Below, one piece after another: positions 1 through 37,377 of a DNA stretch of 37,377 bases. The stretch comes from Arthrobacter sp. AQ5-05 (GTDB lineage Bacteria; Actinomycetota; Actinomycetes; Actinomycetales; Micrococcaceae), in contig NZ_QMKQ01000033.1 of NCBI RefSeq assembly GCF_003287975.1, forward strand, positions 1-37,377, in the 5' to 3' direction. Position 1 is the stretch's first letter; each line of letters begins with the position of its first letter. Position numbers and translations under genes: made by a program. The notes beneath the pieces are model-generated. The model did no database searches, had not been told where the DNA came from, and saw nothing but the letters and a program-made list of their open reading frames with translations.

Positions 1-127
1 GCCCCGAACGGCCGGTCAAAACCGTTGCCGCCAGCGGTCAATGGCATTGCCGCCCATGGTCAGCGAGACTGCCGCCAGTGGTCACTTTCGGTTGCCGCCA
101 GTGGGCAGTTTCAAACTGCCGTTGACA
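1..127. mobile_element. Terminal repeat array of an IS21-type element (right end, partial)
   Basis: Four copies of a 14-bp unit close to GCCGCCAGYGGTCA lie at 27-40, 49-62, 71-84 and 94-107 with a 22-23 bp period, and the array stops at GTTGACA (121-127). Multiple sub-terminal repeats and a terminal CA are what IS21-family ends look like, because they bind the IstA transposase. No istA/istB reading frame is inside the window, so the body of the element would lie to the left. The integrase reading frame resumes directly after 127, which supports 127 as the element boundary. Family assignment is from memory of the end structure only. Confidence 0.55.
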
Positions 128-456
128 GCCGGTCCATTCCCACACGCCGCCAGGCCAGTAGCCTGCTCACCGACCCGGCACTACAAATTTTCAAGGGATC
201 CGGCATGCATTGCGTTTATAACCAATCAACGGCACTCTGTGCGCGTGACAACGACGGTCCGTCGTTGGGCGAGTGTCGACGCGGGTGCTCGAATATCGCC
301 AGGACCGATGAGGACATCGAAGACCTCACAGTGTTCGTCGCCGACCTGACGGCCGATGTTCTCGCACCGCCGATACGCTACCAACGCGGACAACAAGTCG
401 CTGAAGCCGTCACCAGATCGATTCAGCAACACGAGAGGAGTCGCACCGATGACTGA
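128..456 (+). pseudogene. C-terminal remnant of a Tn554-type site-specific integrase
   Basis: Only about 108 codons remain, open from the end of the IS21-type repeat array to a TGA at 454-456. The residues beginning MHCVYNQSTALC and continuing through CSNIARTDEDI resemble the Cys-containing C-terminal tail (pattern CV[YF]-x-ALC ... CANIARTD) of the tyrosine recombinases found as a pair in Tn554-like actinobacterial transposons. The catalytic domain, with its R-H-R-Y residues, is absent, so the fragment cannot recombine DNA. It overlaps the start of the next gene by 8 nt, the coupling expected when integrase and small accessory protein form one operon. The cause of truncation is most simply the IS21-type insertion upstream. 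Confidence 0.6.
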
Positions 457-841
457 AAACACCAACGAGGTCCGCGCTGCACTCCAGCGGGCCGCCGACG
501 ACCTCATCGAGGGGCGTGTGCCCGGGCCGCTGACCGGGGTTCGCCTCGTTGAAGTGGCGGGCGTCAAGCGTCACCGCCTAACCCACGACAATCCCGACGT
601 CAACGCCAGCTTTCAGGAACGGGCCCGTGCACTCAATCGAACCAAGCCTGAAGTCGATCTGCTTCGGGCGCGGCTGGCAAAGGAATCCGAACGCAATCAT
701 CGCCTCAGCACGGAAGTCAAGGAGCTAGGCCAGCGCGTCAAAAACTACGCGACAGCTCTTCTCACAGTCGTGGACGAGCGGGACAAGCTCCGGGAAGTTT
801 TGAACGAGCTGCAAGGTGTCGTGAAGCTACCCAAACGATGA
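449..841 (+). CDS. Small HTH/coiled-coil protein of a Tn554-type transposon (DUF6262/TnpC-like)
   Basis: The 130-residue product has an N-terminal region (about 1-45) that could form a helix-turn-helix and a long charged helix from about 58 to 122 (LLRARLAKESERN... ELGQRVKN... ERDKLREVLNEL) with heptad spacing typical of a coiled coil. The ATG at 449 is preferred over the upstream in-frame start because GAGAGGAG lies 8 nt before it and it overlaps the stop of the integrase remnant. Proteins of this size and shape follow the paired integrases of Tn554-like elements, where the third protein (TnpC/DUF6262-like) influences insertion orientation or frequency. Since the integrase next to it is broken, this gene is probably an intact orphan. 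Function is inferred from context. Confidence 0.5.
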   Translation: MTENTNEVRAALQRAADDLIEGRVPGPLTGVRLVEVAGVKRHRLTHDNPDVNASFQERARALNRTKPEVDLLRARLAKESERNHRLSTEVKELGQRVKNYATALLTVVDERDKLREVLNELQGVVKLPKR

Positions 842-926
842 GGATTCCTCCGACCACCTCCATTCTGACGCATACAATCCGGGCGCATCATCGTCTGCAA
901 TCGTCCTCCCACAATTGCTTCACTCA

Positions 927-1082
927 TTAATGACGCACTTCTGCTCCGCGATATTGATCGTCCCGTATGAGGAACGTGATCCGGGCTTCGGCGAATAGCG
1001 TCGGCTGTTCGACCACGGAAAGGTGTCCACCTGCAGACATGACAGTGAAGCGTTCGACGGTGAGGTGGTGATCGCTTTTCAT
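927..1082 (-). pseudogene. C-terminal fragment of an alpha/beta hydrolase
   Basis: On the minus strand about 51 codons end at TAA (927-929). The peptide reads ERFTVMSAGGHLSVVEQ followed by PTLFAEARITFLIRD. This matches the C-terminal end of alpha/beta-fold hydrolases, where the catalytic histidine sits in GGH, followed by xExPxxFAxxxxxFL. The strand carrying the nucleophile and the acid is missing, so this is a decayed fragment rather than an enzyme. The rest of 842-1170 holds nothing else I can assign. An independent small gene starting at 1082 cannot be formally excluded. Confidence 0.4.
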
Positions 1083-1170
1083 GCCCCTTGGTTCATGGTC
1101 CTCGAGTGGAGTTTAGGCACGGGCACCGTTTGCCCTTGGACCGATCAGGGTTGCCGCCGTGCCGGTTATC

Positions 1171-2325
1171 TCACAGGGTGCGTGGGCCGCTATTGCCGTC
1201 GTCAACTGCGGCGGGAAGCGGCGCAGAGGAAGTATTTTCCACCTTCGGCTTGGTCCTCCACGGTCGCTGGCTATGGAACTCCAGGAGCTGGGCACCCAGA
1301 CCAAAGAACACCATCGCAAACCACACCACGATATTGAGCCACGGGATGTGCAAGGCGATGATCAGGATCAGGCCACCGATGAACGATTTCAGTACAGGAG
1401 GCTGATTACCGCGGAGCAACAGCCGCCCAATATAGAAGGCTCCATAGACGAACGTCGCGAGCGTGAGCGCAATCCAGACAAGAAGGCCAGTGAGTGCCAG
1501 GGGTGCGCCGATGATCGTTACCAGGAGGACCAGCAGTGCAACGGGAACGGCGAGGGCTGCCAGGAACCCGACCAGCAGCGCCTTCCAAGGTGAGGGTATG
1601 AGGTGATTGGTTACTCTCGAGAGCCAACGAGGGAAGAGAAGGCCAGCGAATAGGGTCACGAGGCTCAGTGCGACCAGAGCGTAGAGCAAACCCAGGGACC
1701 AGGAGACGAATGAAGCGCCAGGTGAGGGGTCCTGGCTTGTTTTTTGCGGCGGAGCGACGCGCTCCACGGCACCGTCGACCGATCCCTGCGCGATTTGCGC
1801 TTCGGTGTCGCTGTAGTAGGTGGCGTTTCCGCCGACAGTTCCGTCGATGCTGAGCCGATCGACGCTGGCCATCAGATCCCTTCCGACGTTGCCGGAGATC
1901 TTGAGGTCGCCGGCGGCCCCAACCAGGTCATTGCCGAGCTTTCCGGTTTTGGTGACGTTGATGCTGCCGGCGAAGATTGTTGCGCTGCGTGAGACGTCGC
2001 CGCTGATCGTGACGTTCTGCCCGGCGAGGCGTACGTTGCCGTCCACGGTGCCTGTGATGGTGATCGTCTGCGCCGCTGCGATCACGTCTCCGGTGATGTT
2101 GCCGCTGATGGTGACGGACTGCCCAGAGGCATATACGTCCCCGTCGACAGTATCCGAGACGTCGATGGATAGATCGCTGTAGAAGTGGGGGCCTTCGCTA
2201 TCGTTCGTTGCCGATGGGGTAGGCGCCGGAGCGGCGACAGTGGCGGTGGAGCCTGCGAACAAGACCAGGAAGCCGATCAGCAGGACGGCCCCGATAGACC
2301 GGTAGATGCGTGAGAATACGTTCAT
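1171..2325 (-). CDS. Exported bactofilin-like repeat protein with C-terminal membrane helices
   Basis: The 384-residue product starts with a signal peptide or anchor (VLLIGFLVLFAGSTATVAA, about 13-31). A region of short beta repeats follows at about 50-175 (VDGDVYASGQSVTISGNI, GDVIAAAQTITITGTV, DGNVRLAGQNVTISGDV). This is the right-handed beta-helix pattern of bactofilins (polymer-forming cytoskeletal family). After a Pro/Ser linker come about four hydrophobic helices (roughly 205-345) and a polar tail. The ATG at 2323-2325 follows GGAAGGA at good spacing. Canonical bactofilins are cytosolic; a signal peptide plus membrane domain suggests this one polymerises or scaffolds outside the membrane. 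It is transcribed away from its neighbours as a single gene. Family is fairly sure; role unknown. Confidence 0.7.
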   Translation of the reverse strand: MNVFSRIYRSIGAVLLIGFLVLFAGSTATVAAPAPTPSATNDSEGPHFYSDLSIDVSDTVDGDVYASGQSVTISGNITGDVIAAAQTITITGTVDGNVRLAGQNVTISGDVSRSATIFAGSINVTKTGKLGNDLVGAAGDLKISGNVGRDLMASVDRLSIDGTVGGNATYYSDTEAQIAQGSVDGAVERVAPPQKTSQDPSPGASFVSWSLGLLYALVALSLVTLFAGLLFPRWLSRVTNHLIPSPWKALLVGFLAALAVPVALLVLLVTIIGAPLALTGLLVWIALTLATFVYGAFYIGRLLLRGNQPPVLKSFIGGLILIIALHIPWLNIVVWFAMVFFGLGAQLLEFHSQRPWRTKPKVENTSSAPLPAAVDDGNSGPRTL

Positions 2326-2939
2326 TTTGGTATCCTTCCAAGCCTGGATGACACGTCTGCGAGGTGCCGGCCGGACGAACGCCACGCGATGGAAATGTGT
2401 ATGCCAGTAGGACCGACCCGGCTTCAGCCTATCCGGAGGTATTGACACAAGGCTACGGGTGGCTGTGTTCTTTTTGCCCGCCAAGTGCGGCACGTTGCTC
2501 GGACGGGTGACTGCCCTAGGTTGAGGGCCTTCGTTGGTGGAAGTGATTCATGGCAGATCCGTCGGTGTGGGTGGCTGAGGGATTAGCCGGTGTCCCAAGA
2601 GGGTCGACAGCCGGTGCCGCTGGGCTCGAAACCGAGGTTCTAGGCTTTGTGCTGAAGACGTTCCGGAGAGGAACCTTGACCGGACGTTCCACCCTTTCGT
2701 GGAGAATGTCTTGGCCATCCGTTGGAACTGTACGGCTCGTTTCAGATGAACGAGAATCGAATCAAGCGATACGACTCAACATGATCCGGTGGAGTCGTTG
2801 GGCATTTCAGCATCTCAAGTACCAATTCCAGCTATGCGAATGCAAATAGGTGGCTACAGGGAATGAATCGCTAATGCCATGCTTCAGAGGTACAGTGAAG
2901 ACACTTTGAGCAAGGTTTTCAGTCATGAAGGGAGAGCTC
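2326..2939. other. Intergenic region between divergent genes
   Basis: About 600 bp separate the bactofilin-like gene (leftward) from the HAAS-like gene (rightward). The reading frames in it have no recognisable protein character, biased composition or ribosome binding site. One short inverted repeat, GTTCC-GGAGA-GGAAC, is at 2660-2674. Promoters for both flanking genes should lie here, but I cannot place convincing -35/-10 boxes. Nothing else is evident. Confidence 0.4.
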
Positions 2940-3491
2940 GTGAGCGATAGCCCGCGCACCCTAGATACCTCCCGACGCTCGCTACGTGAGCGCTGGCGGA
3001 TGTCCGTTTATCTAGCCCGCTTCGACTGGCACCTCGAAGGATTCCTGCAAATCAAGGAACGTAAGACTGCTATCAGTTCACTGCGCAAAGAACTCCTTGC
3101 AGACCCGCGAGACATCGGTGTTAAGCTCCATGCCCTTGGCCCGCCCGCTGCCCTCGCAGCGCGTAGGGCTAGAGAAGGGACGCTTCGTCCCTTGTGGTCC
3201 ATCGGGATCATCGCTGCCGGCGTGGTCCTCTTTGTTTACTGGGGCCTCTTGTTGTCCTTTGCCGCCGGCATGCTTGCTGCGGTCAAGAACAGTGGGATTG
3301 CCGAGGCACACGCAACGTACTTGTTCGTCGATGTCTCGGCGTCCTCAAGCGCAGATGGGATCAGCATCGGATGGACCAGCCAAGGGGCGTGGCTCATCGT
3401 CTCGGCAGTCATCATTATTGGCGCCTTCCTCGTGGGAGCAAGACTCTGGCGACTCGCCAGCTCCATGCCACGCAAGGGCACTAGCGCATAG
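2940..3491 (+). CDS. Membrane protein with HAAS-like N-terminal domain
   Basis: The 183-residue protein has a cytoplasmic helical N-terminus (about 1-85) whose pattern (YLARFDWHLEGF, ISSLRKEL, LHALGPPAALAARRA) resembles the HAAS domain of small membrane proteins that are usually controlled by PadR regulators. Two hydrophobic segments follow (about 92-118 and 150-172). The GTG at 2940 is preferred over the in-frame ATG at 2925 because AGGGAGAG sits about 5 nt before it. It lies 16 nt upstream of the next small gene, so the two are probably one operon. No PadR gene is seen nearby. The domain match is by eye and could be wrong; the membrane location is secure. Confidence 0.5.
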   Translation: MSDSPRTLDTSRRSLRERWRMSVYLARFDWHLEGFLQIKERKTAISSLRKELLADPRDIGVKLHALGPPAALAARRAREGTLRPLWSIGIIAAGVVLFVYWGLLLSFAAGMLAAVKNSGIAEAHATYLFVDVSASSSADGISIGWTSQGAWLIVSAVIIIGAFLVGARLWRLASSMPRKGTSA

Positions 3492-3507
3492 ACAATGAGG
3501 GAGAAAA

Positions 3508-3741
3508 ATGACACAGGATTCGAACAGCATGGATAGCCGCAGCCGGAAAGTGTTTGGGAAGTGGGGTGCCGGATTCGCCGTTGGACTCGCAGTCGGAACC
3601 ATGTTGGGGATCGCGACGGGCAACATCGGTGTCGGTATAGCGCTCGGTGGTGGGATCGGTGTGGCGATGGCCGAGGCCTTCGCAGAAGATGACAAGCGCC
3701 GAAGGAAGCGTAGTACTGCCCTCAAGGACTTAGGCGGTTAA
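3508..3741 (+). CDS. Glycine-zipper mini-protein
   Basis: The 77-residue product has one hydrophobic stretch (about 20-58) dense in small residues with G-x-x-x-G spacing (GAGFAVGLAVGTMLGIATG, then GVGIALGGGIGVAMAEAF). It is bounded by basic residues at the N-terminus and by DDKRRRKR at the C-terminus. Such glycine zippers form hairpins or oligomers in membranes. GAGGGAGA lies 5-6 nt before the ATG, and the gene follows the HAAS-like membrane protein by 16 nt, so they are probably co-expressed. It shares its architecture with the mini-protein at 4263, suggesting distant paralogy. No enzymatic function is suggested. Confidence 0.6.
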   Translation: MTQDSNSMDSRSRKVFGKWGAGFAVGLAVGTMLGIATGNIGVGIALGGGIGVAMAEAFAEDDKRRRKRSTALKDLGG

Positions 3742-4237
3742 CGGGTACGTTCCCCTGGGCTCCCCGGCATCGTGCTAATTAGTCTGTTGGTCGTGCTCAT
3801 CATCTACCTACACGCCGTCGGCCGATCGCGTCCTGCGGCGTGCGTCCCGTTGCGTCGAGTAGGCTGCCTGCGAATTGAGAGTTCCGGCGATAACCGGAAC
3901 CACGGCTTTTTGTTTATCCATTTACAGGATCGTGGACACTCCCAGACAAACCACGTGAGCTTTCATTGCCCTCCCACGTTGCCTGTCCTGCAAATGCGTA
4001 TCCCTGGAAATCCTGGAGACCATGCCGTGTCCGGGGAGATGACCGGGACTGGCTTTGGTGGCAGTTCGCCGGCTTGACCTCTCAGCCCGAACGCGAATTC
4101 CATCATTGATCGGGACACCCAACCCGCCGGCTCCATCTCCAACAATGCCCTGTGTCAAAGGACGACACTGAAGATTAAAAACCACAGCACATGATTTTCG
4201 GTAAAGACCAACAATAGGCTTCATCTATCGCGAAGCG
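3742..4237. other. Intergenic region, no supported gene
   Basis: About 500 bp without a convincing gene. A hydrophobic stretch beginning VLISLLVVLIIYLHAVGR can be read from a GTG near 3769, but it runs into polar nonsense and lacks a ribosome binding site. It could be the tail of a lost membrane protein. A terminator-like hairpin lies inside (listed separately). Confidence 0.35.
3881..3912 (+). terminator. Possible Rho-independent terminator
   Basis: GTTCCGG (3881-3887) and CCGGAAC (3894-3900) form a perfect 7-bp stem around a CGATAA loop. CACGG and a run of five T follow (3906-3910). It lies about 140 nt beyond the glycine-zipper gene and would end that operon. The CACGG spacer between stem and T-run weakens the call. 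Confidence 0.4.
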
Positions 4238-4254
4238 CATACCCCAGGGGTATG
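4238..4254. promoter_or_regulatory. Perfect CsoR/CstR-type operator palindrome
   Basis: CATACCCCAGGGGTATG is a perfect 17-bp palindrome ending 8 nt before the ATG of the small gene at 4263. Operators of the CsoR family (copper sensor CsoR/RicR, persulfide sensor CstR) are G-tract palindromes of the form TACCCC-N-GGGGTA, which this matches. Its right half (AGGGG) is also the only Shine-Dalgarno-like sequence in front of the gene, so a bound repressor would cover the ribosome-binding region of the DNA. No csoR gene is in the window, so the regulator would act from elsewhere. Confidence 0.5.
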
Positions 4255-4262
4255 GTCGGTTC

Positions 4263-4448
4263 ATGACCAATGCGGAAGAAAAAAAGCAAGCAAGCCGCCG
4301 AAGCTTAATGGAATCTCTGCCCGGCATTGGGCTCACGGTGGGCGCAGGGTTCGGGCTTGTCTTTGCCGGCGCTCCAGGTCTGGCCGTAGGCGCGGGGCTG
4401 GGCCTAGTGGCGGGATCGATCGTGTGGATGTGGTACCGGGAGTCATGA
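4263..4448 (+). CDS. Glycine-zipper mini-protein behind a CsoR-type operator
   Basis: The 61-residue product has a basic N-terminus (EEKKQASRRS) and one membrane hairpin or helix (about 20-56) with repeated small residues (GIGLTVGAGFGLVFAGAPG, then GAGLGLVAGSIVWMW). It resembles AtpI-like or glycine-zipper small membrane proteins. The ATG at 4263 is the only sensible start; the nearest Shine-Dalgarno-like sequence is AGGGG in the palindrome at 4246-4250, 12 nt away, which is long. No Cys or His metal-binding motif is visible, so if it is metal-regulated it is not an obvious metallochaperone. The gene stands alone; about 220 bp of featureless DNA follow before the Tn402-type end. Confidence 0.55.
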   Translation: MTNAEEKKQASRRSLMESLPGIGLTVGAGFGLVFAGAPGLAVGAGLGLVAGSIVWMWYRES

Positions 4449-4672
4449 CTGTGGCGAGGGATGTTTTTTGTGTTTCATCCGTCGGGTTTGGAACTCGTGC
4501 GCACCGGTTCCAAGAATGATCCATATGGTCACTGCCCTGCCACTGAGGCTCCTTTTCATCGGAATTTAGGTGAGTTTTCCCAGAAAACCCGACAATGACG
4601 CCATGAAAAGGAAAGCTGGGTCCGGATCTGACCGGATACTGAAGTTAGTTTCCCTTGCCCGATGGGCAGATA

Positions 4673-4721
4673 TGTAATTTTCAGAAGTCGCCTGCACTAA
4701 ATGTCAGAAGTCTTCTGCTCT
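4673..4721 (+). mobile_element. Terminal inverted repeat of a Tn402/Tn5053-family transposon
   Basis: From 4673 the sequence TGTAATTTTCAGAAGTCG is followed by CCTGCAC, and a second TCAGAAG unit begins at 4704, exactly 23 bp after the first at 4681. This copies the layout of the Tn402 family end known from class 1 integrons (TGTCGTTTTCAGAAGACGGCTGCAC, then TCAGAAG 23 bp on), where the repeats bind the TniA transposase. The orientation places the element to the right of 4673. No tniA, tniB or tniQ is present and I could not find the opposite end, so the transposon is a solo end or badly eroded. The remaining DNA from 4449 to 4881 holds no gene I can support. Confidence 0.6.
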
Positions 4722-4881
4722 GCGATTGCGTGTCCGGTAGGGGAACACTCTGCGGAACGTGAGGCGCGCAACTGCCCAGTGATGCTTGGACTATGAGCAA
4801 GCACTGACTAGGGCACTGCTGTAGTGATTCGCTGTTTGCTATCCGACTTTCGCCATTGCGTTACCGGATGTTCCCCCGACG

Positions 4882-5558
4882 GTGAGGGAGTTGCTCGCAG
4901 AACTGTTCCTAGCGGCATTGGCCGTCGCGCTGTTGACCGCGCTGCGATCGTGGAGGCAAGTCGGTTTCCGTGCACTTCCCGTCGCCTGGGTCGCAATCGT
5001 CAATATCTCCCGAATGCGCTTCGAGGAATTCGTCCTCTTCCTGGCCCTAGCCTGCATCATAGGTTTCGTTGAAGAGGTCTTCTTCCGCGGCCTGATCTTG
5101 CAGGCGCTCGCTCCGATGGGACTCTGGAGGGCCGCCATTCTCTCATCCATCGTGTTCGCGCGATGCACCTGCTGAACCTCCTGTACGGGGTGGACCTCAT
5201 CGCAACCTTGCTTCAAGTGGCCTATGCCACGGCAATGGGGTTCGGGTTCGCGGTAGTGACCCTGCGGACAGGTGTTCTGTGGCCGCTGATCGTGATCCAC
5301 GCGCTGATCGACCTCGCAGGTTTCGTCACTTCCGAGGAAACGGTCACGACGAGCGTGAGATCCACGGACATCGTGATCTATCTGGTTTACATCGTTGTCT
5401 TTACGGCCTACGGAGTCTTCATGATGCGATCAATCACCCGGCGGTCGGCGCAGCGCCCGCTTAATGCACAACCCGCTCAGGCAACCGATGATCCCATCAG
5501 CGGCCACACGAGTCGCGTGTCAGGGACCGCTGACGAACCGACCCCGTCTTCCTGTTGA
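4882..5558 (+). pseudogene. Frameshifted CPBP intramembrane metalloprotease
   Basis: Two overlapping frames together make one CPBP (Abi/CAAX protease-type) protein. The first (4882-5175) carries motif 1, FVEEVFFRG. The second (5163-5558) carries MHLLN, the histidine of motif 2, and HALID, motif 3. The break is at about 5155-5165, where TTCGCGCGATGCAC replaces what should read through F-x-x-x-H; a small deletion explains it. The N-terminus also looks short, since the family usually has 60-100 more residues before motif 1. The gene converges with the DUF3267 zincin, with only 3 bp between the two stop codons. Programmed frameshifting is possible but no slippery sequence is visible, so a pseudogene or a sequencing error is likelier. 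Confidence 0.65.
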
Positions 5559-5561
5559 CGG

Positions 5562-6146
5562 CTATCGCGAGTCAAGAGGCACGAAAACGAGCACCTTGTT
5601 CCCGTCATCCTGGACCAACGCATCGGAGGGTTGCCGCGACACCACGTACACCTCGACGAGGTCTCCCGCGGATCCTGCGAAATTCAGGGCCAGCAAGATG
5701 TAAGTGGTCAACAGAAAATCCTGCGGGAGGGTGAGCAAGGCCGCGAGCAGCACGAGTCCCCAGATGACGGCGGGCGCGATGGCGATAATCACGGCGCTGC
5801 GCCGGGTCAGATAGGCCCGGCTTCCCGTCGTCAGAAAAGGGAACCGCAGTGCGTAGGACGGCTTCACCTTGGTTAATGCCTGCAACACGACCCCATGGGT
5901 CGCTTCGTGTGCCGCCATGTAGATGAGGCAAGCGGCCAGGGTCACCGGAATAGTGAGAATGGGGCTCCAGCTGCTCCGCAGAGGAAGACCAAGTAGGAGC
6001 GCAACTCCCACGGCAACGAGAACAACCACCCCGAAAATAATCTGGACAGCGACAGTGAACTTCTTGTCCTTGAGATCGACCGTCCGATACTCACGGTACG
6101 CGTCGGGAAGCACAGCGGGGTCTCGTGGCCAGCTCTGATAGCCCAT
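5562..6146 (-). CDS. DUF3267 membrane zincin metalloprotease
   Basis: The 194-residue protein has four hydrophobic segments (about 32-54, 64-80, 115-135 and 140-158). In the second is the zinc-protease motif HEATHG (residues 80-85), with the two His as zinc ligands and Glu81 as catalytic base. This is the hallmark of DUF3267 (putative zincin peptidases of the membrane). GAGGAGACGAT precedes the ATG at 6144-6146. Substrate is unknown; relatives resemble site-2-type proteases that trim membrane proteins. Its tail-to-tail neighbour is the broken CPBP protease, so two different membrane-metalloprotease families sit side by side. Family confident, biological role not. Confidence 0.75.
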   Translation of the reverse strand: MGYQSWPRDPAVLPDAYREYRTVDLKDKKFTVAVQIIFGVVVLVAVGVALLLGLPLRSSWSPILTIPVTLAACLIYMAAHEATHGVVLQALTKVKPSYALRFPFLTTGSRAYLTRRSAVIIAIAPAVIWGLVLLAALLTLPQDFLLTTYILLALNFAGSAGDLVEVYVVSRQPSDALVQDDGNKVLVFVPLDSR

Positions 6147-6182
6147 ATCGTCTCCTCATCGGTGCCCTCAGCGGGTTCAAGG

Positions 6183-6371
6183 CTAGTCAGTGCCCGACCG
6201 ATCCTCGTTTGCGGATGCGGGCGCTCCTCCGAGCAGGGCAAGAACGAGGGTCAGTTCGAACACGCCGAGCCGAAGTAGACGCTTTGCAGCCAAGAGTATC
6301 CGATGGATGGCAAGCTCGATGAAGTTCCAGAGCATTCCGAAACCCAATCGGGCCACGTAGGCTGTTGGCAT
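6183..6371 (-). pseudogene. Truncated paralogue of the membrane protein at 12667
   Basis: The 62-residue reading frame (GFGMLWNFIELAIHRILLAA, then LGVFELTLVLALLGG) aligns by eye with the C-terminal third of the four-helix membrane protein encoded at 12667-13107 (GFSMIIWILVETIMIRG, then TGVVELILVLALLG). The N-terminal helices are missing because the frame starts where the acyltransferase pseudogene begins on the other strand; the two ATG codons overlap in CATG at 6369-6372. I therefore read it as a fragment left by a rearrangement rather than a gene. Confidence 0.45.
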
Positions 6372-7649
6372 GCGGTCATCAACAGGGTGGCTCCCCGCGG
6401 TCGATGAAGCGAACCTGGTGCTTGACCATGTTGGTCAGGTCAATGTGTTCCTCATCGCCGGCCTCGTGGCGCCGGGCGGCTTCGTCAGGTTCGGGGCGGT
6501 CCTGACTTAGCTGCTCTCCGCGCAGGCCTTCAGGATCGTATTGCGGCGATTCCATCGTTGCACCGCGTCCCAGTCGCGCTCGATCGCCGGCATCGCTGGG
6601 GCGAAACGGTCCCTGACCTCAACCACCACATCCGGATCGTTGACCCCGTCGACGGAGTCCGCGGGCTGGAGCGACTCTGCGGGCACTCATGACCGAACCT
6701 ATATCCCTGTACCGCCCTCCCTGGGAGCTCCTCGTCGTGCCGGGGGCGAGTGCAGGGCGGGTAGGGATCGTGCTGCGCATCCACCACGCGATCGCCGATG
6801 GAATGGCCGCCGTCGCAATCGTGCAGCAGCTATTCGAACGGGCCGAGGCGGATTCCCCTCCTGCACTCCCCCTGGCCGAAGCGTTGGTGCCTGCCGTCTC
6901 GGTCCACCGCGAGGCGCATCCGCTGCGCGCCCTCGGGAGAATAAGCTTCGGCCTACGTCGCATCCTCATGACCGTCACCAGCAGAGGGGTCGGGGCCACG
7001 ATGCTGCTGGGTGACCGGGGCACGCGTCGGGGGGGGTCGCCTTCGCAGATGTGGATCTCGGCGCGCTTGAGACTCGAATGCGGCCGATCGGGGCAACGGT
7101 AAATGATGCCCTCCTCGCGTCCGCTGCCGCCGGGTATGTGGCAGCACTGTCGGCCGCCGGGGAGCGACTCCCGGCCGAGTTGCCCGTCTCTATCCCAGTT
7201 GCCCTCCGGCGGCGCGGTACTTCGGGCAACCAGGTCGGTGTAATGCTCGTGCGGCTCCCCCTCGGCGTGCCGGAGCCCGACACCCGTCTTCGCCTCATTG
7301 CGTCGCGGACCCGGATGGAGAAGGAACGCGCACGTGAGCAGGGCACGCTTGAGTTCATGCGCGGCCCCCGGGGAGCATGGACTTCATGGCCCATCAACAA
7401 CGTGTCGTGGCGGGCTTCATCACCAATGTGCCCGGCCCGTCGGACATGCTCAGTCTCGCGGGGGCACCGATTGTAGCGATCTGGCCGGTTGGGGTGCTCG
7501 CTGGCAACGTTCGGTTGGGTGTCGCGGCGGTGTCCTACGCCGGCAGGCTTCATTGCAGCATCCATTTTGACGAAGCGACCGTACCAGGTACCGCGTTTGC
7601 CCACGCGATGCGTGAAGAGCTGACCCGATTGGCAGGCAACCCGCTGTAG
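6370..7649 (+). pseudogene. Decayed WS/DGAT (wax ester synthase / diacylglycerol acyltransferase)
   Basis: Fragments in successive frames add up to a WS/DGAT of normal length (about 425 residues). The N-terminus (6370-6510) reads LPAVDEANLVLDHVGQVNVF; the next part includes DLNHHIRIVDPVDG; 6689 onward carries the catalytic motif HHAIADG (the HHxxxDG of condensation-type acyltransferases) at about 6781; the last part (7377-7649) has the family's C-terminal FITNVPGPSDMLSLAGAPI. Shifts occur at about 6510, at 6689, at a run of eight G (7029-7036) and at about 7375. Intact enzymes esterify fatty acyl-CoA with alcohols or diacylglycerol. At least four breaks make it non-functional. Confidence 0.75.
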
Positions 7650-7729
7650 AGCAGTTGAGTGAGCTAGTCTTCTGGGACCTGGTCATCGTGGGGATGTACG
7701 ACGTGACCGGACCAACTAAGGAGATAAAA

Positions 7730-8494
7730 GTGAAGAAGCTGCGGGATGTGAGTCCCATCTGGCATGCCGTCGTCTGGATCGTGGCGTATGTGCTTCTTGT
7801 CAACCTCGGCGACTGGGGGTCGGAGCTGATCGGCGGACCGAACACGGCGACCGCACCCCTACTGGTCGTCCTCTCGATCGTGCTCCTCCTCTACGTGAAG
7901 AGAAACGGCTGGTCGCGGTACTACGGCCTCCGTCCACTCCGCAGAGATCAGTTCGGCGGCACACTGTTGTACCTCCCGCTGGTTGTCATCGCCGTACTGC
8001 AGTACACCAAGGGCTTCAGGGACGACCTCGATCTGACGGCCGTGCTGCTGATCATCATCCTGATGGTGTGCGTTGGATTCATCGAGGAATTGGTGTTTAG
8101 AGGGTTCCTGTTCCGGGGAATCCTCAGCAAGAGCACTCTCACTCGCGCAGTCGTGATCTCTGGGTTGACCTTCGGCATTGGTCACATTGTCAACCTGGCG
8201 CGCGGCTACACCGGAGTTGAGCAGATCGTCCAGATCGGAATGGCAGTCGTTCTCGGTGTGGTGCTAGCTCTCCTCTTCGCCATTACCGGGACGATCCTGC
8301 CCCTCATCGTGTTTCATGCACTTCTCAACATTAGTGGCAACGTTACGGTCACGAGCGTGGAGTCCGAGTGGCTGGTGCTCGCCGCGACCATCGTTATTAG
8401 CGCGGGTTACGCCGTCTACCTGGTCATGGTGCTTCGAAAGCGAGGGCTGCACCCCGATTTCCTCGACTCGACCTCACCTGCGGTGAGTCGATGA
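7730..8494 (+). CDS. CPBP family intramembrane metalloprotease
   Basis: The 254-residue protein has about seven or eight hydrophobic helices and all CPBP motifs: EELVFRG (Glu119, Glu120, Arg124), FGIGH (Phe148, His152) and HALLN (His196, Asn200). In characterised relatives (Rce1-type CAAX proteases, bacteriocin immunity proteins, Spx-linked Abi proteins) these residues form the glutamate/histidine active site in the membrane. The GTG at 7730 is chosen because AAGGAG lies about 6 nt upstream; the upstream in-frame ATG at 7655 has no such site and would add a non-homologous leader. It starts 80 nt after the acyltransferase pseudogene and is followed 237 nt later by an alpha/beta hydrolase. Substrate unknown. 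Confidence 0.85.
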   Translation: MKKLRDVSPIWHAVVWIVAYVLLVNLGDWGSELIGGPNTATAPLLVVLSIVLLLYVKRNGWSRYYGLRPLRRDQFGGTLLYLPLVVIAVLQYTKGFRDDLDLTAVLLIIILMVCVGFIEELVFRGFLFRGILSKSTLTRAVVISGLTFGIGHIVNLARGYTGVEQIVQIGMAVVLGVVLALLFAITGTILPLIVFHALLNISGNVTVTSVESEWLVLAATIVISAGYAVYLVMVLRKRGLHPDFLDSTSPAVSR

Positions 8495-8731
8495 ACCGTA
8501 ACTTGTGATGGCTCGTCGGATGGTTGGACCCGAGCAACGAGCATCCGTGCCATTGAGTCCACAGAATCGTTGCCACAAGGAAAACCGCAGATGTCGTTCC
8601 TCTGCAACTGATAGGGCCATACCGCAGGACCCTGGCCGTGTCGGCTATCGGAACAGACCTTCGGCGCGGGTTCGTGCTGCCTGGCTTTGCTCACGACCAC
8701 TGGCCATGCGAATTGCCTCTACGGTGGCACG

Positions 8732-9664
8732 GTGAGGAAATTTTGGCGGATCGCCGGGGTTGTAGTGCTCGCGGTCGTAGCCTTGGTGGCTGTCTCCACG
8801 GTGAGCAACCTGGTTTTGGGTGCGGTCGAGAGGGCAAACATCGACCCGTATGGCGAAATAGCCAATATCCCTGGCGGCATGGTCAACGTGTCGGTAACGG
8901 GAGAGGGCGAGCAGACCGTGGTGCTGCTTGCCGGTTACGGCACTGCGTCACCGGTGCTGGATTTCAAACCCCTGGTCACTGAGCTAGAGGACGCCTACAA
9001 GGTTATCGTTATCGAACGGTTCGGCTATGGCTTCAGCGACCTGGATGCCACGACGCGGACCGTGGAGAACATTTCCACCGAGCTGCATGACACGCTCTCG
9101 AAGCTGGGTGTGAATGATTCTTACGTCCTGGTGGCTCACTCCTTGGCGGGAATCTACAGCCTCGACTATGTCAATCGCTTCCCCGGTGAGGTCTCAGCCC
9201 TTGTCACCATCGACGGGACCGTTCCAGAGGACTTCGCCGTTGCGCCGACGATCGGCGCGGGGCAACGGCTCCTTTCGGTGACCGGCTGGGCGCGGTGGAT
9301 GATCGCACTCAACCCGGCAATCACCGCGCCGTCAGCCCCGGTCGGTGTTTATTCCGAGCGAGAGATCGAGCAGATCCGGTTGATGACCATCTGGAACTAT
9401 GCCAACCCGGCTATTATCGACGAGAACAACAGGTCCGCAGAGAACTTCGATGCGGTGGCGGGGATGAGCTACCCAGCCGAGCTGCCGGTGCTGGCGTTCC
9501 TGTCACAACAGCTCATCGACACCAACGGGCAATGGCTTCCCGCGCACGAGCAGCAACTGGAGCCCCTCGATCGTTCGGAACTCGTCGTGCTCGACGGCGG
9601 TCACTACCTGCACTGGACGCACTCCGAAGAGATGGCCGAATCGCTAAACCGATTCATCCGCTAG
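8732..9664 (+). CDS. Membrane-anchored alpha/beta hydrolase
   Basis: The 310-residue protein begins with an uncleaved-looking anchor (about 7-31, GVVVLAVVALVAVSTVSNLV), so the enzyme domain should face outside. The hydrolase core shows the oxyanion-hole region VVLLAGYG (63-70), the nucleophile elbow AHSLAG with Ser137, and the catalytic His291 in LDGGHYLHW; the acid is not certain. The GTG at 8732 is favoured because the upstream ATG at 8687 adds a polar leader before the anchor. A weak GGTGG lies upstream. Substrate cannot be told; esterase or lipase-like action on envelope lipids would fit the membrane-enzyme neighbourhood. It lies between a CPBP protease and a serine hydrolase, all in the same direction. 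Confidence 0.75.
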   Translation: MRKFWRIAGVVVLAVVALVAVSTVSNLVLGAVERANIDPYGEIANIPGGMVNVSVTGEGEQTVVLLAGYGTASPVLDFKPLVTELEDAYKVIVIERFGYGFSDLDATTRTVENISTELHDTLSKLGVNDSYVLVAHSLAGIYSLDYVNRFPGEVSALVTIDGTVPEDFAVAPTIGAGQRLLSVTGWARWMIALNPAITAPSAPVGVYSEREIEQIRLMTIWNYANPAIIDENNRSAENFDAVAGMSYPAELPVLAFLSQQLIDTNGQWLPAHEQQLEPLDRSELVVLDGGHYLHWTHSEEMAESLNRFIR

Positions 9665-9743
9665 CATGGCACTGAGTCGCCAATGAGTTGTCATGTTTCG
9701 CGAAGCCAGCAGCCGTAAGGCGGCCTCATCCCAAGGACGGGTA

Positions 9744-10901
9744 ATGATGATCGGCAGCCCAACCGAGCGCCCCGGTAGCCACCAGGGTTCGCGCCCTCTG
9801 CCGAAGGCGTCGAGGAGGGCTCTGCTCGCTGCAGGAGCTGGCCTAGGCACGGCGGGACTGCTCGCTTTGGTGGGGCCCATGCCGGTGGGCCAGGCGTCTG
9901 GCCGCAGTGGAGACGCTGCCCTGTTGGCGCGGGCGGAGCCTCACCTGCGCGGGCTCAATCGGGTTGCCCTCGCTTACCTCGACGACGACACCACCAGGTA
10001 CGCGGGCATCGGCGCCGACGAGCGGACGCTGTTTGGGATCGGTTCGGTGTCCAAGACTTTCTGCGGTGCGGTGCTGATGGACATGGTCATGAAGGAGGAG
10101 GTAACGCTCGATACGACGGTTGACGACTTGACCGATGCGGGCCAATCGGAGCTGGCCGGCGTGACGTTGCAGGAGCTCGCCTCGCACACTTCGGGCCTGC
10201 CCGACTTCACGAGAACCCAGACCAGCAGCCGCAACGCATGGTTCGGTCTGCTCCACGCGGACGGCGCGCGCCAGGACACAACGGACACGGTGGCAGACAT
10301 CCTTGGTCAGGGACTGAAGGACCGAGGGCGATACTCCTACTCCACGGCCGGCGTTGCCCTGCTCGCGCATTTGCTGGCAGGCCGGGCTGGAACGACCTAC
10401 AAGGAACTTCTTAACGAGCGGATACTCGAGCCGCTGGACCTGACAGGTACATCCCTTCCCGTCTCCCGGGCCGGCTTACCCCTCGGATGGGAGAAGGGAC
10501 TGCTCGGCGGACGCCCCGCCGAGCCGTGGACCCTGAACGGACTAGCACCCGGCGGCGGCATGTGGTCCACCTGCGCAGACCTCGCAGCCTGGATGCGCCT
10601 GACCCGTGACGGACGCCAGCCTGGAGCGGCCGGGCTGCAACCGGTGGCACCAGCACCGATCCTGCCCTGGATGCCCGACGCAAAGATCGCCATCACCTGG
10701 GTCCTCGCCAAGACGCCCGCAGGAGAAGACCTCATCTTCCACAACGGACTCACCGGGTCCCACCACTCTTATGTCGGCTACTGTCCCCGGACCGGGCGCG
10801 GACTGGCGTACCTGGTCAACTCCGTGCCCACCGGGGAACAGCTGCTGATGCTCCAAGGCGACCTCGTCAAGACCCTCCTCGACGAAGGGGCCTGGATATG
10901 A
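9744..10901 (+). CDS. Exported beta-lactamase-fold serine hydrolase
   Basis: The 385-residue product carries a Tat-like signal (KASRRALLAAGAGLGTAG, about 21-38, ending near GQASG). The class C beta-lactamase/DD-peptidase fold is shown by SVSK (Ser101 nucleophile, Lys104), YST (199-201, where YxN is usual) and HNG (333-335, the HxG motif). The ATG at 9744 follows AAGGACGG at 6-7 nt; the upstream in-frame ATG at 9693 would lengthen the region before the twin arginines. The family includes D-aminopeptidases, esterases and penicillin-binding-like enzymes, so antibiotic resistance should not be assumed. Its stop overlaps the next gene by 4 nt (ATGA). The Thr in place of Asn in motif 2 is unusual. 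Confidence 0.75.
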   Translation: MMIGSPTERPGSHQGSRPLPKASRRALLAAGAGLGTAGLLALVGPMPVGQASGRSGDAALLARAEPHLRGLNRVALAYLDDDTTRYAGIGADERTLFGIGSVSKTFCGAVLMDMVMKEEVTLDTTVDDLTDAGQSELAGVTLQELASHTSGLPDFTRTQTSSRNAWFGLLHADGARQDTTDTVADILGQGLKDRGRYSYSTAGVALLAHLLAGRAGTTYKELLNERILEPLDLTGTSLPVSRAGLPLGWEKGLLGGRPAEPWTLNGLAPGGGMWSTCADLAAWMRLTRDGRQPGAAGLQPVAPAPILPWMPDAKIAITWVLAKTPAGEDLIFHNGLTGSHHSYVGYCPRTGRGLAYLVNSVPTGEQLLMLQGDLVKTLLDEGAWI

Positions 10902-11260
10902 GTGACACCCTCGTTTTGGTCGTCACCGGCCTGATCGCCCTCGGAGTCCCCCTGTGGACGGCATGGGGCATGTGGCGCAGCATACGGCATACACCCACCC
11001 GCCAAGGTGCCTTGGCGAACGTACTCGGCAGCGTTGCCGGGACCGCACTGCTGGGCGTGGTGCTTCCAGCCGTTCTGCTGGGCGCCCTGGACCCCTTCCC
11101 CATCTGGCTCGCCTATGCAGCCCTCACCGTAGCGGCCGCCACCGTACTGGCGTGGCACTGGCCAGCACTGCGATCAGGCAAGTGGAGCCAGCCCAGTCTT
11201 GTGAATGCCACCTGCCTGTTGCTCGTGGTGTTCGCGACGGCCGGCTTCGCAGTGACGTGA
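10898..11260 (+). CDS. Small four-helix membrane protein
   Basis: The 120-residue protein consists almost entirely of hydrophobic segments (about 4-25, 42-63, 66-85 and 103-119) separated by short basic loops (RSIRHTPTRQ, RSGKW). I do not recognise the family. It overlaps the serine hydrolase by 4 nt (ATGA), so the two are translated together and may act as enzyme and membrane partner. The pairing recalls serine beta-lactamase-like hydrolases encoded with small permease-like proteins. No catalytic motif is visible. Confidence 0.65.
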   Translation: MSDTLVLVVTGLIALGVPLWTAWGMWRSIRHTPTRQGALANVLGSVAGTALLGVVLPAVLLGALDPFPIWLAYAALTVAAATVLAWHWPALRSGKWSQPSLVNATCLLLVVFATAGFAVT

Positions 11261-11351
11261 ACGCACACCTTTAGCGACGGTCGACGGTCGTTGGTTGACC
11301 GGTGGACTGTTGTAGGGCCACCCCACACTAAAGAAAAAGACGAGGCACCAG

Positions 11352-12275
11352 ATGACTGAGGTCCGCCCGCGGTCGATTTTTCGCAGCAACATCGTTCGTG
11401 CGATGAAGGTGACCGCCGCCTCAAGGTCCGCGTGGTTCTTCGCCGCGGTGTGGCTCGCCTCCGTCCTGGTGCTCATCGTCGGAGGGCACAGCGTCCCGGT
11501 GGCGGGCATAGCGGTCGGCCTTGTCCTGCTCCTGCTCAGCCTGCTCGTCACGGGAGCCACCAAGCCGGCACCAGCCGTGATCGCCGTGGCCGGCCAGGCC
11601 CGCCGCCGCGTGTGGGTGCAGCTCGGGCTGGCGGGTGTTTTCATCGTCCTCACCGGGTGGAACAACCTTGCTTTCCACAACGTCGTCGCAGGCAGCGCGG
11701 ACATCCCGTTGTGGACCCCGCTGGTCGAAGGGCTTCAACGAGCGGGCGAACAGTGGTTCGGTGAGGGCCTCGGGACCTTCGTGTCCAACCCGGTCACCTA
11801 CGTGCTCATTCCGTTAGTCGTGCTGCTGCTGGCTGGAGCGCGCCTGCCAACGCTGGGCTTCGCCAGGGGCCACCGGGTGGGGCGGGCGCTGTTGATCTGC
11901 TGCGCCATACCGCTTGTCTGGTTCGCCTACACCCTCATCAGCGGCCAACAGACGATCGTCAGGCTGCTGGGCTCCTTCGCATCCGACTTCATGCAGAACG
12001 GCTTCCTTGAGGAGTTCCTGTTCCGGGGCCTCCTGCAGACGCGTCTGCGACTGCTGGTAGGGCCGGGTTGGGCGGTGGCTCTTCAGGCTCTCGTGTTCGG
12101 CGTCTGGCACCTCGGGTCCGGCTTTACCAGCACCGGTCATGCCGGACTGTTGCCGGCCATCGCCATTACCATCGTCCAGCAATCGCTCCTGGGGCTCTCA
12201 TTGGGGATCCTCTTTGAACGCACACGCAATTTACTCGTCCCGTCCGTCGTGCATATCGCCGTCAACAGCATGTGA
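11352..12275 (+). CDS. CPBP family intramembrane metalloprotease (long form)
   Basis: The 307-residue protein has an N-terminal extension with two extra helices (about 28-68) before the CPBP core. The core motifs are complete: EEFLFRG (Glu220, Glu221, Arg225), FGVWH (Phe249, His253) and HIAVN (His301, Asn305), which nearly closes the protein. GAGGCACCAG precedes the ATG at 11352. The gene lies 91 nt after the small membrane protein and is probably part of the same transcription unit. It is clearly different in sequence from the CPBP proteins at 7730 and 4882, so three divergent paralogues were gathered here rather than recently duplicated. Substrate unknown. Confidence 0.85.
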   Translation: MTEVRPRSIFRSNIVRAMKVTAASRSAWFFAAVWLASVLVLIVGGHSVPVAGIAVGLVLLLLSLLVTGATKPAPAVIAVAGQARRRVWVQLGLAGVFIVLTGWNNLAFHNVVAGSADIPLWTPLVEGLQRAGEQWFGEGLGTFVSNPVTYVLIPLVVLLLAGARLPTLGFARGHRVGRALLICCAIPLVWFAYTLISGQQTIVRLLGSFASDFMQNGFLEEFLFRGLLQTRLRLLVGPGWAVALQALVFGVWHLGSGFTSTGHAGLLPAIAITIVQQSLLGLSLGILFERTRNLLVPSVVHIAVNSM

Positions 12276-12370
12276 TGAGGCGTCAGTGCCTGAACGTCCG
12301 GGGCTCAGCAACGCGCCCTGAACAACGGGGTCGCAACGGCCATCATCAACGCCTCCGCAAAAATAGTTCG

Positions 12371-12514
12371 CGTACCATCGCCGCCGTGGCCCAATTCGAA
12401 CGTGAACTGAGCTTCGACCGGACTTTCGTTGGCCTCGCCTTAACCCGTGCCCAGGTAAGGGAAAGCGGAATGCCGAACAAAATGACCCCGCCAAAGTCCG
12501 CTTCGTTCAAGTAG
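12371..12514 (+). pseudogene. C-terminal fossil of a serine recombinase (resolvase/invertase)
   Basis: The reading frame contains AQFERELSFDRTFVGLALT followed by RAQVRESGMPNKMTPPK. Resolvases and invertases have LAxFERxLIxERTxAGLxAARxRGRxGGRPxKLT here, the long E-helix leading to the DNA-binding hinge. The catalytic N-terminal domain and the final helix-turn-helix are absent and key Arg/Gly residues are substituted (RT-FVGLAL, ESGMP), so it is a decayed fragment. Tn402-type transposons carry such a resolvase (TniR); a link with the Tn402-type end at 4673 is possible but unproven. The remainder of 12276-12666 shows nothing else. Confidence 0.5.
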
Positions 12515-12666
12515 CCACGGAACAACCCGGCACGAAGGCCGTGACAGTATCGGCGCGCCAGTTGGCGGCGGAAGTTGTGATAATAGTGTCCGGGCCCGAA
12601 GTGTTAGGATCGCAGACAGCCTTGAGGCGACGGCCCGGGGGAGCGTAACGAGGAAGCGGGACTGGC

Positions 12667-13107
12667 ATGCGGGCGGATGTCCTGACAAAAGTTGTGTTGC
12701 GAGCCCTGATCGTTGTCGCTGGTTTCAACGCCCTTTCGGCGGTAGGTGGAGCGGTTGCCATGTTTCTCACCGATGGCCTTGGGATGCCACATTCATTCCT
12801 GGACAACAGTCCGTTCGCGTCCTTCTTTTGGCCCGCATTTCTGCTGCTCGTCGTCATTGGGGGTACCCAGACGCTCGCGACCATGCTGCTGCTGGGGCGA
12901 CGGGTGTCGGCTCTCCTGTGGACTGCCGTCGCCGGATTCTCGATGATCATCTGGATTCTTGTCGAAACCATCATGATCCGGGGCTTCAGCTGGTTGCAGG
13001 GGATCTACTTCACAACCGGGGTGGTGGAGCTCATACTTGTCCTGGCCCTCCTCGGTATCGTGCCTTGGCTGCCCCGTATCAAGCTGGGCACTAGGGAGAA
13101 CCGGTAG
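12667..13107 (+). CDS. Four-helix membrane protein of unknown function
   Basis: The 146-residue protein has four hydrophobic helices (about 9-34, 50-75, 80-102 and 113-134) with few charges and a basic tail (RIKLGTRENR). No family is recognised. A shorter relative of its last third is at 6183-6371, so the same lineage was present twice. A GAGGAAGCGGGAC stretch precedes the ATG, with the best GGGA about 9 nt before it. The gene originally lay about 90 bp upstream of the gene at 14723; the IS256-type element now separates them. Confidence 0.65.
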   Translation: MRADVLTKVVLRALIVVAGFNALSAVGGAVAMFLTDGLGMPHSFLDNSPFASFFWPAFLLLVVIGGTQTLATMLLLGRRVSALLWTAVAGFSMIIWILVETIMIRGFSWLQGIYFTTGVVELILVLALLGIVPWLPRIKLGTRENR

Positions 13108-13188
13108 AGCACGTTACTGTTTGGGTGTGAAGCCGCCCGGCATTCCGGGGAAACCTCGGTGGCCTGGACTGAGCAGAAACGCGAAGGA

Positions 13189-14705
13189 GCGTGTCAGATG
13201 GAGTGTGTAAGTGACCTAGTCACCATCTGATTTAGAGGACAATTGTGACCGTGATTGAAAACAATGAATTGGCAGTGAAGGTGGACGCCTCGGCGGCGGC
13301 GGAGCGGATGGCCGCGGTGGGGAACATGGAAGCGTTGAAGGCCTCGGGTGCCTTTGACGAGTTGATGGGGCAGATCGACCGGGGCGAGATCGAACTCGAT
13401 GGCAAGGACGGCTTCATCCAGCATCTGATCCGTGCCGGGCTGGAACGCGGACTGAAGACCGAGTTGACCGAGCACCTGGGCTACGAGAAGCACGAGTTTG
13501 CCGGCCGCGCCGTGGCGAACTCCCGCAACGGCTCCTACCCCAAGACGGTGTCCACCAGTGCCGGGGACATCGATCTGGCGGTGCCACGGGACCGCGCCGG
13601 GTCCTTCGTTCCGCGGCTGGTGCCCAAGGGCTCACGGCATACCGGGCAGCTGGCGGACATGATCGTGAGTCTCTACGCCGGGGGCATGACGGTTCGGGAT
13701 ATCGAACACCACCTGGCCTCCACGATCGGCACCGAACTCTCGCGCGAGACGATCTCGAAGATCACCGATGAGATCCTTGACGAGGTCATCGCCTGGCAGA
13801 ACCGCCCGTTGGATCCGATCTACCCGATCATGTATCTGGATGCGATCGTGATCAAGGTCCGTGACGGCGCGCATGTGAAGAACAAGGCCGCGCATATCGC
13901 CGTGGGCGTGGATATGGAAGGGATCAAGCACGTGCTGGGGATCTGGATCGCCCAGGCCGAGGGAGCGAAGTTCTGGGCCCAGGTCTGCTCCGAGATGGCC
14001 AACCGCGGGGTGAAGGACGTGTTGATCGTCTGCTGCGACGGGCTCACCGGTTTCCCCGAGGCCATCGAGGCGACGTGGCCCTACGCGACGGTGCAGACGT
14101 GCGTGGTGCACCTGATCCGTTCCTCCATGCGTTTCGTTTCCTATGCGGACCGCAAGAGCGTCGCCGCTCAGCTGCGCCTCATCTACACGGCACCGAACGA
14201 GGAAGCCGCCAGCGCGGCTCTGAAGGGGTTCAGCGACGGCGAGTGGGGCACCAAGTATCCGGCGGCGGTGAAGACGTGGCAGAGCGCGTGGGAGCGGTTC
14301 ACGCCTTTCCTCGCGTTTCCTCCGGCTCTGAGAAAGGTCATTTATACGACCAACGCCATTGAGTCGTTGAATTTTCAGCTGCGCAAGGTCACCAAAAACC
14401 GTGGCCATTTTCCCAACGACCAGGCGGCGGTGAAGTTGCTCTGGTTGGCGATCTGCAACATCGAGGACAAACGCGCCGCCGAGCGGGCCAAGGTCCGCAA
14501 CGGCACCCGGGCCACCGGCGGGCGTCTGCTGGAAGGCGCCAAGACCACCGGCTGGAACCAGGCCCTGCAATACCTGAGCCTGACCTACCCCGAACGCCTG
14601 GAAGCCTACTTGGACTAGAGCCCAATTTTCACTTTAAGGGCCCAAATAATTAGAGTAAGAAACGCTATCTGACTAGGTCACTTACACAGACAACTTGACA
14701 GGCCC
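13189..14705 (+). mobile_element. IS256-family insertion sequence, apparently complete
   Basis: One transposase gene is bounded by exact 19-bp inverted repeats TGTGTAAGTGACCTAGTCA at 13204-13222 (direct) and 14670-14688 (inverted). The repeats continue outward imperfectly through TGTCA (13192-13196 and 14696-14700). The element limits are set from a 10-bp direct repeat, ACGCGAAGGA, at 13179-13188 and 14706-14715, which I read as the target duplication; this gives about 1517 bp. IS256 elements usually duplicate 8-9 bp and have IRs of 20-40 bp, so the exact tips may differ by a few bases. It is inserted in the short gap before the gene at 14723. Confidence 0.75.
13245..14618 (+). CDS. IS256-family transposase
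   Basis: The 457-residue protein is of normal length for the Mutator-like IS256 group. The DDE triad is visible as Asp199 in MYLDAI, Asp265 in CCDGLTG and Glu373 in TTNAIES, with the C-x-x-H pair (Cys286, His289 in TCVVHLIR) between the second Asp and the Glu. The N-terminal quarter (about 1-130) with LGYEKHEF and NSRNGSYPKTV is the typical DNA-binding part. The GTG at 13245 follows AGAGGA by 5 nt. No frameshift or stop interrupts it, so the element may still be active. Confidence 0.93.
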   Translation: MTVIENNELAVKVDASAAAERMAAVGNMEALKASGAFDELMGQIDRGEIELDGKDGFIQHLIRAGLERGLKTELTEHLGYEKHEFAGRAVANSRNGSYPKTVSTSAGDIDLAVPRDRAGSFVPRLVPKGSRHTGQLADMIVSLYAGGMTVRDIEHHLASTIGTELSRETISKITDEILDEVIAWQNRPLDPIYPIMYLDAIVIKVRDGAHVKNKAAHIAVGVDMEGIKHVLGIWIAQAEGAKFWAQVCSEMANRGVKDVLIVCCDGLTGFPEAIEATWPYATVQTCVVHLIRSSMRFVSYADRKSVAAQLRLIYTAPNEEAASAALKGFSDGEWGTKYPAAVKTWQSAWERFTPFLAFPPALRKVIYTTNAIESLNFQLRKVTKNRGHFPNDQAAVKLLWLAICNIEDKRAAERAKVRNGTRATGGRLLEGAKTTGWNQALQYLSLTYPERLEAYLD

Positions 14706-14715
14706 ACGCGAAGGA
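14706..14715. repeat. Right copy of the IS256 target-site duplication, forming the next gene's SD
   Basis: ACGCGAAGGA is found here and at 13179-13188, immediately outside the element. The right copy supplies AAGGA 7 nt before the ATG at 14723. If it is the duplication, the insertion left the downstream ribosome-binding site intact while separating the gene from its former promoter side. Confidence 0.5.
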
Positions 14716-14722
14716 AGACGCC

Positions 14723-15643
14723 ATGAAGCATCGGCCCGCAGAACAGACCCCCGCCCCGTCACCGACACCGACACCGACACCGAATGATGCGGAAATACCT
14801 CATGCCATCAGGAGGCTTCCCCCGCTATGGTTTTGGCTATCCGTCGGCGCAGCAGTGTTGGCGGTGGCGGGAAGCATTACCGGCCTGCTCGTGCCCGCAC
14901 GCATCTATGGCAAGGAAACAGCGACGCTCTTCGACGCTGGCATCGCGCAGGATCTCGTGAACCTTTTCCTGGTTGCGCCGCTGACCGTGGTCCTCGCCGT
15001 GCTCGCCGTCCGAGGCTCGTCGAAAGCCCAGTTATGCCTGCTCGGGCTCCTCGTCTTCACCGCCTACAACTACGCAATTTACACGTTCTCAATCCACTTC
15101 GGTCCGCTCTTTCTGCTCTGGGTGGCCGTCCTGGGACTGGCGGTCTTTGCCTCGGCAGGCACCGTGGCCACACTGAACACCACGGAATTGAAAGCCATGT
15201 TCGCTCGCACTCCTGTGCGGTTGCCTGGGTGGTTCCTGATGGTCACAGCTGTGCTATTCGCCCTTCTATGGCTCAGCGAAATCGTCCCCGATTTGTTGGC
15301 AGGCCGACCATCAACGTCGGCTGCCTCCTGGAACATTCCCACGAGTCCGGTGCACGTCCTGGATCTTGCGGTCCTCCTTCCCGGAGTCTTCGCCACCGGG
15401 CTGGCTCTGCTGCGACGCGACTGGCTGGGCTATGCAACCGCAGCAGGGGCCTTGATTTTTCTGGGCCTTACCTCTTTGCCGATACTCCTCACACCGTTTG
15501 TGGCGCAGGCACACGGTCGTGAACCGGTCTGGACGATCATGGCGCCGATGGGCATCATCATTCTGGCGGTATTGGTGATCCTGTGGCTATGGCTTCGTCC
15601 CGGGAGAATGAATCCGTCTGCTGTGTCGGATGATTTCTCGTGA
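14723..15643 (+). CDS. Polytopic membrane protein, unknown family
   Basis: The 306-residue protein has a short N-terminal proline/threonine repeat (PTPTPTP, about 15-20) and about eight hydrophobic helices spread over 36-293. Between them are short polar loops; no transporter or enzyme signature is recognised. The ATG at 14723 has AAGGA 7 nt upstream, inside the repeat flanking the IS256 element. The stop overlaps the next start in GTGA, so the membrane protein and the DUF6544 protein are translated together and may be partners. Its original promoter now lies beyond the insertion element, so expression may depend on reading through or out of the IS. Confidence 0.65.
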   Translation: MKHRPAEQTPAPSPTPTPTPNDAEIPHAIRRLPPLWFWLSVGAAVLAVAGSITGLLVPARIYGKETATLFDAGIAQDLVNLFLVAPLTVVLAVLAVRGSSKAQLCLLGLLVFTAYNYAIYTFSIHFGPLFLLWVAVLGLAVFASAGTVATLNTTELKAMFARTPVRLPGWFLMVTAVLFALLWLSEIVPDLLAGRPSTSAASWNIPTSPVHVLDLAVLLPGVFATGLALLRRDWLGYATAAGALIFLGLTSLPILLTPFVAQAHGREPVWTIMAPMGIIILAVLVILWLWLRPGRMNPSAVSDDFS

Positions 15644-16458
15644 GTTCCAGCGGGCGCGGACCACAAAGCCAGGCCGCGTGGGAACAGCGTCTGAAGGGGG
15701 AGGCTTCGCACCTTGATATGTTCGCCAGCGAGGAGATCGCGGAGTTACCTGAACCGGTCCGGCTCCACCTTGGCGCGGCAATCCGGCCAGGAACCCCTCT
15801 GACACCAGCGGTACGGCTGAGGATGCGTGGAAGCATCAAGCTGGGCAGGTGGCTGCCGTTTCGGTCAACGCAGTTGCTCGACCCACACAAGGGGTTTATT
15901 TGGTCTGCACGGGTGGCCGGGATCATCGTTGGCTCGGATCATTACCTCGACGGTGCTGGAGGCATGGACTGGAGACTGGCCGGGGTGTTCAGCATCGCTC
16001 ATGCAGCCGGACCGGATGCGTCCCGCAGCGCCGCGGGACGAGGAGGCGCGGAGGCCATCTGGGTGCCGACGGCGCTGCTGCCCCGGTTTGGAACCACGTG
16101 GTCGGCAACTGACGGGACGCATATTTCCGTCCGTCATGTGCTCGGAAATACGCCCGTGGAGGTTAGGTACGTAATCGGGATGGATGGACGTATCCGGACT
16201 CTGGTATTTGACCGCTGGGGCGATCCGGATGCCACCGGAACGTTTGGGTGGCATCCATTCGGCGGCGAAATTACCGCCTACCGCACCTTTGGCGGACTGA
16301 CGGTCCCTAGTTCCGGCCGGCTTGGCTGGGGATTCGGTACCGAGCGGTGGCCGGACAGTGAATTCTTTCGGTTCCAGATCACCGACCTGCAACCGCTCCT
16401 ACAACAGGAGCCCGGTCGACTGAACCAAGCGGAGCAGGACTCGCAACCGCAGACATAA
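15640..16458 (+). CDS. DUF6544 family protein
   Basis: The 272-residue soluble protein matches from memory the pattern of DUF6544: LPEPVRLHL (about 34-42), VRLRMRGSIKLGRWLPF (58-74), a GFIW stretch and DHYLDGAGGMDWRLAG (99-114), AAGPDASRSAAGRGGAEAIW (122-141) and a C-terminal FGGLTVPSSGRLGW. No catalytic residues are known to me for the family. It starts at a GTG overlapping the stop of the membrane protein (GTGA). The last residues (from about 258) are low in conservation and end exactly where an AarF fragment on the other strand begins, so the C-terminus may have been altered by a rearrangement at about 16458. Confidence 0.65.
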   Translation: MSSSGRGPQSQAAWEQRLKGEASHLDMFASEEIAELPEPVRLHLGAAIRPGTPLTPAVRLRMRGSIKLGRWLPFRSTQLLDPHKGFIWSARVAGIIVGSDHYLDGAGGMDWRLAGVFSIAHAAGPDASRSAAGRGGAEAIWVPTALLPRFGTTWSATDGTHISVRHVLGNTPVEVRYVIGMDGRIRTLVFDRWGDPDATGTFGWHPFGGEITAYRTFGGLTVPSSGRLGWGFGTERWPDSEFFRFQITDLQPLLQQEPGRLNQAEQDSQPQT

Positions 16459-16618
16459 GCAGTTGGCCGAGTTTGATGAAGGTTGGGCCGAGTTCCTCCA
16501 ATGCCAGTCGCAGCCGCATGGGGTTAGCGGCCACCTCGGCGGCTGTCGTGGACGGCCACGGCAACCGCCGTCCCAGTCCCACGGTGCTGGCCAAGAACCC
16601 CAACCTCCTGCGTTCCAC
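16459..16618 (-). pseudogene. N-terminal fragment of an AarF/ABC1/UbiB-type kinase
   Basis: On the minus strand from a GTG at 16618 the peptide NPMRLRLALEELGPTFIKLG followed by QLL appears. LEELGPTFIKLGQxLS is the signature KxGQ region of the ABC1/UbiB (AarF) atypical kinases, in which the lysine and glutamine fold over the nucleotide site. The frame then passes abruptly into the antisense of the DUF6544 gene, so everything after the KxGQ motif, including the ATP-binding lysine and catalytic Asp, is lost. It marks a deletion or recombination joint at about 16459. Confidence 0.55.
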
Positions 16619-16758
16619 ATCTCATCAGCACCAGAGCATCGTCAACCCGATGACGCTCGTCAGGGGCGAGAAGCGTCCTGCCAGGGGTGACAGACCCATT
16701 GCTCCGCCAAGTCTATATAGGGAGCCGCTGCCATCGCTCGGCGCCATCCTCTGCCGTT

Positions 16759-16780
16759 CCGTTAGCCGGTCCGCTAACGG
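16759..16780. promoter_or_regulatory. TetR-type operator-like inverted repeat
   Basis: CCGTTAGC (16759-16766) and GCTAACGG (16773-16780) are perfect 8-bp arms around CGGTCC. Palindromes containing TTAGC/GCTAA with 6-nt centres are typical of TetR-family operators in actinobacteria. No TetR gene is in the window. It lies about 140 bp upstream of the AarF kinase fragment on the minus strand, which may have been its original target. Confidence 0.4.
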
Positions 16781-17252
16781 ACTAATCGAATATTGACATG
16801 CACCTTTGTAATCACCGAAGTTTTAGTGTCCCGTATGACACGCCCGAGAAAAAGCTCGCGGACCTCATACGGCACACGATCTGAAGCCGAGAAAGACATG
16901 GCCTCGCAGAAAGGAACAATCTCGGTTCGAGCCTGTGGATTGAATCAATCCCGTCTCTCCCACGGTGTCCATTTCGTTTCCATCCAGAACCGCAGTAGGA
17001 CAACGGCATCGAATGGTTTTCGATAATCAGCCATTTCGTGGCCGCCTGCTCAAAGAGTGCCTGGAGAGGGCGGGTCTGGGTGAGCGTTGCCGATCAAAGC
17101 TCGACCGCCAGCCCGCCAGGCCAAGGTGCTCGGGCCAGCTTGTCAAAGATATCCGCTCTGGAATGACTACCAGGTCGTCATCGGTGCGAGCTGTTCTCCG
17201 GAGATCCACTCGGGCAATAGGTCTTCCAGCAACAGCTTTTCAGGTACAGAAA
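16781..17252. other. Region without recognisable gene
   Basis: About 470 bp between the TetR-type palindrome and the umuC fragment. All frames were read: none shows a recognisable family, and the longest minus-strand frames are Arg/Ser-rich without a plausible start. It should contain the lost 3' part of umuC if that gene were intact, but no UmuC sequence can be read in any frame, so the DNA has been replaced. Confidence 0.35.
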
Positions 17253-17606
17253 GTAGACCTCGACCCAGGCCGAGTGCCGGCCCAGAAGCTGCATAACCCT
17301 CGCCGAGAGGTCCCCGTAGAGCTCGTAGTTGCTCGACTTGGCAACCAAGCCGGAAGTGGCCGTGGGCGCGAGTTTGAACCACGGGGCACCCATCTCCACG
17401 CCCAGCGCCTTGGCCTCGTCCGACCGGGCGACGGCGCAGCCATCGTTGTTGGACAGCACGATCACTGGCCGGCCGATCAGCGTCGGGTCAAAGGCCCGCT
17501 CGCAGCTGACGTAGAAGCTGTTCACATCCACATGGGCGATGTACTCCTCCGCGGGCGGAAATCTCCCGTTTAACGGAATAGCACCACTTACAGTCGATGG
17601 ATGCAT
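17253..17606 (-). pseudogene. umuC: Truncated umuC (Y-family DNA polymerase V subunit)
   Basis: From the ATG at 17604-17606, overlapping the end of umuD, about 118 residues of UmuC can be read: [49 protein letters not shown] and [12 protein letters not shown] up to [10 protein letters not shown]. The catalytic aspartate of VDVN is present, but the protein breaks off just before the second metal site, which should be SIDEAF. The frame then runs into unrelated sequence to a stop at 17178. About three quarters of the polymerase are missing, so it cannot copy damaged DNA. Confidence 0.8.
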
Positions 17607-18016
17607 GTTTCCGCCACTGCCCACACGCTCAGGGCGTCCCACTCCCCCACGACGATATCCGGGTACTCCGGATTTTCGGCCTGGAGCACCACGCCTTGCT
17701 CGGTGAGCCGAAGGCGCTTGACGGTCATTTCCCCGTCAAGGACCGCCACCACGATGGAACCATCCACGGGTTTTCGTGCCCGGTTGACGATGAGCTCGTC
17801 CCCGTCGGAAATTCCTGCCCCCTGCATGGAATCACCGCAGACGCGCACAATGAAGGTGCTCGTCTTGTCGTGGATCAGGTAGTCGGAGAGGTTGATTTCG
17901 CCGGAGAAATAGTCCTGTGCCGGTGACGGGTACCCGGCTGGAATTGAGGTTCCGGCAACCAGGAGAGGGATCGGTGGGCCTTCCACGCCTAGGGAACTTA
18001 TATTCTGAATACTCAT
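17588..18016 (-). CDS. umuD: UmuD-like S24 family self-cleaving SOS protein
   Basis: The 142-residue protein has the UmuD/LexA peptidase fold: cleavage site Ala27-Gly28 in [12 protein letters not shown], nucleophile Ser63 in CGDSM, and general-base Lys100 in MTVKRL. It lacks the LexA DNA-binding domain, so it is UmuD rather than a repressor. The ATG at 18014-18016 is preceded by AAGGTAAAAATT. Normally UmuD is cleaved when RecA filaments form and then joins UmuC to make the translesion polymerase; here umuC, which overlaps its stop, is truncated, so UmuD has no intact partner in the window. A half-site GAACATAT at 18036-18043 could be a LexA remnant but is not a full box. Confidence 0.85.
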
Positions 18017-18150
18017 AATTTTTACCTTATTTTTAGAACATATCTACCATCCTTAGGATACGTCCGTACCCAACGATTTGGTCCGCCCGGGTCTGGGGGA
18101 ACTTCTTGGACCACTCCTGGCAAGAACCTAGCGTCTCCAAATCCCTCGAG

Positions 18151-18240
18151 CATTCCGCGGGAAGCCCCCAACGGGCCAGGCTACAACCCTCAAGCCGAGG
18201 GCTAAACGGGCAATGACAGTTCCATTACTACCCAGTCCCC
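18151..18240. repeat. Diverged repeat unit A (partner at 18792-18882)
   Basis: This GC-rich stretch is about three-quarters identical by eye to 18792-18882, with an exact shared core CGAGGGCTAAACG. In both places an AT-rich cluster of TACAAG/CTTGTA palindromes lies to the right (18357-18405 and 18926-18998), so the whole arrangement, not just this segment, appears duplicated. No protein family is recognised in either strand. Confidence 0.5.
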
Positions 18241-18356
18241 TACTCGACGCCCCGAACGGCCCTAGTCCGCCCCCACCATGGCAGGAGTCGGAGCTGACAC
18301 TATCCAAGAAATCACGCCGGGGCGCGTCTGAGGGAAGTAGGTGGCACAACTTGCCT

Positions 18357-18405
18357 TACAATAAATACAAGCATTACAAGCATTAATTGTTTTACTTGTA
18401 ATACA
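18357..18405. repeat. AT-rich palindrome cluster 1 (centromere-like)
   Basis: The stretch contains two direct copies of ACAAGCATTA (about 18367-18386) and an inverted ACTTGTAATAC (about 18394-18404), with TTACAA before them. These half-sites match those in the clusters at 18926-18998 and 20228-20285 around parA. It is the most degenerate of the three. It is probably a binding site for the small RHH partition protein. Confidence 0.5.
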
Positions 18406-18600
18406 CGCATGGTGCACACGGTTGAGCACGACGCCCCGAGGCGCAAGAGGCAACCCGCAAGAACAAGCGCGCCAATCAGATCGAAAATCATAATCGGTGC
18501 GGCACGGGGGCCCGCGGCCGTCTCAAGACCAGTCTTTTCTCGGATGCTACCGCGCCGCTATCCGCACCCAGATTCTCCCCATGGCTAGCCGCGAGGCAAC

Positions 18601-18664
18601 CATACTCCGATGCGCGGCGGTCCGGTGAGGTGCAAGCTTTCTTCACCCCTCCTACCGGAGTATG
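18601..18664. repeat. Long-looped inverted repeat with inner hairpin
   Basis: CATACTCCG (18601-18609) is repeated inverted as CGGAGTATG (18656-18664), and shorter inner arms (GGTGA ... TTCACC) lie between them. The surrounding region, 18406-18780, has no gene I can support. A hairpin like this in a plasmid maintenance region could be an origin or nic-type element, but I see no conserved nick sequence. Confidence 0.3.
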
Positions 18665-18791
18665 CTCCACGCCCGGTGTCATCCACGCGTTCTCCGCATG
18701 GGTCTGGTTACGTCAATAGCAAGGTTATTTTGGTCGGAGCAAGGCTCTTTATCGTGCATTTCTATGGGACTACCGGCAGACACCAATGCCC

Positions 18792-18882
18792 CAGAATCCC
18801 ACGGAAGTACACTTCGGACCTGGCTGCAACTCTCAAGTCGAGGGCTAAACGTGCAATCCTGTTCCGTTGCTGTCCAGGCCCC
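18792..18882. repeat. Diverged repeat unit B (partner at 18151-18240)
   Basis: Second copy of the GC-rich segment, sharing CGAGGGCTAAACG and the flanking pattern TGGCTGCAACTCTCAAG versus AGGCTACAACCCTCAAG. It lies immediately left of palindrome cluster 2. Divergence between the copies suggests an old duplication. Confidence 0.5.
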
Positions 18883-18925
18883 GCATCGTCTAGGTCGCTG
18901 AATCCTCGAGCGACACTCACCTTAA

Positions 18926-18998
18926 AAAGTATTGCCAGTAATACAAGTATTACTTGTCTTACTGGCAATACTTTCCTTACAAGGCTTGTAAGGAAAGT
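18926..18998. repeat. Palindrome cluster 2: nested perfect palindromes beside parAB
   Basis: Two strong palindromes abut. The first has 16-bp perfect arms, AAAGTATTGCCAGTAA (18926-18941) and its complement (18959-18974), around a second perfect palindrome ACAAGTATTACTTGT (18943-18957). The next has 14-bp perfect arms centred on G18984 (18970-18983 and 18985-18998) and contains TTACAAG-G-CTTGTAA. The shared half-site TACAAG/CTTGTA recurs at 18357-18405 and upstream of parA. It ends about 57 bp beyond the stop of the RHH gene, so it could also act as a terminator for the parAB transcript. Best read as partition-protein binding sites. Confidence 0.65.
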
Positions 18999-19054
18999 GA
19001 AGCAATGAACCAAACGCACACGCCCGACGGGCTTTCTGCCGCTTACTTAGGATT

Positions 19055-19417
19055 TCATTTTTGGAACGGACGCCCAGATCGAAACGCTCCAGATAGAGGT
19101 CCAATACGTTCACCGTTATTGAACTCGTCAGCTAGTCCAGCAAGTTTTTCTTCTATCGCCGCTGAGATGAGGCTAGCAAGAGAACGATAACCTGATTGGT
19201 GTGCTTGAGACATCAACACTGCCGCACGAGCTCGATCAATAAGCTCAACATCGGCGCTAAAAGTCACCGGCTTCTTTGTAGTAACTTTTTCGACCGGGGG
19301 AGTCGTCTCCTTACCGGCAGATTCTTGCGTTGTTCCCGTAAAGATTTCTTCTCGTTTGACTTCTAGTTGTGGCCGGACTGTCGCTGCACCTGGTCGCTTG
19401 CGTTCGGGCCTACTCAC
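19055..19417 (-). CDS. Small ribbon-helix-helix partition protein (ParB-type partner of ParA)
   Basis: The 120-residue protein has a disordered, charged N-terminus (about 1-48) and a C-terminal domain beginning KKPVTFSADVELIDRARAAV, followed by GYRSLASLISAAIEEKL. The pattern of one beta strand and two helices is that of RHH DNA-binding domains. It starts at a GTG that overlaps the parA stop (GTGA), the normal order for type Ib partition operons, where the second gene is a small centromere-binding protein. The expected partners are ParA and the palindrome clusters on either side. It is not a classical large ParB: no HTH/CTPase domain is present. Confidence 0.75.
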   Translation of the reverse strand: MSRPERKRPGAATVRPQLEVKREEIFTGTTQESAGKETTPPVEKVTTKKPVTFSADVELIDRARAAVLMSQAHQSGYRSLASLISAAIEEKLAGLADEFNNGERIGPLSGAFRSGRPFQK

Positions 19418-20211
19418 TTGGTCACCTCAATCTTGGTAAGGAACGAAACTGCCAGTTCATCAAACATTTCAGTCATTCTTTTTCCAGCTACAGTCTTGTA
19501 TTCCGAAACCGATGCCCCAGCAGCGGCTGCTTCTTTGATAACGGCCCTCTCGGGGATCACCGGTTCCAGGATTTCACTTTCGCCAACCAACTCACGGAGA
19601 CCATCCATCTGGAATACGTGTTCGTTGAGGTTCTTGTGAAGGTTGACGATCACACCGGCAAATCTAAGGGCTGGGTTTGCGATGTCTTCGGCGTGTTCTT
19701 CCACAAACGATCTAAAGCGCGTCATTCCTTCAACCGAATCAAATTCCGGCTGGGTGACGCACACTGCCGCGTCAGATGCAGCCAGTGCCATTTGCGTTAG
19801 GTGGCCCAGCGAGGGGGGAGTGTCAATGAGAACTATGTCGTACGTATCAGTCCAGCCCGCCAGCGCTTTGCGCAACCTCCGAACGGCTCCGACTGTCGCG
19901 GCTTCGCTAATCCTGTTCTCCAAGTCGACTCGCGCGGGTAGCAAATCGACACCAATACCGCTATCAAGCAAATCGGCTTCTACGAGGGCGCCAGCCCCAT
20001 TGCCTTCATGGGCGTCACGAAGTGCATCACCGATGGTGGGTGAAGGATTTTCATAGTTGTCTTCCCACCCTAGCTGCCGGCTTGCGTTTCCTTGGGGGTC
20101 CAAGTCAACAACCAGCACGGAACGGTTAGCCCTGGCAAGTGATGCAGCAAGCTGTACCAGAATCCCGGTCTTGCCGACCCCGCCCTTATTATTGCCAATC
20201 GTGATTATCAC
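19414..20211 (-). CDS. parA: ParA-type partition ATPase
   Basis: The 265-residue protein opens directly with the deviant Walker A box NNKGGVGKTG (7-16), has Walker A' VVDLDPQGN (34-42) and Walker B IVLIDTPPS (126-134), and lacks an N-terminal HTH, so it belongs to the short ParA class (type Ib). The residue after GKT is Gly rather than the usual Thr. It starts at GTG 20209-20211 after GAAAGG. ParA binds DNA in its ATP form and moves plasmids attached through the RHH partner. The palindrome cluster at 20228-20285 sits directly upstream, as expected for an autoregulated promoter. Confidence 0.9.
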   Translation of the reverse strand: MIITIGNNKGGVGKTGILVQLAASLARANRSVLVVDLDPQGNASRQLGWEDNYENPSPTIGDALRDAHEGNGAGALVEADLLDSGIGVDLLPARVDLENRISEAATVGAVRRLRKALAGWTDTYDIVLIDTPPSLGHLTQMALAASDAAVCVTQPEFDSVEGMTRFRSFVEEHAEDIANPALRFAGVIVNLHKNLNEHVFQMDGLRELVGESEILEPVIPERAVIKEAAAAGASVSEYKTVAGKRMTEMFDELAVSFLTKIEVTK

Positions 20212-20227
20212 GGAGAACCTTTCGTAG

Positions 20228-20285
20228 TACTTGCATTAAGTGTATTGCTTGTTACACAAGTAATACAAGCATTGCTTGTGTTAGT
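20228..20285. repeat. Palindrome cluster 3 upstream of parA (operator/centromere)
   Basis: Within 58 bp there is a perfect 15-bp palindrome ACAAGCATTGCTTGT (20265-20279), which differs only at symmetric positions from ACAAGTATTACTTGT in cluster 2. Beside it is a near-perfect 23-bp palindrome centred on TAC (20243-20265; TATTGCTTGT and ACAAGTAATA). Its position 20-75 bp before the parA GTG fits a promoter-operator bound by the RHH protein. Confidence 0.65.
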
Positions 20286-20454
20286 GATGAGCTGTGGGTC
20301 GTGGAAAGGCAGTGCTTTCGGCGGGAAGCCATCTACAAACCCGACAGTGAGGACCATCGGTACAGTGGTTGGCGGTATGCGTGTGGATATGGTCCTCGCT
20401 GTCGGATTCGATCAAGCAAACGCACAGCAGCAATGCAGCTCTTATGGAGACTAT

Positions 20455-21300
20455 TCACCATTCAATGTCTGTCGAGGCATCCAGCGGCTTCCTTTCGGAT
20501 ATTTCCCGTACGGCTGTTAGTTGGCCGGCTTGTTTGACGTTCTGGGGGAAGTGGAGCTGGGTGCGTTGTTCGAGCTCGTCCATGGTGATTTGGTAGACCC
20601 GGAACTCGTCCAGGGCCAAAAGTGCCCGCAGATGGTCAAGGTCCTGGGTCAGCAAGAACGCCCGAGCTTTCAGTGTGCCTTGGTTTTGGTAGGCCAGTAG
20701 TTTCCAGTATTCGGAGGGTAGGGCGACGCCACGGTATATGCGGTCGTCGGGGTGGAGGACCGGGCCGCCAAAGACGCTGGCTCGCAGGTCTTGGACTGCG
20801 ACGTCTTCGTAGAGGGCGTTTTCGAGGCGGCCCCAGATTCCGTTTTGTTTGCTTTGGTTGAAGTCGTCCATTTGTGGGGTGATGTTGGTGTAGTAGAAGG
20901 AGTCTTGGTTGGCTTGTTGGGCTTCGGGGAGGGGTCCCCAGGTGAGGTCGGCGCGTCGGGCGATGTGGCCGCGGTCCAGCCGGTTGCCGCTGTACAGTTC
21001 GTTGCCGATTTGGGAGTCGGAGGCGAGTCGTGGGTCTTTGGTGAAGGTGAGGTTAGTGCGGCTGAGTAGTTTGATGGTGGCTCCGTCGATGTTCCAGGCG
21101 ACCCAGCGGGCGAAGCGCCGGGTTTTGCTCAGGGACAGGGAGAAATGCGTGTAGGGGATGACCTCGGTTTCTTCCCAGAGGACTGCATCGTCTTGGATGC
21201 TGGGGTCCAAGGTGGGGACTTCGATGCGGGAACCTAGAAAATCCGGGTCGTACCCAGTGCGGGGGGCTTTTGGGATGGATTTGTGTGTATCGGTGGTCAT
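20455..21300 (-). CDS. NUC1-type DNA/RNA non-specific endonuclease
   Basis: The 281-residue protein carries the beta-beta-alpha-metal active site DRGHIARR (109-116, His112 as general base) followed by NITPQMDDFNQS (139-150), whose asparagines bind the metal ion. This is the NUC1/Serratia nuclease/EndoG family; the usual DRGH is followed here by IARR instead of xxxP. The ATG at 21298-21300 is chosen because homology begins soon after; the open frame upstream is compositional. No signal peptide is seen, so the enzyme is cytosolic or exported by another route. It lies between parA and the Rep-like gene, reading the same way. A role in plasmid competition, defence or transfer is conjecture. Confidence 0.85.
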   Translation of the reverse strand: MTTDTHKSIPKAPRTGYDPDFLGSRIEVPTLDPSIQDDAVLWEETEVIPYTHFSLSLSKTRRFARWVAWNIDGATIKLLSRTNLTFTKDPRLASDSQIGNELYSGNRLDRGHIARRADLTWGPLPEAQQANQDSFYYTNITPQMDDFNQSKQNGIWGRLENALYEDVAVQDLRASVFGGPVLHPDDRIYRGVALPSEYWKLLAYQNQGTLKARAFLLTQDLDHLRALLALDEFRVYQITMDELEQRTQLHFPQNVKQAGQLTAVREISERKPLDASTDIEW

Positions 21301-21695
21301 CCTGGTCGCCGCTTTCCTCGATAGCAAGTGTGCACCGCATCTAATGCTGATGCCCTTACGGTAGGCCCTGCCACTGGGTTTTCGTAGTGTCGATGTTCTT
21401 CTTTGCTGTCGATTTCGCACGTGATGTTTCTGCCCGGGAGCCTGGCTTGCCACGTCGCGAGCCACGGTGAGGCCATCGTGAAAACTATCTTCAGGGTAAG
21501 CCGAGCCTTCGTGCTCGAGCCTTGGATCCCGTGGACTGGTTGTCATGGCTGAAAAAACCCAGCGTCCCCTGCGGGTGGGCCGGGTCGGTGGGTCTTGGGC
21601 CATGGGGAACTGTGCCGAAGGGTCCACTGCTTTTACGGTCGTTACGGCGCGCGGCAAAACCGTAGCGTCGGATATTCCATTTTTCACTAACCACC
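21301..21695. other. Intergenic region between Rep-like gene and nuclease gene
   Basis: About 395 bp downstream of the Rep-like gene. Imperfect inverted sequence TACGGT ... ACCGTA flanks a GC-rich core at about 21636-21666. On the minus strand a six-T run follows GACGCTGGG (about 21552-21566), which may help terminate the rep transcript. Long open frames here are compositional. No iteron series is visible. Confidence 0.35.
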
Positions 21696-22838
21696 CTATT
21701 TCTGCCGGTTTTGTCGTAGGGCTCTGATTTGGGCGAGGGCGACGATTTTGGCGGGGGAGTCTTGGCCAATGCGGGTGGCGCGTTCTGCTCGTTCTTGGAG
21801 TAGTCGTGCGGTGTTGCGGGCGGCTTGGGCGCGGCGTTCGAGTGCTTCGGCGTTGGTGCGTTGGTCGCGGGAGCGTAGGGGTTCTCCGGTGTGGGTGCGC
21901 CACGCCGCTAGGCGTGTGCGCATCCATCCTCGGAGGCGTGGTGCGTAGTCGCTGGTGGGGATTCCTGAGTAGGGCCAGGGGGTTCCGTTGGGTTGGAAGT
22001 CTAGTGCGTGGTGTAGGTCTGCGACGGTCCAGCCGGCTAGGAGGAAATCGCGAATGGTGGAGGCGACGTCTTTGGTGCTCATGGGGCGTAAGAGGAAGAT
22101 TCGGCGACGTAGCTCCGAGGCTGCGGCAAGACGCTGCTTTTTCGATGCTGTCGTTTTGTGGGTGGGCCAGTTCAGTTCTGGACGATAGGGGGTTTGGTGG
22201 GCAGATGCGGCGTAGCCGCCTGATGTGTTTTCAGCCGGCGTAGCCGGTCCGTCAAGGTTTGTTTCTCGTGCGCGTGTATGGGTTTCTTTTAAGTTCTTAA
22301 GGTGAGAACCGCCTAAGGCGGGAGGGGTGCCAAATTCATCCACACTGTCGGAGCTGGTTGGTGTGATGAGGGTGAGGGGTGAGGGGGTGCACAGGACGTA
22401 GACGGCGGCTTCGTTGGTTTGTTTTCCGTCGGGGCCTTTGGTGGCGTAGGGGGCGCTGCGGCCGCTGGCTACGACGCCGAGTAGTCCCCAGTTTTGGAGG
22501 GTTTTGAGGGCTCGTGCGATGGTTCTGCGGCTGACGCCTACGATTTCGGCGAGGTAGTCCCAGCCGGGGCGGGTGGTCATGGTTTCGTAGTCTGCGCGTT
22601 GGATGAGGGTGCGCAGGACGTTGTGGAGTGTGCGCTGCGCGGAGGCGTAGCGGCGGGCGTATTGGGGGTGTTCGAGGAGGGCGCGTAGGACGTGGGTGCC
22701 GTGTGCGGCTCGTGTGGCGCCTGGGGGTACGGCTCGTAGGACGGTGTTGCGGTCCGATTCTTTGTGCCGAGAGACACGACGCGTGCGGCGCGTGAGGGTT
22801 GTTGGTTCTTGGGCAAGACTGTGTAAAATAGCAGACAC
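21696..22838 (-). CDS. Winged-helix plasmid replication-type protein (Rep-like)
   Basis: The 380-residue protein has a basic N-terminus. A helix-turn-helix/winged helix follows at about 92-125 (DYLAEIVGVSRRTIARALKT then LQNWGLLGVVASGRS), then a variable middle, and a C-terminal domain with FLLAGWTVADLHHALDFQPNG (about 263-283) and YAPRLRGWMRTRLAAW (about 295-310). Actinobacterial plasmid replication or HTH proteins of this architecture are common beside parA. GTG at 22836-22838 follows ACAGGAGCC, a strong ribosome binding site. No nickase tyrosine motif is seen, so theta-type initiation or a regulatory role is more likely than rolling circle. The replication function is inferred from place and fold, not proven. 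Confidence 0.55.
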   Translation of the reverse strand: MSAILHSLAQEPTTLTRRTRRVSRHKESDRNTVLRAVPPGATRAAHGTHVLRALLEHPQYARRYASAQRTLHNVLRTLIQRADYETMTTRPGWDYLAEIVGVSRRTIARALKTLQNWGLLGVVASGRSAPYATKGPDGKQTNEAAVYVLCTPSPLTLITPTSSDSVDEFGTPPALGGSHLKNLKETHTRARETNLDGPATPAENTSGGYAASAHQTPYRPELNWPTHKTTASKKQRLAAASELRRRIFLLRPMSTKDVASTIRDFLLAGWTVADLHHALDFQPNGTPWPYSGIPTSDYAPRLRGWMRTRLAAWRTHTGEPLRSRDQRTNAEALERRAQAARNTARLLQERAERATRIGQDSPAKIVALAQIRALRQNRQK

Positions 22839-22924
22839 AAGGCTCCTGTAAAAGGGTGTGTTTGTGGGAGCTATTCACTCGTGACCCGCCAAGATCTGAG
22901 AGTGGATAGCTAGATAACTTGAGT

Positions 22925-22957
22925 GAAGGCCCGTCTAGTACGGGCCTTCTTCAATTT
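22925..22957 (+). terminator. Strong GC hairpin terminator
   Basis: GAAGGCCCGT (22925-22934) and ACGGGCCTTC (22940-22949) form a perfect 10-bp stem with a CTAGT loop, followed by TTCAATTT. It sits 6 bp beyond the stop of the small RHH-like gene and upstream of the Rep-like gene, so it may insulate rep from the upstream transcript. The T-rich tail is on the plus strand, while both neighbouring genes read leftward, which makes its orientation odd. Confidence 0.55.
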
Positions 22958-23183
22958 AAGAAACGTGCTTGATTGGCAGCGCTCCTTGACCTGAGAGTTT
23001 GTCTAAATCAATGGTGGACAACTTTTCGTTGATCATTTCTGCGATGAACTGGCTAGCGGAAATTCCCATTGCGTCGGTAACGGCAAAGAGCTTTTCAGCA
23101 TCCGGCATAGGCACGCGGGTAGTAAACACGTGTCGGTCGCCTTTGGAAGGGCGGCCCCCAACGGCACGTTTCTGAATCATCAT
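22956..23183 (-). CDS. Small RHH-like DNA-binding protein
   Basis: The 75-residue protein reads GRPSKGDRHVFTTRVPMPDA then DAMGISASQFIAEMINEKL: a basic arm, a short beta strand (HVFTTRVP) and two helices with the G-I-S-x-S-x-F turn typical of Arc/MetJ/CopG-type folds. Such proteins on plasmids control copy number (CopG type) or belong to the relaxosome (MobC/TraY type). Two adjacent ATG codons (23178-23183) are possible; the first is listed. The ribosome binding site is weak (AAAGGG about 14 nt away). It precedes the Rep-like gene, separated by a strong hairpin, which fits copy-number control better than mobilisation. Confidence 0.6.
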   Translation of the reverse strand: MMIQKRAVGGRPSKGDRHVFTTRVPMPDAEKLFAVTDAMGISASQFIAEMINEKLSTIDLDKLSGQGALPIKHVS

Positions 23184-23255
23184 GACTGAAACTTACCCTT
23201 TCTGAAACGCCCAGGGCAAGACTGGCCGGGGCGTGTCGCGAGATGCCTACAATAG

Positions 23256-23984
23256 TCATCCAATCCGTAAGGCGGACTGCCTGATTCGAGAAGTATCGTA
23301 CTTTCGCAGTGCCATCCAGGCCGAGACAAGGCCCGCGATAACCAAGAGGGCCGTGATTCCGCTGAGGATCTGGCCAAAGTCATACAGTCCGTCGATGGCC
23401 AGGCCGGCAACCATGAGCACGGCCCGAACGATTGCCAAACCGAACCCGGCAGCTAAGAGGGCCGAGGCTACTTGCCTGAGCCTCTGTGGGGGGGTGCGTG
23501 CATCCCTGAGCAGCGGGCCGATGAGCAAGGCGCCCAGGTAGCCGATATAGGCCACGATCACGGTGTTGTAGGCCAACACCAGCGGGTCATCGATATAGGC
23601 GCCCAGGCCCGGTGAAGCCTCCGGGGTGTCGGTGAAGGCGAACAGGATCAAGGCGAGCACGAAGGTCAGAACCAGGATGGTCTTGCCGGAAATCCCTGCC
23701 GTGAGTCGCAGGACGCGGGGGTTTCGCAGGGCACTCGCGATTTCACAGACGAGGATGTTGATGGCCAGAAGCAGAGCGAGTTTTGCGAACAGGTCAGTAA
23801 AATTCGTGCGCAGAAACAAGCCGTCCACGAATGCATAGACCGCTGGGAGCATCAGGCCGAAGGCAACGGCGGCACAAAGACCGCTGAGGAAGATCGATTG
23901 GTTGAGGCTGTGGGACAACCCCGGTATTCGTGTCAGCGTCAGTACTGCGCTTACGAGGACAACTACAAAAAACAGTATTTCCAT
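23256..23984 (-). CDS. Seven-helix membrane protein (MAB_1171c-like)
   Basis: The 242-residue protein has about seven evenly spaced hydrophobic helices and little else. The region VYAFVDGLFLRTNFTDLFAK followed by LALLLAINILV resembles the core of MAB_1171c-type putative transporters found with HTH regulators in mycobacteria and Streptomyces, though it is shorter. Its ATG shares a nucleotide with the stop of the upstream HTH gene (TAATG), so the two are coupled. No transport motif or catalytic residue is obvious. A regulator/membrane-protein pair in a plasmid maintenance region could be signalling or an exclusion device; that is speculation. Confidence 0.55.
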   Translation of the reverse strand: MEILFFVVVLVSAVLTLTRIPGLSHSLNQSIFLSGLCAAVAFGLMLPAVYAFVDGLFLRTNFTDLFAKLALLLAINILVCEIASALRNPRVLRLTAGISGKTILVLTFVLALILFAFTDTPEASPGLGAYIDDPLVLAYNTVIVAYIGYLGALLIGPLLRDARTPPQRLRQVASALLAAGFGLAIVRAVLMVAGLAIDGLYDFGQILSGITALLVIAGLVSAWMALRKYDTSRIRQSALRIG

Positions 23985-24715
23985 TACCCTAGGGTCTCCA
24001 AAAAATTGACTGCGGCATTTTCTGCATCGATCTTCCTCTTTGTCTGGCGCCTGAGAGACTCCAAACGGTCCGAGACCAGATCGATTAGTTCTACGTCCCC
24101 AAGTTCGGCTAGAGCATTTTCGCGCCCATACAACGGCCAGTCTGCTTCCTGGTCCGTGACCATGCCGGCAACGACCAATCCGTTGGCGCTGGATACCCCG
24201 GCAAACCGTGAAGCCAGTATGGCCAGTGCCGGATCGAGCCGGTTTTCAGCCAGCTGTGTCGATAGGTTACTCGGCGCAATGCCGCCGTGTTCGGAAATGT
24301 GCTGCCGGATGCCACCCGGGTCAATTGCATCCAGCCAGTTCCGCACCGAATCATCAAAGGGGATCGGTGCCATCGGAACCCCTCCCAGGCTTAGGGCAAA
24401 GTCCGATCGGATACGCGACATCAGGTGCACGAGCGCATCAACATACGAGACCTGGCTTAGCAGCTCGGCATCCGTGACAGGTTTCCGTTCCTGCCCCAGG
24501 GCGGCATAGGGCTCAAAGGCACCCAGCACATCCAGGGGATTCAGGTGTGCAGCTCGGGCGGCCGCGATCACCGTGGACACGGCAATACGCCCCCTGATTC
24601 GCTGGTTGTGCAGGGTGGTCCGTTTCATGCCAAGCAATTTGCTTAGCTGGGAGGCTCCATCGGGCAGGCCTGCGGTGGCAAGCCATTCGTTGAAGGAACG
24701 GGCTGAGATAGACAC
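23984..24715 (-). CDS. HTH-type regulator coupled to a membrane protein
   Basis: The 243-residue protein has an N-terminal HTH (about 18-65: LPDGASQLSKLLGMKRTTLH, then GRIAVSTVIAAARAAHLNPL), XRE-like in spacing. A long alpha-helical C-terminus without a recognisable domain follows, ending in a basic helix (SLRRQTKRKIDAENAA). GTG 24713-24715 follows AAGGACC. It overlaps the seven-helix membrane protein gene by one nucleotide. A small palindrome CTAACA-AGA-TGTTAG lies 82 bp upstream and may be its operator. Candidate roles are a membrane-responsive repressor or an antitoxin-like regulator; nothing in the sequence decides. Confidence 0.55.
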   Translation of the reverse strand: MSISARSFNEWLATAGLPDGASQLSKLLGMKRTTLHNQRIRGRIAVSTVIAAARAAHLNPLDVLGAFEPYAALGQERKPVTDAELLSQVSYVDALVHLMSRIRSDFALSLGGVPMAPIPFDDSVRNWLDAIDPGGIRQHISEHGGIAPSNLSTQLAENRLDPALAILASRFAGVSSANGLVVAGMVTDQEADWPLYGRENALAELGDVELIDLVSDRLESLRRQTKRKIDAENAAVNFLETLG

Positions 24716-24796
24716 GGGCGGTCCTTAATCGAGTGTGGTGTTCCTTCCCATTGTCGCTCATCGGGCATAACCAAGTGTGTCACAATAAAATAAATA

Positions 24797-24811
24797 CTAA
24801 CAAGATGTTAG
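24797..24811. promoter_or_regulatory. Small palindrome upstream of the HTH gene
   Basis: CTAACA-AGA-TGTTAG is a perfect 6-bp-arm palindrome in an AT-rich stretch (24780-24811), about 82 bp before the GTG of the HTH regulator and between it and the ArsR-type gene. It is a plausible autoregulatory site; AT-richness suggests the promoter is here too. Confidence 0.35.
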
Positions 24812-24865
24812 GGTTGGGTCACAAGGGGGGCCTCGGTCGCTCCCTTGCCGATGGATGACCGGAGG

Positions 24866-25213
24866 CTATTCGCCATGCAAGTACTTGAGCAGCAGCTTCG
24901 CAGCGATCGACAGTTGCGCCCGATTGATTCGATAAAGAACGCGAACGCCTTGCCGCTCCTCCGTGGCGTCGGAGTCAACTACGCCATGGCTTTCGAGCAT
25001 CACAAGGTGCCTGGCGACCGTGCGGTAGTTCGCCGACAGCGCCCTGCCCACATCCCCAGAGGTAACCCCTTCTTCGCGCATCGACAGGTGACGAAGAATC
25101 TCTGCACGCAACGGCGTCATGCCAAAAAGTTCGATCACCTCAGATGCCTCTTGTGAAGGCTCGGGTTTGGCTTGAACGTATTTGGGCATTCCCCAATTCT
25201 GCCAAAAATTCAC
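24866..25213 (-). CDS. ArsR-type winged-helix regulator, divergent from the conjugation operon
   Basis: The 115-residue protein has an ArsR-like winged helix at about 29-105. LFGMTPLRAEILRHLSMREE is the first helix pair, VTSGDVGRALSANYRTVARH then LVMLESHGVV is the recognition region, and RQGVRVLYRINRAQL is the wing. No CxC metal-binding motif is present, so it is not an obvious metal sensor. Two starts are possible, GTG 25213 and ATG 25189; the listed one has GGAG only 4 nt away. It faces the type IV secretion operon across 76 bp that contain a near-perfect 25-bp palindrome, so it probably represses the operon and itself. Confidence 0.75.
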   Translation of the reverse strand: MNFWQNWGMPKYVQAKPEPSQEASEVIELFGMTPLRAEILRHLSMREEGVTSGDVGRALSANYRTVARHLVMLESHGVVDSDATEERQGVRVLYRINRAQLSIAAKLLLKYLHGE

Positions 25214-25224
25214 GACGCTCCATC

Positions 25225-25249
25225 CACTGTATTATTAAATGATACAGTG
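25225..25249. promoter_or_regulatory. 25-bp operator palindrome between arsR-type gene and conjugation operon
   Basis: Arms CACTGTAT (25225-25232) and ATACAGTG (25242-25249) are perfect, and the inner bases also pair except for one position, giving a nearly complete 25-bp palindrome centred on A25237. It lies 12 bp before the ArsR-type GTG and 41 bp before the first gene of the type IV secretion operon, the expected site for a regulator controlling both directions. Confidence 0.65.
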
Positions 25250-25289
25250 ACCCTAGTTCTCAAGACCACGCAGACCTCGGAGAAACCTC

Positions 25290-26429
25290 ATGGAAAACTC
25301 GAAAGTTGCCGGAACCGCAGCCGCTGTCCTTGCGCTTTTCATGGTCCCCGTAGTGGTTTTGATGCTTTTGCTCATGGGCGGCAATACTGCCGCTTCTGCC
25401 GATAACGGAAGCTGCGGGGAAGAAGCCGAGGCACCCGTCGCCGAACAGGCAGGAAACACATCGGTTGCGGGCTTCTCCGGGGTTCAGCTCAAGAATGCAG
25501 CGCAGATCATGACTGCCGCCTCCGACCTCAAATTGCCTCTGGCAGCCCAAATCCTGGGCGTACAGACCGCAATCGGGGAATCAACCCTCAAGGTCATCGA
25601 CTTCGGCGACTCAGCTGGCCCGGACTCACGCGGACTCTTCCAACAGCGCGACAACGGCGCATGGGGATCCTACGAGGACCGGATGGACCCACACACCAGC
25701 GCGAGCAACTTTTTCAAGGTCCTTCAGAAAGTCGAGGGCTGGCAGGATCTGGAGCCAACCCAGGCGATTCACCGGGTCCAACGCAATGCGGACCCCAACC
25801 ACTACACCCAGTTCCGTTCCCCGGCCGTTCAAATCGTCAAGGCCCTCTCGGTCGGCGCGCTGGGCGAGGACCTGGATGAAAAGTTTCAGGACATCACCCC
25901 CAACGGCGACTGCCCCGATACCTCACCTGACGCAAAACGAATAGGAGACCTGGGATCAGGGGAATGGTCCAGTCCACTCCCTGGCTTTACCGCCATGACC
26001 AGCCCGTTTGGGCCACGTAAGTGCCCTGCAGGGGCATCGTGCAATTCCAGCGTTCTGGATCACAAGGGCATTGACCTTTCCAAGAAGGGAGGGGCCTCGG
26101 TGCTGGCTCCCACGGATATGAAGATCACCGTGGCCGAGCAGGGACAGGGCTGGAAATCCGCCTACGGCACCTACATCATCGCCAAGCAGATTGAAAAGCC
26201 CGGTCTGGTCTTCGAGTTCCACCACATGGTCCACGGCAGCTTGAAAGTGAAAGCCGGGGACACCGTGGCCGCTGGAACCCCCTTGGGAATCGAGGGAACC
26301 ACCGGCAACTCCACGGGCGTTCACCTGCATTTCCAGATTGCCCCTCCCGGCACCCCGGCCAATGCACCGACCTACCGCACCGTGGTTGATCCTGCACCGA
26401 TCCTGAAGTCCAAGGGAGTCTTTTCATGA
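25290..26429 (+). CDS. Conjugation wall hydrolase: lytic transglycosylase-like plus M23 peptidase
   Basis: The 379-residue protein has an N-terminal anchor (about 9-30). The transglycosylase-like domain (about 65-190) has IGES (Glu97, likely catalytic) and GLFQQR (115-120). The C-terminal LytM/M23 domain (about 235-365) has HKGID (His258, Asp262) and HLHF (His345, His347) for zinc. Together they cut glycan strands and peptide bridges so that the secretion channel can cross the thick Gram-positive wall, like VirB1/TcpG-type enzymes. GGAGAAACCTC precedes the ATG. It opens the operon, and its stop overlaps the next start (ATGA). Confidence 0.85.
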   Translation: MENSKVAGTAAAVLALFMVPVVVLMLLLMGGNTAASADNGSCGEEAEAPVAEQAGNTSVAGFSGVQLKNAAQIMTAASDLKLPLAAQILGVQTAIGESTLKVIDFGDSAGPDSRGLFQQRDNGAWGSYEDRMDPHTSASNFFKVLQKVEGWQDLEPTQAIHRVQRNADPNHYTQFRSPAVQIVKALSVGALGEDLDEKFQDITPNGDCPDTSPDAKRIGDLGSGEWSSPLPGFTAMTSPFGPRKCPAGASCNSSVLDHKGIDLSKKGGASVLAPTDMKITVAEQGQGWKSAYGTYIIAKQIEKPGLVFEFHHMVHGSLKVKAGDTVAAGTPLGIEGTTGNSTGVHLHFQIAPPGTPANAPTYRTVVDPAPILKSKGVFS

Positions 26430-26923
26430 ACCACACCCAGACGTCACGACCGTTGAATCTCTGGCAGATGGCCGCACTGGGCGCGTGCGCCCTGTCGTTG
26501 TCAGGGTGCGGCCTTTTCACCGGACCAGCCAACGAGCCAGCACCACCAACGCCAATCCTTTCCGCTCCCGCTTCAAGCACGGCGGCCATGGTGGAGGCAC
26601 CGAAGGATGTGGCCATCAAGGTCCTGGACCTTTTCGCCCGGCCCGATACCCCGGAGAGGCGGTGGTTCATCGACTTGCTGCCGTACCTGACCGAGGAATA
26701 CGCCGAGGAAGCCCAATACATTGATCCGGCACGCGTGCCCTTGACCAAGGTCAACGCGAATCCCACCACCAGTCAAGACGAACACATGCCCCAAATGGTC
26801 ATCGTGCGATTCAGCACCAATGACGGTCCCTGGCAAGTGGTCTTGGTCCAAGACCACGACGGGCAACCCTGGCTGGTTCAGGCCATTGAACCAGACAAGC
26901 CAGCTCCCGCCTTCACCCCCTAA
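26426..26923 (+). CDS. Lipoprotein of the conjugation operon
   Basis: The 165-residue product has a signal peptide with lipobox LSGC (lipidated Cys28) followed by a Pro/Ala-rich linker and a compact domain (about 52-160) with alternating beta pattern (MPQMVIVRFST, PWQVVLVQDHDGQPWLVQAI). This resembles NTF2-like/VirB8-like folds by eye only. It overlaps the wall hydrolase by 4 nt. It probably sits on the outer face of the membrane as part of the secretion channel. No specific family recognised. Confidence 0.65.
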   Translation: MNHTQTSRPLNLWQMAALGACALSLSGCGLFTGPANEPAPPTPILSAPASSTAAMVEAPKDVAIKVLDLFARPDTPERRWFIDLLPYLTEEYAEEAQYIDPARVPLTKVNANPTTSQDEHMPQMVIVRFSTNDGPWQVVLVQDHDGQPWLVQAIEPDKPAPAFTP

Positions 26924-26955
26924 CGATCCGCCCCGACGACTAAAGAGGTATTCCC

Positions 26956-28377
26956 ATGGCCATTGACCAGTCCCTGATCCAGAGCACCCCGGTCATCAGC
27001 GCGATCATCAACGCCGATAACACCGGCGTCCTGTCCGTTGATGGAACCGAAGAACAATTCACCGCCGAAGACTCGAACATGTTGCGCGCGCAATTGATGT
27101 CCCGGGTCTTCGAGGTTGCCCTGGATCATGGGCGCCCGGTACGGGTGAGCACAATGGATGAAAGCGGCTTGACCGGGCTGCGGGTATCACCCGACCGACA
27201 GGTTGAAGCCGAAGACACCGAAGAACACCAAACCCAGAAAACCCAAGCCACCAAGCCAGCTGAGACTGGGCACAAGGCAGTGCAGAACAACTCCTCAACC
27301 AAGACCAACGCACCTGCCGACGCGGCATCCAAGGCAGGAACCGAAACGCCGGCACCCCGGAAAGAGACGCCAGCAACACAGGCCCTACTGGAACCTGAAG
27401 TAGGTCCGCCCGTGGGTGTGGTGGAGGAGTCCCAGCCACCGGCTACCATCACCCGGCGGACCCTGCGGGACGCCGAATCGTTTCTCTCCCCCCACGGGGC
27501 GGCACGACCCGCTACCCAAGGAATCCGCGGATGGCTCTCCAACCTGGGCATCAACGTTCCTGCCTCGGAGAAGGAACTAATCGAACGAGCCGACATTGAA
27601 CAGGTCTCCAAGCACTGGGCCGGCACCCGCACCATCATGGTGGCCAACCGCAAGGGCGGGGCGAACAAGACACCCACGGTGAAGAACTTGGCCGCGATCT
27701 TTGCCCTGCACGGAGGGGGAGGTGTGCTGGCCTATGACGGAAATCCCGAGGTCGGCACACTGGGCTGGCGCACCGAAAAAGGGGATCACCACTCCACGGT
27801 GTTGGACGTGCTGGAGAACAGTGAGCGGTTGCTCTCGGCCTCTGCAGTGTCCGGGGACATGGCCGGGTATGTTCACCACCAGAGCGCAGACCGATTCGAC
27901 GTGCTGCGCTCCGATGACAGCTTGGTCGGCACGCACGTGATGACCGGGAAAGATGTGGATACCATTCACGCGGTCGCGGCAAAGTACTACCGCCTGCTGG
28001 TCATGGACTCGGGCAACGTGGACCGGGGATCGGATTGGGCACGGATGATCGCCCACACCAACCAGCTCGTGGTTCCCACCACCACGATGGAGGACCGCGC
28101 CGAGGCAGCCCTGCTGACTCTCAAGGCGCTGCATGAGCGTGATGAGCATGCTGCACGCCTGGCCGAGAACGCGGTGGTCATCATCTCCCAGTGGCAACCA
28201 GGAGAAAAGGCTGTAGCCGAGCGGATTTCCGAGGGGTTCCGGCCCTTCGTGCGCGAGGTTTTCACGGTTCCGTTTGATCCGGCGTTGAAGTCCGGCCGCA
28301 TCGTCCACAGCGCCTTGTCTCCGGCCTCGCGCCGGGCATGGCTGCGGGCGACTGCCGCGGTGGCACAAGGGCTGTGA
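26956..28377 (+). CDS. MinD/ParA-like ATPase with altered Walker A box
   Basis: The 473-residue protein has an N-terminal domain (about 1-80), a low-complexity linker rich in Thr/Lys/Pro/Glu (about 83-165) and a C-terminal ATPase domain (about 222-473). The P-loop reads NRKGGANKTPT (231-241): the signature Lys233 and the second Lys238 are present, but the Gly before Lys238 is Asn and the Thr pair is interrupted by Pro. The A' region AYDGNPEVGTLG (259-270) replaces the usual DxDPQGN. Similar ATPases occur in actinobacterial conjugation clusters, perhaps positioning the machine. AAGAGG precedes the ATG. Whether it still hydrolyses ATP is uncertain. Confidence 0.7.
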   Translation: MAIDQSLIQSTPVISAIINADNTGVLSVDGTEEQFTAEDSNMLRAQLMSRVFEVALDHGRPVRVSTMDESGLTGLRVSPDRQVEAEDTEEHQTQKTQATKPAETGHKAVQNNSSTKTNAPADAASKAGTETPAPRKETPATQALLEPEVGPPVGVVEESQPPATITRRTLRDAESFLSPHGAARPATQGIRGWLSNLGINVPASEKELIERADIEQVSKHWAGTRTIMVANRKGGANKTPTVKNLAAIFALHGGGGVLAYDGNPEVGTLGWRTEKGDHHSTVLDVLENSERLLSASAVSGDMAGYVHHQSADRFDVLRSDDSLVGTHVMTGKDVDTIHAVAAKYYRLLVMDSGNVDRGSDWARMIAHTNQLVVPTTTMEDRAEAALLTLKALHERDEHAARLAENAVVIISQWQPGEKAVAERISEGFRPFVREVFTVPFDPALKSGRIVHSALSPASRRAWLRATAAVAQGL

Positions 28378-29015
28378 GCACCGTGGAACAGCACCTGGAA
28401 ACCAGCCAGGACACCAATCCGTGGCTGGAGGCAGCACGCTCCATCCCAGCCCCGCCGGTTCCCGAGGCCAAACGATCAGCTCCCGAATCCCCGCTACTGG
28501 ACGACACGGTGCAGGACAACCCTCTACAAGATGCTCCCGCTGTGGAAGTGCAAGCCGAACAGCCTCGTGCCGTCTTGGTCGCTGCCCATGGTGGCGCCGG
28601 GACCACCACGTGGTCCCACATCCTTGGGGCTGCGGATGGCGGCAACATCGAACACTGGGCATCCGAGCGCTGGGTCTCTGAACGCGCACCAGGTGATATT
28701 CCTGCGGTGTTGGTCTTGCGGGCCAGCGTCGAGGGGATCAATACCGCCAAAAGTCTCTTGGCCCGATACGGGGTCGATGCTTTTGCCGCCGCCTTGGTTA
28801 TCCCTGCTGCACCGGGGAAGCTTCCTCGCAGGATCGCCTCCGAACTCCGGATCCTGGGCGGGGCCATCAGCCTCATCCATGCCCCTTGGATTCCGGCCCT
28901 GCTGCTCGAGCGCGCGGCCCATGCTGCACCGACTGATCTTCCCCCCAAGGAACTGACCAAACTCACCATGATGCTCGCCAATCAGGGCATCGGCACCCAA
29001 GGAGAAACGCTATGA
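28374..29015 (+). CDS. DUF6668-like P-loop-like protein
   Basis: The 213-residue protein starts at a GTG overlapping the previous stop (GTGA). After an acidic, disordered N-terminus (about 1-62) it has AVLVAAHGGAGTTTWSHILG (66-85), a P-loop-like turn lacking the lysine of a true Walker A box, then VLVLRASVEGINTAKSLLAR, AFAAALVIPAAPGKLPR and a final helical part. I associate this with DUF6668, found in the same place in related conjugation clusters. It may be a degenerate ATPase paired with the MinD-like protein before it. It overlaps the next gene by 4 nt. Confidence 0.55.
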   Translation: MSTVEQHLETSQDTNPWLEAARSIPAPPVPEAKRSAPESPLLDDTVQDNPLQDAPAVEVQAEQPRAVLVAAHGGAGTTTWSHILGAADGGNIEHWASERWVSERAPGDIPAVLVLRASVEGINTAKSLLARYGVDAFAAALVIPAAPGKLPRRIASELRILGGAISLIHAPWIPALLLERAAHAAPTDLPPKELTKLTMMLANQGIGTQGETL

Positions 29016-29296
29016 ACACGCTCAATCTGCTCGCTGGCCGCACCATCAACATCTTGGCTGAACCTAAGCCCCTGCCCGCCGAAGTCACCGATGCCATCGA
29101 CACCGTCAAGCTCTGGGTCCAGGGCATCGGCGGTGGCGTGGCCGTCATCGGATTGCTGATCCTGGCGATCAGCTTGTTCTTTGCCAATCGGCATGGACAG
29201 GGCCAGGAGTTCATGGGCAAGGTCGGCTGGTGGATTGCCGGGGCCGTGCTCTTCGGTCTCGCTGGCGTGATTGCCCCGATCTTCCTCGGATTCTAG
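29012..29296 (+). CDS. Two-helix membrane protein, VirB2/TrbC pilin-like
   Basis: The 94-residue protein has two hydrophobic helices (about 40-58 and 72-92) joined by a short polar loop with RHGQGQEFMGK, and an N-terminal part that could be a leader. Size, topology and position before the VirB6-like gene fit the VirB2/TrbC family of channel or pilus subunits. It overlaps the previous gene by 4 nt (ATGA). There is no clear signal-peptidase site, so the mature form is unclear. Confidence 0.6.
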   Translation: MNTLNLLAGRTINILAEPKPLPAEVTDAIDTVKLWVQGIGGGVAVIGLLILAISLFFANRHGQGQEFMGKVGWWIAGAVLFGLAGVIAPIFLGF

Positions 29297-29313
29297 AAAG
29301 GCACGGTACCGAC

Positions 29314-30036
29314 ATGTCGGATATGAAGAACGAGCGGGTGGCTAACTCGCAATGGAAAAAAGCTACGTTGTGGGCATCGGCTATCGTGTTGGTTCTCATT
29401 CTCGGCATGGCCTTACTTGTCATTTTCACCGGTCCCAAGAAGGAGCCGGCCCCTGTAGCCGGCTCCCCGGCACCCTCCACCGGTGCGGCCACCACACCCC
29501 CGGCAGAAGAGGGCTGCAATGTGCCGGTGGGGGATACTTCTTCGACTCCGAAGATGCCTGATGATCTGCGTTGGGAAGCGAAGGATGGGTGGACGTGGCC
29601 GGTCTCGGACACCTACGGACCCACCCAACGTGAAGGTGAATTCGGGGTCTGCTATACACGCACCGCGATGGGTGCGGCACTGATGATGGTCAACGCAAAC
29701 ACCGCAATGAACACCGTGGGCTTCAAAGAAGCCGTCAAGCAATACATCTTGGATTCACCAGGCAGGGACGTACTTCTGGCCAAACCAGACGAAAGCAACG
29801 AACCTATTTCATACTCGGGTTTCATCGTCGATTCTTTTACCCCGGATAACGCCCAAGTAACACTCGTTTTCTCAACACCTGATACCTCGACAGGGTTCAC
29901 TGGTCTACCTTTGTCCTTCCGTTGGGTTGATGGGGACTGGAAGCAAGTATTGCTGGATGACGGGTCCATGTTCCGTGGGCAAGCCATTGAACCTCAGCGT
30001 GGAGACTTCGTGGAATGGACTGGTACCAATGGCTGA
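29314..30036 (+). CDS. Single-pass membrane protein of the secretion operon
   Basis: The 240-residue protein has a short cytoplasmic N-terminus, one helix (about 20-41, LWASAIVLVLILGMALLVIF), a Pro/Ala linker and an outside domain (about 60-240) with two Cys (in EEGCNVP and FGVCYTR) that may form a disulfide. The architecture is like VirB8/TcpC-type components or their actinobacterial substitutes, but the fold is not recognisable. The ATG at 29314 is listed; ATG 29323 is an alternative. Its last 8 nt overlap the start of the VirB6-like gene, so translation is coupled. Confidence 0.6.
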   Translation: MSDMKNERVANSQWKKATLWASAIVLVLILGMALLVIFTGPKKEPAPVAGSPAPSTGAATTPPAEEGCNVPVGDTSSTPKMPDDLRWEAKDGWTWPVSDTYGPTQREGEFGVCYTRTAMGAALMMVNANTAMNTVGFKEAVKQYILDSPGRDVLLAKPDESNEPISYSGFIVDSFTPDNAQVTLVFSTPDTSTGFTGLPLSFRWVDGDWKQVLLDDGSMFRGQAIEPQRGDFVEWTGTNG

Positions 30037-31609
30037 GTGCAATGGTGGCTGGGCTAAGTGCAAGCTCCAGGAGGCTGCGCAAGATGCCTTGGTTCAAATG
30101 GCTGAAGCAATGGTGGGTGGCTGGGATTCGATGATGAAGGAATTCCTGACCTCTTGGCTGAATGTCGGCCTGCTCGTGGACTTGGAGGCAGGGTCCATCC
30201 AGTGGCTGACCGCCCAGCTGCAAGTGATCAGTATTTTCCTCACCGTTCTGGGCATCATGTTCGCCGCCATCTGGACGATGATCCACTACCGGGGGGATAA
30301 GGCAATCAAGCTGGCCCAAACCATGGCCAAGGTCCTCGTCGTCACCACACTCGGTGCCGCAGCGGTGCAGGTCATCATTGCCGGTGGAGATGCCTTCTCC
30401 ACCTGGATTCTGGACAGTGCCGGAATCACCACCGACGCCCGACAAATCCCCCTGACGATTGCGGCGGCAAATCCGGCCATCGCGATCTTGGGCGGCATTT
30501 TCGGTGTCATCGCCACCATCATCCAATGGGGCATCATGCTCGTTCGCTCCGCACTGCTCCCGCTGCTGGTCGGCGTGTGGCCGGTCGCGGCCGCAGCGTC
30601 GATGATCGGTGGGGCTGACCAAGCGTTCTCGAAGATCACCAACTGGATTATCGCCTTTGCCCTGTATAAGCCGGTGGCCGCAATCATCTATGCCTATGCA
30701 TGGAAAACGAAGTCCGGGGATGAAGGACTCGGCGGCATCATCAACGGGCTGGTGCTCATTGCTCTGGCCGTGGTTGCTTTGCCAGCGATGATGCGACTGC
30801 TCGCTCCAAGTACGTCCGCGTTGGGTGGCGCCAGTGGCGGGGGCATGGCCCTGGCCGGTGGTGCCGCCTTGGTTGGTGCCGGTGTTGCCGCTGGTGCTGC
30901 GGTGCTTTCCGGTGGCGGCACTGCCGCTGCCGGTACTGCCGGTGGTGCGGCCAAGATGGCTGGCGGTGCAGGTGCCGCCGGTTCATCTGGCACCGCTACC
31001 AGTTCAGCTGGTACTGCGGCTGGTTCGTCGGGAACCGCTGATGGCGCTGGCGCGTCCGGAGCGGGTGGAGGCGATGAGCCCACTGGCGGAGGTAGTGGCG
31101 GAGGCGGAACTGGTGGCTCGGATTCAGACTCTGATGCTGCCGGTGGTTCTTCCGATGCAGCATCCGAGGCGGTCGGCGGGGATGCCGACGGTGGGGATAG
31201 TTCGGCGGGTGGAACTGCCGGGGAAGCCATGGGAGCCGAAGGTGCTGAGACAAATTCCGGTCAAGATTCTGCCCCGGGGGCGGGTGCAGCGTCAGGTGCT
31301 GCAGGCGGGGATACCGCTGGCGGACCCATCGCTCCTGCCGGTTCCACAGGTAATGCAGATAGTCCGATGGCGGCCGATACCTCGGCATCAGGGACCAGCG
31401 AACCCACGAGTACGGACAGTGGTACTGCAGGGTCCGCTGCCGGGACCAACTCTCCAACCGGGGCACCGGAAGCCTCTGCCCCGGTTGCCGGTTCTAAGAA
31501 CACTTCACCCAAGGCCAAACAAGCAGGACATGCCGCAGCCGCCTCGATGACACAAGCAGTGGCCGATGGGGCCAAGGACGCTGATGGAAAGGACGTGATT
31601 GGCGAATGA
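30029..31609 (+). CDS. VirB6/TrbL-like channel protein with long low-complexity tail
   Basis: The 526-residue protein has about six hydrophobic helices in its first half (about 64-88, 98-117, 144-168, 171-200, 206-225 and 234-255), including SALLPLLVGVWPVAAAASMI, in the manner of VirB6/TrbL inner-membrane channel proteins. From about residue 262 to 495 the sequence is almost only Ala, Gly, Ser, Thr, Asp and Pro. The ATG at 30029 overlaps the previous stop; the longer frame upstream is antisense-like and unneeded. The tail would reach into the cytoplasm or wall and is likely disordered. It overlaps the SCO6880-type gene by 4 nt. Confidence 0.7.
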   Translation: MAECNGGWAKCKLQEAAQDALVQMAEAMVGGWDSMMKEFLTSWLNVGLLVDLEAGSIQWLTAQLQVISIFLTVLGIMFAAIWTMIHYRGDKAIKLAQTMAKVLVVTTLGAAAVQVIIAGGDAFSTWILDSAGITTDARQIPLTIAAANPAIAILGGIFGVIATIIQWGIMLVRSALLPLLVGVWPVAAAASMIGGADQAFSKITNWIIAFALYKPVAAIIYAYAWKTKSGDEGLGGIINGLVLIALAVVALPAMMRLLAPSTSALGGASGGGMALAGGAALVGAGVAAGAAVLSGGGTAAAGTAGGAAKMAGGAGAAGSSGTATSSAGTAAGSSGTADGAGASGAGGGDEPTGGGSGGGGTGGSDSDSDAAGGSSDAASEAVGGDADGGDSSAGGTAGEAMGAEGAETNSGQDSAPGAGAASGAAGGDTAGGPIAPAGSTGNADSPMAADTSASGTSEPTSTDSGTAGSAAGTNSPTGAPEASAPVAGSKNTSPKAKQAGHAAAASMTQAVADGAKDADGKDVIGE

Positions 31610-33129
31610 GTAACAACGTCGCACCGGAGAAGGTAGCGCAAGACAAGTTCGGGAACTGGCTCAAGCCAACTGCCCCGGGGCTTTTTGGGCTGAGTCTCGG
31701 TGCCTTGGCCGTCTCGGGCACCGGAGTGGTTCTGGTGCTGCTGGCCTTGGTCCAGGAAGCGTGGATGCTGGCGCTGGCGGTCCTGCTGATCACGTTTGTG
31801 GTGGTGTTCTTTGGCCTGGTGCGCTTTGGTGGCACCACGATCCTGGGCAAGGTCACCGACCGGCTCTCGTTGGCCGGTCGGAACCAACGCGGTGAATCGT
31901 TCTATGTCACCGGGCCCTTATCGACGTTGCCTCGGGAAGCTGCTCAGCGGTTGCCCGGTGCCCTGGTGAACGTGGATACCCTCTCCGGGCTTGATGGGCT
32001 GAACCGTGACTACACCTTGCTGCACCACAAGTCCGTGGGGAAGATTGCTGCCGTGTTCGGTTGCACCCCGGACGGGGCAGCCATGCAGGAACAAGCCGTG
32101 CTGAACAACCAGGTCGCCCACTACGGTTCCTGGATTTCCTCGTTGAGTGTGGATGCAGGTCTTTGTGGGGCCACCGTCGTGGTGGACTCTGCTTCCGAGT
32201 CCTCCGCCGGCACCTGCCAAGCCGTGCGTGAAGATGTGGCTCCCAACGCCCCGGTCTTCGCCAAAAGGGTTTTGGATGAAGCGGTGGGCACCTTGCCTGC
32301 CCGCTCCTCGGTCCTGAACGTGTATTCCACCCTGGTGTGGGATGCCAAGGCGCTCGGGGCCACCGAGAAGGACATTTCCCCGGCGGTGGCCGAGGTCGCC
32401 TCGAGGCTTCCCCAACAGTCCCAGATGCTCTCCCGCGCCGGGGCGGGGGCGCCCAGGCCCCTGGTCGAATCCGAGCTGGCCGAGATCGCGCATCTGGCCT
32501 ACCAGCCGGCACGGGACCAGGAACTGGCCCTGGACGCATTGATGGGCTTGGGTGCGAATCGTTCCTGGGACCAGGCCGGCCCGGAGTTCTTCGATGATTC
32601 CCGCGGCCGGGTCGTCTTCCACGACGGGGTGGCCTCGATGACGTTGATGATGACCATTCCGCCCGAATCCCACATCACCGCCAGGTCCTTTGATGCGCTC
32701 TTCGGGCCCAATGCGAAATTCCTGCGCAAGCGGGTGGCGATCATGTATCGTCCGGTGGATCCCGGGACGGCAGCCAAGACGGTGAACCGGTTGGTGCGCA
32801 ACGCGGATTGGAAGATCAGTACCCGCAAGGGCCGTGCGACCTCGTTCGATACCAAGAACAAGGCAGTGGCCGAGAAGACCGAACTGGAACTGGCCCAAGG
32901 CGCGCGCCTGTCGATGTTCTCCCTGATGGTCACCGTGACCTTTGAGGCGAACCAGGAGGCGTACCGCGATGCGCTGAACCAGATCAAGTCCCTGATGGGT
33001 CAGTTATTGATGCCCTACCGCTTTGTGGAGCACGCCGGCTCTGCCGCGTTCCACACCACGCTGCCGTTCGGGGTGCTTCCGTGGACGTACAACACCACCC
33101 CGCTGTGGCTTGAAGGAGTCCTGTCATGA
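31606..33129 (+). CDS. SCO6880 family type IV secretion protein
   Basis: The 507-residue protein has two adjacent N-terminal helices (about 24-46 and 50-68), as in PrgI/VirB3-type proteins. A long soluble region resembles the N-terminal domain of VirB4 (for example GRNQRGESFYVTGPLSTLPR, DYTLLHHKSVGKIAAVFGC). I recognise it as the actinobacterial SCO6880 family. It lacks a P-loop; the ATPase domain is encoded separately in the next gene, which it overlaps by 4 nt. The pair therefore looks like a VirB3-VirB4 fusion that has been split before the motor domain. It would anchor the ATPase at the membrane. Confidence 0.75.
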   Translation: MSNNVAPEKVAQDKFGNWLKPTAPGLFGLSLGALAVSGTGVVLVLLALVQEAWMLALAVLLITFVVVFFGLVRFGGTTILGKVTDRLSLAGRNQRGESFYVTGPLSTLPREAAQRLPGALVNVDTLSGLDGLNRDYTLLHHKSVGKIAAVFGCTPDGAAMQEQAVLNNQVAHYGSWISSLSVDAGLCGATVVVDSASESSAGTCQAVREDVAPNAPVFAKRVLDEAVGTLPARSSVLNVYSTLVWDAKALGATEKDISPAVAEVASRLPQQSQMLSRAGAGAPRPLVESELAEIAHLAYQPARDQELALDALMGLGANRSWDQAGPEFFDDSRGRVVFHDGVASMTLMMTIPPESHITARSFDALFGPNAKFLRKRVAIMYRPVDPGTAAKTVNRLVRNADWKISTRKGRATSFDTKNKAVAEKTELELAQGARLSMFSLMVTVTFEANQEAYRDALNQIKSLMGQLLMPYRFVEHAGSAAFHTTLPFGVLPWTYNTTPLWLEGVLS

Positions 33130-34634
33130 AACCGGTACAGCACATGCGCACCTCCCGGGGCTTGGCCGGGTTTGGTGGTGGCCGGTGGGGCAAGGTGCCC
33201 CAGCCTCCGCAGTGGTATTCGACCTCGGCACAGTTGCCGGGGGTCTACCCCTTCGCCGCGGGCACCTCGAGGCCGAACATCGGGGCTCCCTTGGGCCGGG
33301 ACATGCATGTGGGAACCGCAGTGTGTGGGGATCCGCAGACCTGGTACCGCTCGGGCCTGATTTCCTCGGCCTCGATGATGCTCTTTGGCCTCAATGGCAA
33401 CGGCAAGTCCTCCCTGGGAGGGCGGTTCATGTATTCGATGGCCGCCCGCGGCATCACCCCGGCGGTGTTCGACCCCATCAAGAATGAACACGGGGATGCC
33501 GTGGCGGCCATGGGCGGCAACGTGATCCGCGTCGGCCCGGACAGCACCGACAAGATCAACCTCCTCGACCTTGGTGCCCTCGGGGATGCCGCCAAAAAAA
33601 TTGGCGGCGTCCTGGGAGCGGAGATGCACCGCCAGGCCGTCGGCAAGGCCGTCGATGCGGTGTCCCTGGTGGTCCAGATCAGCCGCGGGACGCCCTTGTC
33701 GGACAGTGAGGACGCCGCCCTGGCCGAACTGATCCGCTCGGTCATCAGTCGCAATGACCACCCGTGGATGGGGGATCTGCTGACCGCGTTCAAGAATCCA
33801 CCACCGGAAGTGCTCTCGGCCACCGTGTGCCAAAACGCAACGCAGTTCACCGACGAGTACCGGGCACTGCATTTGTCCTTGCGGGCGGTGATGTCCGGGC
33901 AAATGGGGTCCCTGGTCGGTGGGCGTGAAAGCGTGCGACTGGAAGTCGGGAACCCCGGCGGATTCTGCTTCGACACCTCCTCGATCCCGGAGTCCAACAC
34001 CAAGCTGCTTTCGGCGGCGATGTTGGCGACCTGGAGCATCGGGTTTTCCTCCATCGACGCCCACTACGAGCTCTCCCGCCATGACCCCACCATCGCCTGG
34101 GGCGGGTACTTCGCGATGCAAGATGAGTTTTGGTATCCGATGCGAGCGTGTGAGGGGATCATCGACCGCGTGGACCGCATTGGTCGCACCAACCGCGGCA
34201 AAGGCGTCTGCGAACTGAAAATCACGCACTCACCCAAGGACTTCCTGTCCCTGCCCAATGCGAAGGACCGGGCCACGGCCAAGGGCTTCACCGAACGTTC
34301 CGGCGTGCTGGGCATCATGGCTCTCTCCCGTGAAGACCTCCACGATCTGAGCGAGGTTCAGCCGTTGAACGAACGGGAAATAGATACCGTGGCTGGCTTC
34401 AATGCCCCTCCGTCGTGGAAGCAGGAACGGTCCGCCGATGGGCGTCCGGTGCCACCTCCGGGGGCGGGAAAGTTCATGTTGAAGATTCCCGGCCGGATCG
34501 GCATTGCCGTGCAGATGACCCTGACGGAAACCGAACGCCAAAAGCACATCACCGACGAACGCAGCGTGAGTCATAACCACTTGGGAAACAGCCAACTGAT
34601 GAGCAACCAAACCAGGGGAAGGACGGTGGGCTAA
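33126..34634 (+). CDS. VirB4-like conjugation ATPase (motor domain)
   Basis: The 502-residue protein has a Walker A box GLNGNGKSS (88-96) and Walker B YFAMQDEFW (328-336, Asp333/Glu334), with the FDPIKNEHGD stretch (115-124) typical of VirB4/TraG-type hexameric motors. An Arg-rich segment follows the Walker B, and the C-terminus is extended and polar (from about 440). It powers assembly of, or transfer through, the channel. Its start overlaps the SCO6880 gene (ATGA) and its stop abuts the coupling-protein start (TAAATG). Intact by motif inspection. Confidence 0.8.
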   Translation: MKPVQHMRTSRGLAGFGGGRWGKVPQPPQWYSTSAQLPGVYPFAAGTSRPNIGAPLGRDMHVGTAVCGDPQTWYRSGLISSASMMLFGLNGNGKSSLGGRFMYSMAARGITPAVFDPIKNEHGDAVAAMGGNVIRVGPDSTDKINLLDLGALGDAAKKIGGVLGAEMHRQAVGKAVDAVSLVVQISRGTPLSDSEDAALAELIRSVISRNDHPWMGDLLTAFKNPPPEVLSATVCQNATQFTDEYRALHLSLRAVMSGQMGSLVGGRESVRLEVGNPGGFCFDTSSIPESNTKLLSAAMLATWSIGFSSIDAHYELSRHDPTIAWGGYFAMQDEFWYPMRACEGIIDRVDRIGRTNRGKGVCELKITHSPKDFLSLPNAKDRATAKGFTERSGVLGIMALSREDLHDLSEVQPLNEREIDTVAGFNAPPSWKQERSADGRPVPPPGAGKFMLKIPGRIGIAVQMTLTETERQKHITDERSVSHNHLGNSQLMSNQTRGRTVG

Positions 34635-36434
34635 ATGAGTGCACCAAATCGCAAGGGAACTTCCGGGATGACCGGCCAGGCTGTGCTGCCGTTCGTCCTG
34701 GTCGGCATCATCGTCCTGGTCCTCGGTGGTGGTTGGGTATCCCTCCAGCTCGGTTCACGCCTCGCCGGGAACCCTGCACCACCAACCGGGCTATCGGCCT
34801 TGTTGGAAGGCTTGCTGAGGGGCACCGTGAGCTGGCCGGTACAAGCCACCGTGATGGCCATCGTTCTGGTGGTCGTGTTGATAGCCCTCGGCGTCGTGAT
34901 TGGCCTGCTGCTCAGTCGTCGCGGACTAGGTGGGAAGAAGCCACGAGTGGACAAGGCTGCACACCATATGGGCAAGGGCAAGGACATTGCCGCCTACACC
35001 CACAAAGGGGCCACCAAGACAGCACAACGTCTCGGGGTCCAAGGCTCACCCGGTGTGTTTGTGGGCAACGTGGTGGCCACAAGCCAACCGTTCTACCAGT
35101 CCTGGGAAGACTTGTCCCTGGATATCTGGGGGCCTCGCGTGGGTAAGTCAGCCTCCCGAGTGATCCCGGCAATCCTTGATGCCCCCGGCGTCGTGGTGTC
35201 GACCTCGAACAAGCGCGATGTCGTGGATGCCACCCGTGGTGTTCGCTCGGCCAAGGGCCCGGTGTGGATCTTCGATCCGCAGAAGATCGCCCAGGAAGAA
35301 CCCACCTGGTGGTGGAACCCGCTCTCTTATGTCACCGATGAGGAGAAGGCCGCGAAGCTCACCCATCATTTTGCGGTGGCCTCCCGAACCCCCGGCGCGA
35401 AGTCCGATGCGTACTTCGATCCCAAGGCCGAAGACCTCATCGCTTCCTTGTTCTTGGCCGCTGCGTTGGGCAAGCTGCCGATCACCGAGGCGTACCTGTG
35501 GATCACCAGCCAGTCCTGTAAGAAGGCCATCGACCTGCTCCACGGGCATGACTACGAGCTGCAAGCCGCTGGCCTGGCCTCGACCATGAACCTGGCCGAC
35601 AAGCAGAAGGACGGCATTTTCGGCACTGCCGAGAAGATGGTCCAGTGCCTGAAATCCAAGAACACCCTGCGGTGGATTGTCCCGACTCGAGGAGGTTCGG
35701 TGCTCGGTGACAGGCGCCCACAGTTCGACCCCAAGGCCTTTGCCGCATCCACCGAAACCCTCTATGTCCTGTCCATGGAAGGCGTGGGAACAGCCGCACC
35801 GCTGACCACCGCATTGACGGTCGCCGTGGCCGAAGCCTTGGAAGAACGCGGGGCACGGATGGGGGGCCGGCTGGAAGTCCCGGCTGTTTTTGCCCTCGAT
35901 GAATTGGCGAACGTGGTCCGGTGGGCGGCACTGCCTGACCTGTTCAGCCACTACGGTTCCCGCGGAATCATCGTCATGGCAATCCTGCAGTCTTGGTCCC
36001 AGGGCGTGGAGCTGTGGGGTGAGCCGGGGATGCGTAAAATCTGGTCCGCCGCCAACGTGGTGGTCTATGGGGGCGGGGTGAAGGAAGATGCTTTCCTGCG
36101 CACCCTCTCGGACCTGATTGGCGATTATTCCTACAGCAACGTTTCCCAGTCCCATGGACGCGGCGGGGCCAGCAGTTCGCATCAGGAGGGCAAGGAACGT
36201 ATCTTGGACGTTTCGGACCTGACGGAGATGGAACGTGGCCGTGCCGTGGTCTTTGCTTCCGGTGCCCGCGCCACATTGGTCAAGACCCGCCCGTGGTGGA
36301 ATACCCCGCATAAGGATGCCGTCAATGAATCCATAGCCCGGTACGCGCCAAAGGCCGTGCCGGTCATGGCATCTGCATCCCCGGCAGCAGAGAATCCTTG
36401 GATCACTGCAGCAAGGGAAACAGGCAATGGATAA
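34635..36434 (+). CDS. VirD4/TraG-type coupling protein
   Basis: The 599-residue protein has two N-terminal transmembrane helices (about 17-36 and 71-93), Walker A GPRVGKSAS (166-174) and Walker B VFALDELANVV (418-428), the LDExAN box that marks type IV coupling proteins. It delivers the relaxase-DNA complex, or proteins, to the channel. The Thr/Ser-Ala exchange after GKS (SA rather than ST) is slightly unusual. AAGGACGG precedes the ATG at 34635. The next gene overlaps its end by 8 nt. The absence of a relaxase beside it implies that gene lies outside the window or that the element is mobilised differently. Confidence 0.9.
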   Translation: MSAPNRKGTSGMTGQAVLPFVLVGIIVLVLGGGWVSLQLGSRLAGNPAPPTGLSALLEGLLRGTVSWPVQATVMAIVLVVVLIALGVVIGLLLSRRGLGGKKPRVDKAAHHMGKGKDIAAYTHKGATKTAQRLGVQGSPGVFVGNVVATSQPFYQSWEDLSLDIWGPRVGKSASRVIPAILDAPGVVVSTSNKRDVVDATRGVRSAKGPVWIFDPQKIAQEEPTWWWNPLSYVTDEEKAAKLTHHFAVASRTPGAKSDAYFDPKAEDLIASLFLAAALGKLPITEAYLWITSQSCKKAIDLLHGHDYELQAAGLASTMNLADKQKDGIFGTAEKMVQCLKSKNTLRWIVPTRGGSVLGDRRPQFDPKAFAASTETLYVLSMEGVGTAAPLTTALTVAVAEALEERGARMGGRLEVPAVFALDELANVVRWAALPDLFSHYGSRGIIVMAILQSWSQGVELWGEPGMRKIWSAANVVVYGGGVKEDAFLRTLSDLIGDYSYSNVSQSHGRGGASSSHQEGKERILDVSDLTEMERGRAVVFASGARATLVKTRPWWNTPHKDAVNESIARYAPKAVPVMASASPAAENPWITAARETGNG

Positions 36435-37116
36435 CGACATGTTCTCCGAGTCCACCATCACGGTCAGTGGTTCTGTTTCGGATACGGAAAAAGCAGAGAA
36501 ACAGCTTGCTGACGCACAGCAGGCACTAGAAAGTGTTGAAGAAGAAGTGCGTGCGGCACGGGAAAAGACCGGGGAGGAACTTTCATCCTGGCTCAAGGCA
36601 GCAGCTACCGACTCTTTGGCGCAGGCAGAGCGTAAGAGGACTCGTGCCGTGCAGGAAGTAGCCCAGGCTACTCAGGAAATGGCCCAGGTTCAAGCTAGGG
36701 AGAACTCACCCGGTCCTTCAGTGGAATCGGACTCCGGTGCTGCTTCCGAAGGACAGGAACCCGGTCTTGTCTACGCGACCTCGGAGGATTTCCTGGTTGA
36801 TCAGCTTTTGCCGATGTATATCAGGATCATTGATTCCAGGAATGGAACTTGGTGCCGAAAGTGGTACCTGCATGCCGAAGCTTTGAGCCGCGTAGATGCA
36901 CTGTGGAGGGCGTGGGAGCATTTTCGTCTCGACGGGAAGACGGGCATGAGTGTGTGGTGGCGTGATCACGCCGATCCTCACATGGCGGTGCTGCTGAACC
37001 AGAAAGGTCCGTTTCATCAATGCGACCTGGAAACACACAAGGACCCTGAACCCCTACCCTGCGATACGGCTCCACCGGGGTGGTTCCCCAAGGAAGGGGA
37101 TATCCCGTTCCCTTAG
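36427..37116 (+). CDS. DUF4913 protein with coiled-coil N-terminus
   Basis: The 229-residue protein begins with a long acidic coiled coil (about 18-92, EKAEKQLADAQQALESVEEE and onward) and a disordered linker. The C-terminal domain (about 118-215) with WYLHAEALSRVDALWRAWEH, MSVWWRDHADPHMAVLL and GPFHQC is the pattern of DUF4913, common beside actinobacterial conjugation genes. The HADPHM and WCRKW residues could bind a ligand, but no function is known. It overlaps the coupling-protein gene by 8 nt and is the last gene of the operon in this window. Confidence 0.7.
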   Translation: MDNDMFSESTITVSGSVSDTEKAEKQLADAQQALESVEEEVRAAREKTGEELSSWLKAAATDSLAQAERKRTRAVQEVAQATQEMAQVQARENSPGPSVESDSGAASEGQEPGLVYATSEDFLVDQLLPMYIRIIDSRNGTWCRKWYLHAEALSRVDALWRAWEHFRLDGKTGMSVWWRDHADPHMAVLLNQKGPFHQCDLETHKDPEPLPCDTAPPGWFPKEGDIPFP

Positions 37117-37277
37117 TTCTGCATCCTGTTACGGATAATCTCAACACAGAATGAGAACTGTGATTACTTGTTAGTGCCGGTGGCCGGCCGGCATCACGCA
37201 GGATGCACTATAAAGGTTCACCGTCAGGGTCTTTCTAGAAAATTCTTCTTAGAAAATGCGCCAATAGGCCCTGATCG

Positions 37278-37377
37278 TTAGGGCTTTCGCCTGGGTCTTG
37301 CGTCCCAGCGTTGGGTGTACCAGGCTTCGCGGATCAGGCGCCGCAGGACGATGATGCTGTTGGCGAAGCTGATCATC
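37278..37377 (-). mobile_element. C-terminal end of an IS5-family transposase (runs off the window)
   Basis: On the minus strand the window edge carries MISFANSIIVLRRLIREAWY followed by TQRWDARPRRKP and TAA (37278-37280). The FANSIIVLRRLI-x-x-AWxxxRW ending is typical of IS5-family (IS427-type) transposases of actinobacteria. Only about 33 codons are inside, so intactness cannot be judged. One element end should lie between 37117 and 37277; the AGGGTCTTTCTAGAAA stretch at 37226-37241 may belong to the terminal repeat. A GTGCCGG/CCGGCATCAC inverted repeat at 37174-37197 also lies in this gap. Confidence 0.6.

Follow-up and report, generated by a model that had tools for sequence, protein, structure and literature searches.

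The window, that is, the whole stretch of 37,377 bp that was analysed, carries parA and parB on the minus strand together with three repeat arrays, named A, B, and C, which lie on both sides of the two genes. The genes, the arrays, and the two short palindromes within the arrays are as follows.

parA: 19414-20211, minus strand; a 265-aa short Walker-type ParA ATPase (Pfam AAA_31, 7e-35, residues 2-181)
parB: 19055-19417, minus strand; a predicted 120-aa RHH-type centromere-binding protein (from the translation and PDB 3no7)
array A: 18357-18410; six contiguous 9-bp cells, 340 bp upstream of a umuD-like gene
array B: 18924-18995 (eight contiguous 9-bp cells) and the end of a 14-bp arm, to 18998; 56 bp downstream of parB
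array C: 20228-20281; six contiguous 9-bp cells, the nearest of them 16 bp before the parA start codon
15-bp palindrome in array B: 18943-18957; a box, 3 bp, and an inverted box, exactly ACAAGYATTRCTTGT
15-bp palindrome in array C: 20265-20279; a box, 3 bp, and an inverted box, exactly ACAAGYATTRCTTGT

The parA product also matches Soj/ParA relatives in the PDB, and no HTH domain is among the Pfam matches of this 265-aa protein. The parB gene starts with a GTG codon and shares 4 bp with the end of parA. Its 120-aa product is matched neither in Pfam (E 0.1) nor in NCBIfam (E 0.01), and its sole significant PDB match is 3no7, with E=0.019 as a single sequence. A profile of 12 sequences, comprising ParB and 11 relatives found from it, matches 3no7 with E=1.5e-16, the next match having 2.7, and a wider profile of 19 sequences, part of them retrieved by means of the 3no7 fragment, gives E=1.8e-22. 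The PDB entry is titled 'Putative plasmid related protein', and we take it to be the RHH domain of the ParB of pCXC100. An AlphaFold model of ParB built with 3 sequences was poor (pLDDT 57.6; helices at residues 53-72 and 80-99, no strand), and a fold search with this model returned no match at E below 0.001; the model was discarded as evidence for its low quality.

The umuD-like gene (17588-18016; NF007621, E=9e-42) adjoins the partition locus, and since umuD also stands beside par in the plasmids pA40H2 and pA58H3, a conserved par-umuD block is suggested. Beside parA, positions 20455-21927 encode a 490-residue protein in which a long N-terminal part precedes a DNA/RNA non-specific endonuclease domain (PF01223, 7e-42) at the C terminus. 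Three large plus-strand ORFs at 29927-34634 have no Pfam match at E 1e-4 and are followed by a TraG/TraD-like coupling protein at 34635-36434, resembling a conjugation region. No overlap between the contig ends was seen for any length tried, which leaves the plasmid unclosed.

A strict 9-bp register in arrays A, B, and C

The organizing rule of all three clusters is a strict register of 9 bp with the cell consensus T-RCWWGY-AW. In order, the cells of array A are TACAATAAA TACAAGCAT TACAAGCAT TAATTGTTT TACTTGTAA TACACGCAT, those of array B are AAAAAGTAT TGCCAGTAA TACAAGTAT TACTTGTCT TACTGGCAA TACTTTCCT TACAAGGCT TGTAAGGAA, and those of array C are TACTTGCAT TAAGTGTAT TGCTTGTTA CACAAGTAA TACAAGCAT TGCTTGTGT. 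When the cells of the three arrays are pooled (n=20), the box positions agree with the consensus in 20 (R), 16 (C), 18 (W), 18 (W), 18 (G), and 17 (Y) cells; cell position 1 is a T in 18/20, and 10/20 cells match RCWWGY exactly. Both box orientations are present in the window arrays, the outer cells of array B deviate from the consensus, and the GC content of the arrays is 26-33% versus 60% in the contig.

An earlier sequence-only reading of this DNA had described the clusters as palindromes, and the palindromes do exist, but the strict 9-bp register was overlooked. The two exact 15-bp palindromes that it reported are both present, and their pattern is above chance: allowing ≤3 mismatches, the window contains 13 matches versus 1.15 expected, the largest number in 100 shuffles being 4, and of these 13, the three clusters account for 10, the other 3 lying at 29735-29957. 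The 16-bp arms (18926-18941/18959-18974) and the separate 14-bp-arm palindrome (18970-18998) were likewise found perfect, and the former extend to arms of 24 nt with 96% complementarity. The degenerate cluster noted at 18357-18405 is real and fits the 9-bp register as array A, while the cluster upstream of parA is present but larger than claimed, spanning 20228-20281. The long perfect palindromes sit in array B. Because the 15-bp unit consists of a box, 3 bp, and an inverted box, and because the box RCWWGY is nearly self-complementary, the nested-palindrome look is a by-product; the 'nested-palindrome architecture', which had been held to set the locus apart from known small-RHH systems, follows from phased near-palindromic boxes in mixed orientation. 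Beyond array C, a 20-nt inverted repeat lies at 20338-20408, with copies 90% complementary and 31 nt apart.

Lone boxes are not special; the phased array is. Exact ACAAGY/RCTTGT boxes number 38 in the window; the clusters hold 10 of them, and the other 28 lie outside. In the 4.65-Mb assembly, TACAAGYATTRCTTGT with ≤2 mismatches occurs at 5 places, all in the clusters, but this count alone is not an enrichment because the reversed control pattern is commoner (9 versus 5). On the forward strands of pA40H2 and pA58H3, ACAAGYNNTRCTTGT with ≤2 mismatches occurs at 4 and 3 places, respectively, 2 of them at par in each plasmid, and its reversed control occurs at least as often. The exact-pattern counts in the genome and the two plasmids, not being above the reversed-pattern control, were dropped as evidence. 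As for the frequency of the motif away from parA on related plasmids, to which the sequence-only reading had pointed, the single palindrome does not exceed its reversed control, and it is the phased array that decides.

A box matrix was trained only on the upstream arrays of three other loci, namely pA40H2, pA58H3, and L034, and was used to scan for runs of five cells over the whole 37,377-bp window and, on pA40H2 and pA58H3, over the par loci only. At period 9, the top three sites in the window are arrays A (41.0), C (41.0), and B (32.4), followed by a fourth site at 9.6; across 30 shuffled windows, the highest score was 19.0. At periods 6-8 and 10-14, the maximum in the window was ≤17.4. Only A and B are independent finds of the matrix, because C is closely related to two of the three arrays used for training. 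Within the window, the 9-bp register is confined to the par locus.

Arrays in close relatives and across the ParB family

The ParB proteins of pA40H2 (L006) and pA58H3 (L007), 95.8% identical, are the closest relatives, and arrays B and C are kept in both plasmids. Array B is present twice in pA58H3 and twice in Paeniglutamicibacter gangotriensis (L062). Among six copies of B, two of which are identical, 2/32 columns are variable at cell positions 3-6 and 12/40 elsewhere; for the copies of B and C together, the variable columns are 5/56 versus 20/70 (p=0.007), a pattern that is supporting evidence only, because the position grouping was chosen after the columns had been seen. In L034, with 63% ParB identity, the upstream array has a similar register, TACATGTAA TACTTGCAT TAGTTGCTT TACCTGCAT TACAATAAA GACAAGCAA; this array was located by reading and belonged to the matrix training set. 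A B-like array stands ~670 bp beyond the L034 parB, with a matrix score of 24.2. Where pA40H2 and pA58H3 align, the stretch that holds array A has no match, save a 35-bp box likeness in pA58H3, and a 69-bp repeat, 80% identical, lies on either side of array A.

At ~3019-4001 of P. gangotriensis contig NZ_AOCK01000014.1, only residues 179-265 of parA were matched in the 8.4-kb locus, and this remnant stands, by reading, directly behind a resolvase-like gene; parB and both copies of B remain. Between these copies, a 14-residue stretch resembles the parB end, an indication that this end was part of the duplicated unit.

The family sample comprised the window and 35 of 63 loci (L001-L063). The 28 omitted were repeat fetches, loci in which no parA was found, L033 and L062 (partial parA), and L036, L041, and L045, which are the same or near-same matches as L035, L023, and L044. 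The 36 upstream regions minus L050, which was too short, left 35 scored; downstream, 31 regions were scored, parB being unmatched in 5 loci. The 76 controls were up to 3 random 300-bp segments per locus from outside the par region, short loci giving fewer or none. Direct-repeat autocorrelation alone gave weak signals because the box orientation is mixed, and it was replaced by an orientation-free array score.

Upstream of parA, period 9 was the unique best of periods 7-14 in 23/35 loci versus 12/76 control segments (p=4e-7), and its score was reached by ≤2/100 shuffles in 20/35 loci versus 5/76 controls. Without the near-duplicates L006, L007, and L017, period 9 was the unique best in 20/32 loci and passed the shuffle test in 17/32, the related pairs L011/L035, L024/L059, L024/L049, L049/L059, L040/L052, and L057/window (over 537 bp) being retained, and L034 being counted here, as among the 23/35 and the 20/35, for the wrong reason, as the score picked a GC-rich stretch and not the true upstream array. 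The control segments also favour 9 and 12, with a tie-shared best of 21.0 and 16.6 of 76. In 9/35 upstream regions (L016, L019, L020, L021, L049, L053, L057, L058, and L061), more than 10/100 shuffles reached the period-9 score. The box sequences vary between loci, including ACAAGC, GCAAGG, ACCTCT/AGAGGT, CTATTAG, and GCAATA, and mixed box orientation is found in several relatives as well. Upstream of parA in L011 (Arthrobacter agilis pAAG24-152) and L035, ACAAG boxes stand at 7 or 14 bp in TACAAGCCTTGTTT units, and the step may have shifted from 9 in this one branch of the ParB family.

In the 300 bp after parB, the unguided score showed a weak excess of period 9 (10/31 versus 12/76 controls, p=0.07), and the unguided shuffle test gave 7/31 versus 5/76 (p=0.04). 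A guided test used the upstream boxes of each locus: 21 loci were picked for a good upstream array (20 with ≤2/100 shuffles, and L051 with 3), and L037 and L052 were untestable, leaving 19. A downstream 9-phased array was found in 7/19, with 0/60 shuffles reaching each score; these are the window, pA40H2, pA58H3, a Streptomyces plasmid (L013), pAAG24-85 (L018), L044, and L051. By eye, the arrays of L044 and L051 are the weaker ones, and L051 also beats its shuffles at 3/4 other periods. The downstream score was not above all 60 shuffles in the other 12/19, among which L034 is a method miss. Because downstream arrays occur in 7 of the 19 tested loci, two-sidedness is recurrent but not universal.

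On balance, we lean towards the view that the RHH ParB family in actinobacterial plasmids fixes the 9-bp step, and that the sequence and orientation of the boxes and the number and side of the arrays drift. This suggests that what the centromere family conserves is the spacing of the RHH dimers and not the sequence of the boxes. If the register is indeed fixed and the boxes drift, incompatibility groups would arise via box change, with the filament geometry unchanged. In addition, 9-bp phased arrays beside parA could serve as a centromere finder for actinobacterial plasmids in which ParB lies outside Pfam and NCBIfam.

Candidate centromere function and other readings of the arrays

The locus is very probably a partition module of type Ib that pairs ParA with an RHH ParB, as in pCXC100, with arrays A, B, and C as its putative centromere. 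By analogy with omega, one RHH dimer would dock on each near-palindromic 6-bp box, and neighbouring dimers would bind cooperatively along a single winding track. The 9-bp step would set successive dimers ~309 degrees apart (10.5 bp per turn), and either box orientation would keep the same track, because the step is fixed and the box is near-palindromic. Array C would be both operator and centromere. As it begins 16 bp before the parA start, array C should cover or adjoin the parAB promoter, and repression of parAB by ParB bound there would be a natural consequence of this position. A scan for sigma-70-like promoters over 17900-20500 found 0 versus 1.6 expected, so the promoter under array C is placed by its position only. 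Beyond parB, arrays B and A would provide additional centromere capacity, variable in copy number, and the loaded arrays would stimulate ParA-ATP on the nucleoid, by which plasmid copies would be distributed. The two-sided centromere proposed earlier is plausible: putative ParB sites flanking parAB are the reading that fits best, and downstream arrays recur, though in only some relatives.

The position and folding of array B bring up another function, namely that it serves parAB mainly as an intrinsic terminator or a 3' stabilizing hairpin and resembles the upstream boxes only secondarily; we consider this quite improbable. The minus-strand RNA of array B folds at -41.7 kcal/mol (z -7.2; 0/200 shuffles as low), a short T run (UUUUU) ends the second stem just downstream of parB, and one stem pair, columns 45/77, is altered on both sides in copy 1 of P. 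gangotriensis. However, the covariation in B amounts to 1 two-sided change, with the stem kept in 96.7% of cells and 102/500 shuffles as high, and the terminator scan, whose rule admits loops of 3-8 only, did not return B but did return the palindrome of array C, with 3 sites versus 2.4 expected, which is near chance. Array B also shares ACAAGY boxes and its type of 9-bp register with C and A, a register that a terminator would not explain; the substitutions in B track the 9-bp cell, and the B-like array of L034, by reading, has its palindrome centre offset from the boxes and is without a T run. Array B may be both a terminator and a centromere array.

We hold it rather unlikely that only array C works as centromere and operator, with B and A as duplication relics of little function. 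The 12 of 19 loci mentioned above, including the method miss, the degenerate outer cells of B, and the stretch of array A, which is without a counterpart in the aligned parts of pA40H2 and pA58H3, all fit such relics; yet B persists in pA40H2, pA58H3, and P. gangotriensis, with two copies in each of the latter two, L034 carries a counterpart of it, and the matrix score of array A equals that of C (41.0). That the arrays are replication iterons or regulator operators unrelated to ParB seems to us barely credible: iterons are likewise phased repeats, and a Pfam scan of 26 window ORFs named no replication initiator, but the arrays directly adjoin parAB, and the loci of the ParB family show an excess of the 9-bp register upstream of parA, with boxes that differ in sequence. 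The reading of the arrays as a putative partition centromere is the one compared with known systems below.

Comparison with known partition systems

The type Ib features found at the locus are a short ParA without an N-terminal HTH, a small downstream ParB, and contiguous 9-bp repeats beside the operon. The locus does not fit an HTH-ParB (ParB/parS, CTPase) system, the window ParB having 120 aa and no match in Pfam or NCBIfam at the thresholds given above. The centromere of pCXC100 from Leifsonia xyli subsp. cynodontis is composed of contiguous 9-nt repeats, and the window resembles it in the actinobacterial type Ib operon, in the RHH ParB, which belongs to the same family by profile, and in the 9-bp repeat step. 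According to the available part of a review, pCXC100 has direct repeats only, and type Ib centromeres generally have direct and inverted repeats. Compared with these direct repeats, the window has mixed orientation, three arrays, and sites on both sides of the operon.

The window is similar to pB171 par2 in having sites on both sides of parAB, where parC1 and parC2 flank the pB171 genes; the pB171 repeat sequences probably differ from the window boxes. ParG structures are present in the PDB, and in the PDB search they were matched by neither the window ParB nor its profile. In the case of ParF/ParG of TP228, the accessible part of the literature describes a small RHH protein with direct and inverted repeats, and in both respects the window is alike.

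For omega of pSM19035, the available parts of two papers describe 7-bp repeats in mixed orientation, parS at three promoters, and a need for at least 4 contiguous repeats for full ParA activation (PMC9499535, PMC5016525). The omega/delta system and the window share an RHH ParB, contiguous short repeats in mixed orientation, and several sites, which are promoter-linked in omega, whereas the step is that of the 7-bp WATCACW heptad in the former and 9 bp in the latter. Tandem WATCACW (two heptads, ≤3 mismatches) is at chance level in the window, with 8 versus 8.15 expected, and of the 4 single heptads there, none are 7 bp apart. For the Antarctic Arthrobacter plasmids pA40H2 and pA58H3, the available part of the paper gives ParA, ParB, and a predicted cis-site parS (its Table S4) as published (PMC6305408). 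At least among the literature matches listed for pCXC100, RHH ParB, Leifsonia, and Arthrobacter, the titles and abstract openings contain no description of the 9-bp register.

The claim that the locus is unlike known systems is not supported, being countered also by the mixed orientation in omega/pSM19035, the 9-nt repeats of pCXC100, and the two-sided sites of pB171, and the earlier interpretation is, overall, partly supported. The window carries a putative centromere of a recognizable bacterial type, with a 9-bp spacing that recurs beside many related operons.
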